The position numbers and the translations under genes are program-made. A stretch of 64,000 nt of DNA, taken from NCBI RefSeq assembly GCF_013912375.1, contig NZ_JACETV010000004.1, positions 496,001-560,000 on the forward strand, given 5' to 3'. The notes under the pieces are model-generated. The model searched no databases. It worked only from the letters and a program-made list of their open reading frames with translations, and was not told where the DNA came from. Below, in pieces: positions 1 through 64,000 of the stretch (positions within the stretch are counted from its first letter, which is position 1; every line of letters begins with the position of its first letter). Source of the stretch: Emticicia sp. BO119 (lineage in GTDB: Bacteria > Bacteroidota > Bacteroidia > Cytophagales > Spirosomataceae).

Positions 1-45
1 TCCCATATTAGCAATATATAAATTCTTTTTCTAAAAAGATTACGC

Positions 46-76
46 TTTGGTTTTAACAAAAAAACTTGTAATTTTG
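46..76 (+). promoter_or_regulatory. Bacteroidota-type promoter of tsf
   Basis: TTTG at 46-49, a 19-bp spacer, and TAATTTTG at 69-76 match the phylum consensus TTTG-N19-21-TAnnTTTG. The leader that follows has a 7-bp hairpin (AATCAAT at 114-120 with ATTGATT at 127-133) before the ATG at 170. tsf can therefore be transcribed from its own promoter, whatever lies upstream of the window. Confidence 0.65.
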
Positions 77-169
77 CACCCCGAATAGAAGCCCTTAGCG
101 GTTTTTTATCAAAAATCAATGTTTTGATTGATTAAATCTTTTTAGAAACTCTTTATATTTTATAAAAAC

Positions 170-1000
170 ATGAATATTACAGCAGCAGATGTAAATAAAC
201 TCCGTCAGATGACCGGAGCAGGTATGATGGACTGCAAAAAAGCTTTAACAGAAGCTGAAGGCGATTTCGAAAAAGCCGTAGAGATTCTTCGTAAAGCAGG
301 TCAGAAAGTAGCAGCTAAACGTGCTGACAACGAGACCAAAGAAGGTATTGTATTAACAAATGTAAGCGAAGACGGCAAAACCGCTACTATATTAGCACTT
401 GCTTGTGAAACTGAACCAGTTTCTAAAGTAGAGGCTTTCCGTACATTAGCCGATGATATTCTTGCGGCTGGTGTGGCTAACAACATAAAAGATAAAGAAA
501 CTTTATTGGCTTTTGCTTTAGCAGACGGCCGTACAGTTGCCGAAAGCATTACTGAACTGGTAGGTAAAATCGGTGAGAAATTAGTAATTACTGATTATGC
601 GCAAGTAGAAGCAGACCAGGTTGTTTCTTATAACCACTCAACTGGTAAATTGGGTGTATTAGTAGCATTTGGCAATACTCAAGGTAACGATGTAACAGAA
701 GTTGGTAAAGATATTGCCATGCAAATTGCTGCTATGAAACCAGTAGGTCTGGATAAGGATGATGTAGACCCTGCGATTGTTCAAAAAGAAATTGAAATCG
801 GTATGGATATCGCTCGTCAGGAAGGTAAACCAGAAGCAATGTTAGAGAAAATTGCGATGGGTAAATTGGGTAAATTCTACAAAGAAAATACTTTGTTGAA
901 CCAGGAGTTTGTAAAAGATAACTCTATCAATATTGCTCAATTACTTGAAAATACACAAAAAGGTTTGAAAGTTACATCATTCAAACGTGTACAAATCTAA
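170..1000 (+). CDS. tsf: Elongation factor Ts
   Basis: EF-Ts, the cytoplasmic guanine nucleotide exchange factor that recycles EF-Tu. The N-terminal domain is clear: the protein opens with a UBA-like segment containing LRQMTGAGMMDCKKAL, followed by AEGDFEKAVEILRK. The core ends with IAMGKLGKFYKENTLLNQ, the typical EF-Ts signature. At 276 aa the length is normal. In many bacteria tsf follows rpsB; here a good promoter sits only about 100 bp upstream, so any rpsB would be before base 1. A strong terminator follows at 1039. Identification is secure. Confidence 0.97.
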   Translation: MNITAADVNKLRQMTGAGMMDCKKALTEAEGDFEKAVEILRKAGQKVAAKRADNETKEGIVLTNVSEDGKTATILALACETEPVSKVEAFRTLADDILAAGVANNIKDKETLLAFALADGRTVAESITELVGKIGEKLVITDYAQVEADQVVSYNHSTGKLGVLVAFGNTQGNDVTEVGKDIAMQIAAMKPVGLDKDDVDPAIVQKEIEIGMDIARQEGKPEAMLEKIAMGKLGKFYKENTLLNQEFVKDNSINIAQLLENTQKGLKVTSFKRVQI

Positions 1001-1038
1001 TTTGTCGCACGATTTTGATTCGGTGTTTAAGTAAAATT

Positions 1039-1067
1039 AGCCCCTCTCTCATGAGGGGCTTTCTTTT
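1039..1067. terminator. Intrinsic terminator after tsf
   Basis: AGCCCCTC (1039-1046) pairs with GAGGGGCT (1053-1060) around a 6-base loop, followed by TTCTTTTT. It lies between the ends of tsf and the convergent barrel gene. Confidence 0.85.
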
Positions 1068-1756
1068 TATTCGCGATACCCGATTGGGAATGAAAAACCT
1101 GCCGAAACACCTACCGTCCGATTACGAACAGGCAATTCTAATAAAGAAATATCTAATACTCTTGAAAACCCATGTTGGTAGCGGCCTTCAATGAATATAT
1201 TCCCATTACCAACTGGAACTTCAAAACCCAAAGCTCCAACGCCACTTAGTTCAAAACGATGGAAGTAATCTGTGCCGATAGATGGTTTTAGTGGAAAAAG
1301 ACCAAGTACCCGAATGATTGCTTTAGCATCGGTCATATACCCGACAGACGGACCAATAATTAAATACCCATGCGGTAGCGAAGGGTCGCCTAATTTAAGT
1401 TTAGCTAAAACAGGTAGTTCGATATAATTGGTTTTAAAGGCTAAGGTTCCGCCGATAGGAATATCTACTCCCAGAAATTCTGTCCCACTCATATTTAGCG
1501 ATTCTTTCACCAGAAAACCTTTCTGGGTATAGGCAAATTCAGGTCTGATAGAAAACTGTTCAGTAATCGGAAATTCAGCAAAAAACGCGGCTCCGCCTGA
1601 AGGCATGAGCCTGAAAGTAGGCGTAATGTTTTCGATTAAGTCGAATTTAGTCATGGTCGACCAGTTAGCTCCGCCTCGTGCACCTATCTGTATAGTTTGG
1701 CCGAATGATAAGTGAGCAATTAGCAACAATGCAAGTGTTTTGAAAATGGTTCTCAT
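1067..1756 (-). CDS. Outer-membrane beta-barrel protein (PorT/OMP_b-brl type)
   Basis: A 229-aa protein with a Sec signal peptide (about residues 1-19, ending SFGQ) and a mature region of alternating polar/hydrophobic strands. Recurrent pieces such as QIGARGGANWSTM, FSIRPEFAYTQKGFLV and YLIIGPSVGYM are typical of the small outer-membrane barrels grouped as PorT-like or OMP_b-brl_2 in Bacteroidota. It probably sits in the outer membrane as an 8-10-strand barrel. The C-terminus ends in a hydrophobic strand (VGVSAGFSFPIGYRE). No specific substrate or partner can be inferred. It is monocistronic, convergent with tsf. Confidence 0.75.
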   Translation of the reverse strand: MRTIFKTLALLLIAHLSFGQTIQIGARGGANWSTMTKFDLIENITPTFRLMPSGGAAFFAEFPITEQFSIRPEFAYTQKGFLVKESLNMSGTEFLGVDIPIGGTLAFKTNYIELPVLAKLKLGDPSLPHGYLIIGPSVGYMTDAKAIIRVLGLFPLKPSIGTDYFHRFELSGVGALGFEVPVGNGNIFIEGRYQHGFSRVLDISLLELPVRNRTVGVSAGFSFPIGYRE

Positions 1757-1900
1757 TTTTAATTCAGGTTTTATAAATTTGTGTAAAAAATGAGTATTGG
1801 TCTTGCAATAGGCAGATATTTTTAAATGAAAATAATGATTGTGTAAGCAAGATGTCGTTTAGACTGGCAGCGTTGCAGAATTGTTGTTAACGAAAAGTTA

Positions 1901-3253
1901 ATGAAATTACCGGAAGCATTTTCGCTGCAAATGCAGCACATTTTAGGAGAAGAATACCGGGCTTTTGTAGAAAGTCTGGCCGAACCGACACCTGTTACTA
2001 TCAGACTGAATAACAGGAAAAAGACCTCAGAACCCGTTATAACAAATGGTAATGTTTTGTGGCACCGGAATGCCCATTACCTGGCGGAAAGACCAGTTTT
2101 TACGCTCGACCCAGCATTTCATGCCGGAGCCTATTATGTACAGGAGGCATCTTCAATGTTTGTAGCAGAGGCCATCAGACAGACAGTTGATACTTCGAAA
2201 TCGCTCAGAGTAATGGACTTGTGCGCTGCTCCAGGGGGTAAAAGCACCTTATTGGCATCCTTATTAAATAATAATAGCCTGTTAGTTGCCAACGAGGTAA
2301 TTAAAAGCAGAATAGGTGTATTAAAAGAGAATCTGGAAAAATGGGGATTCCCGAATTATATAGTGAGTAATCATGACCCAGAGGAAATGATTGATTTAGA
2401 GGGTTTCTTTGATGTAGTCTTGACTGATGCCCCATGCTCAGGAGAAGGGCTTTTCAGAAAAGACCCCGATGCCATGAACGAATGGTCAGAGAATAGTGTG
2501 CAATTATGCAGTGCCCGTCAGAAAAGAATTTTGCAGGCAGCAGCTATGCTGGTTGCTCCGGGAGGAATTCTGTGCTATTCTACCTGTACTTATAATGAAA
2601 AGGAGAATGAATTAAATGCCCAATGGCTGACACAGGTAGCAGATTTTGAGCATATAAAATTACAAATACCTGCCGATTGGGGAATTGTAGAAAAGAAATA
2701 TGGCTATCAGTTTTTCCCGCATAAAGTACGTGGAGAAGGCTTTTATATATCAGTTTTCAGAAAAACCAGAGGAGAGAAACAGGAGGCAAGAGGAAAAATT
2801 AAGTTAAACCGATTACCTCAAAAAAAAATAGACGTACTGAAAGAATGGTTAGAAATACCTAATGCCTTTGAATACTATGAAAAACCTGATGGACAGATAG
2901 TAGCTATTCCGGCTAATTTAAGTAATGAGTATTCGGTAATTTTTAGAGCATTACATAAGCGTTCCTCAGGCTTAGAAATCGGACAGTTCAAAGGCACTGA
3001 TTTTATTCCAAGCCATGATTTAGCTTTAAGCACTGTTATAGCTAAAGATTTGCCAGCAGTTGAACTCTCAAAAGAAGATGCCTTGAAATTTCTTAAAAAA
3101 GAAAATCTGGGTGTTGATTTATCCCATCAACCAAAAGGCTGGCTATTGGCTCATTACCAAGGCTTAAACTTAGGGTTTATGAAATTGATAGGCGATAGAA
3201 TCAATAATTATCTACCTAAAGAATGGCGTATCAGGATGGAGATACCGGAGTAG
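1901..3253 (+). CDS. rsmF: 16S rRNA (cytosine-C5) methyltransferase, RsmF/NOL1 family
   Basis: SAM-dependent m5C RNA methyltransferase of the NOL1/NOP2/Sun family. The SAM-binding motif DLCAAPGGKST lies near residue 107. TDAPCSGEGLF near 175 holds the Cys of motif IV (product release), and CYSTCTYNEKENE near 225 holds the catalytic Cys of motif VI. The C-terminal ~150 residues match the RsmF-type extension (pre-PUA/PUA-like; HKVRGEGFY begins it), so RsmF (16S m5C1407) is a better call than RsmB, which would carry an N-terminal NusB-like domain. 450 aa is a usual length. The ATG at 1901 follows an A-rich leader. Confidence 0.88.
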   Translation: MKLPEAFSLQMQHILGEEYRAFVESLAEPTPVTIRLNNRKKTSEPVITNGNVLWHRNAHYLAERPVFTLDPAFHAGAYYVQEASSMFVAEAIRQTVDTSKSLRVMDLCAAPGGKSTLLASLLNNNSLLVANEVIKSRIGVLKENLEKWGFPNYIVSNHDPEEMIDLEGFFDVVLTDAPCSGEGLFRKDPDAMNEWSENSVQLCSARQKRILQAAAMLVAPGGILCYSTCTYNEKENELNAQWLTQVADFEHIKLQIPADWGIVEKKYGYQFFPHKVRGEGFYISVFRKTRGEKQEARGKIKLNRLPQKKIDVLKEWLEIPNAFEYYEKPDGQIVAIPANLSNEYSVIFRALHKRSSGLEIGQFKGTDFIPSHDLALSTVIAKDLPAVELSKEDALKFLKKENLGVDLSHQPKGWLLAHYQGLNLGFMKLIGDRINNYLPKEWRIRMEIPE

Positions 3254-3285
3254 GGATGATTTTTTGTGTAATTACTTAGTGCTTT

Positions 3286-3335
3286 CAATTCTTAGGATAA
3301 TGCCTTTGAGCGGCCGCCGCACGGTCGAAAGCACA
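3286..3335. repeat. G+C-rich inverted repeat in intergenic region
   Basis: The space between rsmF and the GNAT gene holds TGCTTTC...GAAAGCA flanking a compact GCGGCCGCCGC core, which is much richer in G+C than the surroundings. It could be a weak hairpin or a repeat remnant. No T-run follows it on either strand. Confidence 0.35.
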
Positions 3336-3368
3336 TGACTACCAAGTATAAATGAGCATAAGTTAAAT

Positions 3369-3881
3369 CTATCTTATATACTTCTTCATCACAAAATCTG
3401 TCTGCACATCATCGCCTAATGTAAAAGTATGTTCTCCGAATCGTACATAACCCATCTTTTCATAAAATTTTATGGCATTGGGGTTATGTTCCCAAACACC
3501 TAACCATATTATCTCAAAGCCTTGCTCTTTTGCCCAATCCGTACAAAAATCAATTAGTTTTCTGCCTGATTGTTGTCCGTGAAAAGCTTTCAATACATAA
3601 ATCCGCTCTATTTCTACTACTTTTTTTTCGGTCAATCCTTTCGTTGAATGATTCTTCACAAGCTTAACAAAAGCTATCAATTCACCCTCATTTTCACAAA
3701 CAACATATTGATTGGCTGAGTCATGCAATTCTGTTTCTATTTGTTGTAGTGTGAAATTTTTAGCTACGTGTCTATCCATATTTTCGGGTGTATTGTAGGT
3801 AGTATAAGTATCCCGGAAGGTAATTTCTGACAGTTCGCGCAGGCGAGGTGCATCGGCTGGAGTAGCAAGTCTGATTAGCAT
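3369..3881 (-). CDS. GNAT family N-acetyltransferase
   Basis: A 170-aa GNAT acetyltransferase using acetyl-CoA. The fold starts MLIRLATPADAPRLREL. The acetyl-CoA loop region is IYVLKAFHGQQSGRKLIDFC, followed by the beta-5/alpha-4 signature GFEIIWLGVWEHNPNA and IKFYEKMGYVRFGEH. The frame is open 51 bases further upstream, but the upstream residues (MLQSLIYLLF...) do not fit the family, so the ATG at 3881 is preferred. The sequence resembles spermidine/spermine-type or general amino-group GNATs (ITFRDTYTTYNTPENMDRHV). The substrate is unknown. It is convergent with rsmF and divergent from the NagX-like gene. Confidence 0.8.
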   Translation of the reverse strand: MLIRLATPADAPRLRELSEITFRDTYTTYNTPENMDRHVAKNFTLQQIETELHDSANQYVVCENEGELIAFVKLVKNHSTKGLTEKKVVEIERIYVLKAFHGQQSGRKLIDFCTDWAKEQGFEIIWLGVWEHNPNAIKFYEKMGYVRFGEHTFTLGDDVQTDFVMKKYIR

Positions 3882-4090
3882 GGGTAAATAATAGTTTTCT
3901 ACAAATAAAAGATATATTAGACTTTGAAGCAAGACTCAAAAAAATGAGAATAGATTTAAAACGTTTGCATTCAACACTTCAAAATGAGCAGTTATTAATC
4001 TAAGAATATAGTAGTCATAAATATCTTTTTTAATGTATAAGAATTTAGTAAAATGTGTACATTTAAGTTTTAAACCTAAGCCCTAAAAAA

Positions 4091-5200
4091 ATGAGTGAAA
4101 GCTCCTCTTCACAAAGACTCTATTCGTTAGATGCACTACGAGGTTTTGATATGTTCTGGATAATGGGTGCAGAAGATTTTTTCCATGAATTAGCTGAAGC
4201 TACTAATCACCCGGCAACTACCTGGATAGCTACCCAACTCTCGCACGTAGATTGGAATGGCTTTCGTTTTTATGACCTTATTTTTCCGCTATTCCTGTTT
4301 ATGTCTGGCGTATCTACCCCTTATTCTGTCGGCCGTGATTTAGAAAAAGGAACGGATAAATCCAAATTATTAATGCGCGTAGTGAAACGTGGGCTTATCC
4401 TGGTACTATTCGGGATTATCTATAATAATGGCTTACACATTAAGCCATTGGCAGAGGTGCGTTTCCCAAGTGTATTAGGACGTATAGGGATAGCGTATAT
4501 GTTTGCTTCTATCATTTATTTATATGCCAGTCAAAGATTCCAGTATATCTGGTTTGCGGTAGTATTGATTGGCTATTGGCTATTATTAAAATTTACTTCT
4601 GCACCGGGTTTTCCCATGGGAGATTTAACTATGGAAGGCAACTTCGCCTCCTGGATTGACAGAAGTATTCTTCCAGGGCACTTACACAGAGATATTCACG
4701 ACCCTGAGGGATTGGTATCAGCTATTCCAGCTATCGGAACAGGTTTGTTAGGGATTTTTGCAGGCAATTTCCTGAAAAACAATCCAATGGATAAAGCCCG
4801 TAAAGCACCATCATTAGCACTTGCCGGGGTGGTTTGTCTGATAATCGGCGGTTTCTGGGATTTATTCTTTCCAATTAATAAGAACCTCTGGTCGAGTTCA
4901 TTCGTACTCTATGTGGGAGGCTGTAGTTTATTGCTTTTAGCTATTTTCTATTATGTAATTGATGTATTGGGTTTCCGACGTTGGGCATATTTCTTCATGA
5001 TTATTGGTACAAACTCTATTTTGATTTATATGTCAGGGAGATTCATTAACTGGTATTATACTTCTAAGGGCTTATTTCAATGGTTGGGGGATATTATGGG
5101 AGAAAATTATTATGGCGTAGTGATTGCCGCAGGGGTAATTGCTGCTAAATGGTTATTTTTGAAGTTTATGTATGATAAGAAGGTGTTTTTGAGGGTGTAG
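4091..5200 (+). CDS. NagX/HGSNAT-like acyltransferase-family membrane protein (DUF5009)
   Basis: A polytopic inner-membrane protein (369 aa, about 10 hydrophobic segments) opening with RLYSLDALRGFDMFWIMG, the signature of the YeiB/DUF5009/heparan-alpha-glucosaminide N-acetyltransferase group. In Bacteroidota and Proteobacteria such proteins (NagX) often lie with N-acetylglucosamine genes, and a transport or transmembrane acetyl-transfer role has been proposed. Here there are no amino-sugar genes beside it. HVDWNGFRFYDLIFPLFLFM holds the conserved H-D-W and F-D-L-I-F-P cluster of the family. It is a single-gene unit closed by a strong bidirectional terminator at 5217. Confidence 0.8.
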   Translation: MSESSSSQRLYSLDALRGFDMFWIMGAEDFFHELAEATNHPATTWIATQLSHVDWNGFRFYDLIFPLFLFMSGVSTPYSVGRDLEKGTDKSKLLMRVVKRGLILVLFGIIYNNGLHIKPLAEVRFPSVLGRIGIAYMFASIIYLYASQRFQYIWFAVVLIGYWLLLKFTSAPGFPMGDLTMEGNFASWIDRSILPGHLHRDIHDPEGLVSAIPAIGTGLLGIFAGNFLKNNPMDKARKAPSLALAGVVCLIIGGFWDLFFPINKNLWSSSFVLYVGGCSLLLLAIFYYVIDVLGFRRWAYFFMIIGTNSILIYMSGRFINWYYTSKGLFQWLGDIMGENYYGVVIAAGVIAAKWLFLKFMYDKKVFLRV

Positions 5201-5216
5201 AAGTGTTTATTTATTC

Positions 5217-5250
5217 AAAAGCGCTCAATGCTTCATTGAGCGCTTTTATC
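5217..5250. terminator. Bidirectional intrinsic terminator
   Basis: A perfect 14-bp stem (5217-5230 with 5234-5247) around a 3-base loop, starting AAAA and ending TTTT, between two convergent genes. It should stop transcription from both sides. Confidence 0.9.
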
Positions 5251-5282
5251 ATTTTATAGATTTAAAAAATCGAAATATAATG

Positions 5283-6593
5283 CTACACCCTCTTCAGCAC
5301 AGTTGCCAGTAAAAAACTCCCAATTAATATAGCAAAAAAGACAAGTGCCAGCATAGGATTATAAATAATCATTGCCAGCAAGGCAATAGAAGCAATCACT
5401 AAAGCTACAATCGGAGAAAGCGGATACAATGGCACATGGAAAGGTCTGTTTAACTCAGGTTCTTTTTTTCGTAAAACTAATAGAGAAACAACCGAAAAAA
5501 TATACATAGTTAAAGCACCAAAAGCCGAAAGAATGATTATGTCGGCAGTAGAATTACTCAACAAGGCTGCTATTCCTAAGACCATATTCAGTAATAAAGC
5601 ATTGGCTGGAGTTTTGAATTTTGGATGAACCTTGCCTAAAAATTCAGGGGCGTTACCCACACGCCCGAACTCAAAAGTTGAACGTCCGGCAGCTAACACC
5701 AGACCATGAAAAGAGGCAATCAATCCACACGTACCAATGCCAACAATTATCTGGTAAATCACACTGCTATTACCTATTACTTTACCCATAGCCATTGGTA
5801 GTGGTGAGTCAGAAGTACTTCCGTCAGCCTTGAAAACAATCCCTTCCCAACCATTTACGCCTACTGCTGCAAGAAAAGTAAATAGACAAAGTATAACCAG
5901 GGTAGTCATGGCAGAGCCAAAACCCCAGGTAATGTCTTTTTGTGGATGCACCGATTCTTCGGCTACATTGGCCAGCCCTTCAATGCCTAAGAAAAACCAG
6001 ATAGCAAAAGGCAAAGCCGCAAAAGCCCCAGCCCAACCATTAGGTAATGGATTAATGCTCAGGTTTTTTACTTCAAAATCAGGGAATACGACTATCCAGA
6101 AAATAATCATACCCAAGACTGCCAGCACAGTAATTACCAGTTCGAACGTAGAGGCTAAATGAGTACCTAATACATTTAATAAAGTAAAGAGTAGATAAGC
6201 TGTAATGGCAATAGCCGTGACTGAAAATTGAGGAAAAATAACATTGAAATAAGAACCGATACCTACAGCAATGGCCGGAGGGGCAAAAAGGAACTCAATA
6301 TTCTGAGACATACCTGCCAGAAATCCCCATTTTTTGCCCAATGCCCGATTGGCATAATCAAAAGCACCGCCTGCTTTCGGGATAGCACAAGCCAGTTCGG
6401 CGTAGCTTAACGAAAAGGTGATATATAAAATAACTACTACTATGGTGGCAATAGCCATACCCAGTGTGCCGCCCTTTTCGAGCCCTAAATTCCAGCCAAA
6501 ATACATGCCTGAAATAACGTAACCTACCCCTAAACCCCACAATAAGGTAGGCGTGAGGCTTTTCTGTAATTTTTCTTCTTGTGATTGTGCCAT
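5283..6593 (-). CDS. APC-family permease, ethanolamine permease type
   Basis: A 436-aa amino acid/polyamine/organocation (APC) transporter with about 12 membrane segments. The N-terminal region LLWGLGVGYVISGMYFGWNLG, the PKAGGAFDYANRALG helix and FFLGIEGLANVAEE match the ethanolamine permease (EutP/Eat) branch rather than general amino-acid permeases. Transport of ethanolamine or a related amine by cation symport is inferred. No eutBC ammonia-lyase or other eut gene is visible nearby. An ATG in another frame upstream (6636) is an overlapping shadow. It is monocistronic between two opposite-strand genes. Confidence 0.72.
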   Translation of the reverse strand: MAQSQEEKLQKSLTPTLLWGLGVGYVISGMYFGWNLGLEKGGTLGMAIATIVVVILYITFSLSYAELACAIPKAGGAFDYANRALGKKWGFLAGMSQNIEFLFAPPAIAVGIGSYFNVIFPQFSVTAIAITAYLLFTLLNVLGTHLASTFELVITVLAVLGMIIFWIVVFPDFEVKNLSINPLPNGWAGAFAALPFAIWFFLGIEGLANVAEESVHPQKDITWGFGSAMTTLVILCLFTFLAAVGVNGWEGIVFKADGSTSDSPLPMAMGKVIGNSSVIYQIIVGIGTCGLIASFHGLVLAAGRSTFEFGRVGNAPEFLGKVHPKFKTPANALLLNMVLGIAALLSNSTADIIILSAFGALTMYIFSVVSLLVLRKKEPELNRPFHVPLYPLSPIVALVIASIALLAMIIYNPMLALVFFAILIGSFLLATVLKRV

Positions 6594-6654
6594 GTGTAAA
6601 TTTATTAAATCTACTGGATAAATAAAATTTAGGCATTTAAAAAATACAATTTAT

Positions 6655-6686
6655 TTTGGCAGTTTGGATTCATGAACTTAAATTTG
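6655..6686 (+). promoter_or_regulatory. Consensus promoter of the 78-aa lipoprotein gene
   Basis: TTTG at 6655-6658, a 20-bp spacer and TAAATTTG at 6679-6686 match the Bacteroidota sigma consensus exactly. The predicted start of transcription is about 20-25 bases before the ATG at 6715. Confidence 0.75.
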
Positions 6687-6714
6687 TGCAAATTTAAAGA
6701 ACATCATTTTTAAC

Positions 6715-6951
6715 ATGAGAAAGTTAAGCGTGTTAGTATTTGCAGTAGTTGCAGTTTCATTAACTTCATGCAAGTATCAGAATAATAATAATATAGAGCA
6801 AAAAGATGTCCGCAAAGGAGATGAGTGGGTTTATGGTGTAAGCCCCGATTCTGCGGCGAGACAATTAAAGAATAAATATACGGCCAAACCAGAACTTGAG
6901 GCGGAAGCAAACAAGATTCGTGAAAAGTTGTATGGGAAAACCGGAGCTTAA
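6715..6951 (+). CDS. Small lipoprotein of unknown function
   Basis: A 78-aa protein with a short positively charged start (MRKLS), a hydrophobic core and a lipobox ending LTSC, so Cys19 is the probable lipidated residue. The mature part is short, hydrophilic and likely helical (SAARQLKNKYTAKPELEAEANKIREKLYG), with an Asn stretch just after the Cys. I do not recognise a family. A perfect consensus promoter and a long terminator hairpin frame it exactly, which argues that it is a real, well-expressed gene despite its size. Confidence 0.8.
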   Translation: MRKLSVLVFAVVAVSLTSCKYQNNNNIEQKDVRKGDEWVYGVSPDSAARQLKNKYTAKPELEAEANKIREKLYGKTGA

Positions 6952-6964
6952 TTCATAGCTCATC

Positions 6965-7028
6965 AAATAGGCAAATTACAGTCATGATAGCATCTTAGCT
7001 ATTGCGTGCTTGTAATATGCCTATTTTT
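6965..7028 (+). terminator. Long terminator hairpin after the small lipoprotein gene
   Basis: The outer arms AAATAGGCAAATTAC (from 6965) and GTAATATGCCTATTT (to 7025) pair with one symmetric mismatch. An inner ATAGC/GCTAT stem sits in the loop. TTTATTTTT follows. Confidence 0.7.
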
Positions 7029-7066
7029 ATTTTTCACACTTTCGTAAATAAAACAAAAAACCCAAA

Positions 7067-8128
7067 ATGAACATAGCATTAGTAACAGGTTCGGCAGGTT
7101 TGATAGGTAGTGAATCGGTAGCCTTTTTTGCAGAAAAATTTGACTTGGTTATAGGTATTGATAATAATCTTCGCTCTTATTTCTTTGGTTCGGAAGCTTC
7201 AACAGATTGGAATCGTAATCGTCTGGAAGAAAAATTCAGCAATTACAAGCACTACAACGCAGATATTCGTTCAGAAGAACAAATCGGTAAGATATTTCAG
7301 GAATACGGTAATGATATTAAACTGATTGTACATACAGCTGCTCAACCAAGCCACGATTGGGCTGCCCGTGAGCCTTTTACTGATTTTACAGTAAATGCCA
7401 ATGGTACCTTAGTAATGCTTGAAATGACCCGTCTGCATTGTCCTGATGCCGTATTTATCTTTACTTCTACTAATAAAGTATATGGTGATACGCCAAACTA
7501 CTTACCATTGGTAGAATTAGAAACCCGTTGGGAAATTGACCAGACTCACCCTTATTACAAAAATGGTATTGATGAATTGATGTCAATCGACCACTCGAAA
7601 CACTCTATCTTTGGAGCCTCGAAAGTAGCGGCCGATGTGATGGTACAGGAGTATGGTCGTTACTTTGGCATGAAAACGGCAGTTTTCCGTGGAGGTTGTT
7701 TAACTGGCCCTAATCACTCAGGTGCACAGCTACATGGTTTCTTAGCTTATTTAATGAAATGCGCCATTACCGGAAATCACTATACTATCTTCGGATACAA
7801 AGGCAAACAGGTACGTGACAATATCCATAGCTGGGATTTAGTGAATATGTTCTGGCATTTTTATAACGCCCCTCGTCCGGGTGAAGTATATAATGCAGGT
7901 GGTGGCCGTTTTGCTAACTGCTCAATGCAGGAAGGAATTGCGCTTTGTGAAGAAATCACCGGAAACAAAATGAGTTTCAGCTATGCAGAAGATAACCGTA
8001 GCGGAGACCATATCTGGTATATTTCTGACCTTACCAAGTTCAAAACTCACTACCCTGAATGGACCTGGAAATATGATTTGAAAGAAACATTAACACAGAT
8101 GTATGATAATATCAGTAAACGTGTTTAG
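7067..8128 (+). CDS. NAD-dependent sugar-nucleotide epimerase/dehydratase, CDP-paratose 2-epimerase-like
   Basis: An extended short-chain dehydrogenase (353 aa). The NAD-binding GSAGLIGSE motif is at residues 8-16. Overall similarity is to the CDP-paratose/tyvelose 2-epimerase (RfbE) branch: [44 protein letters not shown] and [13 protein letters not shown]. The canonical YxxxK is written here as FGASK (in [13 protein letters not shown]), that is Phe where Tyr is expected. It may be a subfamily trait. The gene stands alone, outside any visible LPS or capsule cluster, so the natural substrate is open. A strong terminator follows. Confidence 0.75.
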
Positions 8129-8146
8129 TACATAAGTTATAGAAAT

Positions 8147-8190
8147 AAAGAAAAAGGCTAAATCAATCAATTGATTTGGCCTTTTTCTTT
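8147..8190. terminator. Bidirectional terminator after the epimerase gene
   Basis: AAAGAAAAAGGC...AAATCAA pairs with TTGATTT...GGCCTTTTTCTTT around a TCAA loop. A-rich on one side and T-rich on the other, it suits both converging genes. Confidence 0.85.
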
Positions 8191-8199
8191 AAATGCGAG

Positions 8200-8220
8200 T
8201 TAAATCCCGTAGGGATTTAA
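8200..8220. repeat. REP-like short palindrome
   Basis: A perfect 9-bp stem (TTAAATCCC / GGGATTTAA) with a GTA loop lies between the terminator and the end of yiaA. No T-run follows it. No second copy was seen in the window. Confidence 0.45.
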
Positions 8221-8230
8221 TGCCGTTTTA

Positions 8231-8641
8231 CTAAGAATTTCTTTTCTCACTACCACTACCCTGAGTGCTATCTCTCGTATTCTTCTGCACGGCAATAGCG
8301 CCAAACAATGCCAATAAGAAAGCGAAAGCATAAAAGCCTTTTTCACTTGGTAATAAGGTGGCATTCCAGAGACCTACGGCCAGTAGCACTATACACAAGA
8401 TGGTAGAGAACCAGCTGATACCATAGTAAATATCAGTTACAGGAATACCCTCGAGGCGGTCTCTTACGCTCTTCTGAACAGATACAACCGAGAATAAACC
8501 GTACATTAATACTGCAAAATAATAGCCTTTTTCATTAAGCAGCATCTCTGAGCGCCATAGGCCAACCAGAAATCCGACCATTCCGGCTCCTAATGCTACC
8601 CAAGATGCCCCTACAAAGGCTGCTGATGGTTTTTGATACAT
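8231..8641 (-). CDS. yiaA: YiaA/YiaB-family inner-membrane protein
   Basis: A 136-aa protein made of two repeated halves. Each has two hydrophobic helices and the motif L-L-x-x-E/S-E-K-G-[FY]-Y followed by V-Q-K-[SN]-x-R-D: first [17 protein letters not shown]...VQKSVRD, then [19 protein letters not shown]...VQKNTRD. This is the YiaAB two-helix domain in duplicate, as in E. coli YiaA. It is an integral inner-membrane protein of unknown function. It lies 8 bases downstream of the TIGR02117-type gene on the same strand, so the two are probably co-transcribed. Confidence 0.85.
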
Positions 8642-8649
8642 ATTGTTAT

Positions 8650-9339
8650 TTATTTAGATGTGTATTGATAAAAAATTCCGGTATCGAAAGGTGTCCAGAG
8701 GCTGGCTTTTTGTCCACAGCTTTTCAGCCCGTTATTAGCCCATGTATTGCAGGTATGAAAGATATGATAACTGCCTTTTGCTTCATAGAAAGCATCTTCT
8801 TTACCATAATTCGCATTGGTCTGAATATACATCAGATGTCCCTGCGAATCGGTTGTAAAGCTTTCCTGAATATATTTGATGAGTCTGGAATACTGTTCTT
8901 TAGAAATATTTATCTTCACACAATCTGCTCCCTCTCTCATGCTTTTGTAGAAAGTCGCATGAATGGCAGAAGTACTCAGCGCAAATGCTGCTTTAAACGC
9001 AGTACTGGCTTTCAAATCTGCCCAGGTAGGTGTCTCTAAATAAAAACCTTTATCTCCCCAGCCAAATGCCACATACTCAAACAAACTGTCTTTACCAGTT
9101 GTATTGACAAACTTCACCTCCTGGCTCCAGTCAATCTGTTCGTTTTTAATAGGTACAACCAAATCTGTATGCACCCCATTTGTCAGAATATAGACCGGAA
9201 CATCACTTTGGGTCTGGCTTTCTCTATCTACGCTTATTCTTGATAAAACGTAGGCAGAGAGTAGATAAACCCCAATCAGACAAACCAACGTCAGGATAAC
9301 AAGACCTGTGATTTTGAGTGTTTTTATGGCAATTTTCAA
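8650..9339 (-). CDS. TIGR02117/DUF2459 family protein
   Basis: A 229-aa protein with one N-terminal membrane segment (about residues 11-33, [19 protein letters not shown]), then a soluble exported domain. It carries the DUF2459 hallmarks: [29 protein letters not shown] and the C-terminal [11 protein letters not shown] block with a conserved Cys and Asn. The family was first noted near urease genes, but no urease is present and its function is unknown. The Cys/His/Asn conservation resembles a papain-like active site, which is an inference. It precedes yiaA by 8 bases. Confidence 0.8.
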
Positions 9340-9374
9340 GGTAATAATAGGTTAGATACGTATGTACAGAAATT

Positions 9375-9845
9375 TTATCTCATTCTGTCAGCGTCTCTTA
9401 CAGTTTTCTCATCTTTACGAATCAAACGATTCGCAATCCAGTTGAATACCAAAGCGACAAAGGCAGCCCAGAAGCCAATACCAAATTCTCCTTGTTGGTC
9501 TGGTGCAAAAAACTTGGTCGCTTCAAACTGAATATGGTAAACCGTTGTTCCTAATAACGCAGCTCCAATAAGAGAATTAAGCGCTACAAAAAGCATCTGA
9601 CGAACACGATTTTTATATTGAAAAATAGTAAAAAGCGATGTACCTGCTGAAAGTACCGCCAGAATCGCCAGATAATAAACAGGCTTGTTTACTTCGGCCA
9701 GCGTGCCTTTCATGTGTAATAAAAAATAAGGATTCAAAATCGCTTCTTCTCCTACACCTACCTTATGCCATACCGGAGTGGCTAAATACAAAATCATACA
9801 GATAGAAGTAAGAAGCAGTAAAAGTGATTGAGGGCGTTGTAACAT
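9375..9845 (-). CDS. DUF4293 family membrane protein
   Basis: A 156-aa membrane protein with four hydrophobic segments, starting MLQRPQSLLLLLTSICMI. This N-terminus, the short periplasmic piece with PVWHKVG, and the last helix GFWAAFVALVFNWIANRLIRKDE fit DUF4293, a Bacteroidota-specific family of unknown function. The charged C-terminal tail (RKDEKTVRDADRMR) is typical. It is 35 bases upstream of the DUF2459 gene on the same strand and could head a three-gene unit with it and yiaA. Confidence 0.75.
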   Translation of the reverse strand: MLQRPQSLLLLLTSICMILYLATPVWHKVGVGEEAILNPYFLLHMKGTLAEVNKPVYYLAILAVLSAGTSLFTIFQYKNRVRQMLFVALNSLIGAALLGTTVYHIQFEATKFFAPDQQGEFGIGFWAAFVALVFNWIANRLIRKDEKTVRDADRMR

Positions 9846-9933
9846 TTCAACAAATAATTAAGAATTATTAAAAACAAATATCAGTACAAAGGTAAATAAT
9901 CGTGCAAATGGTTTAAGAAACCTGCACTTTTTT

Positions 9934-10437
9934 TTATTGAGTAGTCAGAATGTTGATAATCTCTTTATGTTCGGGGTACTCTTGCATTAGTTTTTCCCGG
10001 CTTGCCATTTCAAAATCAGCAAAGCTAAAACCTGGCGCAACAGTACAGCCCACCAGCGAATAACTATTTGATAAGGCAGGTTTACTGCCAAACCATACAC
10101 CTGCCGGAACTACCGCCTGAAAAACTTCTCCGTTTTCTGGGTTGTCTCCTAATTTGATTGTCTGTACAAACCCTTGATTATCTATATAGTAGACATTCAA
10201 AGGCGAACCGTAATAAAAGTGCCACATTTCATCAGACTTGATACGGTGTAATGCAGAAAACTGATGGCTTTCGAGTAAAAAATAAATGCCTGTGCTAAAA
10301 TTTCTTTCTCCCTCAAAACGTTTAGGAAGAGCATCATGCGGAATGATTTCGGCCGAACGATACGTTTCAGCAAAATATCCACCCTCTGGATGTGCCTGCA
10401 AATGGTATTTTTCAACCCAATATGTGGCTGTTTTCAT
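9934..10437 (-). CDS. Cupin family protein (DUF985/Cupin_5)
   Basis: A 167-aa single-domain cupin. The family pattern is complete: YWVEKYHLQAHPEGGYFAETYRS at the start, STGIYFLLESHQFSALHRIKSDEMWHFYYG in the first cupin motif (His, Glu, His as likely metal ligands), GVWFGSKP, and VGCTVAPGFSFADFEMA near the end. Members are cytosolic beta-barrels, some compared with sugar epimerases, but no reaction is established for this branch. The gene is divergent from gldG. Confidence 0.85.
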   Translation of the reverse strand: MKTATYWVEKYHLQAHPEGGYFAETYRSAEIIPHDALPKRFEGERNFSTGIYFLLESHQFSALHRIKSDEMWHFYYGSPLNVYYIDNQGFVQTIKLGDNPENGEVFQAVVPAGVWFGSKPALSNSYSLVGCTVAPGFSFADFEMASREKLMQEYPEHKEIINILTTQ

Positions 10438-10522
10438 ATTAGAGTATGTTTACATGTGGAAGAGATGAATGAATATCTTATTTTTGGCAAAATAAACAGA
10501 AAGGTTCTCCCTGATTATCTTA

Positions 10523-12184
10523 ATGAAAAGTAAATTTATAAAAATCCTCGCTATTGTTGGCGGAATTGTCTTGCTAAATGTACTGGCCTCTTTTGTATTC
10601 TTTCGCCTGGACCTCACCGAAGAAAAACGCTATTCTATCTCTGATGCTACAAAAAGTCTCTTAGAAAATCTGGATAAAGAGATATTGATAAAGGTATATC
10701 TGGATGGGGATGAATTACCGGGCGGATTTGAAAGACTGAAACGTGCTGTCAATGAAACTTTAGAGGAATTTCAGATATATGGTGGTACTAAAATTGAGTT
10801 TCGTTCGATTGACCCAAGTGCTGAAAGCGATACCAAAAAGCGGGAAGACTTTTATGCCCAGTTGATGAAAAAAGGTATGCAACCTTCAAGAGTGATAGAT
10901 ACTAAAGGTGGCCGTCAGGTGGAGAATATTGTTTTCCCATATGCTTCTGTGAGTTATGAGGGCAAAGAAGTACCAGTGCAATTGTTGAAAGGAACGGAAG
11001 GGAGAACGGCACAAGAAAAACTGAACCAATCATACGAAAATGTAGAGTATGAACTGGCAACTGCCATTCGTAAGTTGACTTTGAAGGAGAAAAAGAAAAT
11101 TGGTTTATTGGCTGAGTTTACTAATCTGAAACCTATCAGCTTTGCTGATTTGATTACGTCTTTACAGGAGCGTTACGATTTATTCATCATAGATGCCAAA
11201 CAATCGCCTACTTTTGGAGGGCTTGATGCTTTGATTCTGCCTAAGCCTACTCTTCCGGTTGATGATAGTACCAAATACAAAATAGACCAGTATGTGATGA
11301 ATGGGGGCAGGGCTTTGTTCTTTGTTGATGGCCTCAAAGTAGATTCAGTAAGTCTGGAAGGTACTTTTGCACAGCCTTTAGAATTGAATCTGACTGATTT
11401 ATTCTTTAAATATGGCGTCAGAATCAATAGTAATATTGTAAAAGATGGCGCAAGCTCTGCGGCTATACCAATGGTAGTAGGGAATATGGGAGACAGACCG
11501 AATATACAGCCGATTCCTTATCGATATTACCCTGTTATCAACAACTTTGGCAAAAGCCTGATTACGAATAACCTTGATTTGATTTTCTGTAAGTATGTTG
11601 CCTCTATTGATACGGTGCAGGCAGCAGGTGTAAATAAGATACCTTTATTAATGACTACCCCTTATACCAAGGTATTGAATGCCCCGGCACTGGTTACCTA
11701 TAACGAAGCGCATACAGAAACCCAGCAGGATGAATATAATGGTGGTGTAAAAACTGTAGCTTATTTATTGGAAGGAAAATTTGAATCTTTATACAAAAAT
11801 CGTTTGTTACCTTCTGACCCGCAATATAAATCATTCAAGGCTGAGAGCGTGCCTACTAAAATGTTAGTTTGCTCTGATGGTGACTTGATTGTGAATGATT
11901 TAAGCCCTAAAACGGGTAATCCATTGCCATTGGGTTTTGATAAAACCACCCAACACGTATTTGGTAATAAAGACTTTGTGATGAATGCCATTGATTATAT
12001 GATTGATGAAAATGGGGTTATACAAGCCCGTGGCAAAGAGGTAAAACTTCGCCCGTTAGATAAATTACGCACGCGTGATGAGCGCACCAAATGGCAGATT
12101 ATCAACATTGCATTGCCTTTAGTAGTTGTGATTTTATTTGGAATTATTTTATATATGTTGCGCAAAAGAAAATTTGCCTACTGA
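10523..12184 (+). CDS. gldG: Gliding motility-associated protein GldG (ABC auxiliary, periplasmic)
   Basis: A 553-aa GldG. It has one N-terminal membrane helix (about residues 7-26), then a long extracytoplasmic region starting FFRLDLTEEKRYSISDATKSLL, the signature of ABC_transp_aux/GldG proteins, and a C-terminal membrane helix just before the last basic residues (LRKRKFAY). In Flavobacterium, GldA (ATPase), GldF (permease) and GldG form an ABC transporter needed for gliding. Here neither gldF nor gldA is adjacent: upstream is a divergent cupin gene and downstream an unrelated GMC operon. A TATTTTTG -7 element lies at 10479-10486. Confidence 0.88.
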   Translation: MKSKFIKILAIVGGIVLLNVLASFVFFRLDLTEEKRYSISDATKSLLENLDKEILIKVYLDGDELPGGFERLKRAVNETLEEFQIYGGTKIEFRSIDPSAESDTKKREDFYAQLMKKGMQPSRVIDTKGGRQVENIVFPYASVSYEGKEVPVQLLKGTEGRTAQEKLNQSYENVEYELATAIRKLTLKEKKKIGLLAEFTNLKPISFADLITSLQERYDLFIIDAKQSPTFGGLDALILPKPTLPVDDSTKYKIDQYVMNGGRALFFVDGLKVDSVSLEGTFAQPLELNLTDLFFKYGVRINSNIVKDGASSAAIPMVVGNMGDRPNIQPIPYRYYPVINNFGKSLITNNLDLIFCKYVASIDTVQAAGVNKIPLLMTTPYTKVLNAPALVTYNEAHTETQQDEYNGGVKTVAYLLEGKFESLYKNRLLPSDPQYKSFKAESVPTKMLVCSDGDLIVNDLSPKTGNPLPLGFDKTTQHVFGNKDFVMNAIDYMIDENGVIQARGKEVKLRPLDKLRTRDERTKWQIINIALPLVVVILFGIILYMLRKRKFAY

Positions 12185-12263
12185 TTGGTCTTTTTTTTTG
12201 TAAAAAAAGTACTACTTTTAAACTCGAAATATTTTTTAATCTTCTATTTACGACCGGTTAAAC

Positions 12264-14012
12264 ATGAACCTATTTGAAATCAAAGAGCAACCGAAGGTCT
12301 ATGACGTAGTAATTGTAGGCTCTGGTGCAGGAGGAGGTATGGCAGCATACCAACTAACTAAAGCAGGTGCAAAGGTTTGCTTATTAGAGGCGGGCGGTTA
12401 CTTCGACCCAGCAGATCCTAAATACATCACACAATTAAAAAATCCCTGGGAATCTCCTCGTCGTGGCGCAAGTACCCGCACCCGTCCGTTTGGTGATTTT
12501 GATGCTGCCTGGGGAGGCTGGGACATCGAAGGCGAACAATACTCAGCTATGCCCGGTACTCAGTTCCGTTGGTTCCGTTCAAGAATGTTGGGAGGTAGAA
12601 CCAACCACTGGGGACGTATTTCGATGCGTTTCGGCCCTGATGATTTCCGCAGAGGCTCATTAACAGGTATCGGTGATGACTGGCCTACCAGCTACGACGA
12701 TTACGCACCGTATTATGATAAAGTTGATAGATTGATTGGTTTGTTTGGTACTAAAGAAGGTATCCGTAACGAACCGGATGGTATTTTCCTGCCTCCGCCG
12801 AAACCACGTCTGCATGAGTTGATGTTGAAAAAAGCAGCTACAAGCATTGGTATTCCGGTTATCCCATCTCGTATGGCGATGCTTACCAAACCTATTAACG
12901 ATTCACGTGGGGCTTGTTTCTACTGTGCTCAATGTGGCAGAGCCTGTCAGGCTTATGCCGATTTCTCGTCATCATCAGTATTATGTATCCCTGCGGCTAA
13001 AACAGGTAACCTTACACTGATTAACAATGCGATGGTAAGAGAGGTATTGACAGACCCTAATACTGGACTATCAACGGGTGTTTCGTATGTAAACAAGCTT
13101 GATTTGAAAGAGTATTCAGTAAAAGGCAAAATTGTAATCTTAGCAGCAAGTACCTGCGAAACCGCCCGTATCATGCTTAACTCTAAATCGCCAAGATTTG
13201 CCAGAGGCTTAGCCAATGATAGCGGTGTAATCGGTAAATACCTGAACGACTCAACAGGTGCAAGCCGTTCGGCATTTATCCCTGCTTTGATGGATCGTAA
13301 ACGCTATAATGAAGATGGTGTAGGGGGTATGCACGTATTTACGCCATGGTGGGTAGATAACAAAAAACTTGATTTTCCTCGTGGTTACCATATTGAGTAT
13401 GGTGGCGGTATGGGGATGCCGGGCTTTGGCTTTGGTATGGGTATTGAACGTGTAAACGGATTGATTACCGACAAAAACGGCAATAAGAAAAAAGCAGGTG
13501 GTTATGGCCTGGGTCTGAAAGACGATATTCGTCGTACATATGGTGCTTATATCGGCATGGCAGGTCGCGGAGAACCTATTCCATTAGAGTCAAACTATTG
13601 TGAGATTGATCCTAATAGTGTAGATAAATATGGTATCCCAACGTTACGTTATCACTATAAATGGAGCGAAAACGAAATAAAACAAGCCAAACATATGCAG
13701 GATACTTTCGAGCAGATTATCCATGCAATGGGGGGGATTCCGATGGGTAGAAAACCTGATGCAAGTAATAACTATGGCTTGGCTCAACCGGGTGAAATCA
13801 TTCACGAAGTAGGAACTGTTCGTATGGGCAATGACCCTAAAAAATCGGCTCTCAATGGCTGGCAACAAGCGCATGATGTAAAGAACCTGTTTGTAGTAGA
13901 TGCGGCGCCATTCGTATCGCAGGGGGATAAAAACGTAACCTGGACAATCCTTGCCAGTTCGTGGCGTACTTCAGATTACATCATTGAGCAGAGAAAAGCG
14001 AAAAACCTTTAA
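12264..14012 (+). CDS. GMC-family oxidoreductase (large FAD subunit)
   Basis: A 582-aa FAD-dependent GMC oxidoreductase, probably a membrane-linked dehydrogenase for a sugar, polyol or related alcohol. The FAD dinucleotide motif GSGAGGGMAAYQL is at about residues 19-31, with LLEAGG at the end of strand 2. MLGGRTNHWGRISMRF is the second GMC block. HEVGTVRMGNDP near the C-terminus holds the active-site His region, and NVTWTILASSWR closes the family pattern. A Cys cluster (CFYCAQCGRACQ) near residue 217 is unusual for oxidases but common in gluconate-2-dehydrogenase-like enzymes. There is no signal peptide; the partner 15 bases downstream has one. Confidence 0.9.
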   Translation: MNLFEIKEQPKVYDVVIVGSGAGGGMAAYQLTKAGAKVCLLEAGGYFDPADPKYITQLKNPWESPRRGASTRTRPFGDFDAAWGGWDIEGEQYSAMPGTQFRWFRSRMLGGRTNHWGRISMRFGPDDFRRGSLTGIGDDWPTSYDDYAPYYDKVDRLIGLFGTKEGIRNEPDGIFLPPPKPRLHELMLKKAATSIGIPVIPSRMAMLTKPINDSRGACFYCAQCGRACQAYADFSSSSVLCIPAAKTGNLTLINNAMVREVLTDPNTGLSTGVSYVNKLDLKEYSVKGKIVILAASTCETARIMLNSKSPRFARGLANDSGVIGKYLNDSTGASRSAFIPALMDRKRYNEDGVGGMHVFTPWWVDNKKLDFPRGYHIEYGGGMGMPGFGFGMGIERVNGLITDKNGNKKKAGGYGLGLKDDIRRTYGAYIGMAGRGEPIPLESNYCEIDPNSVDKYGIPTLRYHYKWSENEIKQAKHMQDTFEQIIHAMGGIPMGRKPDASNNYGLAQPGEIIHEVGTVRMGNDPKKSALNGWQQAHDVKNLFVVDAAPFVSQGDKNVTWTILASSWRTSDYIIEQRKAKNL

Positions 14013-14027
14013 ACCCATTTTCCAGAC

Positions 14028-14663
14028 ATGAAACGTAGAGACACATTAAAAGCACTTTCATTGAGCTCGTTGGGAATGGCTGTTTTACCAACCACCGACC
14101 TCGTAGCAGCACCACCGGACCCGAAGCCGTTTAAAACCACCCCAGCGCGTATTCCGGAAGAAATAGAGAGAGATAAAAAGATAATGGCTGAAAAATTCCT
14201 GACTGTGGCAGAGTTGGCTACTATCGGAATTTTAGCTGATATCATAATTCCGGCAGAAGGTAAGTCGGGCAGTGCTACACAAGCAGGTGTGCCTGCTTTT
14301 ATCGAGTTTATTGTAAAAGATATGCCACAGTATCAGACACCTATCAGAGGTGGTTTGAGATGGCTGGATAACCATAGCACCAAACGCTTCGGTAAATCTT
14401 TTGGACAGATTACGCCTGCACAGCGTATCGAGATAGTAGAAGATATTGCGTACCCGGATGATGTAAAACCGGAATTCAGCCATGGGGCAGCGTTTTTCTC
14501 ACAAATCCGTAATCTGACAGTAACAGGCTTCTATACAACCCGTATGGGCTTCGATGATTTAGGATATATGGGTAATACCCCAAATGATTGGCAAGGTGTA
14601 CCGCAAGACGTATTAGATAAATACGGCTTACAGTATGACCCGATTTATGATAAAAAGGATTGA
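14028..14663 (+). CDS. Gluconate 2-dehydrogenase subunit 3-like protein with Tat signal
   Basis: A 211-aa small subunit of the gluconate-2-dehydrogenase subunit 3 family. A twin-arginine signal (KRRDTLKAL at residues 2-10, then a hydrophobic stretch to about residue 28) directs it across the inner membrane folded. The body shows LADIIIPAEGKSGSATQAGVPAFIEF and the late FYTTRMGFDDLGYMGN block typical of the family. The gene starts 15 bases after the GMC subunit. In known complexes this subunit carries the signal for the pair, so the FAD subunit probably travels with it. A cytochrome c subunit is not present next to them. Confidence 0.87.
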   Translation: MKRRDTLKALSLSSLGMAVLPTTDLVAAPPDPKPFKTTPARIPEEIERDKKIMAEKFLTVAELATIGILADIIIPAEGKSGSATQAGVPAFIEFIVKDMPQYQTPIRGGLRWLDNHSTKRFGKSFGQITPAQRIEIVEDIAYPDDVKPEFSHGAAFFSQIRNLTVTGFYTTRMGFDDLGYMGNTPNDWQGVPQDVLDKYGLQYDPIYDKKD

Positions 14664-14687
14664 TAGTTAATATCAGATTATAAAATT

Positions 14688-14720
14688 AAAGCCCTGAAAG
14701 ATTTCTTTCAGGGCTTTTGA
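14688..14720. terminator. Bidirectional intrinsic terminator
   Basis: AAAGCCCTGAAAG (14688-14700) pairs with CTTTCAGGGCTTT (14705-14717) around ATTT. It lies between the convergent GMC operon and serBA. Confidence 0.9.
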
Positions 14721-14752
14721 TTTATGATAATTTTTTAAATCGTGATACACCA

Positions 14753-16645
14753 TCAATACAACATCCTGAACCTAATCGTCTCTTCAATATCCTTAATCTC
14801 CTGCACAAACTCGTCGGTATAGCCTTTATCAATGTCCATAATTACATAACCGATTTTCTCGTTGGTTTTCAGGTATTGACCGTTGATATTGATTGAATGT
14901 TTAGCAAAGATATTATTGATTTTTGCCAATATACCCGGTACATTTTTATGAATATGCAATAAACGGTGAGAATCTTTCAATAACGGCAATTGCAATTCCG
15001 GGAAATTGACACTGCCTGTCGTGCTACCATTATTCATGAATTCCAACAGACGTTCTGGTACATAATGCCCGATGCTTTCCTGGGCCTCTTCGGTACTTCC
15101 ACCAATATGTGGCGTCAGAATTACGTTTGGCAGACCTCTTAATTCGCTGATAAACTCTTCGTTATTGGTCTTAGGCTCGTACGGAAATACATCAACCCCG
15201 GCACCTGCTACTTTGCCCTCTTTGATAGCTTCTACCAAAGCAGGTACATCAACCACATGGCCACGGGCCAGATTCAGGAATATCGATCCTTTTTTCATTA
15301 ACTCAAACTCACGTTTGCCAAAAATATTGATGTTCTCTTTACGGCCATCAATGTGCATACTCACTACATCTGCTACTCGAAGTACCTCATCCAATGAGCG
15401 GCATTTCTTGGCATTGCCGATAGGCATTTTATCTACAATGTCGTAGAAATATACCTCCATACCCAATGCCTCACCGATAACCGATAACTGTGTGCCGATA
15501 TGTCCGTAGCCTATCAGCCCTAATTTTTTACCACGTACTTCAAAGCTATTGTTAGCTGATTTATCCCACTTGCCGGCATGCATACCAATGCTTTTCTCGA
15601 AGATATTCCGGATAAGCATAATCATTTCCCCAACAGCCAGTTCTACTACCGAACGGGTATTGCTATAAGGGGCATTAAAAACGGCGATACCTTTTTCGAT
15701 ACTCGCTTTTAAATCAATCTGGTTAGTCCCAATACAGAAAGCACCAATAATCATCAGTTTATCGGCATTTTCTAAAACCTTTCTGGTAACATTGGTTTTT
15801 GAACGAAGCCCTAAAATAGATACACCCTTGATTTTCTCTGCCAGTTCAGCTTCGTCCATCGCACCTTTATGAAACTCTACATCAAAACCTTCATATTTAA
15901 ACGATTCTACAGCCACAGGATGCACATTCTCTAATAAAAGCACTTTGATACGGCTCTTAGGATATGACTGGCTGCGAGGCAGTTTATTCAAATATAGAAA
16001 CTCGTCTAAGGATGGCACTACATGGTCGGCTTTGGCAATTACCTTTTCACGTTCTACATTTTCTGTAAAAGCATAAAAACGATTTACTAAACCCGAGGCT
16101 CTTAGTTCGTAGTCGGTATAACCATCGCCAATGGCATATACATCACCATCCAGGTTTAATGAGCCCAGAAGTTTTACCTTGCCTTTTTCATGGGCTAATA
16201 CATTGGTATCGTCTACGCCTGTGATATTACCCTCATCATCAAACTGAAAAGTATTGGCATAGACATTCTCTTGTTTCAGCCCCATTTCTGTTACAACAGG
16301 TACAATAAACTCTTTAAAACCACCCGAAACCACTAAAATATTGTCCGCATATTCACGCAGGAATTTTTCATTTCTCTGAAAAGAGTCTGATACCTTGGTA
16401 TGCAGGAAATCCACCAGTTGATCAATATGCACACGATTGGCTTTCAGTAAATCAATTCTTCTGCTCAGGGCTTCAGAAAATGAAATCTCGCCATTCATGC
16501 CCATTTCGGTCAGTTTTCTGATTTCGCCTACAATTTTTTCCTGATTGGCATTGCCTGCCAGGGCGATATTGGCTAACTCGTCCAGCCCTTCAACTTTCGT
16601 AAAAGTGCTGTCGAAATCTATAATAAAATAAGGATTATTAGTCAT
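14753..16645 (-). CDS. serBA: Phosphoserine phosphatase / 3-phosphoglycerate dehydrogenase fusion
   Basis: A 630-aa two-enzyme protein for serine synthesis. Residues ~1-225 are a HAD phosphatase of SerB type: DFDST (Asp10, Asp12 nucleophile and acid/base), VVSGGF, a Lys in AHEKGKVK and AIGDGYTDYEL. Residues ~230-540 are a D-3-phosphoglycerate dehydrogenase: GLIGYGHIGTQL (NAD site), LNLARGHVVD (Arg) and LTPHIGGSTEEAQ (His). The C-terminal ~70 residues form an ACT domain (HIHKNVPGILAKINNIFAKH), which usually senses serine. The fusion joins the first and last steps of the phosphorylated pathway; the middle enzyme SerC is not in the window. Confidence 0.9.
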   Translation of the reverse strand: MTNNPYFIIDFDSTFTKVEGLDELANIALAGNANQEKIVGEIRKLTEMGMNGEISFSEALSRRIDLLKANRVHIDQLVDFLHTKVSDSFQRNEKFLREYADNILVVSGGFKEFIVPVVTEMGLKQENVYANTFQFDDEGNITGVDDTNVLAHEKGKVKLLGSLNLDGDVYAIGDGYTDYELRASGLVNRFYAFTENVEREKVIAKADHVVPSLDEFLYLNKLPRSQSYPKSRIKVLLLENVHPVAVESFKYEGFDVEFHKGAMDEAELAEKIKGVSILGLRSKTNVTRKVLENADKLMIIGAFCIGTNQIDLKASIEKGIAVFNAPYSNTRSVVELAVGEMIMLIRNIFEKSIGMHAGKWDKSANNSFEVRGKKLGLIGYGHIGTQLSVIGEALGMEVYFYDIVDKMPIGNAKKCRSLDEVLRVADVVSMHIDGRKENINIFGKREFELMKKGSIFLNLARGHVVDVPALVEAIKEGKVAGAGVDVFPYEPKTNNEEFISELRGLPNVILTPHIGGSTEEAQESIGHYVPERLLEFMNNGSTTGSVNFPELQLPLLKDSHRLLHIHKNVPGILAKINNIFAKHSININGQYLKTNEKIGYVIMDIDKGYTDEFVQEIKDIEETIRFRMLY

Positions 16646-16700
16646 GAATCAAAAACTCGATAATAGGTATTGATGTTAAAAGTCTGATTGATACGAATAT

Positions 16701-17231
16701 TTATTCGGGATTCTCCAAAGCAATCTGAATATGCCCTAAATGATGCACACAATGCCATGCCGCCATGTGTAAGGCTTGCGCCAAAGTCAGGTTCATCTGT
16801 CGGCCTAAATGAAAGAAAGTTCTGCTGAAATCTTCGGAGGACATCGTTTTTAGTAAATGTGTCCATCGTTTATGGGTAGCTTCCAGTAACAGGAGTGCAT
16901 CAGCCAGCGGTACACTGGGTACTTCGGGATTATTGGCCCAGCCATTGATATTCGGGCCATAGCCTTGCGGATTATCTTCACATAGTGCCTGTTTGAAACG
17001 GGCAAAATGCAGGATGTGCATATCTGAGATATGAACCACCAAACTGTGGATACTCCATGCTCCTTCACGATACGACTTTGCTAACTCATCTGCGGAGAGG
17101 CTCTTTGTCAATTGCTCATACTTAGCCGGATATTGCTCAATAATGCTGATGTTCTGAGCTATTGCTTCGTCAGAATAGCTATTCTCGGGTGTCCATTTAC
17201 CGATTGGAAACTTACGCTCTTCGAGAGTCAT
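16701..17231 (-). CDS. DinB/YfiT-family putative metal-dependent hydrolase or thiol transferase
   Basis: A 176-aa protein of the DinB-like four-helix family, YfiT branch. It starts MTLEERKFPIGKWTPENSYS. The three metal-binding His positions appear in SLVVHISDMH and in AAWHCVHHLGHIQIA near the C-terminus. YfiT relatives are annotated as bacillithiol transferases or Zn-dependent hydrolases; which applies here is unknown. The frame is open to a TTG at 17261, but the ATG at 17231 gives the usual family N-terminus. It precedes serBA by 55 bases on the same strand, with fold-back element A upstream. Confidence 0.8.
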   Translation of the reverse strand: MTLEERKFPIGKWTPENSYSDEAIAQNISIIEQYPAKYEQLTKSLSADELAKSYREGAWSIHSLVVHISDMHILHFARFKQALCEDNPQGYGPNINGWANNPEVPSVPLADALLLLEATHKRWTHLLKTMSSEDFSRTFFHLGRQMNLTLAQALHMAAWHCVHHLGHIQIALENPE

Positions 17232-17354
17232 TGCTTTAGGGAGGTTTTGTTGCAAACTCAAATTTACAGACTATTTTAGTAGTAAAAATGAGCTAAGCTC
17301 TTGATTTTCAATAATTAAAGGAAATTTCAAGAATATTCTTGATATAATACAAAT

Positions 17355-17513
17355 GAACCTGTTTAAACTTTTTATTTAATGATGAAAATGTGCAGGTTTT
17401 CGATTAGACGAAAAGAAAATTGAGGACGTAGTAGAACTACGTACGAAATTTTCTCTGAAGTATAATCGAAAACCTGCCATTTGTAGTCGAAAGAAATAAG
17501 TTTAAACAGATTC
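17355..17513. repeat. Fold-back element A (nested inverted repeats, ~160 bp)
   Basis: The 159-bp stretch folds on itself in four nested steps. The outer arms are 17355-17370 and 17498-17513. The middle 15-bp arms are 17392-17406 (GCAGGTTTTCGATTA) and 17463-17477 (exact complement). Inner arms are AGAAAATT (17414-17421) and AATTTTCT (17447-17454). The tip is ACGTAG-TAGAA-CTACGT (17426-17442). It lies between the end of yidD and the start of the DinB gene. A second element of the same design is at 38754-38914. No protein is encoded. It may be a mobile palindrome (REP/MITE-like) or a structured RNA. Confidence 0.75.
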
Positions 17514-17563
17514 AAAATCAATAGTTGATGAAGAAGATTTGCAAATATAGTAAATTCTGAGGA

Positions 17564-17773
17564 TTATGGAACGGGGTCATATCCATGACCACCCCATGGA
17601 TGGCAGCGGCCAATGCGCTTGACAGTGAGTAATAAACCCTTGAAAAAACCATATTTCTGAAATGCCTCAACCGAGTACTGGGAGCAGGTAGGCGTATAGC
17701 GACAGGAGGCAGGAAACCAGGGAGAAATCCCGGCCTGATACAAACGCACAAGAAATATGGCAACGTATTTCAT
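17564..17773 (-). CDS. yidD: Membrane protein insertion efficiency factor YidD
   Basis: A 69-aa YidD. The pattern is complete: [19 protein letters not shown], the [10 protein letters not shown] cluster with conserved Cys and Tyr, [15 protein letters not shown], and [17 protein letters not shown] at the C-terminus. YidD assists membrane-protein insertion with YidC at the inner membrane. It usually sits next to rnpA and yidC; here it instead ends a ubiE-porT-yidD series, beginning 3 bases after the porT-like gene. It is very probably co-transcribed with those genes. Confidence 0.95.
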
Positions 17774-17776
17774 AAT

Positions 17777-18556
17777 TTATTCAAATGAAATATATAAAGT
17801 AACTGTATGAGTGGTCAGTTTATCTATGCCACCAATCGCAGTGCCTGCCGCAGTTGCAGGATTGATTAAGTTAATAAGGCCATGAGAAAAATGGATTTCA
17901 GGCGAAAACTTGAAGTACTCCCTGAAAAACTCAATACCCGTACCATATTCAATACTAAAATCATTGGTTCGGGTCGTAAACTGCTGACGATTTCTCCTGT
18001 TTACAGCATTGGTTTCTACAGCATATCGTAGCCCTCCAAAAATATACATACGTACATTCCCTCTCCGTTCCGACTTATATTTTAGCATCACCGGTAGCTC
18101 AAACCATGCAGTTTCACGCAATTCTTTTTTCTCTCCTAAGCCCACTACATTGTCAGGGTCTGACGGATCAGTCTCTGCAAAGCGATATTCTAATTTCCTT
18201 CCATAAATGGCTACTGTAGGCAGAACACGGAAGTCGAAATAATCGTTCAGGCGTACATTAGCCAATCCACCCATTTTCAGACCAATAGTGCCGGGTGAAG
18301 TAATAGCATAAACTTTATCCCTATTGACAAAGTAATTATTAAATCTGATATTGAAATTGGTATAAGGTAAGCCTAAAAAGTAGCCGAATTTCACGGTTTT
18401 AGCATCATAATCTCCCTGAAACAGCCGTTTGTTTTGTTGGGCCGATAAAGAGTGCATTGCTACAAAAGATAGAATCAAACAGCCCTTAGAAACAAGGATG
18501 GTCTTTTTTAATGATGAAGTTAAATTACGTGAAAAGGAGACCTTAATATTTTTCAT
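17777..18556 (-). CDS. porT: PorT-like outer-membrane protein (type IX secretion/gliding)
   Basis: A 259-aa protein with an extended N-terminus, a hydrophobic signal stretch (about residues 18-39, ending LSAQ), and a mature barrel beginning with GYFLGLPYTNFNIRFN, the typical start of PorT/SprT. The rest alternates strand-like segments, and the C-terminus ends in an aromatic residue (HTVTLYISFE). PorT is an outer-membrane/periplasmic component of the type IX secretion system. The placement directly after ubiE supports true PorT over a generic OMP_b-brl protein, because that gene order recurs in Bacteroidota as far as I recall. 43 bases separate it from ubiE. Confidence 0.75.
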   Translation of the reverse strand: MKNIKVSFSRNLTSSLKKTILVSKGCLILSFVAMHSLSAQQNKRLFQGDYDAKTVKFGYFLGLPYTNFNIRFNNYFVNRDKVYAITSPGTIGLKMGGLANVRLNDYFDFRVLPTVAIYGRKLEYRFAETDPSDPDNVVGLGEKKELRETAWFELPVMLKYKSERRGNVRMYIFGGLRYAVETNAVNRRNRQQFTTRTNDFSIEYGTGIEFFREYFKFSPEIHFSHGLINLINPATAAGTAIGGIDKLTTHTVTLYISFE

Positions 18557-18599
18557 TCAAACTTTAAGAAAAGGTTACATCTATTAATCAATAGCAATC

Positions 18600-19334
18600 T
18601 CAGGTCTTTTTCTTACCAAGATAGACCGTACAAATGCCAAAAGTAAGCGGCACACTTTTCGTTTCTGTGAATCCGGCTTTTTCAAAAACCCGAAGAAAAT
18701 CATCTCCTTCAGGAAAGGCCTTAACCGACTCGGGCAGATAACTGTAAGCTGCTTTGTCTTTTGATATGAGTTTCCCGATTAAAGGTACGATAGTAGAATT
18801 ATAGAACCAATATAACTGCTTGATAATAGGTGTTTTAGGCTTCGAGAATTCTATGATCAGACAAGTACCGCCGGGTTTTGTTACCCGGTTCATGTCGGTG
18901 AGCCCTTTCTCTAAATTCTCAAAGTTCCTTACTCCAAAAGAAACGATGACAGCATCAAAAGTATTGTTGTCAAACAGTAATTTCTCCGAATCCCCACTTC
19001 TGAGTTCTATCACATTTTCCATGCCAATCTTCTTCATTTTCTCTCGGCCCATAGCAAGCATACCTTCCGAAATATCTACACCTATTACTTTTTCAGGCTT
19101 CAGTTGTTTAACAGCCTCAACGGCAAGGTCACCGGTTCCGGTAGCAATATCTAAAATGAATTTAGGCTTGGCCGAACGCAACATCGAAATGGCTTTTTTT
19201 CTCCACCAAACGTCAATACCAACACTTAACAAACGGTTTAACAAATCATATTTAGGAGAAATGTTGTCAAACATCTCTGCAATTTGCTCACGTTTTCCTG
19301 CTTCTTTTTCTTTATAAGGTACAACCATCTTCAT
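18600..19334 (-). CDS. ubiE: Demethylmenaquinone methyltransferase
   Basis: MenG/UbiE methyltransferase, the last step of menaquinone synthesis, SAM-dependent and cytosolic. Motifs: MFDNISPKYDLLNRLLSVGID, then the SAM site ILDIATGTGDLAVEA, VIGVDISEGML, and the UbiE signature VSFGVRNFENLEKGL. The frame is open upstream to 19382, but those residues form a hydrophobic leader foreign to the family. The ATG at 19334 (MKMVVPYKEK) or 19328 is preferred, giving about 244 aa. It heads a cluster with porT and yidD. Confidence 0.93.
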   Translation of the reverse strand: MKMVVPYKEKEAGKREQIAEMFDNISPKYDLLNRLLSVGIDVWWRKKAISMLRSAKPKFILDIATGTGDLAVEAVKQLKPEKVIGVDISEGMLAMGREKMKKIGMENVIELRSGDSEKLLFDNNTFDAVIVSFGVRNFENLEKGLTDMNRVTKPGGTCLIIEFSKPKTPIIKQLYWFYNSTIVPLIGKLISKDKAAYSYLPESVKAFPEGDDFLRVFEKAGFTETKSVPLTFGICTVYLGKKKT

Positions 19335-19871
19335 TAAACAAAAAATCAATACTATGACAATAATGGGCAAAGTTACAACCACATTTTCATATTAGATAAG
19401 TTTTAAGCAGATAAATGCTTTAAAGCCAATAAATTAAGATATGAGATTGATCCGAAATAACAGCAAATAACTTCTTACATCGAAATCAAATTTCTAAAAT
19501 AGAAATGCCGGTAAAATTTTCGAATTATAGGCATTGATTGATTTACTGAATAGCAAACCTTGTGTTCGCTACAGACAAAACGTTTGTCAGATAAACAAAT
19601 CAAAAGATGCCATCAATAATTAAATAAAATACCATTAAATGAATCTTTTAACATAGATTCTACCAGGAAAAACTAATGAATTAATATAAGGCCAACAGCA
19701 CATAAGAGCCTGCTCAATTACACGCAACAAAATAAAATTTCGTGTTTTTTTAGATTTTTATCCACCTGAAAATCAGGGAGATAGGGTTTTTTCTGAACAG
19801 TTTTTTAAAATTAATTCCAACTATTTTTTTTTCAACTGAATCTATGTAGGAAATAAACCAAAGAAAAATTA
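19335..19871. other. Intergenic region between ubiE and a lipoprotein gene
   Basis: An A+T-rich stretch of 537 bases with no credible reading frame. A small hairpin (GACAAA-ACG-TTTGTC, 19574-19588) is the only clear structure. It must hold the divergent promoters of ubiE and the lipoprotein gene, but neither shows a convincing consensus. Confidence 0.5.
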
Positions 19872-20579
19872 ATGAAAAAAATCGTTTTAAGTCTCGTTTC
19901 GGTAGCTATTTTATTCTCTTGTACAAAAGAGGAAACCACCACCCCACAACTATCGTTAAATGACCAGTTTAATGTTTCAACAACGGGTTGGAGTGCAGAT
20001 TTTGCGGATTATCCGGTAGGTGAGGAAACATTCTATGAATTATCAACTAAAAAGGATGCAAAATTACCAGCGCCTTTAGATACATTGAAGAAAGGTTTCC
20101 GTGTTTCGGGTAATAATCATAGCGATGATTTGTTTATGTTTCTAACCAAAAAGATGACAGGTCTAAAAGCCAGTCAGACTTACAAAGGAACATTTGAGGT
20201 TGAGTTTGCATCTAATGCACCGGATGGTTCTGTTGGTGTAGGCGGCTCTCCGGCTGAAAGCGTGTATATGGGCATCGGTCTGACATCAATCGAACCTAAG
20301 AAAGTGGCAAATACCACTACGAAGAGCTATGAGATGAATATCAAAAAAATGCAACAGGCAACCAGCGGTCAGGACATGAAAGTGATTGGTAATATAGCTA
20401 ATGGTACAACCGAAAACAAATACAAAATCATCAAAAGAACTGGTGAGTTTACAGGTAAATCAGATGCTAACGGTAACCTTTGGGTAATAGTAGGAACAGA
20501 TTCAGGCTTTGAAGCTACAACTACGCTTTATTACACAGGCGTAAAAGTAAACCTGACAGAAGTTACTGCTGCTCAGTAA
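19872..20579 (+). CDS. Lipoprotein of unknown function
   Basis: A 235-aa lipoprotein: short signal (MKKIVLSLVSVAILF) and lipobox ILFSC with Cys17 as the anchor, followed by an acidic/Thr-rich linker. The mature part looks like a single beta-sandwich: LKASQTYKGTFEVEFASNAP, GSPAESVYMGIGLTSIEPKK, then LWVIVGTDSGFEATTTLYYTG near the end. I recognise no named family. It resembles the exported carbohydrate-binding or adhesin-like lipoproteins common in Bacteroidota, but that is only an impression. A second lipoprotein gene follows 117 bases on. Confidence 0.75.
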   Translation: MKKIVLSLVSVAILFSCTKEETTTPQLSLNDQFNVSTTGWSADFADYPVGEETFYELSTKKDAKLPAPLDTLKKGFRVSGNNHSDDLFMFLTKKMTGLKASQTYKGTFEVEFASNAPDGSVGVGGSPAESVYMGIGLTSIEPKKVANTTTKSYEMNIKKMQQATSGQDMKVIGNIANGTTENKYKIIKRTGEFTGKSDANGNLWVIVGTDSGFEATTTLYYTGVKVNLTEVTAAQ

Positions 20580-20601
20580 TTTTAAGAACCCACTTCTTAT
20601 T

Positions 20602-20627
20602 CCCTTCCTCACATTGCTGAGGAAGGG
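20602..20627 (+). terminator. Hairpin after lipoprotein gene (weak terminator)
   Basis: CCCTTCCTCA pairs with TGAGGAAGGG around CATTGC, but no T-run follows on the plus strand. It may slow rather than stop transcription. Confidence 0.4.
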
Positions 20628-20696
20628 AAGAGGATGGGATTACGGTTTCCACACAGTTAAAAGCAATATTTATTCAAACCTAATCTGATATAATTT

Positions 20697-21248
20697 ATGA
20701 AAAAATTATTCGGCTTCTGCGGCATTATTACCTGCTTAGTATTGAATGCTTGCAAGGACAAGGTCGTTCCGTTAGGCGAATTAACGAATGCCTATCTGCC
20801 TTTAGCTGTTGGAAATTACTGGAACTTAGATACCTTTGGTTTAAGGGAAATTACTGAGACAAAAGTTTTTGATGGTAAAGCGTACTATGCCATTATGCAA
20901 AGCCATGATACTTCGTATGTCAGAAACGAAGGGGATAAAATTATAGAATACTATCAGGGAAAAACCTCAGTGATATTTGACCTGAACGCTGACGTAAATG
21001 ATACCTGGCAATATAGAGATTATACAGTAAAACTTACCAGCAAAACCGAAACAATTAAGATAGGTGGACAAGAAATTAAAAATTGTTATCGTTTCTATTT
21101 TGATATTCCACCAATGGCTGATGATGAACATGCTATCTGGCTGGCGTCGGGCATAGGCTTTATTCAGCAGGAATGCTATGGCGCCTGTATAGGCGGAAAA
21201 AACAAATTAAAAGAAATGAAGCTTGATGGCAAAGTGTATAGACTTTAG
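20697..21248 (+). CDS. Lipoprotein of unknown function
   Basis: A 183-aa lipoprotein with a signal peptide and lipobox VLNAC (Cys19). After the anchor comes AYLPLAVGNYWNLDTFG, a motif seen at the start of many exported Bacteroidota proteins whose name is often simply 'hypothetical lipoprotein'. A C-terminal segment (AIWLASGIGFIQQECYGACIGGKNKLKEM) has two more Cys that could form a disulfide. No enzyme motif is visible. It is in the same direction as the previous lipoprotein gene and may be co-transcribed with it; a clear terminator follows. Confidence 0.75.
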   Translation: MKKLFGFCGIITCLVLNACKDKVVPLGELTNAYLPLAVGNYWNLDTFGLREITETKVFDGKAYYAIMQSHDTSYVRNEGDKIIEYYQGKTSVIFDLNADVNDTWQYRDYTVKLTSKTETIKIGGQEIKNCYRFYFDIPPMADDEHAIWLASGIGFIQQECYGACIGGKNKLKEMKLDGKVYRL

Positions 21249-21278
21249 CTATAAGTTGATAAAAATGAAGTAGTAAAT

Positions 21279-21311
21279 GAGCCTGATAATCTGATTATCG
21301 GGCTTTTAATT
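21279..21311 (+). terminator. Intrinsic terminator
   Basis: AGCCTGATAAT pairs (with a G-U pair) with ATTATCGGGCT around CTG, then TTTAATTTT. Confidence 0.75.
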
Positions 21312-21693
21312 TTGACGTTATTAAAACGAAAAAAATCAGGTAACTACCGAATATTTAATTGATGAATAATAATATCATGCCCTTAAAGAATTGGATTGTA
21401 TCCACTTAATCAGTATTTGAATGATTTTATGATTAATGCTTTAGTATTTCGTTGACAATTATTTCTTTTAGGCACATTTGTTGCTCAAATTATGTTCTAA
21501 GCAAGTATTTTTAAGAAACATTTTGGCTTGGATTGTGAGTCTCTATTGAGATTTTTTATAATTTCGGGAGTAACAACCCAGTATAACAAAAAATATTACA
21601 ACTAAAGGTAAAAGGTTAAGCCAGCCTGATTTACCCTACTATATATTTATGATTTTCATACAATTATTCATCTAAAGGTGGCTGGATTTAAAG
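21311..21693. other. Intergenic region upstream of the hybrid histidine kinase
   Basis: About 380 A+T-rich bases without a gene. TAATTTCG at 21559-21566 is one mismatch from the -7 consensus, and ATTG lies 23 bases upstream of it, so this may be the kinase promoter. Nothing else stands out. Confidence 0.45.
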
Positions 21694-24531
21694 ATGGACA
21701 TTAAGAACCTATTGCATAGATATTTAACATACCGTTTACGGAATGCTTTCCTGTGCATCTCTCCTATATTGTTGGTCTTATTCTTAATGCTATATTCATC
21801 TGTTTCTTTTGCGCAGTCGTTTAAACAAGGTGAAGCAGATGTAAGAGCCATTCAATTCGAGAATACAAAAAATCACGTTGATTTATCAGGTGAATGGGCT
21901 TTTTATTGGCAAAAACTATTAAGCCCTGAGCAGATAGCAACTACTAAACCCGATTATTATATCCCTTTTACCGATGTCTGGAACAAGCACGAGCAATTAG
22001 GCAAACCTTTTAAAGCCTTTGGCTATGCTACCTATACTTTAAAAATTTATATTGATCATAAAAAGAATCCGCAGCTTTCCTTTTTCATTCCTGCTCCTTA
22101 TTCCAGTTACAAACTCTGGATTAATGGCGATCTGTTTGCACATAATGGTGTGGTAGCCACCACTAAAGAAGCCTACCAACCACACTGGTTGCCTATCAAA
22201 AAGCTTTATCTTGCGCAATCCGATACTTTGCAGTTAGTGATGCAGGTAGCTAATTTCGATCATTACAGGGGTGGGTTCTCACAACCAATCATTTTAGGGA
22301 GCAACAATTATACAGAAGACCTGTGGGATACTGAATTGTCTATTACCCTGATTCTGACAGGAATCCTGCTGATGGTTGCCTTGATATTCTTCGGGTTATA
22401 TTTCTTAGGACAAAAAGACCCCGTAGTTGTATTTTTTGCACTGTATTGTGTGTTTTATATTTATCGGTTAATAGGTGTTGATAAGATTTATTATCTCCAT
22501 CAGGTTTTTCCGAACATTCCTTTCAAAATCACTTTTTTCTTTGAGTATTTCACCATCTTCTTTTGTATATACCTCTTCACCCGATTTGTAAGGTCGCTTT
22601 ATGCAAGCAATAGTAGATTTGTTATGGGAGTAGGGTATATAAGTCTTTTCTATATAGCTTTGCTGATTTTCGCACCAACTTATATTATCTCTTATGTATC
22701 GCAGTTATTTTTCTTTATTATATTGTTTTTTGTGGCATATAATTTCTATATGTCTGTTATTGCAGTAATTCGTAAGCGTAAGGGATCCGTCTTTGCGTTA
22801 TTAAGTATGTTTTCTATCGGACTGGCAGTCACGCTAAATATATTAGGTTACTTTGGCTATTTACGCCCTTCATCGTATTACCTGTTTTTTGGATATTTTG
22901 GCTTTATTCTTTTTCAGACACTTATCCTCTCTCATAGATTTGTGTATTCGTTCCGAAAAGCCCGCCGCGAGGCAGAACAGGCAGCTAAAGCCAAATCAGA
23001 GTTTTTGGCCAACATGAGCCATGAAATCAGAACACCATTAAATGGAGTAATTGGTTTTACTGATTTATTAATGAAAACCAAACTTGATAGCACTCAGCAA
23101 CAGTATATGTCTACAGTTTTCCAGTCAGCCAATGCTTTGCTCGACATTATCAATGACATACTGGATTTCTCAAAAATTGAAGCAGGTAAACTCGAAATAG
23201 TGGTAGAAAAGACGAATATTCATGAACTGATGAGCCAGGTAGCTGATATGATCACCTTTCAGGCAAGCCAGAAGAGCTTAGAGGTATTGCTGAATATTCC
23301 GGTCAATGTTCCACGCTATATATGGGTTGATGTGGTGCGTTTAAGGCAAATTTTAGTAAATCTGCTGAGTAATGCCGTAAAATTTACAGAAGCAGGGGAG
23401 ATAGAATTGAAGGTTGAGATGTTGGGTGATATTAAAAGTAATTATAATAGCTTCCGGTTTTCAGTAAAAGACACCGGTATTGGAATTGCTCCGCAGAATC
23501 AGGAGAAAATATTTCAGGCATTCTTACAAGAAGATTCCTCTACAACCCGTAAGTTCGGCGGAACAGGCTTAGGTCTTACTATTTCTAATAAACTATTAGC
23601 TTTGATGCAAAGCAAGCTACGTGTAGAAAGCGAAGTAAATAAGGGAACCCGATTTTATTTTGACCTAAACCTGAGGTCAGAAGCAGGAGAAGTAGATGAA
23701 TGGAAAAATCTTGATGTTTTTAAACGGGTGCTCGTTGCCGACGATAACAGAACCAACCGTTCGCTTTTGAAAAGTATGCTTGATCTGAGGAATATCAGCT
23801 ACGAAGAAGTAGAGAACGGGCAGCAGGTAATAGATTTATTAGGTAAAGGTGAAAAATTTGACTTGTTGATTATAGATTACCACATGCCTTATTTAGATGG
23901 CTTGGATACAGTTCGCATACTCAGACAAAAACCAAAGTTTAATGCCGACAAACTGCCCATCATATTATTGTATAGCTCTCATGCCCACGAATATATAAAT
24001 AGTGAATCTGAAAAACTACAAATAAGGCAACGTTTGGTAAAACCCGTAACGATTCAGAAAGTATTTGAGGGGATGTCAAAAATCGCAACCAAAGTAGTTG
24101 AAGAAAGTCAGAAGTCAGAAGCCCCCAAATCAGCACAATACGTAGATGAGCGATACCTTACGATTCTGATTGTTGAAGATAATAAAGTGAATATGCTCTT
24201 CGCCCGGACAATCTTTAAATCAGTCTTCCCGAATGGGCGTATTTTAGAGGCTGAAAATGGGAAATTAGCGGTTGATATTTTCAAAAAAGAAGCTCCTGAT
24301 ATTGTTTTTATGGATATGCAAATGCCGGAAATGAATGGTCTGGAAGCCACCTTAGCTATTCGTGAAATAGAAAACGGCAAAAGCAGAATACCCATTATTG
24401 CCCTTACCGCCGGAACAGTAAAAGGCGAAAAAGAAAAATGTCTGGAAGCAGGCATGGACGATTACATTACTAAGCCTTTCATAAAAGACACAGTAGTAAA
24501 GGCTATTCAGAAGTATATAAGGGTTGAGTAG
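21694..24531 (+). CDS. 7TM hybrid sensor histidine kinase with two receiver domains
   Basis: A 945-aa membrane sensor. A signal/anchor helix (residues ~20-41) is followed by a periplasmic 7TMR-DISM jelly-roll domain (~45-200; VDLSGEWAFYWQKLL, then FGYATYTLKIYI) and seven membrane segments (~210-415). Then come a HisKA domain with phospho-acceptor His in ANMSHEIRTPLNGVIGF, an ATPase domain (VRLRQILVNLLSNAVKFT, DTGIGI, FGGTGLGLTISN) and two receivers: VLVADDNRTN...LLIIDYHMP and ILIVEDNKVN...IVFMDMQMPEMNG, each with its Asp, and a Lys in LVKP and ITKPF. There is no HPt or output domain. The signal is unknown; 7TMR-DISM sensors often read carbohydrates or exported metabolites. Confidence 0.93.
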   Translation: MDIKNLLHRYLTYRLRNAFLCISPILLVLFLMLYSSVSFAQSFKQGEADVRAIQFENTKNHVDLSGEWAFYWQKLLSPEQIATTKPDYYIPFTDVWNKHEQLGKPFKAFGYATYTLKIYIDHKKNPQLSFFIPAPYSSYKLWINGDLFAHNGVVATTKEAYQPHWLPIKKLYLAQSDTLQLVMQVANFDHYRGGFSQPIILGSNNYTEDLWDTELSITLILTGILLMVALIFFGLYFLGQKDPVVVFFALYCVFYIYRLIGVDKIYYLHQVFPNIPFKITFFFEYFTIFFCIYLFTRFVRSLYASNSRFVMGVGYISLFYIALLIFAPTYIISYVSQLFFFIILFFVAYNFYMSVIAVIRKRKGSVFALLSMFSIGLAVTLNILGYFGYLRPSSYYLFFGYFGFILFQTLILSHRFVYSFRKARREAEQAAKAKSEFLANMSHEIRTPLNGVIGFTDLLMKTKLDSTQQQYMSTVFQSANALLDIINDILDFSKIEAGKLEIVVEKTNIHELMSQVADMITFQASQKSLEVLLNIPVNVPRYIWVDVVRLRQILVNLLSNAVKFTEAGEIELKVEMLGDIKSNYNSFRFSVKDTGIGIAPQNQEKIFQAFLQEDSSTTRKFGGTGLGLTISNKLLALMQSKLRVESEVNKGTRFYFDLNLRSEAGEVDEWKNLDVFKRVLVADDNRTNRSLLKSMLDLRNISYEEVENGQQVIDLLGKGEKFDLLIIDYHMPYLDGLDTVRILRQKPKFNADKLPIILLYSSHAHEYINSESEKLQIRQRLVKPVTIQKVFEGMSKIATKVVEESQKSEAPKSAQYVDERYLTILIVEDNKVNMLFARTIFKSVFPNGRILEAENGKLAVDIFKKEAPDIVFMDMQMPEMNGLEATLAIREIENGKSRIPIIALTAGTVKGEKEKCLEAGMDDYITKPFIKDTVVKAIQKYIRVE

Positions 24532-24584
24532 TAAGGTCATTTATATATGTTATTTTATTTGTCTGACACGATCCCTTAAATTAC

Positions 24585-24613
24585 AACTTGGTAGTCTTGC
24601 CAAGTTTTTTTTA
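24585..24613 (+). terminator. Intrinsic terminator after the hybrid kinase
   Basis: AACTTGG (24585-24591) pairs with CCAAGTT (24600-24606), followed by TTTTTTTATTTT. Confidence 0.85.
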
Positions 24614-24640
24614 TTTTGTTGCTCAATGAATATAATATAG

Positions 24641-25615
24641 ATGTCTTTAGAGAATTTTCTTAAAGCAATTGACCAGGAAATTGCCCGCACTAAATATGGC
24701 GAAACCCCCATTGAATTATATGAGCCGATTGAATACCTGATGTCATTAGGTGGCAAAAGAATGCGCCCTTTGCTAACGGTTATGGCCACAAATATTTTTT
24801 CTGATAATTGGGAGAATGCCATTAAACCTGCCCTTGGTGTAGAAGTTTTTCATAATTTTACGCTGATGCACGACGATATTATGGATGCTGCTCCGTTGCG
24901 CCGCGGTAAATCTACAGTACATGAAAAATGGAACCCTAATATTGCTATTCTTTCAGGTGATGTCATGTTGGTTTGTGCCTATGAATTAATGACGGCGGTT
25001 GATGATGGAATTTTTAAACAGGTAATCAGAAGATTCAACCGTACAGCCGCAGAAGTTTGTGAGGGGCAGCAGTTAGATATGAACTTTGCCTCACGTAATG
25101 ATGTAACAGAAGAAGAATACATTGATATGATTCGCCTCAAAACTTCAGTTCTTCTGGGCTTTGCCTTAGAGTTGGGTGGCATGATTGCTCATGCAGGAGA
25201 AACCAATACTAAATTACTCTATGAAATAGGAACAAATGTGGGCATAGGGTTTCAGTTAAAAGATGATATTTTAGACGTTTATGGCGACCCTAAGAAATTC
25301 GGTAAACAGGTAGGCGGAGATATTATCGAAAACAAAAAAACGTTTCTGCTTATAGAGGCACTGGAGCAAGCCAAAGGCAAACCAGAAGAAAAGGAACTGG
25401 CATACTGGCTTTCTGCCAAAGAATTTGACAAAAATGAGAAAGTAAAAGCAGTTACAGCGATTTATGATGCTTTAGGTATTAAACAAATGGCTGAAAATAA
25501 AATGAATAAATTTTTTACTGATGGATTAAGTGATTTGGAGAAATTGGCAGCAACAACCGATAGAAAAAAACCTTTGCTTGACCTGATAGAAATGTTAATA
25601 GAACGAGAAAATTAG
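24641..25615 (+). CDS. Polyprenyl diphosphate synthase (short-chain trans type)
   Basis: A 324-aa isoprenyl diphosphate synthase that condenses isopentenyl diphosphate onto allylic diphosphates. GGKRMRP is at 37-43, the first Asp-rich motif DDIMD at 78-82 followed by PLRRGK, and the second motif in GFQLKDDILDVYGD near 215. Phe73 lies five residues before the first Asp, which in this family usually limits the product to about C15-C20. No insertion of the bacterial FPP-synthase type is seen, so geranylgeranyl or farnesyl diphosphate is the best guess. It leads a tight cluster: the rhomboid gene starts 6 bases after it. Confidence 0.88.
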   Translation: MSLENFLKAIDQEIARTKYGETPIELYEPIEYLMSLGGKRMRPLLTVMATNIFSDNWENAIKPALGVEVFHNFTLMHDDIMDAAPLRRGKSTVHEKWNPNIAILSGDVMLVCAYELMTAVDDGIFKQVIRRFNRTAAEVCEGQQLDMNFASRNDVTEEEYIDMIRLKTSVLLGFALELGGMIAHAGETNTKLLYEIGTNVGIGFQLKDDILDVYGDPKKFGKQVGGDIIENKKTFLLIEALEQAKGKPEEKELAYWLSAKEFDKNEKVKAVTAIYDALGIKQMAENKMNKFFTDGLSDLEKLAATTDRKKPLLDLIEMLIEREN

Positions 25616-25621
25616 AAAAAT

Positions 25622-26242
25622 ATGTCTTTAACGGTAATTATTATTGCTATTACAGTAGTTGTGAGCATTGCGGCATTTAATAACGGTCGCCTGATGCATC
25701 AATATATTCTGAACCCCTATACGGTGCATAGACGAAATGAATGGTGGCGATTGCTTACCTCAGGTTTTTTACATGGTGATTTCGGGCATTTGTTCTTCAA
25801 TATGTTTAGCCTTTATCTTTTTGGAGAGGGGGTAGAAGCCTATTTTCGTCAGATATTTGGTAATAAAGCCGATTTTTTCTACATTCTGCTGTATCTTTTA
25901 GGGATTATCGTGGCTAATTTACCAGACACTTTTACTAAGAAAAACAATTCAGGATATAATGCCTTAGGGGCTTCAGGCGGTGTAGCCTCAGTAGTGTTTG
26001 CTTTTATTATGTTTCAGCCTACGGCAAAAATGGGCTTTATTCCTCTTCCACCTATTATTCCGGCCTGGATATTCGGAATTTTGTATCTGTTATATTCAAG
26101 ATATATGGCTCAGAAACAATATGATAATATAGGCCACACAGCTCATATGTGGGGTGCTCTTTGGGGTGTTGTCTTTTTAATTCTTACTTACCCGCCTATT
26201 GTTCAGCATTTCATTCAAACAATTGCCGATAGTTTCCGCTAA
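25622..26242 (+). CDS. Rhomboid-family intramembrane serine protease
   Basis: A 206-aa six-helix rhomboid. All catalytic features are there: HLFFNM (Asn60 for the oxyanion), GASGG (nucleophile Ser118) and AHMWGALWG (His175). NEWWRLLTSGFLHGDFGHLFFN is the classical first-loop pattern. It should cleave membrane-spanning substrates in the inner membrane. It overlaps the next gene by one base (TAATG) and follows the prenyl synthase by six, so the three are one transcription unit. The functional link with the downstream membrane LytTR protein is attractive but unproven. Confidence 0.92.
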   Translation: MSLTVIIIAITVVVSIAAFNNGRLMHQYILNPYTVHRRNEWWRLLTSGFLHGDFGHLFFNMFSLYLFGEGVEAYFRQIFGNKADFFYILLYLLGIIVANLPDTFTKKNNSGYNALGASGGVASVVFAFIMFQPTAKMGFIPLPPIIPAWIFGILYLLYSRYMAQKQYDNIGHTAHMWGALWGVVFLILTYPPIVQHFIQTIADSFR

Positions 26243-27093
26243 TGTTTAAAATATTACAGCAACCTTATCCTTTTCCGCATAAGTCCGTGGGCGTTTGCTT
26301 ACGCAAAAGTCTGATTGAAGGAACAGGCGTCGCTTTATTTTTTATCATTTTTCAGCCCTTTGGTCTGAATGAATGGCAACATCCGCATAAATTATGGGTG
26401 CTTATTGGTTTTGGTGCTATTGTAAGTATATGCACTTCATTCAATCGGTTAATTTTGCCCTTGCTTTTTCCAGAGTTTTTCAATGAACAAAAATGGTTAG
26501 TATGGAAAGAAATAGCAGATATATTATGTCTGCTTTTGCTTATTACCTGTGCCAATATGTTCTATTCAAAAGTCTTCTTTCATTACCTGCCGCTTACACC
26601 TTTAGGTTTTATTATTATGTTCCTGATTGTGGCATTAATTGGACTGATTCCGATTTCATTTGGAGTAATGTCCAACTATATCCTTCAGCTTAAAAAGTAT
26701 AATCAGACCATAGTCGTACAGCCGCATGAAACCACAAGGCAAGAGGAGAACGCCACAAGTCCGATTAAACTGATTGCCGAAAATGAAAAAGATATTGTAG
26801 AGATAAATCCTGATGATTTGTTTTTCATAGAATCTTCAGATAACTATTCAACTGTTTATTATAAGAAGAATAACGTACTTCAAAAAGAGCTACTCCGAAG
26901 TAGCCTGACACGTTTGGAAGCGCAGATACAACTACCTGATATTGTCCGTTGCCATCGGTCTTATATAGTTAATCTTGATAAAGTCGGGAAAGTAACGGGC
27001 AATGCCCAAGGCTATAAACTACATTTACAATCAATTGATTTAACCGTTCCGGTTGCCCGGAAATATTCAGAGATTGTCGAGAGGTTTAAATAG
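26242..27093 (+). CDS. Membrane-anchored LytTR-type DNA-binding regulator
   Basis: A 283-aa protein. Residues ~25-155 hold four hydrophobic helices, and residues ~185-283 a LytTR DNA-binding domain: NPDDLFFIESSDNYSTVYY, then IVRCHRSYIVNLDKV with the conserved R-C-H-R-S, ending VPVARKYSEIVERF. This is a one-component regulator tethered to the inner membrane, not the usual LytR response regulator, because there is no receiver domain. Its start overlaps the rhomboid stop by one base, which suggests translational coupling. The rhomboid could in principle release or control it. Target genes are unknown. Confidence 0.88.
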   Translation: MFKILQQPYPFPHKSVGVCLRKSLIEGTGVALFFIIFQPFGLNEWQHPHKLWVLIGFGAIVSICTSFNRLILPLLFPEFFNEQKWLVWKEIADILCLLLLITCANMFYSKVFFHYLPLTPLGFIIMFLIVALIGLIPISFGVMSNYILQLKKYNQTIVVQPHETTRQEENATSPIKLIAENEKDIVEINPDDLFFIESSDNYSTVYYKKNNVLQKELLRSSLTRLEAQIQLPDIVRCHRSYIVNLDKVGKVTGNAQGYKLHLQSIDLTVPVARKYSEIVERFK

Positions 27094-27320
27094 TGCTTCT
27101 AATAAACTTTTCTCAAATAAACGCAGTATAAATGTCAGGATTAGTAAAAACAGGGCATTGCCTTGTCTCTGCTTTAGGTAAGTATTAGATTTTATCCGAT
27201 AATTTTGAAAACCTCTGATGATGAAATCCTGATCACCACCCTTGTCATTCTCCCCTGAAACACGCCATTCTTCCCTATCTTTTGTCAAACTCCCCAAAGG
27301 CTTGATAGTCAGCCCTTTCA

Positions 27321-27353
27321 TTTGACTATTATTTGCCGGTCACTATACATTTG
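27321..27353 (+). promoter_or_regulatory. Consensus promoter of the DUF2141 gene
   Basis: TTTG at 27321-27324, a 21-bp spacer and TACATTTG at 27346-27353. It places transcription start about 20 bases before the ATG at 27382 and supports that start over an ATG at 27322, which lies inside the promoter. Confidence 0.75.
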
Positions 27354-27381
27354 TGTCATCGAAACAAAAACTATAACACAA

Positions 27382-27816
27382 ATGAAAAATCTGATAAAAT
27401 CAATCGTACTAATAACTATTTCAGGATTCATCACTACTTTTTCTTTTGCACAAAGCAAGTATAGCGTAACAGTAGTAGTGAAAGGAATGCAACAACGCCA
27501 TGGCAAAATTTATGCCTCAATTACTAATGATACAAACGCCTTTCCAAGAGGAGGGGGCATCAAATCAGCCATAGCAGAAGTCACACCCGAAGGCGAGATG
27601 TCTTTAAAATTTGATAATGTTTTAGAAGGTAAATATGCCATTGTATTATATCAGGATCTGAACGATAATAAGCAACTGGATATGAATGGTGAAATGCCAG
27701 CCGAACCCTTTGGTTTCTCGAATGTGACAATGCTGATGGGACCTCCGTCATTTGAGCAATGCGCTTTTGATTTAAACGAAAATAAAACGATAGCTATAGG
27801 CTTAATGGCTTTCTGA
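27382..27816 (+). CDS. DUF2141 exported protein
   Basis: A 144-aa protein with a Sec signal peptide (MKNLIKSIVLITISGFITTFSFAQ) and a beta-sandwich DUF2141 domain. Recognisable parts are VVVKGMQQRHGKIYASITND, the loop KYAIVLYQDLNDNKQLDMN with conserved D-x-N-x-N-x-x-L-D, and EPFGFSNV. The family is exported and of unknown function; the Asp/Asn loop may bind Ca2+. The start at 27382 is chosen because the promoter covers the earlier ATG. The downstream membrane-protein gene is 48 bases away in the same direction. Confidence 0.82.
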   Translation: MKNLIKSIVLITISGFITTFSFAQSKYSVTVVVKGMQQRHGKIYASITNDTNAFPRGGGIKSAIAEVTPEGEMSLKFDNVLEGKYAIVLYQDLNDNKQLDMNGEMPAEPFGFSNVTMLMGPPSFEQCAFDLNENKTIAIGLMAF

Positions 27817-27864
27817 TTTTTCGATTCATGTGCCTGATTAATCAACATTCAAACAGACAAAACT

Positions 27865-28587
27865 ATGGAAAAGCTACTATTTAATTTCTTTTTGGTTATA
27901 CACATAATCTGTGGTTTTTTATCGCTTTCAAGTGGCTTAGTAGCCATGATTGCCCCGAAAGGTAAAAGAATACATAATTTAAGCGGCAGAATATTTTACT
28001 GGTCGATGATGGGAATATTTATTACTACTATTATTTTCTTTATTATCTACCCAGGCCAATTAAAGTATCAGTTCTTCCTCACAATAGGGGTTATCAGTTT
28101 TTATCCGACTTTTTCGGGCAAAAGATTATTGAGCATGAAAAAAGCGATTGTTCCGAAACTGACTGACTGGATAGCTGCCTGGGGTGTAGGCATTTGTGGA
28201 ATCGTGATGATTGGCTATTCAGTTTATGGGTTTATGAATCCTGTCGGATTCAATGGAATGGCTATCTTATTTGCCATTTTTGGTGTAGTTTGTCTGGTAA
28301 ATGCCTATGGAGATTTGAAAGTATATCTGGGTTTTCAGAAACCTGAGAAAATGCACTGGTTTTTGGGGCATGGTGGTAAAATGATGGGGGCTTATTCTGC
28401 GGCTTTAACTGCTTTCTTTGTGAATGTAGTGCCAAGGTATATGCCAAAAAATACTCCCTCATTCGTTTTTATTCTGACCTGGGTTTTACCAGGAGTAGTA
28501 GTAGGCATAATTGCTTCAAGAATTTTGAAAAAATATAAAGTGAAGTTTGCTGTCAAAAACGCTAAGCCTGTATTCGTAAGTCAATAA
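27865..28587 (+). CDS. DUF2306-like polytopic membrane protein
   Basis: A 240-aa inner-membrane protein with about six to seven hydrophobic segments. The N-terminal helix HIICGFLSLSSGLVAMIAPKG is followed by KRIHNLSGRIFYWSM, and a late HWFLGHGGKMMGAYSAALTAF segment has conserved His residues. This arrangement recalls DUF2306-type proteins, for which a role is not known. His residues in opposing helices hint at cofactor or metal binding, which is inference. It is probably co-transcribed with the DUF2141 gene and ends at a hairpin. Confidence 0.65.
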   Translation: MEKLLFNFFLVIHIICGFLSLSSGLVAMIAPKGKRIHNLSGRIFYWSMMGIFITTIIFFIIYPGQLKYQFFLTIGVISFYPTFSGKRLLSMKKAIVPKLTDWIAAWGVGICGIVMIGYSVYGFMNPVGFNGMAILFAIFGVVCLVNAYGDLKVYLGFQKPEKMHWFLGHGGKMMGAYSAALTAFFVNVVPRYMPKNTPSFVFILTWVLPGVVVGIIASRILKKYKVKFAVKNAKPVFVSQ

Positions 28588-28589
28588 AT

Positions 28590-28617
28590 GTGGTGCGAGT
28601 TTTCAGCCCGCACCACT
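28590..28617. terminator. Hairpin between convergent genes
   Basis: GTGGTGCG (28590-28597) pairs with CGCACCAC (28609-28616), then TTTA. It separates the membrane-protein gene from the convergent amidase gene. Confidence 0.65.
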
Positions 28618-28627
28618 TTATGATTAA

Positions 28628-29425
28628 TTACATTATATCAAAACTGTCAGCATCCATATAAGCAGGGAATTTCTGACGGAATACGTCTAAGGCAGTTCTG
28701 GAGATAGAATGTTGATGTATCACTTCATTATTAATTTCACGGAAAAGCACCTGACCAGCAAAATCAATAACTGCTGAATGACCCGCATGAGCTATATTAT
28801 TACCATCAAGGCCCATTCTATTAACCCCAATCACATAACTTTGGTTTTCGATAGCTCTTGCAACTAAGAGTGAATCCCATGGATACATTCTTACCTGCGG
28901 CCAGTTGGCTACATAAATCAGCAGATCATAGGCTAAGTCAACATTTCGGCTCCAGACAGGGAAACGTAAATCATAGCAGATAAGCGGACAGATTTTCCAA
29001 CCCTTAAGTTTTTTGATAATCCTTTTATCGCCCCCGGTAAACACTTCATTCTCTTTCCCCATTCTGAAAAGGTGTCGTTTGTCATAAGAATCTACTTCAC
29101 CGTCAGGGCTTACCCATAAAAGGCGGTTATAATAATAATGATCTTCCTTAATAATAATACTGCCTGTTATTACTGCCCCTGCCTGGGCAGCCATTTGTTT
29201 CATCCAGCGGGTAGTGTGCAAGTTCATCGGTTCAGCTACCTTTGCCGGAGCCATAGTGAAACCGGTGGTAAACATTTCCGGCAGTATGATTAAATCGGTA
29301 GGGGTTGAAATGCCGAAAATCTTTTCTTCCAACATCGCCATATTAGCGGTTGCATCCTCCCAATGAATATTGGTTTGTACGAGTGTAACATTTAAATCGG
29401 GACGAGAAGCGTTTTGTTCGGACAT
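28628..29425 (-). CDS. Carbon-nitrogen hydrolase, omega-amidase (YafV/Nit2) type
   Basis: A 265-aa nitrilase-superfamily amidase. The Glu-Lys-Cys triad is visible: Glu in IILPEMFTTGF (~residue 49), Lys in SYDKRHLFRMG (~120) and Cys in PLICYDLRFPVWSR (~155). The SYDKRHLFRMG and CYDLRFPVW blocks are characteristic of YafV, which hydrolyses alpha-ketoglutaramate-type metabolites left by glutamine transaminases. It lies 19 bases after def and looks like the last gene of a GNAT-def-amidase operon. Confidence 0.87.
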   Translation of the reverse strand: MSEQNASRPDLNVTLVQTNIHWEDATANMAMLEEKIFGISTPTDLIILPEMFTTGFTMAPAKVAEPMNLHTTRWMKQMAAQAGAVITGSIIIKEDHYYYNRLLWVSPDGEVDSYDKRHLFRMGKENEVFTGGDKRIIKKLKGWKICPLICYDLRFPVWSRNVDLAYDLLIYVANWPQVRMYPWDSLLVARAIENQSYVIGVNRMGLDGNNIAHAGHSAVIDFAGQVLFREINNEVIHQHSISRTALDVFRQKFPAYMDADSFDIM

Positions 29426-29444
29426 CTTATGAATGCTTAGGATA

Positions 29445-30020
29445 TTATTTAGGGAATTTCATGCGGTACTCTACGTCTACATCTCCTTTAGTGATATTGG
29501 CTAATTTTTTCTTTAGCATTTGTTTTTTCAAAGGCGTCAGATGATCGGTAAACAAAATGCCATCTATATGATCATATTCATGCTGAATAATACGGGCTGC
29601 CATACTTTCGTAGGTTTCAGTATGCTCTACCCAATCTGTATCAAAATAGCGGATAGTTACGTATTCAGGACGATACACATCCGCACGGATACCAGGGATA
29701 CTCAAACAGCCTTCTTCATACGCCCATTCCTCACCCTCTTCTTCTAAAATTTCGGCGTTAATAAATACTTTTTTAAACCCTACTAATGATTGGTCAATGT
29801 CTTCTTCTGTTTCCGCGCTTTCATTGATGGGGGTTCCGTCAACTACAAAAATACGGAGGTCTAAACCAATCTGTGGCCCTGCAAGACCCACACCTGCCGC
29901 GGCATACATGGTCTCAAACATATCATCAGCAAGTTTTTTTATATCAAGTTCGCCTTGAACAATATCACGGGCTTCTTTTCTTAACACAGGGTCGCCGTAG
30001 GCTACAATAGGATAAATCAT
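29445..30020 (-). CDS. def: Peptide deformylase
   Basis: Removes the N-formyl group from new proteins; a Fe/Zn enzyme in the cytosol. The three family motifs are present: GVGLAGPQIGL (residues ~42-52), EEGCLSIPGI (metal Cys) and IQHEYDHIDGILF (two metal His and catalytic Glu). The 191-aa length includes an acidic insertion (NESAETEEDIDQSLVGFK) common in Bacteroidota deformylases. It is in an operon with the upstream GNAT gene (6 bases) and the downstream amidase. Confidence 0.96.
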   Translation of the reverse strand: MIYPIVAYGDPVLRKEARDIVQGELDIKKLADDMFETMYAAAGVGLAGPQIGLDLRIFVVDGTPINESAETEEDIDQSLVGFKKVFINAEILEEEGEEWAYEEGCLSIPGIRADVYRPEYVTIRYFDTDWVEHTETYESMAARIIQHEYDHIDGILFTDHLTPLKKQMLKKKLANITKGDVDVEYRMKFPK

Positions 30021-30026
30021 TGTATA

Positions 30027-30488
30027 TTATTTATTGTTTAATTTTTTGCGAAGAATAATCCTATGATCTTCAATCGCACCTTTTTGTTCTACTTCTTCTA
30101 CATTAAAGCCGTTTTTGAGGGCAAATAAGAGCATGCTTTTGAAACGATTACGGGTTTTCATCACAATAGCATTAAAACCCTCCTGTTTTACCCATCTTTC
30201 CTGTGCATCGGCCAATTGTTGTGCAATAGATTGTTTCCGGTAATTGGGTAATACACCCCCCATCCAAGTATAGAAGCTACCATCATTATCTCTTTTATAC
30301 CCAACTTTAAAACCAACAAGGGTGTCTCCGGCAACAGCAACTAAAATCAGAGATTTGGTGTTGAATAATCGGGTTTCGTAGATTTTCTCATCATAAATTC
30401 CATCAGAAAATTCCGGAATTAATTGAGAAATAGCTACACATTCAGCAACTGTACCGCACCTGATTGTTACATTTGCACCTGTATTCAT
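30027..30488 (-). CDS. GNAT family N-acetyltransferase
   Basis: A 153-aa GNAT enzyme. It has the expected acetyl-CoA strand and loop, FYTWMGGVLPNYRKQSIAQQL, then NAIVMKTRNRFKSMLLFALKNGFNVEEVEQKG, the typical C-terminal half. The N-terminus begins VTIRCGTVAECVAISQLIPEF. The substrate is unknown; sitting directly before def, it may act on amino groups of proteins or antibiotics, which is only a guess. A TAACTTTG -7-like element on the minus strand (30493-30500) is so near the ATG that the transcript could be nearly leaderless. Confidence 0.8.
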   Translation of the reverse strand: MNTGANVTIRCGTVAECVAISQLIPEFSDGIYDEKIYETRLFNTKSLILVAVAGDTLVGFKVGYKRDNDGSFYTWMGGVLPNYRKQSIAQQLADAQERWVKQEGFNAIVMKTRNRFKSMLLFALKNGFNVEEVEQKGAIEDHRIILRKKLNNK

Positions 30489-30508
30489 ACTACAAAGTTA
30501 CAAAACTG

Positions 30509-31255
30509 ATGAATAATATTCTTAATAAAAAAGTAAGGTTTATTGATTTAGGGCTAATTGACTACCAGAAGGGCTGGGATTTTCAGGAAAAACTCTTCGC
30601 TGAGATTATAGATATTAAAGTAAAAAACAGACACCTGGAACCAGAGACTCAATTTTCTACGCATAATTATCTTTTGTTTTGCCAGCATCCGCACGTATAT
30701 ACCCTTGGGAAAAGCGGAAAAATAGAAAATCTTTTACTCGACCAAGAAAGCCTTTCAATCAATCAAGCAAAATTCTATAAAATTAACCGTGGGGGTGATA
30801 TAACTTATCACGGACCCGGACAACTGGTTGGTTATCCTATTCTCGATCTGGAAAACTTCTTCACAGACATACATCGCTATATGCGGTTTTTAGAGGAGTG
30901 TATTATCCGAACGTTGGCCGATTATAACATTGATGCAGGTAGAATTGAGGGACTGACCGGTGTCTGGGTAGATTACAAAGAACAGAAAAATCCGAGAAAG
31001 ATATGTGCAATGGGGGTAAAATCGAGCCGATGGGTAACTATGCACGGGTTTGCACTGAATGTAAATACTGACCTGAATTATTTTAATAACATTATACCGT
31101 GTGGCATTGATGATAAAGCCGTAACTTCAATAGCATTAGAATTAGGTCGGCTGATTGAAGTAGAAGAGGTGGCAGATAAACTGAAAAGACATATAAGCGA
31201 ATTGTTTGGAATGGAATTTGAACTATCTCCTGTAACCGATTTTATAGACATTTAA
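30509..31255 (+). CDS. lipB: Octanoyl-[ACP]:protein octanoyltransferase
   Basis: LipB, which transfers octanoyl from ACP to lipoyl domains. Motifs: FCQHPHVYTLGKSG, RGGDITYHGPGQLVGYPI, the Lys in KICAMGVKSSRWVTMHG and the catalytic Cys in NIIPCGIDDKAVTS. The 248-aa length is normal. The frame is open from 30464, but the ATG at 30509 gives the usual start and leaves room for a promoter (TACATTTG at 30468-30475). It is divergent from the GNAT-def-amidase operon. lipA is not in the window. Confidence 0.95.
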   Translation: MNNILNKKVRFIDLGLIDYQKGWDFQEKLFAEIIDIKVKNRHLEPETQFSTHNYLLFCQHPHVYTLGKSGKIENLLLDQESLSINQAKFYKINRGGDITYHGPGQLVGYPILDLENFFTDIHRYMRFLEECIIRTLADYNIDAGRIEGLTGVWVDYKEQKNPRKICAMGVKSSRWVTMHGFALNVNTDLNYFNNIIPCGIDDKAVTSIALELGRLIEVEEVADKLKRHISELFGMEFELSPVTDFIDI

Positions 31256-31283
31256 TGCAGAAATACAATATTTCCTTGCTCAA

Positions 31284-31316
31284 ATTGTCTTGAAGTGAGA
31301 TTTATTTTTAATTTTG
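31284..31316 (+). promoter_or_regulatory. Promoter of the ROK kinase gene
   Basis: ATTG at 31284-31287, a 21-bp spacer and TAATTTTG at 31309-31316, about 75 bases before the ATG. Confidence 0.65.
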
Positions 31317-31391
31317 AGGAAAATATAAAAAAACCTGTTTTAAAATAGATTTTATAGATACTTACCGAATAAAATAACAAAACTATAATAA

Positions 31392-32300
31392 ATGGCAACT
31401 GAATATTTGGGAATTGATATTGGCGGCACAAATGTCAAAATGGGCATTGTAGAAGCAGAAACAGGTAAACTTTCTAATTTTTATAGCCACGATACAGCAA
31501 GTTGGCGAAAATCAGGACATTTTGTAGAACGCTTGGGCGATGCCATAGCAATTCAATTACTCGAAAATAAGGATGTTCAGAAAGTAGGTATTGGTGTTCC
31601 GGGTCTCATTACAAGAGACCGTTCAACCCTCATTGAAATTACAGCAATACCAGAAATTAACGGTATTCCTATTATCCCTGATTTAAAAGAGCGTTTCCCG
31701 AATCATGATTTCTTTTTAGAAAATGATGCCAATGCAGCAGCATTAGGCGAATACTACTTCGGCGAAGGTGATATCCCGGAAGACTATATCATGATTACTT
31801 TAGGAACCGGTATCGGTGGCGCAGCTATTATAGATAAACTGGTGTTTAAAGGCGGTGGAGGTAATGCTATGGAACCTGGCCATATCCCATCCAAACATGG
31901 TAAAGTATTAGAACGTAATATAGGTAAAAACGAATTACTTGACTTAGCCAATAGCATGAGAAAGGATTATCCAGGTAAAACTCAATTGCCGGATGATGGC
32001 ACTATCTCAACTACCGGGTTGGTAGCTGCCGCAGGCGAAGGCGATGAATTGGCGCAAAAAGTATTTGATGAAGTAGGCGAAATGTTAGGTAGTGGTCTGG
32101 TTTCAATGATCAGAATCCTTGATATTACAACTATTCTGATTGGAGGAGGCTTGTCAGCATCATTCGATTACATCATGCCTGCCGTCAACAAACAATTAGA
32201 ATATTGGCTGACACCATATTATATCAAAACATTAAATATCAAGAAAGCAACTTTAGGTAACGATGCCGGGTTATTAGGTGCAGCAAGCTTGTGTTTTTGA
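31392..32300 (+). CDS. ROK-family sugar kinase (probable glucokinase)
   Basis: A 302-aa ROK kinase. The phosphate-binding DIGGTNVKMG is at residues ~9-18. VGIGVPGLI, LENDANAAALGEY and ITLGTGIGGAAIID follow in the ROK order, and EPGHIP holds the ROK metal/sugar His. The Cys-rich CxCGxxGCxE zinc motif that normally follows is missing; the protein reads KHGKVLERNIGKNEL there. The family phosphorylates glucose or related hexoses with ATP or polyphosphate. Lack of the zinc site places it with the divergent ROK/polyphosphate-glucokinase-like branch. It is monocistronic or joined with the downstream membrane gene. Confidence 0.85.
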   Translation: MATEYLGIDIGGTNVKMGIVEAETGKLSNFYSHDTASWRKSGHFVERLGDAIAIQLLENKDVQKVGIGVPGLITRDRSTLIEITAIPEINGIPIIPDLKERFPNHDFFLENDANAAALGEYYFGEGDIPEDYIMITLGTGIGGAAIIDKLVFKGGGGNAMEPGHIPSKHGKVLERNIGKNELLDLANSMRKDYPGKTQLPDDGTISTTGLVAAAGEGDELAQKVFDEVGEMLGSGLVSMIRILDITTILIGGGLSASFDYIMPAVNKQLEYWLTPYYIKTLNIKKATLGNDAGLLGAASLCF

Positions 32301-32379
32301 TATTGCAATATTAAGGGAGGTATTTACTGTGATACTTCCCGTTTCTATTCATTTCCCACTTTATGCTGTGTTGTTAACT

Positions 32380-32976
32380 ATGGAACTCTCTCATGCTATC
32401 TCTGACTTCGTATTAGCCTTAGTTGGCTTTTTTGTTTTCTTTCGCTATCTATTCAAACTTGATTTAGTAGCTTGTCTGCTTTGGGAGGCTTTTGTATTAT
32501 CAGTAACAGTAGCAGCACTGTTCGGTGCATTTCGTTTCCTCGGTTTCTCACCTTACCCCTTAATTATCTCAGAATTTTTTCAGCATCTGGCAGGAACCGT
32601 AGGAGGTTTCAGTCTCGTATTTGTTACGCTTTTTTTAGTACTAAAAAAGCCAGTTCCGGTCAATTTTGCTTACATTGCAGTAGCTTTAGGGTTTGTAGCC
32701 TTCGCAGTAGTAAGATTAACAGACAATCTACACCTTCTAAATGCTATCCTGACTGTTTGTGTACCCGCAGTTTTAATTCTGGGGATATGGGCATTAATTA
32801 AAGGAGAGCGTTCGGTAGGAGCATGGTTGATTTTAGCAGTTATAGCCCTGGTTATGGGCACTTATAACAAAAGCTTTATGGCTAACTCTATTATTGATAA
32901 TATAGATACTTACCATTATTTATTAGCCATTAGTCTTTTTTGTTTCGGAAAAGCCGCACGTCATCAGATACATTGA
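32380..32976 (+). CDS. Integral membrane protein of unknown function
   Basis: A 198-aa protein with seven or so hydrophobic helices, starting MELSHAISDFVLALVGFFVFF. The frame is open back to 32278, overlapping the ROK gene, but the upstream residues are not family-like and the ATG at 32380 is the natural start. No catalytic motif is seen; a short polar segment (TYNKSFMANSIIDNIDTYHYLL) lies before the last helix. I do not recognise the family. Its stop codon directly abuts the stop codon of the convergent gatC. Confidence 0.65.
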   Translation: MELSHAISDFVLALVGFFVFFRYLFKLDLVACLLWEAFVLSVTVAALFGAFRFLGFSPYPLIISEFFQHLAGTVGGFSLVFVTLFLVLKKPVPVNFAYIAVALGFVAFAVVRLTDNLHLLNAILTVCVPAVLILGIWALIKGERSVGAWLILAVIALVMGTYNKSFMANSIIDNIDTYHYLLAISLFCFGKAARHQIH

Positions 32977-33267
32977 TTATTGCTCAATTACTTTAGGCAC
33001 TAAAAAATACTCACCATCTTGCTTTGGTGCATTCTTTAGCCCTTTCTCACGCGAGAGCTGATTCATAGCTACATCTTCTCTGAAAACATTCACTTCTTCG
33101 CTCATGTGGGTAAGCGGTTCTACTTCGGTGGTATCTAATTCTTTCAGCTGATCCATCCAGTCTAAAATTTTAGATAAATCCTCTACCATTTTAGCTTCCT
33201 CTTGTTCGCATAACTCCAATCGCGCCAGATGCGCTATTTTTCTTACAGTCTGTTGTTCTATTTTCAT
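32977..33267 (-). CDS. gatC: Asp-tRNA(Asn)/Glu-tRNA(Gln) amidotransferase subunit C
   Basis: A 96-aa GatC, the small subunit that stabilises GatAB, which converts mischarged Glu-tRNA(Gln) and Asp-tRNA(Asn). The signature is complete: VRKIAHLARLELCEQEEAKM, LSKILDWMDQLKELDTTEVEPLTH, and VFREDVA. gatA and gatB are elsewhere. The gene is separate from its neighbours: plsC ends 64 bases upstream and a convergent gene abuts its 3' end. Confidence 0.93.
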   Translation of the reverse strand: MKIEQQTVRKIAHLARLELCEQEEAKMVEDLSKILDWMDQLKELDTTEVEPLTHMSEEVNVFREDVAMNQLSREKGLKNAPKQDGEYFLVPKVIEQ

Positions 33268-33330
33268 GCTGATATTTTCTGCTTCTTTATCAGAATTAAA
33301 TCATAGTTATTTGCTACTACAAATGTACAG

Positions 33331-34068
33331 CTAATCCTTATATTTATTTAAAGTAGGCTGAATAATATCGTACACCTGCTTTTTGATCGTTTCAATATCA
33401 CTTTTGGTTTTGCCTTTGGTTTCGATAGGGGTATGAAAAATAACCCTGATAGGATGCCACCTCATAAGCACATTAGGCATTACTTTGTAGTTATCTAATA
33501 AAGAGATAGGTACAATAGGTACCTGATTTTCGATAGCCATAGAGAAAGCACCGTCTTTGAAGGGTTGAACCATCTGTGGAAAATCAGTTGTATGAATACC
33601 GCCCTCAGGAAAAATCATAATACTCCGGCCCGATTTAAGCGCTTTAATTGACCTCGTCAATGCTTTGGTTCTACTTCCTTTATCACTCCTGTCCACCTGA
33701 ATGTGCGCTTTAGCAAACATATAACCAAACAACGGGACATTCTTTACTGAACTTTTGCCTAAAAATGCAAAGTAGTTTTTAATAATGGCTCCCATCAGCG
33801 CAATATCTAAATAGCTGAAATGATTAGCACAGAATACATATGCTCTTTTAGAGTCAAGTTTTGATTCATAAGTAATTTTGACAGGCATACCCGCCATAAA
33901 AAAAAAGATGCGTCCCCAGATACGGTTGCAATAATGAACCATGATTTTCCACTCTTCTTTTTGCAGACTGATAAAGACAATTGGAAAAAGTAAAAAGAAA
34001 ATGAGTAAGAACCAGAAAAGACACCAGGCAGTATAAAGCCAGGACAATAGTTTTAAAAAACCTCGCAT
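33331..34068 (-). CDS. plsC: 1-acyl-sn-glycerol-3-phosphate acyltransferase
   Basis: PlsC makes phosphatidate from lysophosphatidate at the inner membrane. Motifs: NHFSYLDIALM (HX4D), GKSSVKNVPLFGYMF, VDRSDKGSRTKAL, and MIFPEGGIHTTD (EGG). An N-terminal hydrophobic region (residues ~5-35) anchors it. The frame extends to 34098, but the ATG at 34068 (MRGFLKLLSWLY) fits the family better. It lies 68 bases downstream of terC on the same strand. Confidence 0.9.
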   Translation of the reverse strand: MRGFLKLLSWLYTAWCLFWFLLIFFLLFPIVFISLQKEEWKIMVHYCNRIWGRIFFFMAGMPVKITYESKLDSKRAYVFCANHFSYLDIALMGAIIKNYFAFLGKSSVKNVPLFGYMFAKAHIQVDRSDKGSRTKALTRSIKALKSGRSIMIFPEGGIHTTDFPQMVQPFKDGAFSMAIENQVPIVPISLLDNYKVMPNVLMRWHPIRVIFHTPIETKGKTKSDIETIKKQVYDIIQPTLNKYKD

Positions 34069-34135
34069 CAGGGTATATTCAGGGGAATGATTACACAAAT
34101 ATATATTTTAATCACTCCCCCTTGTAATTTTCAGC

Positions 34136-34891
34136 TTATTTTATCTCGTCGTGTAAATCAACAGGTTTAGCGTTTTTACGCATTTTTATATTCAATACCT
34201 CAACAAAGAATGAGAAAGCCATAGAGAAGTAAATATAACCTTTAGGTACATGTACTTTAAATGCCTCAGCTATTAACAGAGTACCAATCATAACCAAGAA
34301 AGCCAGGGCTAACATCTTCACAGTAGGGTGTCTTTCTACAAACTCGCCTACACCACCTGCAAATAAAAGCATGGCCACTGTTGACAATATTACTGAAACT
34401 GCCATCACAATAATATTATCCGTCATACCAATAGCAGTAATGATCGAGTCGATCGAAAAAACAAGGTTAATAACTGCAATATCAATAATAGCTTTTGAGA
34501 GTTTGGCTGCTGTTTTGTTCCCCGATACATTCTCCTCATGTCCTTCCAGTTTCTGGTGAATTTCCGAAGTTGATTTATATAATAAGAAAATACCACCTGC
34601 TAACAGAATGAGATCTTTACCGCTAAAGCCAATGTTGAATGGCAACCCAATATCTTCAAGGTTAAATAGTTCTTTTTCTAAACCTAAAATGAAACCCAAC
34701 ACAAAAAGTAAGCCCAAACGAATAGCCATAGCCATGATAAGTCCTATGCGACGTGCCTTTCCTTGCTCATTTTTTTGGAGTTTAGAAGATATAATAGAAA
34801 CGAAAATAATATTATCTACTCCTAATACGATCTCTAAAAGTGTAAGTGTTACTATACTTGTCAACGCAGCGGTTGTTAGAATTTGTTCCAT
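34136..34891 (-). CDS. TerC-family integral membrane protein
   Basis: A 251-aa TerC protein with seven or eight membrane helices. The hallmark acidic helices are LTLLEIVLGVDNIIFVSIIS near the start and AVINLVFSIDSIITAIGMTD in the second half. TerC proteins are linked to tellurite resistance and, more recently, to manganese export that protects exported enzymes. The late VHVPKGYIYFSMAFSFFVEVLN segment is typical of the YkoY/TerC subgroup. A good minus-strand promoter lies just upstream. Confidence 0.9.
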   Translation of the reverse strand: MEQILTTAALTSIVTLTLLEIVLGVDNIIFVSIISSKLQKNEQGKARRIGLIMAMAIRLGLLFVLGFILGLEKELFNLEDIGLPFNIGFSGKDLILLAGGIFLLYKSTSEIHQKLEGHEENVSGNKTAAKLSKAIIDIAVINLVFSIDSIITAIGMTDNIIVMAVSVILSTVAMLLFAGGVGEFVERHPTVKMLALAFLVMIGTLLIAEAFKVHVPKGYIYFSMAFSFFVEVLNIKMRKNAKPVDLHDEIK

Positions 34892-34919
34892 TCTTTATTT
34901 TTTACGGTTTATTTGAAAG

Positions 34920-34951
34920 CGAAATTATCAGTTTTCGGGCTTACACCCAAA
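34920..34951 (-). promoter_or_regulatory. Promoter of terC
   Basis: On the minus strand, TTTG (complement of 34948-34951), 20 bases, then TAATTTCG (complement of 34920-34927), one mismatch from consensus, about 30 bases before the terC start. Confidence 0.6.
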
Positions 34952-35052
34952 TCTGAATTTGATAAAAGGTTATAAATTAAGTCAATAACATCTAAAAACC
35001 TGATGAAAACAAAACCTATCGCAAAAAAGTATTAGAATTAAATGGAATATTA

Positions 35053-35084
35053 GTTGATATAAGCTATATGATTCTCTATTTTTG
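35053..35084 (+). promoter_or_regulatory. Promoter of uxaB
   Basis: GTTG at 35053-35056, a 20-bp spacer and TATTTTTG at 35077-35084, 31 bases before the ATG. Confidence 0.65.
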
Positions 35085-35115
35085 TTCTATTCAATCTATT
35101 TTACGTTAACCTTTA

Positions 35116-36582
35116 ATGAAACTTAATCAATCTTTACTCTCTGACCCTTCTTTAACGCAACTCCCGGAAAAAGTCTTACAATTTGGTACAGGTGTTTTAC
35201 TTCGTGGCTTATGTGATTATTTTATTGACAAAGCCAATAAAGAAGGTATATTTAATGGTAGAATTGTTGTTGTTAAATCAACCGACTCAGGCGGAGCAGA
35301 TGCTTTTGCCGTACAAGATAATCTTTATACTATCTGTGTAAGAGGAATCGACAAAGGTGTTGCCAAAGAAGAAAACATCATTTCTGCGGCAATCAGCAGG
35401 GTTTTATCTGCACAAAGCCAATGGGCAGATATTCTGGCAACTGCCAAAAAACCTGAAATCAGCATAGTCATTTCTAATACTACCGAAGTAGGCTTGCAAT
35501 ATGTAGAAGAAAGCATCAGCCAATCTCCTCCTTTGTCTTTTCCGGCTAAATTAACAGCCTGGTTATACGAAAGATTTCAGGCAGGGCTTTCGGGTGTTGT
35601 GATAATTCCGACAGAACTGATAGTTGGCAACGGTGATAAGCTGAAAGAAATTGTTCTGCAACTATGTGCCTTCAACCAACTATCTGATGGTTTCGTACAG
35701 TGGGTTACGAAAGACAATAGCTTTTGCAATTCGTTGGTAGATAGAATCGTGCCAGGTAAACCCAAAGGAGAGAGTCTGAAAGAATTAGAGGCAAAATTGG
35801 GCTATCAGGATAACTTATTGACTATTGCCGAAGTATATAGATTATGGGCGATTGAGGGAGATGAAAAAGTAAAAGATGTCTTATCCTTCCATGAAGCCGA
35901 CCAGGGAGTAAAAATTGAGAAAAATATAGAGCAGTATCGCGAATTAAAATTGCGTATGCTAAATGGTACACATACACTCATGTGTGGCATGGCATATTTG
36001 TCTGGCTTTGAGACTGTAAAAGAAGCCTTGGCAGATGAACTTACTGAGAAATTTATCACAATCCTGATGACAACCGAGATTGTTCCCGCAATCCCTTACA
36101 AGATACAGGCAAAAGTTTGTCAACGTTATGGCAGAGAGGTATTAGACCGCTTCCGTAACCCATACTTAGAGCATCAATGGATAAGCATTACTTTGCAATA
36201 CACCATGAAGATGCGTATGCGGAATATCCCTTTATTACTGAATTATTACAAGGAATTTAATACTGTACCCCAATATTTTGCCCGGGGTTTTGCTGCTTAT
36301 TTATTGTTTATGAAAGCAGTAAAAGAAGAAAACGGCAAATATTTTGGCAAAAAAGGAGATGAGTATTACCCGATTCAGTGCGATGCAGCTGCTTATTTTT
36401 ATCAGGTATGGCAAAATCATTCAGCCGATGAGGTAGTACAACAAGTATTGGCAAACAAAGAACTTTGGGGCAGTGATTTAACCCAGCTCTCAGGTTTTGC
36501 AGAGAACGTGAGTACACACTTATCTAATATGATGATGATAGGCGTACGTGAAGTGGCTTCTGCATTGAATGTGTATGCTTAA
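35116..36582 (+). CDS. uxaB: Tagaturonate reductase (altronate oxidoreductase)
   Basis: A 488-aa polyol dehydrogenase of the mannitol dehydrogenase family, UxaB type. It reduces D-tagaturonate to D-altronate with NADH in galacturonate breakdown. Evidence: LQFGTGVLLRGLCDYFIDKAN (NAD site), ISNTTEVGL, IIPTELIVGNGDKL, NSFCNSLVDRIVPGKP, and LKLRMLNGTHTLMCGMAYL with the catalytic Lys-x4-Asn-x2-H pattern. The companion genes uxaA, uxaC and a transporter are not adjacent. It is a single-gene unit with its own promoter and terminator. Confidence 0.88.
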   Translation: MKLNQSLLSDPSLTQLPEKVLQFGTGVLLRGLCDYFIDKANKEGIFNGRIVVVKSTDSGGADAFAVQDNLYTICVRGIDKGVAKEENIISAAISRVLSAQSQWADILATAKKPEISIVISNTTEVGLQYVEESISQSPPLSFPAKLTAWLYERFQAGLSGVVIIPTELIVGNGDKLKEIVLQLCAFNQLSDGFVQWVTKDNSFCNSLVDRIVPGKPKGESLKELEAKLGYQDNLLTIAEVYRLWAIEGDEKVKDVLSFHEADQGVKIEKNIEQYRELKLRMLNGTHTLMCGMAYLSGFETVKEALADELTEKFITILMTTEIVPAIPYKIQAKVCQRYGREVLDRFRNPYLEHQWISITLQYTMKMRMRNIPLLLNYYKEFNTVPQYFARGFAAYLLFMKAVKEENGKYFGKKGDEYYPIQCDAAAYFYQVWQNHSADEVVQQVLANKELWGSDLTQLSGFAENVSTHLSNMMMIGVREVASALNVYA

Positions 36583-36608
36583 GAATAGATAATTTATAAG
36601 GTAAAAAG

Positions 36609-36640
36609 AATGGTGAGATAATATCTCGCCATTTTTTATT
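36609..36640. terminator. Bidirectional intrinsic terminator
   Basis: AATGGTGAGAT pairs with ATCTCGCCATT around AAT (36609-36633), then TTTTTATTT. It separates convergent uxaB and exonuclease genes. Confidence 0.85.
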
Positions 36641-37223
36641 TCACCACCCGCCGCTTCAGTAATTCAAAAAAACATCTCGCAGTAGATTCAATATCAATGC
36701 TTGCATCGTGGGCTTCGGTAATCTGCTCATTGAAAAGCCTGAAATGTAACTCTTCCAAAGTCGGCCATTTAAAGCCAAATTTGCCCGGAATCTTACAGAA
36801 ATTCACAATGTTTTTGTCTTTCATGGTGCAAAAGCTGCGCTTAGATAGTAAAGCATTTGTATCTATCTTTTTTCTGATAAATTCCGCACCTACAATAGAT
36901 CTGTCAAACGCAATATTATGCCCGATCAGAATAGCAGACTCACTGATTACCTGATGAAATAAATTAAGTATCTGCGCTAAGTCATACCCTTTAGCCAATG
37001 CCTGCTGGGTAGTAATACGATGAATCCTGGTGGCATCGGCCGGAATCACATAACCTTCTGGCTTGATAATATAATTGTGCTGATTCGTTAACGAGCCGTC
37101 TTCATAATATTCTAAAAATGCTAACTGCACCATTCGCGGCCAGTTATGAACTGCGCTGATAGGGGCATTATAATTTTGAGGTAAGCCAGTAGTTTCGGTG
37201 TCAAAAAACAGAATTTTTCTCAT
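36636..37223 (-). CDS. DEDDh 3'-5' exonuclease (DnaQ-like)
   Basis: A 195-aa exonuclease of the DnaQ superfamily. The motifs are FDTETTGL (Asp8, Glu10) at the start, ILIGHNIAFDRSI (Asp in ExoII), and TEAHDASIDIEST (His and Asp of ExoIII, DEDDh type). It is stand-alone, without a polymerase or GIY-YIG fusion, so it may work as a proofreading or repair exonuclease, or in RNA trimming. The last codons overlap the foot of the terminator shared with uxaB. Confidence 0.88.
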   Translation of the reverse strand: MRKILFFDTETTGLPQNYNAPISAVHNWPRMVQLAFLEYYEDGSLTNQHNYIIKPEGYVIPADATRIHRITTQQALAKGYDLAQILNLFHQVISESAILIGHNIAFDRSIVGAEFIRKKIDTNALLSKRSFCTMKDKNIVNFCKIPGKFGFKWPTLEELHFRLFNEQITEAHDASIDIESTARCFFELLKRRVVK

Positions 37224-37236
37224 AAATAATAATAAA

Positions 37237-37268
37237 AAACGCTCTTCCTTTGCAAAGAAAGAGCGTTT
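37237..37268 (-). terminator. Terminator of the APC permease gene at 37287
   Basis: AAACGCTCTT pairs with AAGAGCGTTT, with an inner CTTT/AAAG stem. On the minus strand it is followed by a T-rich run (TTTTTATTATT). Confidence 0.8.
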
Positions 37269-37286
37269 GAGTCATATAACAAACTT

Positions 37287-38729
37287 TTATTTTTGTCGGT
37301 TAAACCAGAAATAAACCGGAATCCCGATAGCTACAATCCCTAAACCGGGATAAGTAAACTGTGGTTTTTCTTTAATTAATATTAACACAATAACAGAGGC
37401 TATAATTACATATAGCATCGGAATAACCGGGAAGCCGGGAGCTTTGATTGGGCGTTCAGCATCAGGCATCTTCCGGCGCAGGATAAATATCCCGTATATA
37501 GTAAACGCATAGAACAGAATCACAACGCCCATCAGATAATCTAATAAGTCGCCGTATTTGCCCGTTAAACATAAGAAAGAAGCCCAGAAACACTGCCACC
37601 AAAGTGCATTTTTAGGTACAGATCTATCTGAAAGCTTACCAAAATTTTTAAAGAACAAACCATCTTTAGCCATTGTATAATACACCCGGGCTCCAGAAAG
37701 AATCAACCCATTGTTACACCCAAAAGTAGATACCATAATCAACAAGGCAACCACAATCGAAAACCCTTGCCCACCAATCAGGTTAGCGGCAGCGGCAGCT
37801 ACGCGGTCTTCACTGGCAAACTGAATACCTCTACTCATTACATCAGCACCGTTAGGGTCTCCTTTCAGGGGCAGAATACACAAATAAGCTACGTTCATTA
37901 ATAGGTACAGAACTGTTACAACCATTGTTCCGATCGCCAGGCCTCTTGGAATCGTTTTCTTTGGCTCCACCACCTCGTCTCCGGCAAAGGTTAAGCCATT
38001 CCAGGCGTCACTCGAAAACAAAGTCCCTACTTGTGTTACGCCTAAGGCTAATATAATCGTAAAGCCCCCTATGGCAGTTGTTACCCACTCATCACCTATT
38101 CTGATAGTGCTTGAAGCTTCAAACATATGAGAGAAATTCTGAGAAATCACATCAGCATTCGCACCTAATATAAAACCTAAAATGATAAGTAAAGCAATAG
38201 CACCTAATTTGGTTGTGCTGAAAATATTCTGAATAATTTTTCCCTCCTTTACCCCTCTGGTATTAGCATAAGTCAATATAATAATACTGACAATAGCCAG
38301 TAAACGTTGCGAGGTGAGTTTGAAAGAAGAATCACCAATAGCAAAAAATTCGTGTTTATCGCTAATGAAATCAGGAAATAGGACACCCGAATATTTAGCA
38401 AATGCTACTGCTACTGCTGCAATCGTGCCCGTCTGGATTACTGCAAAGAATGACCAGCCATACAGGAAACCAGTAAGTTTGCCATAAGCTTTTTGCAGAA
38501 AAACGTATTGCCCACCCGCGTGCGGAAACATGGCTGTCAATTCACCATAACATAAGGCACCAATCATGGTCAGTACGCCAGCCAATAGCCACGAGGCTAA
38601 TAACCAACCAGTAGAGCCAACCTGACGCGCCACATCAGCACTTACAATGAAGATTCCAGAGCCAATCATAGACCCTGACACGAGCATCACAGCATCGTAC
38701 AAGCGGATTTCTTTCTTAAAATTTGCCAA
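37287..38729 (-). CDS. APC-family amino acid permease
   Basis: A 480-aa, 12-helix transporter of the APC superfamily, closest in pattern to the L-type (LAT/SteT-like) group. It starts KEIRLYDAVMLVSGSMIGSGIFI, the helix-1 substrate-binding unwound segment. PHAGGQYVFLQKAYG is in helix 3, and FGCNNGLILSGARVYYTMAKDGLFF in the helix 8 region. It should bring in neutral amino acids by exchange or cation symport. Fold-back element B lies directly upstream. It is one of four APC transporters in this window, and the neighbouring NUDIX and second permease genes share its strand. Confidence 0.85.
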   Translation of the reverse strand: MANFKKEIRLYDAVMLVSGSMIGSGIFIVSADVARQVGSTGWLLASWLLAGVLTMIGALCYGELTAMFPHAGGQYVFLQKAYGKLTGFLYGWSFFAVIQTGTIAAVAVAFAKYSGVLFPDFISDKHEFFAIGDSSFKLTSQRLLAIVSIIILTYANTRGVKEGKIIQNIFSTTKLGAIALLIILGFILGANADVISQNFSHMFEASSTIRIGDEWVTTAIGGFTIILALGVTQVGTLFSSDAWNGLTFAGDEVVEPKKTIPRGLAIGTMVVTVLYLLMNVAYLCILPLKGDPNGADVMSRGIQFASEDRVAAAAANLIGGQGFSIVVALLIMVSTFGCNNGLILSGARVYYTMAKDGLFFKNFGKLSDRSVPKNALWWQCFWASFLCLTGKYGDLLDYLMGVVILFYAFTIYGIFILRRKMPDAERPIKAPGFPVIPMLYVIIASVIVLILIKEKPQFTYPGLGIVAIGIPVYFWFNRQK

Positions 38730-38753
38730 TTTAATTAGGGGTTAGGATTTATA

Positions 38754-38914
38754 GAATATGTTTGAATATGGTTATTCTGGCTGAAAAGAACAGATTTTTG
38801 AGCAAGACAAGGCGTGTTTTGTAGACGTAGCAAGCAGCTACGACGAAAAAACACAACGAAGTATTGCTTAAAAAGATGTCTTTGTATGCCGAATCATAAT
38901 GGTTAAGCATATTC
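38754..38914. repeat. Fold-back element B (nested inverted repeats, ~160 bp)
   Basis: Same design as element A. The outer arms are 38754-38781 and 38888-38914 (about three quarters complementary). The middle arms are 38791-38805 (CAGATTTTTGAGCAA) and 38864-38878 (TTGCTTAAAAAGATG). Inner arms are GTGTTTT (38814-38820) and AAAACAC (38848-38854). The tip is CGTAGC-AAGCA-GCTACG (38826-38842). The core shares GACGTAG, CTACG, ACGAAA and GAAGTAT with element A in the same order, while the stem sequences differ. It lies between the end of the NUDIX gene and the start of the permease gene. Confidence 0.75.
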
Positions 38915-38919
38915 TTGAG

Positions 38920-39318
38920 TTAATCGATGAAATTATGATTTTTCAGGTGGTCAAAAATAAGCTGGTCAACGGCAGAACTTTTATCTTTATCTGCATAGGT
39001 CAACCAGGCTAATTCTTCAATTTCAGAATCGGTTTTCAATTCTCCCCGATAATTTGCTTGATAACAGGTCATGATAACCATAATACCTTTAGGGTGTCCA
39101 TGAGCCTGTGCTTCAAATTTTCCTAAGAATTGCAGAGATTCGGGTATCAGGTCAACCGTCAATTCTTCTTTTATTTCCCGAAGTAAAGCTTCTTCATCAC
39201 TTTCTCCTGCCTCACGCTTACCCCCCGGAAAATACAAGGTATCTTTCCCTCTGCTTCGCGTGCTTAAAACCTTACGGTCTCTGATATAGAGCCAGGCAAT
39301 TTTATCTATCCATCGCAT
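38920..39318 (-). CDS. NUDIX hydrolase
   Basis: A 132-aa NUDIX pyrophosphohydrolase. The NUDIX box is intact: GGKREAGESDEEALLREI then KEELTVDL, with the metal-binding R-E-x2-E-E core. YFPGGK just before it is the usual strand. The protein is a single domain, so it may clean up oxidised or other nucleoside diphosphate derivatives; the substrate cannot be told. It is four bases after the start-proximal permease gene (39323-40978) and probably co-transcribed with it. Confidence 0.9.
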   Translation of the reverse strand: MRWIDKIAWLYIRDRKVLSTRSRGKDTLYFPGGKREAGESDEEALLREIKEELTVDLIPESLQFLGKFEAQAHGHPKGIMVIMTCYQANYRGELKTDSEIEELAWLTYADKDKSSAVDQLIFDHLKNHNFID

Positions 39319-39322
39319 GCAA

Positions 39323-40978
39323 TTATTTCTTCGCTAATTTACTATTTTGATAGCCATAAGCAAAATATATTACCAGACCGATAATCATCCAGATGATAAA
39401 CATACGCCAGTTAGACCAACCTAATTCGGTCATCAGATACAGATTGGTTAAAATACCCAATACAGGCAATAGTGAAAAGTTATATTTGAAGCTCATAACG
39501 GCCAACACCAACCATACTATCCAGAAAACAAAAAGCAGCGGTTTTTCTTCTAAATGTTGCATTACGTTTCCTTCTTTATAGGTAAGATATAAAGCAACAA
39601 GCAGTAGAGGTACTGCAAAGTATTTGGCATTAAGATAAGGAATTTTAAATTTAGCATCTTTGCTTAGTCCTTTAGCATCTAAAAATAAAACCCCCGCACA
39701 AACCAATATGAAAGCAAAGAATGTACCCACACTGGTAAGGTCAACAAAGAAGCTCATTTTAAAAAAAAGCGAAGGAACTGCCACTAAAATACCTGTGATG
39801 ATAGTAGCAAAGCCTGGAGTCTTAAACTTAGGGTGAATCTCACCAAACTTTTTACCTAACAACCCATCGCGGCTCATAGTCATCCAGATACGAGGTTGCC
39901 CGATTTGATAGGCTAATAGCGCACTTGTAATAGCTACTACGGCACTTACCGAAATAACCCCGGCAACAAAATCAAAACCAACCTTTGAAAATACATAAGC
40001 CAGAGGGTCAGCAACATTTAATTCCTTATAATTAACCATTCCGGTTAATACCGTAGTAATCAGTACATATAAAACCGTACAAATCAATAAACACAATAAC
40101 ATGGCTCTTGGCAAATCTCTCTGCGGATTCTTGGCCTCTTCAGCAGTAGTAGAAATAGAGTCAAAACCAATAAAAGCAAAGAAAACCGAAGCAACCCCAC
40201 TCAATACCCCATTGACACCATTTGGTGCAAAAGGAGACCAGTTTTCAGGTTTTACATAAAATACGCCCACGATAATTACCAATAAAATAACCCCTAATTT
40301 AAGCGCAACTAATATATTACTCGCATTGCGTGATTCCTTGATACCAATATAACAGAGGGAGGTAATCAGAACCGTTACCAATCCGGCAGGCAGGTTGAAA
40401 ATCAATTTGGTAAAACCAAAATCCGGGGCATCCTGAAAAGCTTTGCCCAATATTCTTTGGCCCTCTGTAATATCTTTTCCGTTGGCAATAACCACTTCAA
40501 AGGCTTCTTTGGCAGAGGTATAATCGGTGGCCAGCCACATCGGGAAATGAATGCCGAAGCCTTCGAGCATGGAAATAAAATAGCTTGACCACGAAATGGC
40601 TACCACCATATTAGAAACAGCATATTCGAGAATCAAAGCCCAGCCGATAATCCATGCCAGGACTTCTCCGAAAGATACATAGGCATAAGTATAGGCACTA
40701 CCACTCACAGGCACCATTGAGGCAAATTGTGCATAGCTCAAAGCGGTAAAAACGCAGGCAACCGCAACAAATACAAACAGGAGCGATACCGCAGGGCCAC
40801 CATTAAAACTTGCCAGACCAATGGTACTGAAAATTCCGGCACCAATGATGGCGGCAATCCCGAGGGTAGTCAGGTCTCTTACGCCAAGAATTTTAGCCAG
40901 AGAGTGTCCGTCATTGCCTTTTTTTGATTCTTCTATTGCTTTGTTGACATCTTTCCTGCGAAAAAGTGAGTTACTCAT
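39323..40978 (-). CDS. APC-family cationic amino acid transporter (CAT/YfnA type)
   Basis: A 551-aa APC transporter with about 13-14 hydrophobic segments, of the CAT (cationic amino acid transporter) branch. It starts with HSLAKILGVRDLTTLGIAAI and IGAGIFSTIG (helix 1), PVSGSAYTYAYVSFGEVLAWIIGW in helix 3, and FFAFIGFDSISTTAEEAKNPQR in helix 6, all typical of CATs. The extended hydrophilic loop between helices 3 and 5 (~residues 145-185) is larger than in YfnA. It is probably co-transcribed with NUDIX. A TAGTTTTG -7 element is on the minus strand at 41026-41033. Confidence 0.87.
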   Translation of the reverse strand: MSNSLFRRKDVNKAIEESKKGNDGHSLAKILGVRDLTTLGIAAIIGAGIFSTIGLASFNGGPAVSLLFVFVAVACVFTALSYAQFASMVPVSGSAYTYAYVSFGEVLAWIIGWALILEYAVSNMVVAISWSSYFISMLEGFGIHFPMWLATDYTSAKEAFEVVIANGKDITEGQRILGKAFQDAPDFGFTKLIFNLPAGLVTVLITSLCYIGIKESRNASNILVALKLGVILLVIIVGVFYVKPENWSPFAPNGVNGVLSGVASVFFAFIGFDSISTTAEEAKNPQRDLPRAMLLCLLICTVLYVLITTVLTGMVNYKELNVADPLAYVFSKVGFDFVAGVISVSAVVAITSALLAYQIGQPRIWMTMSRDGLLGKKFGEIHPKFKTPGFATIITGILVAVPSLFFKMSFFVDLTSVGTFFAFILVCAGVLFLDAKGLSKDAKFKIPYLNAKYFAVPLLLVALYLTYKEGNVMQHLEEKPLLFVFWIVWLVLAVMSFKYNFSLLPVLGILTNLYLMTELGWSNWRMFIIWMIIGLVIYFAYGYQNSKLAKK

Positions 40979-41158
40979 GGATATGTAGATATTTGAGTTT
41001 TAGATGTTTGTTATGGTATATTCTCCAAAACTATCGAAAAAAAGATAATACTAATCTATGAAAAGCAAAATTTTTATCGAACGAAGTCTATTTTTACTAC
41101 TCTTTTTTCAGATTATCCTATTTCAGAAAGTCATTTTTATTAAATTTTCTTCCTGAAA

Positions 41159-41217
41159 AACTTGTCTATCCTTTTAGGTGTAGCTACATTTGCAACTCCA
41201 ACTTGTATAGACAAGTT
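41159..41217 (+). promoter_or_regulatory. Promoter with overlapping GntR-like operators
   Basis: CTTG at 41161-41164, a 20-bp spacer and TACATTTG at 41185-41192 form a consensus promoter. AACTTGTCTAT (41159-41169) covers the -33 box. AACTTGTATAGACAAGTT (41200-41217), a near-perfect palindrome, sits at the predicted start of transcription. Its core GTATAGAC fits the HutC/GntR operator form GT-N-TA-N-AC. The two sites also form an inverted pair (AACTTGTCTAT with ATAGACAAGTT at 41207-41217). It probably represses the dehydrogenase pair downstream; no GntR gene is in the window. Confidence 0.65.
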
Positions 41218-41428
41218 AGGTTTAAGAATTATTAAAATTAATTAGTTGAACGAAATAGATTTAACAGTTCAATTATATCAAAAACTTTCCCGGATACTTT
41301 GAAAACACAGACTTAAGTCAGAAATTTAGCAGAGCCTGTTCAGGGACAACAAGTCTTGATTACAATCCACATAACAACTATAGGTATAGAAGAAATGATG
41401 GGCAGGAAAGGTGACCAAAGCAGACCAT

Positions 41429-41458
41429 AAAAGGTTACCAATATGGTGGGAACCTTTT
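41429..41458 (-). repeat. Isolated inverted copy of the 30-bp palindromic repeat core
   Basis: These 30 bases are the exact reverse complement of repeat units 1 and 5 of the array at 58539-58868. The unit is AAAAGGTT...AACCTTTT with 12-bp arms (one mismatch) around six bases. It lies in the leader of the alcohol dehydrogenase gene and supplies a spurious in-frame ATG at 41443. In the RNA it would form a hairpin followed by a U-rich stretch. Confidence 0.85.
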
Positions 41459-41505
41459 GTATTTATAACCCTTTCATCAATTTAAATCAATTAAAATACA
41501 ACAAA

Positions 41506-42558
41506 GTGAAAGCAGCAGTTTATCGCGGAAAAGAAGAAATATTGGTAGAAGAAGTAAATATTCCAGGTTTGGAAGACGGGGAGGTATTGCTTGAAATAGA
41601 AGCCTGTAATGTGTGCGGAACAGATTTACGAACCTATCGGCACGGAGATATGAAAATCACACCTCCCCGTATTTTAGGCCATGAATTTTGTGGGAGAGTA
41701 ATAGAGTCAAGAAGCTCTGATACAGATTTAAAAGTGGGCGATAGAGTGTTGATGTACATTGTATTGTCTTGTGGAGAATGTAGATATTGCAAAGCCGGGC
41801 GTGAGAATTTATGTCAGAATCGAACTACGATGTCTTATCATTTAGATGGAGCATTTGCAACATATATGAAAGTTCCGTCGAAGGCTGTTCGGCGGAAACA
41901 ATTGTTTAAGGTAAACGAAGAAATACCTTCAGAATATCTGAGCCTGGCCGAGCCTTTAGGCTGCGTGATTAATGCACATGGACAAGGAAGATTAGCAGTT
42001 GGATTAAAGGATAAAGTAGCTATTATTGGTGCGGGGCCAATTGGTGTGATGCATGCGCTGGTTTCCCGTTTTCAGGGGGCACAACAGGTAGATATATATG
42101 ATGTGATGCAAACCCGCTTAGAAAAAGCAACACAATTTGATATTGATCATGTGGTGAAGGTGGATAAAGAAAATGGGCATTTGCAACAAGCCCTTGAATT
42201 GACAGAAGGCTTAGGATACGATGTAGTAATAGTAGCTGTCAGTTCAGCGCAAGCTCAGGTTGAAGCCCTTGAAATAGCTGGAAAAGCAGGAAGAGTTGAA
42301 TTCTTTGGTGGATTACCAAAAACAAATCCTTTTGCTACATTGAATACCAACCACCTGCATTATAAAGAATTGCGGATTAGTGGCTCTTATTCAGAGAAAA
42401 TGAGTGATTTTCAGGCGGCTACCGCCTTGGTTCAAAAGAAGAATTTTCCCTCCGATAAGATAGTTACTCATATTTTACCTTTAGACAGAATCACCGAAGC
42501 ATTTACCTTAATGGAGTCGGGCGAGGCTTTGAAAGTAAGTATTAAACCTAATTTGTAA
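41506..42558 (+). CDS. Zinc-dependent medium-chain alcohol/polyol dehydrogenase
   Basis: A 350-aa MDR-family dehydrogenase. Catalytic zinc ligands: Cys in CNVCGTDLRTY and His-Glu in LGHEFCGRV. The structural zinc has four Cys in CGECRYCKAGRENLC. The NAD site is GAGPIGVMHALV. The pattern fits sorbitol/threonine dehydrogenase-like enzymes. The reading frame runs back to an ATG at 41443, but that codon belongs to the repeat; the GTG at 41506 gives the family start (KAAVYRGKEEI). The aldehyde dehydrogenase gene follows after 8 bases, suggesting a two-step alcohol-to-acid pathway under the operator at 41200. Confidence 0.85.
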   Translation: MKAAVYRGKEEILVEEVNIPGLEDGEVLLEIEACNVCGTDLRTYRHGDMKITPPRILGHEFCGRVIESRSSDTDLKVGDRVLMYIVLSCGECRYCKAGRENLCQNRTTMSYHLDGAFATYMKVPSKAVRRKQLFKVNEEIPSEYLSLAEPLGCVINAHGQGRLAVGLKDKVAIIGAGPIGVMHALVSRFQGAQQVDIYDVMQTRLEKATQFDIDHVVKVDKENGHLQQALELTEGLGYDVVIVAVSSAQAQVEALEIAGKAGRVEFFGGLPKTNPFATLNTNHLHYKELRISGSYSEKMSDFQAATALVQKKNFPSDKIVTHILPLDRITEAFTLMESGEALKVSIKPNL

Positions 42559-42566
42559 GATATTCT

Positions 42567-44042
42567 ATGAATACTGAATTAATAGCTGAGGTGAAAGGGC
42601 AAACATGGGGATTGTTTATTGATGGGAAATCAAATCAGGCAGCAGATGAATCTACATTAACTATTAAATCTCCGGCTAATGGTGAAGCCGTTGCTACTAT
42701 TGCACGGGCAACCACTGAAGATGTAAACAAAGCCGTAAAAACAGCGCAGATAGGCTTTAAAGAATGGTCGAAACTGACAGCTTACCAACGGGAGAGCATT
42801 ATTAAAAAAGCTACGGCTTATGTGCGTACCCAGGCTGACCGGATTGGTATGCTTATGGCTTTAGAACAGGGCAAGCCTTTCAATCAGTCTAAATCAGAAA
42901 TTATCGGTTCTTGCGATACCTTAGATTATTTTGCAGCGGAGGGGGTAAGAGTAGAGGGATATATTAATCAAACAGAGAAAGCAGGGTTGTTTTCAATGGT
43001 AAAATATTATCCGGTTGGGGTATGTGCTTTGATTACTCCATGGAATTATCCGGTTTCGCTCTTATCATGGAAATTAGGGCCTGCTTTAGCGGTAGGTTGT
43101 TCGGTGGTGGTAAAGCCTACAACGGTTACTCCGCTATCGCCGATGGCTTTTTGTATGGCTTTGGTTGAGGGAGGAATTCCGGCTAAGGTTATTAGTGTAG
43201 TAACGGGCCAGGGGGCAGTAGTTGGCGATAGTCTTGCAAAACACCCTCTCGTAAAAAAAGTAGCTATGACAGGCTCTACCGAAACAGGTAAAAAACTGAT
43301 GCAAACAGTAGCACCATACTTAAAGAAAATATCTTTAGAATTAGGAGGGCAATGCCCTGCCATTGTTTGTGAAGATGCAGATATAAAGAATGCGGCATTT
43401 GTAGTGGCTTACAAGGGATTCAGAAATATGGGGCAATCTTGTAGTAGTGTCAATAGAGTATATGTGCACATATCCAAACATCAGCAATTTGTAGCAGAAT
43501 TGAAAAATCATGCTGAAAAACTGACTATTGGTGATGGGGTGAGTGATGGGTCAGTAGATTTAGGTCCAATGGCTACAGCGGATGGTGTATTGACTTCAAA
43601 ACAGCACGTAGAAGATGCCATTGGCAAAGGTGCTTCATTAGTGACAGGTGGCAGAGCACCTGAAGGTGAGCAATATGGAAAAGGCCATTATTTCCTGCCA
43701 ACTATCCTGGATAACTGCAATGCAACAATGAAAGTCATGCAGGAAGAAACCTTTGGTTGTGTAGTACCAATAGAGACTTTTAAAACATTGGATGAAGCGA
43801 TTGAAAAAGCGAATAATACGAACTATGGTCTGGTAGCGTATGCTTTTACAAGAGATTTTAAAACCAGTATGCTTTTAGGTGAGCAATTGGAGGCCGGAAC
43901 AGTATGTATCAATAATGGTGCTGTAAATACTAATTATGCGCCTTACGCAGGTTGGAAAGATTCGGGCTATGGCGTAGAACTTTCAAGAAATGCGGTTTAT
44001 GAATATCTGGAAACGAAGCATATTAAGATAGAGGGGATTTAA
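42567..44042 (+). CDS. Aldehyde dehydrogenase, succinate-semialdehyde dehydrogenase-like
   Basis: A 491-aa NAD(P)-dependent aldehyde dehydrogenase. ITPWNYPVSL and VVVKPTTVTPLSP form the cofactor region, VAMTGSTETGKKL the glycine turn, SLELGGQCP the general base Glu, and MGQSCSSVNRVYV the catalytic Cys. The C-terminus NYAPYAGWKDSGYGVELSRN is typical of the GabD/AldA group. It is in an operon with the zinc dehydrogenase and would oxidise the aldehyde that enzyme forms; the real substrate is not known. Confidence 0.88.
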   Translation: MNTELIAEVKGQTWGLFIDGKSNQAADESTLTIKSPANGEAVATIARATTEDVNKAVKTAQIGFKEWSKLTAYQRESIIKKATAYVRTQADRIGMLMALEQGKPFNQSKSEIIGSCDTLDYFAAEGVRVEGYINQTEKAGLFSMVKYYPVGVCALITPWNYPVSLLSWKLGPALAVGCSVVVKPTTVTPLSPMAFCMALVEGGIPAKVISVVTGQGAVVGDSLAKHPLVKKVAMTGSTETGKKLMQTVAPYLKKISLELGGQCPAIVCEDADIKNAAFVVAYKGFRNMGQSCSSVNRVYVHISKHQQFVAELKNHAEKLTIGDGVSDGSVDLGPMATADGVLTSKQHVEDAIGKGASLVTGGRAPEGEQYGKGHYFLPTILDNCNATMKVMQEETFGCVVPIETFKTLDEAIEKANNTNYGLVAYAFTRDFKTSMLLGEQLEAGTVCINNGAVNTNYAPYAGWKDSGYGVELSRNAVYEYLETKHIKIEGI

Positions 44043-44537
44043 TCAACCCCTATATCTGGCATAAATATGTTCGTCATAGAGCTTTCCTTCTTTGGTAAGT
44101 GATTTTTTCAGGATAGCTTCCTTTTCAAAGCCTGCTTTTTCGAGCACTCGCATTGAGGGGGTATTATATTCAAATACGCCACCATAAATGCGATAAACAT
44201 CATAATTGGCGAAAGTATAATTGACTATATCAGATATTGCGCTTGAGATAATTTTGTTGCCCCAGTAGGCTTCGCCTAACCAGTAACCTATCTCGGCGTT
44301 TTTTCTATAAATATCATCTTTCAGCAAGATGCCAATGCCACCCACTGCTTTGTTGCCTACCTCAATAGCAAAGCTCTCTGCTGAATCTGAAGCGATATTT
44401 ACCCACTCATACGCATCTGTAATGGTATAAGGATGCGGGAAAATATCTTTCAGGTTTTTCCAGATATTGTAGTTATTGGCGTTTTCGACCAATGATTGTT
44501 CATCGCCCGACTGCCATTTTCTCAGGAAGAAATTCAT
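44043..44537 (-). CDS. GNAT N-acetyltransferase, RimJ/RimL type
   Basis: A 164-aa GNAT of the RimJ/RimL-like group. It opens FFLRKWQSGDEQSLVENANN, has FAIEVGNKAVGGIGI in the acceptor region, and the acetyl-CoA segment IGYWLGEAYWGNKIISSAISDI. MRVLEKAGFEKEAILKKSL is the C-terminal signature of this branch, whose members acetylate ribosomal proteins or antibiotics. Its ATG overlaps the stop of the barstar-like gene by 4 bases (ATGA), so the two are translationally coupled. Confidence 0.87.
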   Translation of the reverse strand: MNFFLRKWQSGDEQSLVENANNYNIWKNLKDIFPHPYTITDAYEWVNIASDSAESFAIEVGNKAVGGIGILLKDDIYRKNAEIGYWLGEAYWGNKIISSAISDIVNYTFANYDVYRIYGGVFEYNTPSMRVLEKAGFEKEAILKKSLTKEGKLYDEHIYARYRG

Positions 44538-45010
44538 TTGGTATCTTTTCGGTAGCTGATTTCCTGTTTGTCTAACAATTCTCGGATGCGGGGGCTATCT
44601 GCAAAAGCAAAGATGAGTTCTTTCTTTGGCAAATCCTCACTATCGTCTTCCCAGCGCCAATCTTCACAAATGGCATCCAGAAGATTGAGCAGAGTGCCTA
44701 TTTTTTCGGGATTACGTTCTTTTTCTATGAACTGGTTAGACGGGGAAATATAGACAACGATTTTATCGTCTTCCAGCCATGATAAATCACTTAGCATTTC
44801 ATCAAGCGATTCGCTGGTAAAACCAAACTCTTCCGGAAAAGCAAGGGCATCGCCTATTTCTTCATAAAACCCCCTTAAAGTAAGCGTTTTATGGCCATCA
44901 AGTTCAATGATTGAGTAATCGTCAGGAAGTTCTAAATTTTTGGTAACAAGAAAATTCGGCATGGGCTCGGTTAGCAGATAATATGTATTACGTGGCCTGA
45001 AGTAGACCAC
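44534..45010 (-). CDS. Barstar-family protein (RNase inhibitor-like)
   Basis: A 158-aa protein carrying the barstar fold: SIIELDGHKTLTLRGFYEEI followed by GDALAFPEEFGFTSESLDEMLSDLSWL, with the acidic helix that in barstar plugs the barnase active site. The C-terminal half is an acidic extension (EDWRWEDDSEDLPKKELIFAFADS). No barnase-like RNase or polymorphic toxin lies next to it, so this is an orphan immunity or decoy gene, or has been recruited to another job. The start could also be the ATG at 44962 (MPNFLVTKNLELP). It lies between the isomerase-like and GNAT genes in one operon. Confidence 0.8.
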   Translation of the reverse strand: MVYFRPRNTYYLLTEPMPNFLVTKNLELPDDYSIIELDGHKTLTLRGFYEEIGDALAFPEEFGFTSESLDEMLSDLSWLEDDKIVVYISPSNQFIEKERNPEKIGTLLNLLDAICEDWRWEDDSEDLPKKELIFAFADSPRIRELLDKQEISYRKDTK

Positions 45011-45016
45011 GTAGCT

Positions 45017-45313
45017 TTAGTTCAATGAAAAAGTCGGCACTTTCATTACAACAGAATTATTAAACATCAATTCTGTAATAGTTGGGCGCATATAATCAAT
45101 TAATGGAAATTCTGCAATGATATCCATTACTTCTAATTCATCTTGAGCATTCACAATACACCAGAGTCGACTTCTGTCAGACGATAGCGCGTATGATTGT
45201 AGTTTTCCCTCTTCTAACAATTGATTTACAGCAATTCGTTGATAGGGAATTTTGGCAATGAAACCTTCTGGAAAAGGTACTGGCAAATCAAATTCCACCA
45301 TAAATTGAGTCAT
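45017..45313 (-). CDS. Muconolactone delta-isomerase-like small protein
   Basis: A 98-aa ferredoxin-like-fold protein resembling muconolactone isomerase (MIase/YciI-like). It begins MTQFMVEFDLPVPFPEGFIAKI and shows RIAVNQLLEEGKLQSYALSSD and RLWCIVNAQDELEVMDIIAEFPL, matching the family layout. Catechol-degradation genes are absent, so the enzyme name should not be taken literally. The frame extends to 45346, but the ATG at 45313 gives the normal N-terminus. First gene of the isomerase-barstar-GNAT operon. Confidence 0.72.
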   Translation of the reverse strand: MTQFMVEFDLPVPFPEGFIAKIPYQRIAVNQLLEEGKLQSYALSSDRSRLWCIVNAQDELEVMDIIAEFPLIDYMRPTITELMFNNSVVMKVPTFSLN

Positions 45314-45470
45314 AATCTCTCCTGATTTTAATAAAACAATACACAAAATCTATACCACACTCATTTACCTACTTTTGACTCTCAATTATCAATAATTTCG
45401 GTAAGGTATAAATTTCTTTTCACTAATATAAACAAGTTTTCCTTAAAAAACGTTTTCTTTGCAAAACTTA

Positions 45471-45556
45471 TCTCAAAAGGGGTGCCTCAATATAACGGGC
45501 TGAGATTATACCCATCGAACCTGATGCAGGTAATTCTGCCGAAGGGAGAGAGAATA
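45471..45556 (+). promoter_or_regulatory. TPP (thiamine pyrophosphate) riboswitch
   Basis: A textbook THI element: GGGGTGCC at 45479-45486, GGCTGAGATTATACCC at 45498-45513, GAACCTGATGCAGGTAAT at 45518-45535, and TCTGCCGAAGGGAGA at the 3' side, with a TCTC/GAGA P1 closing. It sits in the leader of the TonB-dependent receptor gene, whose ATG is about 125 bases downstream. A short hairpin (GAGCC-GTTTT-GGCTC, 45621-45635) follows it and may be part of the expression platform. Confidence 0.95.
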
Positions 45557-45678
45557 GTACTATAGTGTGCGCAGCTACAGAACTATTTACGATTTCCAAT
45601 TAAAATTTTGTTTCACCAAAGAGCCGTTTTGGCTCACAAGATTTTACTCCTTTACCTTGTTAAAGTTTTCGTTATGCA

Positions 45679-47877
45679 ATGAAAAAATTAACAAAAAATG
45701 TTCTAAGAATTCTTATCAAACAACAAAAATTCCTTAGAAAAACTATTTCGGTATTTATCTTATGTCATGCGGTTTTTATTTACGTTTGGGCTCAAGACGA
45801 TTCTACCCGAATCAAAGAATTAAATGAAGTGGTGGTAAAATCTACCCGTGCCAACGAAAAAACTGGTATGGCCTTTACGAATGTCTATCAGCGAGACATC
45901 AAGAAGCAGAATCTGGGGCAAGATATGCCGTTTTTACTTAATCAATTACCCTCAGTAGTAGTTAGCTCTGACGCCGGAGCCGGAGTAGGATATACAGGTA
46001 TCCGTATCCGAGGCTCAGACCCTACTCGCATTAATATCACTCTCAATGGTGTTCCTTATAACGATTCTGAATCACAAGGTACGTATTGGGTAAACATGCC
46101 CGATTTTGCTTCAAGTGTGCAAAGCATTCAGGTGCAACGTGGGGTAGGCACTTCAACCAACGGTGCAGGGGCTTTCGGTGCGAGCTTGAATATCAATACT
46201 TTAGGGTATGACCGAGAAGCTTTTGGAGAGACTAATCTTTCGTATGGTTCTTTTAATACAATGAAAGCAAATGTACTGGCAAGCACAGGTTTGTTAAATA
46301 ACCATTTTGTGGTAGATGCTCGTTTATCAAAATTACAATCGGATGGATATGTCGATAGAGCCAGTTCAGATTTGAAATCTTTCTATGTTTCTGCGGGCTA
46401 TTATAACAAAAGCAATTTTGTCAGGTTCAATGTCTTTTCAGGCAAAGAAATTACCTATCAGTCGTGGAATGGAGTACCTGAAAATTTATTGAAAACTGAT
46501 CGCAGATATAACACTTATACCTATCCTAATCAGGTTGATAATTATCAGCAAGATCATTATCAGTTGATATCTTCTTTTAAATTGACTAACCATTGGACAT
46601 TCAACCCTACTTTACATTATACCAGAGGTAAAGGGTATTATGAAGAGTTTAAAGAAGCAGCCGACTTGGCTGGGTATAATCTGCCTGATGTAACTATTGG
46701 TGGAGATACCATATCAAGTACCGACCTGGTACGAAGAAAATGGCTGGATAATCATTTTTATGGAATCACATATTCATTCGATTACCAAAGCCATAAAAAA
46801 TTATCAGCCAATATCGGTGGCGCATGGAACCGTTATGATGGGCATCATTTCGGCGAAGTAATCTGGACAAAATTTGCCATGTTGCCTTCAAACGATTATC
46901 GGTGGTATCAAAGTCGTTCTATCAAAACCGATTTTAATATCTTTGGCAAAATATTCTATCAGGTAACCGACAAATTTAATCTTTTCGGCGATATTCAGTA
47001 CCGTACAGTAGGATACGATAGGAAGGGTATTGCAGACAAATTGCAGGATATTACCCGTAATACTTCTTTTGAGTTTTTTAACCCTAAGCTGGGGCTGAAT
47101 TATCAGCTAAATTCACAAGCGTCATTATATGCTTCGTATGCAGTAGGAAATAAAGAGCCTAATCGTACTGATTTTATAGATAATGTAAAAGCACCTAAGG
47201 CTGAGCATTTAGAAGATTTGGAAGCCGGTTACCGATGGGCAAGCCAGACATTCAGTTTTGATGGAAACTTCTATTATATGAACTATAAAAATCAGTTGGT
47301 ATTAACAGGGCAGGTAAATAGTGTCGGAGAGGCGATTCGGGTTAATGTGCCGAAAAGCTATAGGGCAGGAGTTGAGCTGGTTGCTAACTGGAAGTTTGCC
47401 ACACAGTGGCGTCTGAATGCCAATGCAACCTTCAGCCAGAACAAGATTAAAAACTTTACTGAAACCATTGTGAATTATGATGGTGAGGCTGATAAAATTA
47501 ATAGTTTTGCCAAAACCGATATTTCGTTCTCTCCAAATGTAATTGCAGGGGGGCAGTTATCTTATTCGCCCGTTAAAAACCTGGAATTCGCCTGGTTGTC
47601 AAAATATGTAGGAAAACAATATATGGACAATACCTCAGACGATAACCGTAAGTTGAATGCCTTTTTTGTCAACGATTTGCGAGCCAACTATACAATCAGG
47701 CCAAAAATTGTTAAAGAAATCACCTTTAGCTTATTAGCCAATAACGTTTTCAACCATTTATATGAGTCTAATGGCTATACTTATAGCTACATATATGATA
47801 GACAGGTGGTTACTGAAAACTTTTACTACCCACAAGCGGGAGCTAATTTCTTGCTTGCTGTAAGAGTAAGAATCTAA
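45679..47877 (+). CDS. TonB-dependent outer-membrane receptor under TPP control (probable thiamine transporter)
   Basis: A 732-aa TonB-dependent receptor. A signal peptide with an N-terminal extension ends near VWAQ (~residue 39). ELNEVVVKSTRA is the TonB box/plug start, and the plug continues with GIRIRGSDPTRINITLNGVPYND and VQRGVGTSTNGAGAFGASLN. The rest is a 22-strand barrel ending in RVRI. No carboxypeptidase-like or CTD domain is seen. The upstream TPP riboswitch makes thiamine or a precursor the likely cargo, in line with the riboswitch-regulated receptors described for Bacteroidota (Omr1-type). No inner-membrane transporter (such as PnuT) is adjacent. Confidence 0.88.
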   Translation: MKKLTKNVLRILIKQQKFLRKTISVFILCHAVFIYVWAQDDSTRIKELNEVVVKSTRANEKTGMAFTNVYQRDIKKQNLGQDMPFLLNQLPSVVVSSDAGAGVGYTGIRIRGSDPTRINITLNGVPYNDSESQGTYWVNMPDFASSVQSIQVQRGVGTSTNGAGAFGASLNINTLGYDREAFGETNLSYGSFNTMKANVLASTGLLNNHFVVDARLSKLQSDGYVDRASSDLKSFYVSAGYYNKSNFVRFNVFSGKEITYQSWNGVPENLLKTDRRYNTYTYPNQVDNYQQDHYQLISSFKLTNHWTFNPTLHYTRGKGYYEEFKEAADLAGYNLPDVTIGGDTISSTDLVRRKWLDNHFYGITYSFDYQSHKKLSANIGGAWNRYDGHHFGEVIWTKFAMLPSNDYRWYQSRSIKTDFNIFGKIFYQVTDKFNLFGDIQYRTVGYDRKGIADKLQDITRNTSFEFFNPKLGLNYQLNSQASLYASYAVGNKEPNRTDFIDNVKAPKAEHLEDLEAGYRWASQTFSFDGNFYYMNYKNQLVLTGQVNSVGEAIRVNVPKSYRAGVELVANWKFATQWRLNANATFSQNKIKNFTETIVNYDGEADKINSFAKTDISFSPNVIAGGQLSYSPVKNLEFAWLSKYVGKQYMDNTSDDNRKLNAFFVNDLRANYTIRPKIVKEITFSLLANNVFNHLYESNGYTYSYIYDRQVVTENFYYPQAGANFLLAVRVRI

Positions 47878-47897
47878 TGTGTAAATAGAATAGTGTT

Positions 47898-47970
47898 AAA
47901 TCTCATCTCTGATTCTTCTGCAAAGGATTTGTCCTATCGGCAGAAAGAGCCAGAGATGAGATTTTTTATA
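47898..47970. terminator. Bidirectional terminator hairpin
   Basis: AAATCTCATCTCTG (47898-47911) pairs with CAGAGATGAGATTT (47951-47964). Inner TCTTCTGC/GCAGAAAGA arms also pair. TTTTATATT follows. It separates the receptor gene and the convergent DeoR-type gene. Confidence 0.88.
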
Positions 47971-48718
47971 TTATCTCCACTCTTTTGTTCTGAAATGCTT
48001 GCAAAGCTTCGTCAGTCGGGTTCAGATGTGTTATCAGATAATCTATTTCTGCAAAATCACACACTTTATAGGCTTCCTTCACATGTAGTTTTTCTTCAAT
48101 GGCACAACAGACAGTTTTCTTGGCCGAACGCATCATTTTCTGTTTTATCAGAGATTCTTCGTAATGCCTGATACTTAAACCTTTTTCTGCGTCAACCCCG
48201 TTAATTCCCATAAAATAATAGTCGGCATTAATGTGTTCTAGTTGATGATACACTTCAGTACCTAAGGTAATCTGGTAGCGTTTAAAATAGCTTCCGCCCA
48301 ACAGGATTACATCAAGTGTGGGGTGGTCATTTAATACCATAGCTAAAGCAGGGCTATTGGTTACAACGGTAGCTTCCAGCATTTTTGGCAATTGTTGTGC
48401 CATAAAGAAATTAGTTGTGCCGCCATCCATAATGATAGTCTGGTGGTTTTCAAATAGAGTAAGGGCTTTCTTCGATAATATGCCTATTTCTTCGCTCCCA
48501 CCGGTTCCTTTTTTTGAGTCACTAACCAATGGCAGATAAGAATTGATAACAGCACCGCCATGAACTTTTTTCAGCAGCCCTTTATCTTCAAGTTCAATAA
48601 TATCACGTCGGATACTATCGTAGGAAACCTTTAAAAACTTACTTAAATCGTTGAAATTAATCTTCTTGTCGGTGGTAAGTTTTTCTAAAATGAGCGATTG
48701 TCGTTCTTCTTTAAGCAT
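47966..48718 (-). CDS. DeoR/GlpR-family transcriptional repressor
   Basis: A 250-aa regulator. An N-terminal HTH: MLKEERQSLILEKLTTDKKI then LSKFLKVSYDSIRRDIIELEDKGLLKKVHGGAV, the DeoR signature. The C-terminal sensor domain of the DeoRC type includes IMDGGTTNFFMAQQL (phosphosugar site), VVTNSPALAMVL, and YYFMGINGVDAEKGL. DeoR repressors usually sense phosphorylated sugars. The frame extends to 48790, but that part would encode TGCAA boxes rather than protein; the ATG at 48718 fits. It is divergent from the APC permease and PfkB-kinase genes, which it probably controls. Confidence 0.9.
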   Translation of the reverse strand: MLKEERQSLILEKLTTDKKINFNDLSKFLKVSYDSIRRDIIELEDKGLLKKVHGGAVINSYLPLVSDSKKGTGGSEEIGILSKKALTLFENHQTIIMDGGTTNFFMAQQLPKMLEATVVTNSPALAMVLNDHPTLDVILLGGSYFKRYQITLGTEVYHQLEHINADYYFMGINGVDAEKGLSIRHYEESLIKQKMMRSAKKTVCCAIEEKLHVKEAYKVCDFAEIDYLITHLNPTDEALQAFQNKRVEII

Positions 48719-48723
48719 AGTTT

Positions 48724-48799
48724 TGCAAAGTATTTTGCAAATATTGCAAAATTTTGCAATATTTGCTTGCATCATATTATTTTTTTGCATATATTTGCA
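48724..48799. promoter_or_regulatory. Phased array of TGCAA/TGCAT boxes (candidate DeoR operator)
   Basis: TGCAA or TGCA(T) occurs at 48724, 48736, 48745, 48755, 48768, 48786 and 48796, mostly spaced 9-12 bases apart (about one helical turn), in the gap upstream of the DeoR gene and its divergent neighbours. DeoR-family repressors commonly bind several short repeated half-sites. It is likely the operator for both directions. Confidence 0.6.
48766..48797 (+). promoter_or_regulatory. Plus-strand promoter inside the TGCAA array
   Basis: CTTG at 48766-48769, a 20-bp spacer and TATATTTG at 48790-48797. It overlaps the operator-like boxes and would start a transcript at about 48804, toward the structured region and the permease gene. 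Confidence 0.6.
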
Positions 48800-48803
48800 T
48801 CAA

Positions 48804-49014
48804 TTAACCTATACTGTAACTTATGATGAAAAAAATTACCTTTGGAAATCACTGATTTAACAGTGATTCCAAAGGTTTCATCAAAGAGATGATTTTATGA
48901 GTAGATAGATTTTTTGCGTTTGATATAATTTTTGATGTTATATACACTTTTTTTACCTTAGTTAAATAGATGGTTTATGGGAAAGGTCGAAACGCTTGGT
49001 TCGATCTTTTTGTT
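48804..49014 (+). ncRNA. Candidate structured leader or small RNA upstream of the APC permease
   Basis: A transcript from the promoter at 48766 would begin near 48804. It contains a strong hairpin at 48825-48882 (CCTTTGG...AATCACTG with CAGTGATTCCAAAGG, extended by GATGAAA/TTTCATC) and reaches a terminator at 48982-49014. That gives a defined RNA of about 210 bases, or a leader with a read-through decision before the permease gene at 49262. A 10-codon frame (MMKKITFGNH) starts at 48823 and spans the first arm of the hairpin. The RNA is inferred from promoter, structure and terminator only. Confidence 0.4.
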
Positions 49015-49017
49015 TTT
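48982..49017 (+). terminator. Intrinsic terminator in the DeoR-permease gap
   Basis: AAAGGTCGAA pairs (with a G-U pair) with TTCGATCTTT around ACGCTTGG, followed by TTTGTTTTT. No annotated gene ends upstream of it on this strand, so it must serve a leader or short RNA. Confidence 0.75.
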
Positions 49018-49261
49018 ATAGCATTGTCAATTGTTTAAGACCTGATGATAAAATTTTTCAGCAATATCAAAATAAACTAATTTTTGTTAACGTTTTATAA
49101 GTAAAATCTTTCAAACCTAATGAATTGACTTTTACTGATTTACGTGCTAACCTATTATTATTTCTGCGCATTATTTCAGAAAAGCTAAATCTTGTTTTTC
49201 TTCTATTTGTTTCATTTATTTGTTTAATTGCTATATTCGTTAAAATTAATAAAACGAAAGC

Positions 49262-50593
49262 ATGGCCCCTGAAAAAAATAAAGGTGAACTTCTCAAACTT
49301 CTTGGTGTTGGTTTTGGTATAGCAGTAACTATTGGTGGAACAATCGGTACAGGTATTTTACGGAAGCCCGGCCCTATTGCTGCTAACCTCGGTGATCCTT
49401 CACTTATTATGTTGGTTTGGTTTCTGGTGAGCATCTATGCTTTTTTAGGAGTTTTGTGTGCTATTGAGTTAGGAGTAGCCATTCCCAAAGCAGGAGCCTG
49501 GTATATATATGCCCGCAGAGCCTTTGGCGATTATGTGGGGTTTATTACGGGTATCACAAGCTGGATGGGTACAGTAGCCGCACTCGGATTCGGAGCTTAT
49601 ACCATGAGTGAGTTTATTGCACTGATGTTGCCAGATACAGAACCTGTAATCAGGTTTATGGCAATAGCTATTTTGATTTTGTTGATGTCGTTCCATTGGT
49701 TGGGTACTAAATCAGCAGGGCGTTCGCAGGAAATCCTTTCTTTTTTGAAGGCAGTTGGTTTATTTGCTTTTGTGCTAATCTGTTTCGTTTATGGTGGAGA
49801 TGTAAAAAATACTGAGTTGATAGCTACTACTGAAAGAGTAAGCAAACCGGCTTTATTGACCGGGCTAATCGTCTCTCTGCAATCGGTATTTTATACCTTT
49901 GATGGATGGCATACAGCCGCCTATTTTTCAGAAGAAAATACAGACCCTGCCAAAAATTTGCCAAAATCGATGATTAGTGGTGTATTAGTTATTGTGGCTA
50001 TTTATCTGTTGGTTAATATAGCAATCTTATATATTATGCCGATGGATGTGTTGGCTAACTCAAAATTGGCGGCTTCAGATGCCATTAAGCTCATATTTGG
50101 CGAAAAATCGGCAATGGTAGTTACTTTCTTTCTTACGCTGTCTATTTTCGGTATTCTGAATGCCCAGATTATGTTTTCACCACGGGTTATTTATTCTATG
50201 AGTAGAGATGGGCTTTTCTTTAAAGCCGCACAAAAAGTAAACAGTGGTGGTACACCAGCTATTGCAATGCCATTAACCGGAATCTGCTCTATACTATTAA
50301 TATTAAGTGGGAAAGATACTTGCGAGAAACTCTCTGATATTGCCGTTTTCTTTTTTGTATTATGCTACATTGCCGGATTCGCCAGCTTAATTATGTTGCG
50401 TAAAAAAGAACCAGAATTGCCAAGACCTTATAAAGTAATAGGTTATCCGTTTATACCATGGCTATTAATTATCATCTCTCTCTTGTTTTTGACAGGGGCC
50501 GTGTATCAGGACATCGAGAGTAGTGGTTATGCGCTAATCTTCCTGGTTATCAGTTACCCATTGTTCTTATTGACTAAAAAATTAAATCAATAG
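49262..50593 (+). CDS. APC-family amino acid permease
   Basis: A 443-aa APC transporter with 12 hydrophobic segments. The first helix is GVGFGIAVTIGGTIGTGILRKPG (unwound substrate-binding segment TIGTG), helix 3 AIPKAGAWYIYARRAFG, and helix 8 ILNAQIMFSPRVIYSMSRDGLFF. The substrate is unknown; the group exchanges or imports amino acids and derivatives. The start at 49262 follows an A-rich leader. It lies 52 bases before a PfkB kinase gene and downstream of a DeoR-type regulator, a setting of sugar or amine-sugar use. Confidence 0.85.
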   Translation: MAPEKNKGELLKLLGVGFGIAVTIGGTIGTGILRKPGPIAANLGDPSLIMLVWFLVSIYAFLGVLCAIELGVAIPKAGAWYIYARRAFGDYVGFITGITSWMGTVAALGFGAYTMSEFIALMLPDTEPVIRFMAIAILILLMSFHWLGTKSAGRSQEILSFLKAVGLFAFVLICFVYGGDVKNTELIATTERVSKPALLTGLIVSLQSVFYTFDGWHTAAYFSEENTDPAKNLPKSMISGVLVIVAIYLLVNIAILYIMPMDVLANSKLAASDAIKLIFGEKSAMVVTFFLTLSIFGILNAQIMFSPRVIYSMSRDGLFFKAAQKVNSGGTPAIAMPLTGICSILLILSGKDTCEKLSDIAVFFFVLCYIAGFASLIMLRKKEPELPRPYKVIGYPFIPWLLIIISLLFLTGAVYQDIESSGYALIFLVISYPLFLLTKKLNQ

Positions 50594-50645
50594 CTTCTTG
50601 TTATTGTTTTTCAAATAGCCATATTTGTGGCAAATTTCGTGACCT

Positions 50646-51578
50646 ATGAGCGAGAGAAAATATGCCCTTCTGGCCGTTGGAGAATTGCTGGCTGATTTTA
50701 TTGGTACCGACCTGACAGATAATCTGCTTACCACAGAAAAATTTCAGCGTTTTCAGGGAGGGAGCCCATCGAATCTGGCAGCTAATATGGCCCGCTTAGG
50801 CAATCAGACAGCCATTGTTTCTTGTGTAGGTAAAGATAATCTTGGAACTTATCTGATAGATAAGGTTAAGGAAACAGGAGTTGATACTGCTTACGTAGTA
50901 ATTGATAATATAGCCCCTACTACCATAGTAGTGGTTTCGCGCTCGAAAGGAACACCTGATTTTATTACTTACCGTGAAGCCGACTGCCGGATTCAATCGG
51001 CGCATATATCGGATGATTTACTGAAGAATGTATCAGTTTTTCATACTACCTGTTTCGCATTAAGTAGAAATCCTGCGCAGGAGAGCATTGTAGAGGCGGC
51101 AGGAAGGGCCGCCAGGCACAATTGTCAGCTAAGTATAGATTTAAACTATGCGCCGCAAATATGGCCCGACAGAAACAATGCGCATGCAATTGTAAAAGCC
51201 TATGTAGCCAATGGGGCTTTTGTGAAAATGAGTGAAGATGATGTCGAACGTTTCTACAACAGGCCTGTCGAACCGGATGAAGCCATTGCAGATTTTCATT
51301 CCTGGGGAGCAAAACTGATATGTTTTACATTAGGAAGTAAAGGGAGTATCGTATCGAGCAACCAGGGGCGATCGAAGATTTTAATCGAGGGAAAGAAAAT
51401 AAAAGTGATAGATACAACAGGTGCAGGAGACTCGTATTGGGCAGGATTTCTGACAGCTTATATTGATGGATTTTCGCCCGAAATATGTGCCAGAGCCGGC
51501 GCTAATATTGCCGCTTTGAAATTAAATACTTTAGGGCCATTGCCCGCTAAAGTTGATAGACAGTTGTTATATCGTTAA
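50646..51578 (+). CDS. PfkB-family carbohydrate kinase (fructokinase/2-keto-3-deoxygluconokinase-like)
   Basis: A 310-aa ribokinase/PfkB-family kinase, ATP-dependent. Signature 1 is GGSPSNLAANMARLG with the preceding GELLADF, signature 2 DTTGAGDSYWAGFLTA with catalytic Asp. FTLGSKGSIV is the nucleotide-side block. The sequence favours fructokinase or KDG kinase; the context (DeoR, APC permease) cannot settle the substrate. It is the second gene after the permease and 30 bases before argF'. Confidence 0.88.
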   Translation: MSERKYALLAVGELLADFIGTDLTDNLLTTEKFQRFQGGSPSNLAANMARLGNQTAIVSCVGKDNLGTYLIDKVKETGVDTAYVVIDNIAPTTIVVVSRSKGTPDFITYREADCRIQSAHISDDLLKNVSVFHTTCFALSRNPAQESIVEAAGRAARHNCQLSIDLNYAPQIWPDRNNAHAIVKAYVANGAFVKMSEDDVERFYNRPVEPDEAIADFHSWGAKLICFTLGSKGSIVSSNQGRSKILIEGKKIKVIDTTGAGDSYWAGFLTAYIDGFSPEICARAGANIAALKLNTLGPLPAKVDRQLLYR

Positions 51579-51608
51579 TTGTAGTATCCGATTATTTACC
51601 AAAGAAAG

Positions 51609-52553
51609 ATGAGAAATTTTATTTCGTTGAAAGATGTTGAGAATGTTCAGGAATTAATAAATGAAGGAATTCGTCAGAAAAAAGCACCTTTCGCCGAGCA
51701 AGCATTGGGGAAAAACAAAACCATAGGTTTAATCTTCTTTAACCAGAGTTTAAGAACACGCCTGAGTACACAAAAAGCAGCCGAAAATCTGGGTATGAAT
51801 GTGATGATTATGAATGTAGGGCAAGATAGCTGGCAGTTGGAAATGGAAGATGGTGTGGTGATGAATGGCGATAAAGCAGAACATGTAAAAGAAGCAGCTG
51901 CTGTAATAGGCAGCTATTGCAATATAATAGCTGTGAGAGCTTTTGCCGGACTACAAGACCGCGCGGCTGATTATCAGGAGGTTGTGATGGAGAAATTCGT
52001 GCAATATGCAGGTGTGCCTATTGTGAATCTTGAATCGGCTACTCGTCACCCATGTCAATCTCTGGCCGATTTGATTACCATAGAAGAATACAAGAAAGTG
52101 GCACGACCTAAAGTAGTTTTAACCTGGCTGCCTCATTTTAAGCCACTACCACAGGCGGTAGCTAATTCTTTCTGCGAATGGGTAAACCAGACTGACTATG
52201 ACTTTGTAATTACCCACCCGGAAGGCTATGAATTAGCGCCAGAATTTGTTGGGAATGCCAGAATAATCTATGACCAGAACGAAGCCTTGAAAGATGCCGA
52301 TTTTGTCTATGGTAAAAACTGGTCGTCATATACGCATTACGGACAAGTTCTGACCCAGGATACCTCATGGATGATTACACAGCAAAAAATGGAACTGACC
52401 AACAATGGTTTATTTATGCACTGCTTACCTGTACGTAGAAATCTGAAAGTAACTGATTGGGTGCTCGATAATCAATCGGTGGTTATTCAGCAAGCTGCTA
52501 ACAGAGAGTGGTCGGCACAGGCAGTTTTAAAGAATATCCTGAAAGATTTATAA
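51609..52553 (+). CDS. argF': N-succinyl- (or acetyl-)ornithine carbamoyltransferase, ArgF' type
   Basis: A 314-aa transcarbamylase of the Bacteroidota arginine pathway, which carbamoylates acylated ornithine. Key blocks: FFNQSLRTRLSTQKAAENLG (carbamoyl phosphate site S-x-R-T-R), SATRHPCQSLADLITIEE, THPEGYELAPEFVGNARIIYDQ, and HCLPVRRNLKVTDWVL with HCLPV. Residue 90, in MNGDKAEHVKEA, is Ala. In well-studied members this position is Pro (succinylornithine) or Glu (acetylornithine) and sets acyl specificity. No other arg gene is close; it may be co-transcribed with the kinase gene. Confidence 0.88.
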   Translation: MRNFISLKDVENVQELINEGIRQKKAPFAEQALGKNKTIGLIFFNQSLRTRLSTQKAAENLGMNVMIMNVGQDSWQLEMEDGVVMNGDKAEHVKEAAAVIGSYCNIIAVRAFAGLQDRAADYQEVVMEKFVQYAGVPIVNLESATRHPCQSLADLITIEEYKKVARPKVVLTWLPHFKPLPQAVANSFCEWVNQTDYDFVITHPEGYELAPEFVGNARIIYDQNEALKDADFVYGKNWSSYTHYGQVLTQDTSWMITQQKMELTNNGLFMHCLPVRRNLKVTDWVLDNQSVVIQQAANREWSAQAVLKNILKDL

Positions 52554-52694
52554 GATAGAGAATCTAACAGCTAATCTGATAAGCTTAGCTATCTGAAGCA
52601 CATTTTTACCAAATCACTCAATTAATTGGGTGGTTTTCTGTTATAACAGAACCATCAACTGAAATTAATTCTGCATTAACTGTATTATAGTATG

Positions 52695-52726
52695 CTTGCA
52701 TACTATTCTTCTCTTGTTTATATTTG
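52695..52726 (+). promoter_or_regulatory. Promoter of the acyl-CoA dehydrogenase gene
   Basis: CTTG at 52695-52698, a 20-bp spacer and TATATTTG at 52719-52726, about 40 bases before the ATG at 52767. Confidence 0.7.
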
Positions 52727-52766
52727 TTAAATCTATCACAAACCATCAATCAAATACTATAAATCA

Positions 52767-53930
52767 ATGGCAGCCGCAACAATAGAAGGTCTTAATTTTA
52801 ATTTAACAGAAGAGCATTTAGCTGTAAAAGAAGCCGCTCGTGAATTTGCCCAAACTGAACTACTCCCTACCGCAATTGAGCGTGATACTCATTCTAAATT
52901 CCCGACGGAAGAAATCAGAAAAATGGGAGAGTTGGGATTTTTAGGCATGATGGTATCGCCTGAATATGGAGGTGGTGGGATGGACACGGTTTCATACGTA
53001 TTGGCGATGGAGGAAATCTCTAAAGTAGATGCGTCGGCTTCGGTAGTGATGTCTGTAAATAACTCTTTAGTGTGCTGGGGATTAGAGACCTTTGGAACAG
53101 AAGAACAAAAACAAAAATATCTGACTCCTCTTGCAAGTGGAAAAATCATTGGTTCATTCTGCTTATCAGAACCAGAAGCCGGCTCTGATGCCACTTCGCA
53201 AAGTACTACAGCTGTAGATATGGGAGACCATTATCTTGTAAATGGTACAAAAAACTGGATTACAAACGGTGGTACATCTTCGGTTTCTTTAGTAATAGCG
53301 CAAACTAATGTAGAATTGAAACACAAAGGCATAAACGCATTGATTATAGAAAAAGGCTGGGATGGCTTTGTAGTTGGCAAGAAAGAAGATAAAATGGGTA
53401 TTCGTTCATCAGATACACATTCGTTAATGTTTACTGATGTAAAAGTGCCTAAAGAAAACAGAATAGGCGAAGATGGCTTCGGATTCAAGTTTGCCATGAC
53501 AACTCTAAATGGCGGTAGAATCGGTATTGCGGCCCAGGCATTGGGTATTGCGGCAGGTGCCTATGAGTTGGCACTGAAATATTCTAAAGAACGTAAAGCC
53601 TTTGGTAAGACTATCAGCGAACATCAGGCTATTCAGTTTAAACTGGCTGAAATGGCTACAAAAATAGAAGCGGCTCGCTTATTGGTATATAAGGCGGCAC
53701 GTTTGAAAGACGAACATAAGGATTTTATACAAGCTGCGGCAATGGCAAAATTATTTGCCTCCGAAGTAGCCATGTGGGCCACTACAGAAGCAGTACAGAT
53801 TCATGGCGGATATGGGTATGTGAAAGAATACCATGTAGAGCGATTGATGCGTGATGCAAAGATTACTCAGATTTATGAGGGAACTTCTGAAATACAAAAA
53901 CTGGTAATTGCTCGTGAAATCCTGAAATGA
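52767..53930 (+). CDS. Acyl-CoA dehydrogenase
   Basis: A 387-aa flavoenzyme introducing the alpha-beta double bond in acyl-CoA. The first half has YVLAMEEISKVDASASVVMSV and GSFCLSEPEAGSDATS. WITNGG follows in the central beta domain, then RKAFGKTISEHQAIQF. The catalytic Glu lies in ITQIYEGTSEIQ near the C-terminus, the position used by short-chain and medium-chain enzymes. Length and motifs fit the butyryl/short-branched-chain group. It is a monocistronic gene with its own promoter and terminator. Confidence 0.92.
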   Translation: MAAATIEGLNFNLTEEHLAVKEAAREFAQTELLPTAIERDTHSKFPTEEIRKMGELGFLGMMVSPEYGGGGMDTVSYVLAMEEISKVDASASVVMSVNNSLVCWGLETFGTEEQKQKYLTPLASGKIIGSFCLSEPEAGSDATSQSTTAVDMGDHYLVNGTKNWITNGGTSSVSLVIAQTNVELKHKGINALIIEKGWDGFVVGKKEDKMGIRSSDTHSLMFTDVKVPKENRIGEDGFGFKFAMTTLNGGRIGIAAQALGIAAGAYELALKYSKERKAFGKTISEHQAIQFKLAEMATKIEAARLLVYKAARLKDEHKDFIQAAAMAKLFASEVAMWATTEAVQIHGGYGYVKEYHVERLMRDAKITQIYEGTSEIQKLVIAREILK

Positions 53931-53970
53931 TTAATGAGTCAGTAGCACAAAACTTATAATTCATTGTATT

Positions 53971-54000
53971 AAAAAAGGCTCTTTTTGAGCCTTTTTTTGT
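53971..54000 (+). terminator. Intrinsic terminator after the acyl-CoA dehydrogenase gene
   Basis: AAAAAAGGCTC pairs with GAGCCTTTTTTT around a T-rich loop. Confidence 0.9.
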
Positions 54001-54149
54001 ATAGAATGGGGGTAAAATATTGGAATTTTACTTAAAAATACAATAAAGCTCATGTACATACATATAAATTAAATTAGACTTTTTTGAGAAAAATGTACTG
54101 ATTTTTGTAAAAAAATATAACTAAAGGAACATCTTTTATTTTTTATTTG

Positions 54150-54180
54150 TTTGAAAAAAAACGAGAAAATATTAGTTTTG
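54150..54180 (+). promoter_or_regulatory. Promoter of the AraC-type regulator gene
   Basis: TTTG at 54150-54153, a 19-bp spacer and TAGTTTTG at 54173-54180, about 60 bases before the ATG at 54243. The upstream 54001-54149 is A+T-rich and holds nothing else recognisable. Confidence 0.72.
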
Positions 54181-54242
54181 TCCAATATTAGTTAATACAT
54201 TGCGTTTAGAATTCTAAGCTATCACGAAAATGCTCCTATAAA

Positions 54243-55166
54243 ATGGAAGATTACAATAAGATTATCGAATCTCTTGGTGTAAAATTTGCCAAAGCACGCC
54301 ATATCAGAATTTTGCAAACTGTCAAGATTAAAAATGTGTATGACGTTGAAAACACTATTCTTATATTATATGATGGTGATGTGAAACTGGCGGGTAATGA
54401 TGAACGTGTACAACCCGGCGATTTGCTTTTTATACCCGGCGGAAAAGCCGCTACAATTACCTATGGCGCAGGGGAACCAAAAAATATTTCGTTCGAAGAG
54501 TTTATGACTCGTCGCGAGAGTTATTGGGAAACCATGACCGATTCGTCGAATGTTGGTAGAGTGCCTAATTCATTTGGCTTAATAGCTTTTGAAGCGAAAG
54601 TTTTTGACTCTGTTAACTTCTTTACTTCATTAGATATTCCGCCGTTCTTTATAAAGCAGCACTCAAAACTTGGTTTATTAATTCATGATATTCTGAAAGA
54701 AGATTTTTCAGATGAAGTTGGTCGTGGACGGGTAATCAGAAATAAAACCGAAGAAATAGTTATTGAGATTGTGCGCCATATCTTAAAACACAGAATGTTT
54801 GTAGAGCAACTGGCAACCAATAGTACTTATTTCAAAGACCCACGTCTGATTGACATCTTTACTTATATAAAAAATAGCCTGGCCGGTGATTTGTCTAACA
54901 AGCAATTAGCCAACGTGGCTAACGTATCGGAAGATTATGTAGGTCAATACTTTAAAATGCTGACTGGTATTAATCCACAGGATTATATCGAGTATCAGCG
55001 TATGGAAGCAGCGGTAACATTACTTCGTACTTCTAAGAAAAGTATCCGTGCCATTGGTCATGAAGTAGGATATAAGGATACAGCTTATTTCTGTCGTCGT
55101 TTTAAAATGATGTTCGGTATTCCGGCAGGTAAAATGAGACGAAGAGAGTCTTTAATGATTGGTTAG
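54243..55166 (+). CDS. AraC-family transcriptional regulator
   Basis: A 307-aa regulator. The N-terminal half has a cupin-like sensor (ILILYDGDVKLAGNDERVQPGDLLFIPGGKAATITYG), and the C-terminal ~100 residues a double HTH of the AraC type: LSNKQLANVANVSEDYVGQYFKMLTGINPQDYIEYQRMEAA and IRAIGHEVGYKDTAYFCRRFKMMFGIPAGKMRR. It probably responds to a small molecule; no target is evident from the neighbours. It is monocistronic with a perfect promoter and a strong terminator. Intermediate residues (~110-200) are helical and may dimerise. Confidence 0.9.
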   Translation: MEDYNKIIESLGVKFAKARHIRILQTVKIKNVYDVENTILILYDGDVKLAGNDERVQPGDLLFIPGGKAATITYGAGEPKNISFEEFMTRRESYWETMTDSSNVGRVPNSFGLIAFEAKVFDSVNFFTSLDIPPFFIKQHSKLGLLIHDILKEDFSDEVGRGRVIRNKTEEIVIEIVRHILKHRMFVEQLATNSTYFKDPRLIDIFTYIKNSLAGDLSNKQLANVANVSEDYVGQYFKMLTGINPQDYIEYQRMEAAVTLLRTSKKSIRAIGHEVGYKDTAYFCRRFKMMFGIPAGKMRRRESLMIG

Positions 55167-55186
55167 AAATATCGGGTTTCATACAA

Positions 55187-55224
55187 ACAAAGCCACAGTT
55201 TGGAATAGCTGTGGCTTTGTTGTT
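55187..55224 (+). terminator. Intrinsic terminator after the AraC-type gene
   Basis: ACAAAGCCACAG (55187-55198) pairs with CTGTGGCTTTGT (55209-55220), then TGTTTT. Confidence 0.88.
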
Positions 55225-55257
55225 TTAAATGCATCGCCTTTTTAAAATCGTAATAGA

Positions 55258-55626
55258 TTAATTTCCAATCTTCAAATCCTCTAATTTCTCAATCACTAAT
55301 TGATTGCGGCCTCTGTAAACACTTATTTTTCCGCTGGCTACTACTTTCTTACCTGTTAATTCCTGCTCGTTGATAGTAGCTTTTTCTAATACCTCTTTAT
55401 ATAATACAACTGTCAGTGGAGTATTAGGATAGGCTTCATCCAAGTTTATCAGTAATAGCGGAGCTCTTTCGCCTGTTTCAAAACGTCGGGCACCTGCTAC
55501 TACGCCTTTCACGATTACTTGTTTGTCAACATAAGCCGCTACTTTATCAGTAGTAAGGGTATCGGTTTGAGAATAAGCGGCACTTACTAAACTACTCAAT
55601 ATTGCTGCTAAAACTAATTTTTTCAT
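55258..55626 (-). CDS. Exported OB-fold-like protein of unknown function
   Basis: A 122-aa protein with a Sec signal peptide (MKKLVLAAILSSLVSAAYSQ) and a mature domain of about 100 residues with the beta-rich pattern of an OB-fold: VDKQVIVKGVVAGARRFETGERAPLLLINL then ELTGKKVVASGKISVYRGRNQLVIEK. Such exported OB proteins are common in Bacteroidota, with no known role. The frame extends to 55659, but the ATG at 55626 gives a normal signal peptide. Confidence 0.7.
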   Translation of the reverse strand: MKKLVLAAILSSLVSAAYSQTDTLTTDKVAAYVDKQVIVKGVVAGARRFETGERAPLLLINLDEAYPNTPLTVVLYKEVLEKATINEQELTGKKVVASGKISVYRGRNQLVIEKLEDLKIGN

Positions 55627-55730
55627 ATCTGATATTTTAAGATGAAGAATTGTTATCATTAGTCCGAATCCTGAATACTGTCGGATTCTGCTTAGTACGT
55701 TTGTTCTCCTGTTTTACAATCTATAAAAGC

Positions 55731-55771
55731 AAAAGAGGTAATTACTTGATTATCAAATAACTACCTCTTTT
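55731..55771 (-). terminator. Terminator of tRNA-Gln
   Basis: AAAAGAGGTA (55731-55740) pairs with TACCTCTTTT (55762-55771), with further pairing TTGAT/ATCAA in between. On the minus strand it ends in a T-run, just after the tRNA 3' end. Confidence 0.85.
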
Positions 55772-55776
55772 TGTTG

Positions 55777-55847
55777 TTGACCCACTAGGATTCGAACCTA
55801 GACATACAGAACCAAAATCTGTTGTACTACCCTTATACTATGGGTCA
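55777..55847 (-). tRNA. trnQ: tRNA-Gln (anticodon UUG)
   Basis: On the minus strand, the 7-bp acceptor TGACCCA (complement of 55841-55847) pairs with TGGGTCA (complement of 55778-55784), plus the discriminator A. The anticodon arm ACAGA-TTTTGGT-TCTGT reads UUG. The T-arm has GGTTCGAATCC. CCA is not encoded. A consensus promoter lies just upstream and a terminator just downstream, so it is a single-gene unit. Confidence 0.96.
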
Positions 55848-55864
55848 ATCCTGAAATGTGAGTG

Positions 55865-55895
55865 CAAAAGTAGTATTTTCTGATTAATGAAGCAA
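55865..55895 (-). promoter_or_regulatory. Promoter of tRNA-Gln
   Basis: On the minus strand, TTG (complement of 55893-55895), a 20-bp spacer and TACTTTTG (complement of 55865-55872), starting about 10-15 bases before the tRNA. Confidence 0.7.
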
Positions 55896-55921
55896 GAGTG
55901 CCAAAGAAAAAAACTAAAATT

Positions 55922-56746
55922 TTACCAATTTTTTACTTTTTCATTAATCAGGTCTAATAGAAACTGTGTTTTTTGCCCTATACGTCCTGAGCCTAAAACA
56001 TGGTCATCTACCCTGGTAATAGGCAATACTCTTTTGGTAGTACTGGTTGTAAATACCTCGTCGGCTTCTAATAATTCGGTGAATGTCACCCCTCTTTCTT
56101 CAATTTTGAAATGCCCTTCTGCTAAGGCTAATGTTGTCCGGCGGGTAATGCCTTTTAGAATATCTGTATCAGGGGTAATCAAAGTATCGCCTTTAAATAT
56201 AAAAACATTGCTTCGGCTCAGTTCGCTGATATAGCCATTTTTGTGGAATAGCACATCAGAGGCCTTTGCCGCTTTAATATCTTGCTGCAATATCATGAAA
56301 TGCTTGTAGTCAGTGCTTTTCACCTCCGGCAAATCTCTTACAAAATCATAAGTAATTACCTTTATCCCATTCAGATATTCTTCAGGTTTCACAGGGTGTA
56401 TATCTTCGCTGATAATCAATAAATTCGGACTGTTACTCGATACACTATCTTCTGAATAACCACCTGTGAGTATAAAACGAATGGCACAATCTTCCAGACC
56501 TGACTTTTCTACCAACTCCATTACTATCTTGTAGGCTTCTTCTTTCTGAACCGGGTTGGGTAATCTGAGAAGCCTTGCCGAACGCTCGTATCTTTCCCAA
56601 TACCAATCCCATTGAAACGGACGCCCATTATAGGTACGGAAGTAATCGAAAAGACCATAGCCCCGCAGAAGCCCAAGGTCAGTAATATGCACACTGGTTT
56701 GCTCTGCCGAGCCTATTTTGCCATTAAAGTAGCAGTGATGAGCCAT
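55922..56746 (-). CDS. Class IV aminotransferase (branched-chain or D-amino-acid type)
   Basis: A 274-aa PLP enzyme of fold type IV. It opens CYFNGKIGSAEQTSVHITDLGLLRGYGLFDYFRTYNG, the family's N-terminal strands. The Lys in LPEVKSTDYKHFM is the likely PLP Schiff-base residue. SELSRSNVFIFKGDTLITPD and KGITRRTTLALAEGH give the phosphate-binding and second PLP blocks, and DEVFTTSTTKRVLPI the last. Branched-chain aminotransferase, D-alanine aminotransferase and aminodeoxychorismate lyase share this fold; the short length (274) argues against a full BCAT. It is monocistronic, convergent with nothing close. Confidence 0.85.
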   Translation of the reverse strand: MAHHCYFNGKIGSAEQTSVHITDLGLLRGYGLFDYFRTYNGRPFQWDWYWERYERSARLLRLPNPVQKEEAYKIVMELVEKSGLEDCAIRFILTGGYSEDSVSSNSPNLLIISEDIHPVKPEEYLNGIKVITYDFVRDLPEVKSTDYKHFMILQQDIKAAKASDVLFHKNGYISELSRSNVFIFKGDTLITPDTDILKGITRRTTLALAEGHFKIEERGVTFTELLEADEVFTTSTTKRVLPITRVDDHVLGSGRIGQKTQFLLDLINEKVKNW

Positions 56747-56773
56747 TAGTTCTGATTATATTGTTCGATACTA

Positions 56774-56805
56774 CAAAAGTATCATTTTCCTATCTTTGTC
56801 TCAAA
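56774..56805 (-). promoter_or_regulatory. Promoter of the class IV aminotransferase gene
   Basis: On the minus strand, TTTG (complement of 56802-56805), 20 bases, TACTTTTG (complement of 56774-56781): a perfect consensus. The promoter lies inside the last codons of the M28 peptidase gene. Confidence 0.75.
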
Positions 56806-58434
56806 AAAATCTCCTTTATTCCAGGTGGGTCTATCTGGGTTCTGTGCTACCAGATAGCTTACCAGAAAGTTTACCTGCGCATATTTCTTTCCTGCCGACC
56901 ATACGAAAGAATCATTTACTTCGTCAGACGGTTTATGGTAGTTCGCTTCCCTCCATACTTTCACTTTAGCAGCTAAATCTTTCTCAATTGTGGTTTTTTT
57001 GTAGCCGTATTTGATATGTAGTGCAGGAATACCCGCTTTTACAAAATTATACTGGTCGCTTCTTACAAAACGTCCTTCTGTCGGGTCGGGGTCAGGTTCT
57101 ACGTTCAAGCCTACATAACTGGCGGCCTCTTCTACTATTTTCAGCAAACTGCTGTGTTCGGCCCCGAGCGGTGCTACCGACTCTAAAGGTGCAATCAAGG
57201 TAGGCATATCTGTATTAATGTCTGCTACAATTTTATCTTTTGGTAAAGTGGGCAAAGCTGTGAAATAGCCCGAGCCTAACAGCCCTAATTCTTCGGCTGT
57301 CATTAAGGCAAATACGATTGAACGTTTTGGTTTAGTAGTTAGTTTTGAGTAAGCGCGGGCAATCTCCAATGCACAGGCTACACCCGAGGCATTATCATGC
57401 GCCCCATTGTAGATAGAATCTCCATTCACTGGTCTGCCAACGCCGACATGGTCGAGGTGGCCTGAGTGAATCACAAACTCGTTTTTCAGTTTAGGGTCAG
57501 AGCCTTCGAACTTACCTATTACGTTGTAGCTTTCAATATCATCAAAACTCGATTCATAATGCCCGCTAATGACACTTTTCAGGGTTTTACTCACATATTC
57601 ACCTTTTTCTAACGATTTCCAGATTGTATCTAAATCTTCGCCCTCAGCCTGCATCAGTTCTTTCAATAAAGCTACTGTTATACCGCCTGCTACCTGTATC
57701 TTGCCGCCGTAAGCGGAGGCCGAACTGGCTCTCTTGCCATCAGGCAGAATAGATGCCCCAATACCATTGACCGACATATTATTGGTGATTGCTCTGAACT
57801 GAACCGTATTGGTAGTATAGTTGCAAACCAAGACTCCAATAGCTCCGTTTTTTGCGGCGTATTCCTGCAAAGTAGCCGGATACTGCAAATGCAACTTCAC
57901 ATTGGCCGAAAGATTATCAGGTACTTTACGAAGGATAATCACAATTTTGCCTTTTACATCGAGGTTTTTATAATCCTGTATATTGATTTTTGGCGCATCA
58001 AAACCTGTGCCTACAAAAGCTAAAGGCGCATCAAAGTCGACCGATTTTTTTTCGGGGTGTGGGTACACATAGAAATCACTGCCTAATGACAATGGCTTTT
58101 TATCACCGTTAGGCAGAGTCAGGACTAATGCTGTTTTATCTTTATTCAATCTGCTTTTTCTCAGCGTTACTTTTTGCAGATAGGTGCCGTTTTCTCCGGC
58201 AGGTTGCAGGCCAATTTCTTTATATTGCTTCTCTATATACTCTACTGCCATCATATACCCCTCTTTGCCGGGCTGTCTGCCTTTTAGTTTATCATCGGCC
58301 AGATATATTACATGGGCTTTAATACGGTTGGTATCAATCTGGTTGATAGCGGCTAAAACTTCATTACTTAAAGGCTTTTGGGTATAAGCCAGCAAGGGTA
58401 AAAGGGAAAGCAAAAGACAAAACGCTCGTTTCAT
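56782..58434 (-). CDS. M28-family zinc metallopeptidase, exported
   Basis: A 550-aa exopeptidase. A signal peptide (about residues 1-18, ending AYTQ) is followed by the N-terminal part of the catalytic domain, then a protease-associated (PA) insert (~residues 130-250), and the zinc core: HSGHLDHVG (His and Asp), NGAHDNASGVA, MTAEELGLLGSGYF (Glu-Glu pair), VADINTDMP, and REANYHKPSDE (His). It probably removes N-terminal amino acids from peptides in the periplasm or outside the cell. The gene ends right against the promoter of the next gene. Confidence 0.92.
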   Translation of the reverse strand: MKRAFCLLLSLLPLLAYTQKPLSNEVLAAINQIDTNRIKAHVIYLADDKLKGRQPGKEGYMMAVEYIEKQYKEIGLQPAGENGTYLQKVTLRKSRLNKDKTALVLTLPNGDKKPLSLGSDFYVYPHPEKKSVDFDAPLAFVGTGFDAPKINIQDYKNLDVKGKIVIILRKVPDNLSANVKLHLQYPATLQEYAAKNGAIGVLVCNYTTNTVQFRAITNNMSVNGIGASILPDGKRASSASAYGGKIQVAGGITVALLKELMQAEGEDLDTIWKSLEKGEYVSKTLKSVISGHYESSFDDIESYNVIGKFEGSDPKLKNEFVIHSGHLDHVGVGRPVNGDSIYNGAHDNASGVACALEIARAYSKLTTKPKRSIVFALMTAEELGLLGSGYFTALPTLPKDKIVADINTDMPTLIAPLESVAPLGAEHSSLLKIVEEAASYVGLNVEPDPDPTEGRFVRSDQYNFVKAGIPALHIKYGYKKTTIEKDLAAKVKVWREANYHKPSDEVNDSFVWSAGKKYAQVNFLVSYLVAQNPDRPTWNKGDFFETKIGK

Positions 58435-58443
58435 AGAATTCTC

Positions 58444-59019
58444 TCAGGTGTTGTTTGTTGAAAACTTTTTTGCGAAGATAAGGAAAAAATGAATAGCGAC
58501 GGATTGGAACTTATTTAAACCAGGGCTGTCCTCATTCAAAAAGGTTCCCACCATATTGGTAACCTTTTGGGGTTCATTTTTACTGATTTTTACTTTCACA
58601 GACGCTATTTTCCAAAAGGTTCCCACCATACAGGTAACCTTTTGGAGTTCATTTTTACTGATTTTTGCTTTCACATCCTCTATTTTTATAAAGGTTACCA
58701 CCGTACAGGTAACCTTTTGGAGTTCATTTTTACTGACTTTTGCTTTCATAGCCTCTTTTTTTTAAAAGGTTCCCACAGTATTGGTAACCTTTTTGGGTTA
58801 CATTTTACTCAATTTTGCTATCATAGACTCTTTTTTCAAAAAGGTTCCCACCATATTGGTAACCTTTTCTGGGAACGTTTTAGCCCCTGTTATTTTGACA
58901 AACTCCGAAACTATTTGTTGGTAGGTATAGCCAATCACTCTTTTAAATACGGCTCTACTACTTCCGGTTACCTTTATATAGGCTAATTCTTTGCAGGTTC
59001 TGACTTTCTTTTTCTTCAT
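58444..59019 (-). pseudogene. Broken repeat-containing reading frame
   Basis: A minus-strand frame begins with a start codon at 59019 and reads about 50 non-repeated residues (MKKKKVRTCKELAYI, then VFKRVIGYTYQQIVSEFVKI), then 25-residue repeats of the form KVTNMVGTF plus KKES...AKISKNELQ. In-frame stops in unit 5 (58798-58800) and unit 4 break it; a second open part continues to 58444 in the same frame. A once longer repetitive protein that decayed, or a frame with no protein role at all, would both look like this. I recognise no family. Confidence 0.4.
58539..58868. repeat. Five-copy tandem array, period 75 bp, with 30-bp palindromic cores
   Basis: Cores start at 58539, 58614, 58689, 58764 and 58839, exactly 75 bases apart. 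Units 1 and 5 have identical cores; 2-4 differ by a few bases. Each core is AAAAGGTTnCCA-N6-TGGnAACCTTTT. The 45 bases between cores are also similar between units (GTTCATTTTTACTGATTTTT and variants), so this is a true tandem repeat, not CRISPR. 75 is a multiple of three. On the minus strand it reads KVTNMVGTF plus about 16 residues per unit, with two stops; the plus strand also stays open. Confidence 0.92.
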
Positions 59020-59588
59020 TTTAATAGTTGTTATGCGGAGGGCTATTGTGAATTGTTATCCAAGACTGATATTCTAAATTTCCGGTTTTTGATTATGTTT
59101 TCAAAGTATCTGGAGATGTTTTTGGGATAATCAAACTGTTGGGGAGAAGAATTGGTCTGTTTGGCAAAAGCCAATACGGATAATTTGCCCCGGCAGAGTC
59201 TCCTGTGAGCGCATGCAAAAGCGATAAGCAAGGGGACTCTGCCGTGCCTTGAGCTATAAGAGCAGCAATAAAAATCTAAATTGGTGTTTAATCTATTAAA
59301 CTTTTCGCATCAACCCTTGCCCTGAGAGTCCTTTGGCTTATAAACACTGCAGACTTTGAGGGAACGAAAAGCTTTGAAGTAAGTTTCGAATTTTACCTAC
59401 TGTTTCTTAACAAACCCTTTTTTGTAAATAACTACCTTAAAACCGATACCTACCCCAGTGCCCAATATCCAATCAGAATAGCAGAAATTTAACCATTTAT
59501 TCAAAAGAGAAGAGGTTAGGCAAAAAAGGTTTTACTGAAAGAGGGGAATATCTGAGAAGATTTACTTCATGATATACCCCATACCTCC
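59020..59588. other. Gene-poor region with a G+C-rich inverted repeat
   Basis: 570 bases without a credible gene. CGGCAGAGTCTCC (59191-59203) pairs with GGGGACTCTGCCG (59232-59244) with one mismatch, around a 28-base loop. It is richer in G+C than its surroundings. The rest is A+T-rich. This may be the remnant of a mobile element or a structured RNA. Confidence 0.55.
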
Positions 59589-60572
59589 CTACCTTAACAA
59601 CCCAACCCCCCTCGCATGCAAAATAGCCTCATCTGTATGCTTAAACTGGCAGGTGTGAATATTTTTGTTTGTAATAGTATTCAGCATTTCTAAGGTTGCA
59701 ATTTCTTTTTCCAAGCTAATATTTCTGATATAGATTGCTGCAATCTGTTCGCTGTATTTATTGGCAAGGGTCATATAAATTTCGGGGTCTTTTTGTGAGT
59801 TATCGCCGAGCAAGACAAATTTCTGTTTCGGAAATGCCTGCAAAATTCTGATTACCCGTGTCAGTTTTCCTTCATGTTTGGTTTTTCCTGTCTTAAGCAA
59901 CTGATACCACTTTTTTATCTGATTTAACAGAAAAGCACCTTTAGGGAGGTCGTTATGCTTAAAAAATTCATTGAGATAATCATAAAGATTCCACTCACTG
60001 CTTGAAACATAGAAGAATGGATTGAGTAAATCGGGGCTTGTGTGTGTCAATGAAAGCAACTGATAAAACTTGACTACATCAGCAAAAGTTTTGCGGCTAC
60101 GGGGATTTTTAGTAAACATGGTACGTAGTTTTTTGCCCGTATCGGCCGAGTGAGAAACGAGAACGGTATCGTCAATATCCGAAATAAAACCATACTGGGT
60201 TGAGTGTGGAACAAAAATTTTACCCTGCCCTGAAACAATTCGTTCGTTTTGCTCATTTACTACATGAATAGTTATCTCATGCCATCCGGCAGTTACTTCG
60301 GTGTCGGATTGCCATTCAAATTTAAAGAAACCATCAGATTCGGTTGAGCTGTATAACTGTTGATTACCCCATTGTAGATTTACACGAACGTTGGCTAATG
60401 GTTTTACAAAAAACAGTTTGACTAACTGTACCAGATTTGTGAGAATATTATCACTAAATTTATCAGGCCTGGCTGGTTTTCCTGTCAGCACATGGCCATA
60501 CACAACCAGATTATGGGTGTGCCCGTACCCATGATATACTTTTACGAAAGCGTCTGAATTTTTATTTCCCAT
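59589..60572 (-). CDS. App1-type phosphatidate phosphatase domain protein (DUF2183)
   Basis: A 327-aa protein of the App1/DUF2183 family. An N-terminal beta-sandwich-like domain (NLVVYGHVLTGKPARPDK...) is followed by the catalytic domain, which begins YGFISDIDDTVL with the Asp-x-Asp-x-T/V of Mg-dependent phosphatases. FFYVSSSEWNLYDYLNEFFKHNDLPKGAFLL and FVLLGDNSQKDPEIYMTLA are the other signatures. Yeast App1 is a Mg-dependent phosphatidate phosphatase; the same reaction is inferred here. The start at 60572 (MGNKNSDAF) directly abuts the ATG of the divergent lipid kinase; an alternative ATG is 9 bases upstream. Confidence 0.82.
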   Translation of the reverse strand: MGNKNSDAFVKVYHGYGHTHNLVVYGHVLTGKPARPDKFSDNILTNLVQLVKLFFVKPLANVRVNLQWGNQQLYSSTESDGFFKFEWQSDTEVTAGWHEITIHVVNEQNERIVSGQGKIFVPHSTQYGFISDIDDTVLVSHSADTGKKLRTMFTKNPRSRKTFADVVKFYQLLSLTHTSPDLLNPFFYVSSSEWNLYDYLNEFFKHNDLPKGAFLLNQIKKWYQLLKTGKTKHEGKLTRVIRILQAFPKQKFVLLGDNSQKDPEIYMTLANKYSEQIAAIYIRNISLEKEIATLEMLNTITNKNIHTCQFKHTDEAILHARGVGLLR

Positions 60573-61445
60573 ATGACACAAACTAATTCTAAGATTCTAT
60601 TTATAGTCAATCCTGTTTCTGGCAGAAATAACATAAACCGGACTGAATTAATAACAGATTATTTTAAATCAAAGCCAAATGCTATTCAAATTTATGAGCT
60701 GACAAAAAACTGTAATATAGAAACCATAAAAGAACAGATTAAGTTATTTGCTCCTGAGCAGGTAGTGGGCGTGGGAGGCGATGGAACCATCAAATTAGTG
60801 GCCGAATGCCTGCTCAATACTCATATTAAATTAGGGATTTTTCCGGCAGGTTCAGCCAACGGAATGGCCGCTGAATTTAAGATCAATGCACACAATGCGC
60901 TGGATGTAATAGCTAAGGGTTATTCAAAGAAAATCCATTTAACCAATATTAATAGTCAACTCTGTATTCATTTAAGTGATATTGGGCTTAATGCCTATGC
61001 TATGAAGAGGTTTAATAATCAGAAGGTTAGGGGTATGTGGGGCTACTTTATAGCTTCGCTGAAAGTGCTGATGCAGAATCCAACAATGGAGATAAGTATG
61101 CATATTGATAAAAAGGCGGTGAAAATGGAAGCTGAAATGATTGTGATTGCTAATGCCACCAAATATGGTACTGGTGCGGTTATTAATCCGGTTGGGCGGT
61201 TGGATGATGAGTTATTTGAGGTGGTAGTGATAAAAAAAATATCCTTTCGGGAAGTTTTCAAAATGATTTTTACGCATAAAGCGTACGATTTGGATAAAAC
61301 TGAAGTTTTTCAGACTACTTCATTATCTATGCACACAAAAAAGAGAGTACATTTTCAGATTGATGGAGAATATCTCGGAAAAATACAAAGCCTGAAAGTC
61401 GAACTCATTGCTAATGCGCTTGATGTAGTTGTGCCGGAAGAGTAG
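60573..61445 (+). CDS. Diacylglycerol kinase-family lipid kinase
   Basis: A 290-aa lipid kinase of the DagK/YegS type. KILFIVNPVSGRNN is the start, VVGVGGDGTIKLV holds the GGDGT nucleotide site, and GIFPAGSANGMAAEF is the next conserved block. The last ~150 residues form the beta-rich C-terminal domain ending FQIDGEYLG. It should phosphorylate diacylglycerol or a similar lipid at the membrane. Its ATG touches that of the App1-type phosphatase on the other strand; kinase and phosphatase could form a phosphatidate/diacylglycerol switch. Confidence 0.87.
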   Translation: MTQTNSKILFIVNPVSGRNNINRTELITDYFKSKPNAIQIYELTKNCNIETIKEQIKLFAPEQVVGVGGDGTIKLVAECLLNTHIKLGIFPAGSANGMAAEFKINAHNALDVIAKGYSKKIHLTNINSQLCIHLSDIGLNAYAMKRFNNQKVRGMWGYFIASLKVLMQNPTMEISMHIDKKAVKMEAEMIVIANATKYGTGAVINPVGRLDDELFEVVVIKKISFREVFKMIFTHKAYDLDKTEVFQTTSLSMHTKKRVHFQIDGEYLGKIQSLKVELIANALDVVVPEE

Positions 61446-61454
61446 TCATATGGC

Positions 61455-62393
61455 TCAACATCCTCCAACTCTAAGCTCAGGCAGACGCTCTTTTAAAGTG
61501 ACTACTGTTTTGTTGAGTTTATAGTCATTCCATCCTAAATCATTCACTAATTTGATAGCTCCCTCGCGTGTGCCGGACACGAACTTGCTATTGTTCATGT
61601 GAAAACTGTTGAGGTAATATTTCTGAATGCCGGTATCCAAGAGCCTGTCGGCAAATTGTTCGGCATTATGGATAGGTAATAGAGGAGCCAGAGAGATACA
61701 GGCGTTTATCCCGGCCTCACGGACTTGTCGAATCGCTTTTAAGCGCATTTCTATAGAAGAACAAACGGGTTCAAAAACTTTCCTGACCTCTTCGGTATCG
61801 GTCGTGACAGACATATTTACCTGAATATCGCGGAACTGTTTGAATAATTCTATATCACGTGCCACTAAAGGGCTTCGGGTCTGTATTACGAGCCGGATAT
61901 CATGGTATTTGATAAATTCCTGTAAAAGGCTTCTGGTTAGTTCCAATTCACGTTCTATAGGTTGGTAGGGGTCTGTCACGCTACTCATATAGATTGACTT
62001 GCGGTACAGAGGCTTTTTTCTATACTTTATCAGTAATTGCAAGGCATTTTCTTTTACCCTTACCCAACGCCCCCAGTTATTTTGTTCTTCATCGGTTTTT
62101 GTAAAAAAAGCGGCATAACAATAACTACAGGCAAAGGTGCAACCGGAGTAAGGATTGAGTGTAAAATCAAAATCTCCCATTGCGCCTTTACTTGCTGTTA
62201 GAATCGAGGAGGCCTGATGATAAGAAACACTGGCCTGCCCGAATTTCTCTCGTCGCTCCTTCTCCTCTCTGTTCACGAATAGCTCGAATAACTCAAGCTG
62301 AGCGGATTTCATAAAAGTGTGTGGTAAAATGTATGGATTTAGCAGGGGCTGTTTGATAGCACCTCCGGGATTATGCCATAAAGTTATGGACAA
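61455..62393 (-). CDS. Radical SAM protein, SPL-like (PA0069/Rv2578c family)
   Basis: A 312-aa radical SAM protein related to spore photoproduct lyase-like proteins. The cluster motif CTFACSYCYA (CxxxCxxC) follows DFDFTLNPYSG. YMSSVTDPYQPIERELELTRSLL and the strand LVIQTRSPLVARDIELF are typical of the Rv2578c/PA0069 group, whose reaction is unknown. The start is ambiguous: an ATG at 62312 (MKSAQLELFELF) would give 285 aa. It ends 9 bases from the convergent lipid kinase gene. Confidence 0.85.
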   Translation of the reverse strand: MSITLWHNPGGAIKQPLLNPYILPHTFMKSAQLELFELFVNREEKERREKFGQASVSYHQASSILTASKGAMGDFDFTLNPYSGCTFACSYCYAAFFTKTDEEQNNWGRWVRVKENALQLLIKYRKKPLYRKSIYMSSVTDPYQPIERELELTRSLLQEFIKYHDIRLVIQTRSPLVARDIELFKQFRDIQVNMSVTTDTEEVRKVFEPVCSSIEMRLKAIRQVREAGINACISLAPLLPIHNAEQFADRLLDTGIQKYYLNSFHMNNSKFVSGTREGAIKLVNDLGWNDYKLNKTVVTLKERLPELRVGGC

Positions 62394-62439
62394 TACGTGT
62401 AATAGTGTCTATACAATTTGTGTAGTAGGTGAAAATATT

Positions 62440-62473
62440 AAAAAAGACTACCCTTTTGAGGCAGTCTTTTTAG
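62440..62473 (-). terminator. Terminator of the Cthe_2159-type gene
   Basis: AAAAAGACTACC pairs with GGCAGTCTTTTT (one mismatch) around CTTTTGA. On the minus strand it is followed by a T-run. Confidence 0.75.
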
Positions 62474-62492
62474 TGTTTTTTAATTTATATTC

Positions 62493-64000
62493 TTAAAAAG
62501 TAATGGAGTTTACGGTATTCGTAGTTGAGGTAGTTGTGGTTGTTTTTAATGTACCACCTGAATTAGAATAGGCACCACCGGTGTATAGACCCCATCCTGA
62601 TGAATTACCTACGAAAGTCCCTCCGGTGTAACTGCCACCGAAATAGATCTTGTATTGCGTGTTTTTTAATAAACCCGGAGAAGAAAAATGAAAATAAGAA
62701 ACGGCATTTTTAGGCTTAAATGTTACCATTTCTGTACCAGTGGCATTTTCGATATGGATTACAGATGAGGCGGCCAACTGGGTACCTGATTTAAGGTACA
62801 TACTCACCTGCGCAGAGGCGGCTCCCATTGCTTTTGTCATATTAGAATTTGACCCACCCGAAATTAAGGTTCCTCCGTTGACAAGAAAATTGCCATTCAC
62901 ATCAATTCCTTCTTCCGGCGAACTGCTCGGGCCGCATACAATGGTTGTTCCGCCTTTGATTGTAATATTTCCGTTACTATCTATTGCATCGCTGCCAGCC
63001 ACGATTATAATCCCGTTATTGATAAACAGATTACTTCCATCATTCGATTCTGTTCCGCCCTTAACGATTCCTTTTGTTACATTAATACCATCATTTGAAG
63101 ATACGACATTAGTTATACCGCCATCAAATGTAATGATAGGTGCTTCTATTCCTTCTTTCGATTTTGTAATATTAATAGTACCATTACTTACAGTAACTGA
63201 GGTTTCTGATTTTATGCCATCGTCGGTAGCCGCAATATTCAGTTCACCATTTGTGATAGTAAAGGCTCCGTCACTTTTAAAGCCTTTGGCCTCACTGGTC
63301 ATAGAACTGGTATAAGTATAAGTACTACCTGTGGCCGAAATTGTAATTGTGCCTCCGCTAATGGTTGCGGTACCATCTACACTGATACCTTTTCCGCCTG
63401 TACCCGTATTAGTAATACTGAGATTCCCACCTTTGATCGCTAAATTTTTATCGCAATTGATTCCGGCAGAGGCAGCAATGTCGGCATCAGCAGTTACATA
63501 ATAGGCAGCACCTGAAACCGTGATTTTTACTGTCCCTGCCGATAAGTTGAAGTCTCCATCAGTTTTGATTCCTTTTGCACCTTTTCCAGTCACGTTCAGG
63601 GTTACAGCATCGGCAGTGCCTATTGAAGTATAACTGGCACTTTTAATGGCATTCCCTTTATCTCCGGTTGTGCTTACTTTAATTGTTCCTCCTTTTATTA
63701 AAACATAAGGAGTAATTGAGGTATCTGTACCATCGTAAGCGGCGGTGATGCCATCGTCTACACTATTGACAGTTACCGAGCCCCCGTTGATAGTGATATA
63801 GCCCTCATCAGCAACAATCCCATCGCCTGATGCTGTTACATTTAATGTGCCGTTATCCATCGTAACATAATCGTTGGCGCGGATACCATCTTTCACTGCC
63901 GATTTTATAATAATATTACTTTCACTAATGGCAATATAATCGTCGGATACAATGCCATGCTTGTTATTCCCGGTTACATTCAGTGTACCTGTGCCCATAA
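62493..64000 (-). CDS. Carbohydrate-binding domain protein, Cthe_2159-like (partial, N-terminus outside window)
   Basis: The reading frame is open to the last base of the window, so the N-terminus is missing; at least 501 residues are visible. It is built of repeated short units with GTLNVT, DGI, SGGTITI, and KGGTI patterns, alternating Gly/Asn/Asp turns with strand-like Thr/Val/Ile runs: a right-handed beta-helix. VTASGDGIVADEGYITINGG is a good example. The layout matches the Cthe_2159 (PF14262) family, which in Clostridium binds acidic polysaccharides such as polygalacturonate. The C-terminus is Thr-rich (GGTLKTTTTTSTTNTV) and shows no T9SS sorting domain. It is likely an exported or surface protein. 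Confidence 0.82.
   Translation of the reverse strand, partial: MGTGTLNVTGNNKHGIVSDDYIAISESNIIIKSAVKDGIRANDYVTMDNGTLNVTASGDGIVADEGYITINGGSVTVNSVDDGITAAYDGTDTSITPYVLIKGGTIKVSTTGDKGNAIKSASYTSIGTADAVTLNVTGKGAKGIKTDGDFNLSAGTVKITVSGAAYYVTADADIAASAGINCDKNLAIKGGNLSITNTGTGGKGISVDGTATISGGTITISATGSTYTYTSSMTSEAKGFKSDGAFTITNGELNIAATDDGIKSETSVTVSNGTINITKSKEGIEAPIITFDGGITNVVSSNDGINVTKGIVKGGTESNDGSNLFINNGIIIVAGSDAIDSNGNITIKGGTTIVCGPSSSPEEGIDVNGNFLVNGGTLISGGSNSNMTKAMGAASAQVSMYLKSGTQLAASSVIHIENATGTEMVTFKPKNAVSYFHFSSPGLLKNTQYKIYFGGSYTGGTFVGNSSGWGLYTGGAYSNSGGTLKTTTTTSTTNTVNSITF

Follow-up and report, generated by a model that had tools for sequence, protein, structure and literature searches.

A palindromic MITE of Emticicia sp. 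BO119 and a folded core that recurs in elements with unrelated ends

Element A and its mobility

What kind of sequence folds back on itself over nearly its whole length between two genes? The question is raised by positions 17355–17513 of the window, that is, the whole 64,000-nt stretch of the Emticicia sp. BO119 genome analysed here, for which a first-pass annotation had proposed a non-coding nested palindrome, either transposase-mobilised (REP/MITE-like) or a structured RNA. The fold of this 159-bp sequence (element A; + strand, which is the core-sense strand) reached −60.4 kcal/mol, compared with −24.6 (sd 3.2) for 200 shuffled sequences, none of which equalled it (z −11.4). The near end-to-end palindrome was thereby confirmed, with its arms and the tip hairpin (ACGTAG-TAGAA-CTACGT, 17426–17442, + strand) as described; the opposite strand also folds (17340–17530, z −11.8). 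Element A lies, as annotated, between a DinB-family gene (16701–17261, − strand; Pfam DinB_2, E = 3.2e-18) and yidD (17564–17773, − strand; Pfam YidD, E = 4.3e-31), both of which are outside the element and to both of which its core-sense strand is antisense. No ORF of at least 60 aa overlapped 17355–17513, in agreement with the annotation, and element A is short and non-coding.

Four more full-length copies (73–78% identity) were retrieved by BLAST from the same genome (6.57 Mb), all starting and stopping at the same bases (GAACCTGTTTAAACTT ... AAGTTTAAACAGGTTC). The element ends are GARNMTGTTTRA inverted repeats, of which the left one, GAACCTGTTTAAACTT, occupies 17355–17370 (+ strand) and is identical in the copies, and the right one, reading AAGTTTAAACAGATTC on the + strand, occupies 17498–17513 (− strand), as delimited from the sequence and the ends of the copies. 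The flanks are AAT on the left (17352–17354) and AAA on the right (17514–17516), presumably a target duplication that has decayed into an AAT/AAA pair, judging from the copies and the empty sites. Shorter elements of the same genome share the element A ends, including two of 97–101 bp (L007 and L010) without a core match. The genome also holds a MITE of approximately 170 bp without the core (L016–L019 and L047), with ends GAGGCTGTTTAAACTTA / AAGTTTAAACAGGTTC and five near-identical copies.

The second element of identical design that had been annotated at 38754 is real and has the same design, but it belongs to another family with different ends and stems. Element B is a 161-bp MITE (38754–38914, + strand) recognised by its fold, its ends and five further copies covering more than half of its length in the BLAST search of its own genome; the surrounding region (38740–38925) folds with z −7.1, and the ends, near GAGYMTGTTTAAATTTTG in family B, delimit the element. 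The end pattern GARNMTGTTTRAA occurred 27 + 29 times in genome G000 and 52 + 56 times in the sister genome G008, compared with 5 + 10 and 8 + 10 for the reversed pattern, respectively. Perfect 3-bp direct repeats flanked 20 of the 37 element-sized end pairs in G008; family B accounts for 13 of these, where the repeat is always TTA or TAA, and family A for 7, with other triplets. Among 12 genomes searched for the empty site of element A, the flanks met directly in three sister genomes (G001, G002, and G008), where the sites read ACAAAATATCAATAG; in the other nine, no alignment reached the junction.

Insertion sequences with related ends were also recovered. The first (L102; 863 bp, own genome) has family B ends and a TAA duplication, and the second (L101; 949 bp, G008) has an AAT duplication and ends close, though not identical, to those of family A; an autonomous partner with identical ends was thus found in the same genome for family B, and only a close partner, in G008, for family A. 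Each codes for a DDE transposase containing a DUF4096 domain, and L102 is assigned to the IS5 family by NCBIfam (159.8 bits against a cut-off of 110), with L101 slightly under the same cut-off (101.7 bits). Neither L101 nor L102 was matched by R2, the covariance model of the core described below, so that the MITEs of families A and B are not simple internal deletions of these two sequences, and the idea that they arose from the parent insertion sequence through an internal deletion was rejected.

The inverted-repeat ends, 3-bp duplications, empty sites and IS5-family partners with matching ends identify element A as a MITE rather than a REP, and we hold this with very little doubt. The MITE half of the earlier proposal of a mobilised palindrome therefore stands, and the REP half falls on the length of approximately 160 bp, the terminal inverted repeats and the DDE partners. 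The annotation had also allowed for a chance palindrome, with no further copies and a fold no better than shuffled sequence; copies were found, and together with z −11.4 they refute it. Inverted double cores (see below) do resemble REPIN dimers in layout, but given the strength of the fold, the many copies, the length of ~160 bp, the terminal repeats and the 3-bp duplications, we regard both chance and a REP moved by a RAYT tyrosine transposase as scarcely credible.

The core behind different ends

Families A and B differ in their ends and stems and have similar internal loops. A covariance model built from the cores of both families (R1; 11 training cores), the check that the annotation had suggested, recovered 15 places of families A and B in the own genome (E < 1e-9) and 49 matches in G008, at least one place there being counted on both strands; 6 of 38 genomes of relatives, the own genome included, matched at E ≤ 1e-4. 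All three R1 matches in one relative, G016 (L082, L087, and L090), are situated roughly 120 bp from the end of a contig, which would fit an assembly broken at the repeats. Several B copies carry a GC-rich hairpin, GCGGTCCGCCGCTGCGGG, inserted at their AAGGC loop (L052, L054, L074, and L096).

The core follows the layout stem1-AGAC-AA-GGCG-stem2-tip-stem2'-CAAC-GMA-GTAT-stem1', in which the loops are fixed and the stems free. The core of element B (38793–38875, + strand; R2 73.7 bits, the core itself belonging to the R2 training set) contains, by its sequence and the cross-genome loop pattern, the 5' loop strand AGACAAGGCG (38805–38814, + strand) and the 3' loop strand CAACGAAGTAT (38854–38864, + strand). 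The core of element A occupies 17394–17474 (+ strand; L001 1540–1620; R2 25.3 bits, E = 2.3e-4 in 31 kb with filters off), where the R2 alignment and the sequence place the internal loop at AGAC-GA (17406–17411, + strand) and GAA-GTAT (17457–17463, + strand).

Public genomes were then searched with the loops only (AGACAAGGCG N25-50 CAACGMAGTA), the taxa recovered being a sample. At least 119 stretches of named genomes carry the core, with 120 hits among the matches listed, 119 of which span 55–61 nt within a permitted range of 45–70. The named carriers among these matches include Bacteroidota, Gemmatimonadota, Pseudomonas, Nitrosomonas, Thiobacillus, Moraxella, Psychromonas, a Neisseriaceae bin, many Clostridia, Fibrobacter, a Calditrichales genome, an Endomicrobia bin, Nitrospira, Latescibacterota, and Sulfurimonas, which we take to represent about ten phyla, many of them as metagenome bins. 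Two cultured strains, Pseudomonas umsongensis DSM 16611 and Psychrobacter celer DSM 23510, are also among the carriers. After redundancy, edge and N filters, 56 of the 120 listed hits were left, and in 48 of these 56 elements at least 8 of the 10 stem 1 positions were paired, compared with a mean of 3.6 (maximum 10) when arms were exchanged between elements. There were 77 usable cross-phylum cores; the 43 with identities under 80% made up alignment A2, and alignment A3, the source of R2, consisted of 31 rows (27 from A2 plus 4 of our own); because 16 A2 rows were dropped for different stem 2/3 lengths, the A3 pair counts lean to the rows that were kept. Covariation in A3 was 0.617, compared with 0.171 in shuffled alignments (0 of 500 as high) and at most 0.254 when slid. 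Helix 1 was paired at 93.5%, both partners having changed in 10 of its 13 pairs, and helices 2 and 3 were paired at 79.4 and 51.6%, respectively. A second internal loop, outside the search pattern, recurred as well, often as GCAG opposite CAAG or CGAG (GMAG / CRAG).

The arms extend for a median of 53 nt, giving elements of approximately 160 bp in total, and the ends of the core-bearing elements are unrelated, for example AGAACCTGTCTTCATAAG, ATACTAATACCTRATARAAAGTAGA, and GTGTCCTGTCTCGCCGATA, and further AGGAACGATGAAATAATAAA, AGTACTCTGTTAACTC, and TACGAATTACATTTTATAATGACGG. The ends of G216 were plentiful (67 forward and 100 reverse; controls, 13 and 19, respectively), and no clear insertion sequence with them was found. 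That one core is shared among elements with unrelated ends in distant bacteria is, in our judgement, nearly as secure as the MITE assignment. The MITE is a known kind of element; a core shared irrespective of end type is new as far as the searched literature goes, which covered few subscription papers and yielded no cross-phylum MITE core.

The core might nevertheless be functionless, its pairing produced by arm-to-arm copying at stalled replication forks and its loops retained by common descent from an old element. Long palindromes do correct their arms, and pairing in helix 3 reaches only 51.6% for the given structure. Arm correction would, however, erase asymmetric loops, and these persist across phyla where the stems are saturated; moreover, the second loop (GMAG / CRAG) recurs outside the search pattern and the module outlasts changes of ends. 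We consider a functionless core unlikely, and return below to the mutational bias that it would involve.

The reach of R2 was assessed on several sets. The model matched 12 of 26 sources tried, including, outside its training set, one family A copy (L004), two C-type elements (L077 and L079), one locus from another genus (L084) and two viral contigs (L264 and L197); the other 14 gave no match, four A copies among them. It matched all 18 genomes picked for a loop hit, at 1 to at least 150 places each. At E ≤ 1e-4, matches were obtained in 104 of 398 Pseudomonadota, 16 of 398 Bacillota, and 8 of 345 Bacteroidota genomes (search-centre genome included in each), and these counts and copy numbers are low estimates because of strict filters and because only 11 to 13 candidates were scored per genome. 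A loose scan of viral sequences yielded at least 120 stretches, and stems were present only in L197 among the 80 listed; the best 12 of 153 viral pattern places were inspected, and L264 and L197 were taken as true. Nothing was gained from searching phages with L052 or the Correia query, or plasmids with element B.

As a control, 79 viral loci picked for the loop pattern (L197 left out) scored at most 23.2 bits with R2. Element A scored 25.3 bits with filters off and was missed with default filters, and its siblings L002, L005, and L083 scored 21.7–23.2 bits, inside the chance range of loop matches. Its place in the superfamily accordingly derives from the 75%-identical sibling L004 (37.7 bits) and from copies in G157, whose ends (GAACTC) are similar to those of family A and which reach 51.7 bits; element A is a diverged, weak member.

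The strand signal and a proposed role of the fold

If the constraint acted on double-stranded DNA, arm mismatches of the G-U and A-C types should be equally frequent. We counted them in 51 of the 56 listed elements on an alignment favouring neither type. G-U exceeded A-C in the inner arm (41:6) and in the outer arm (111:49), with stem 2 not significant (12:5, p = 0.14). Within the own genus the ratio was 74:22. Per element, 37 had more G-U, 8 had more A-C, and 12 were equal (57 elements, N unfiltered). It thus seems to be the fold of one strand that matters, and this strand-specific fold is probably under selection. The proposal of a structured RNA is upheld to the extent of a structured single strand, which the covariation and the excess of G-U over A-C support, with RNA itself only favoured over single-stranded DNA. 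A functionless core would explain the same excess by strand-specific mutation: C-to-T changes through cytosine deamination on the exposed sense strand could produce it without selection.

A host function in cis was weighed against the gene context. An RNA hairpin could end or stabilise neighbouring host transcripts, with the copies kept by the host; the copies are mostly intergenic, and PMC10969869 reports, for the Correia element, RNase III cleavage of transcripts at its ends, and also promoters that it carries. With genes defined as plain ORFs of at least 90 codons, 57 copies were nevertheless sense and 53 antisense, and 22 lay between convergent and 35 between divergent genes (of the 120 listed places, 30 fell at an edge and 13 lay within an ORF; the sets overlap in some genomes, so that a few elements are perhaps counted twice). 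The excess of G-U, counted here without de-duplication, was alike whether copies lay sense (89:25) or antisense (53:20) to genes (p = 0.48). Element A, moreover, is antisense to both neighbours and missing from three sister species. A host cis element was rejected on the 57:53 orientation, and we judge this reading very unlikely. Local GC skew likewise showed no preference (49 of 111 positive, p = 0.25). Since the excess is equal in either orientation and the elements show no preference relative to genes or local GC skew, the constraint seems independent of the final place of the element.

A second, inverted core was present in 12 of 82 loci, some of them from one genome, at 98–124 bp start to start and always with the sense core first, so that either single strand of such a locus carries one sense core. 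Three other loci depart from this rule (L488, a direct pair; L459, antisense first at 265 bp; L469, with cores about 1 kb apart). Pseudomonadota also yielded large fold-back elements with GGGTCTGTTGAC-type ends (L476, L485, L497, and L500), the first three having a CCC-GGG linker flanked by two inverted cores.

The fold could alternatively act as single-stranded DNA during replication, transfer or strand-displaced transposition, its loops being read by a transposase or a host replication protein. Strand-specific pairing irrespective of insertion orientation fits this equally well, and where two inverted cores are present, each strand of the DNA has one sense core. The strong purge of A-C compared with G-U (41:6) from the inner arm, on the other hand, suits RNA wobble better, the GC skew is without preference, and the partners found are DDE transposases, which act on double strands. 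A role as single-stranded DNA thus appears improbable to us, to about the same degree as a functionless core.

We therefore prefer an RNA reading, which may be put together as follows. Judging from the ends, the duplications, the empty sites and the matching insertion sequences, element A (~160 bp) is mobilised by a DDE transposase of the IS5 family that acts in trans on its terminal inverted repeats and duplicates 3 bp of target. The module that it carries comprises stem 1, an asymmetric internal loop (AC-AA-GG / C-GMA-GT), stem 2, a looser second internal loop and the tip. Because it occurs with unrelated ends in many phyla, the module appears to be a separate unit joined to different ends, not the leftover of one insertion sequence, and the transposases presumably differ among end types outside IS5. 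The excess of G-U suggests that one strand is held in its folded state by selection along most of its length, and since the fold is kept in copies of both orientations, it would serve the propagation of the element, not an adjacent gene. The sense strand may be a folded RNA produced during element activity, whose internal loops would be gripped by a widely conserved host partner, with RNase III-type enzymes or the transcription apparatus as candidates; such a partner might make the insertion tolerable or help mobilisation. RNA is somewhat favoured over single-stranded DNA, the whole chain up to RNA seems about evenly poised, and any particular host partner is doubtful.

In its boldest form, the reading is that the fold module, most likely as RNA, would be an ancient selfish unit independent of transposase type, combined with unrelated ends across phyla (the Correia element being one local form) and kept because a universally conserved partner, on which spread or harmlessness would depend, is bound by the sense strand in its folded form. 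We tentatively assign this a probability of roughly 0.4. MITEs are usually viewed as decayed insertion sequences with meaningless centres; here this view is turned round, conservation being greatest in the centre, which is found across phyla behind changing transposase ends. The shared core connects elements that were described separately, Correia among them, and one small motif makes a role of MITE centres testable. The recurrence of the fold suggests a common function that has so far gone unrecognised, and the orientation-independent G-U signature points to a life-cycle step outside the usual picture of trans-mobilisation by DDE enzymes.

Comparison with known systems

The annotation had recognised no published family, and Rfam bore this out: in the window, only tRNA and TPP models reached the gathering score, none of them on elements A or B. 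All hits in permissive Rfam scans of four element stretches were far under the gathering score, the lowest E-value (0.0038) belonging to a plant microRNA model that scored 23 bits where its gathering score is 245. A known RNA family was rejected accordingly. The TPP riboswitch lies at 45468–45565 (RF00059, 58.5 bits). Elsewhere in the window, 58460–58909 contains five 75-bp tandem repeats, the AAAGGTTCCCACC part of which has an inverted relative 17 kb away (41424–41458).

ERIC, found in 5375 of 5426 E. coli genomes, resembles element A as a palindromic, intergenic, mobile repeat with, by eye, a C-AA-G / C-GCA-G step. R2 with filters off gave no match at E ≤ 1 on one E. coli ERIC locus (L503), and on this single locus ERIC was rejected as a core member. 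The IS5-family sequences share or approach the MITE ends (L102 those of family B, L101 those of family A) and, unlike the MITEs, have a transposase gene and no core. The bcr1-type repeats of Bacillus cereus are mobile, with a conserved fold and compensatory changes; they are likened to element A by description, not by sequence. REPs and REPINs with RAYT are also intergenic hairpins with inverted pairs, and they differ from element A in length, terminal repeats, target duplications and partner type. A REP is a tagged palindrome without target duplication, and REPs measure 20–40 bp (PMC3733652). A REP/REPIN reading was rejected on the length of ~160 bp, the terminal repeats and the 3-bp duplications.

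Among known elements, the core was recognised in the Correia element of Neisseria. The 107-bp Correia repeat matched two gonococcal records at 100% and scored 38.4 bits with R2 (E = 1.4e-8 in 6.2 kb). One gonococcal record (L502, NZ_CP119140.1; 2.17 Mb) is labelled a plasmid, and its size and Correia content suggest a chromosome. The Correia stretch ACAAGGCG occupies its R2 core place, with GGACAAGGCG, GCAG, CAAG, and CAACGC at their model places; the 3' loop reads GCC where other cores read GMA. The ends differ, TATAGTGGATTAAA with a TA-type target in Correia against GAACCTGTTTAAACTT with 3-bp duplications in element A, so that the Correia inverted repeat ends are absent from element A, which does carry the characteristic core (25.3 bits; element B, 73.7 bits). 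The Correia element (CREE, nemis) is itself a MITE, some 107 or 155 bp in length (PMC2229807). PMC5039591 describes CREE as Neisseria-only and, for one gonococcal strain, reports RNA-seq support for transcription of 95% of the ncRNAs beside or overlapping CREE. The Correia ends may be confined to Neisseria; the Correia core is not.
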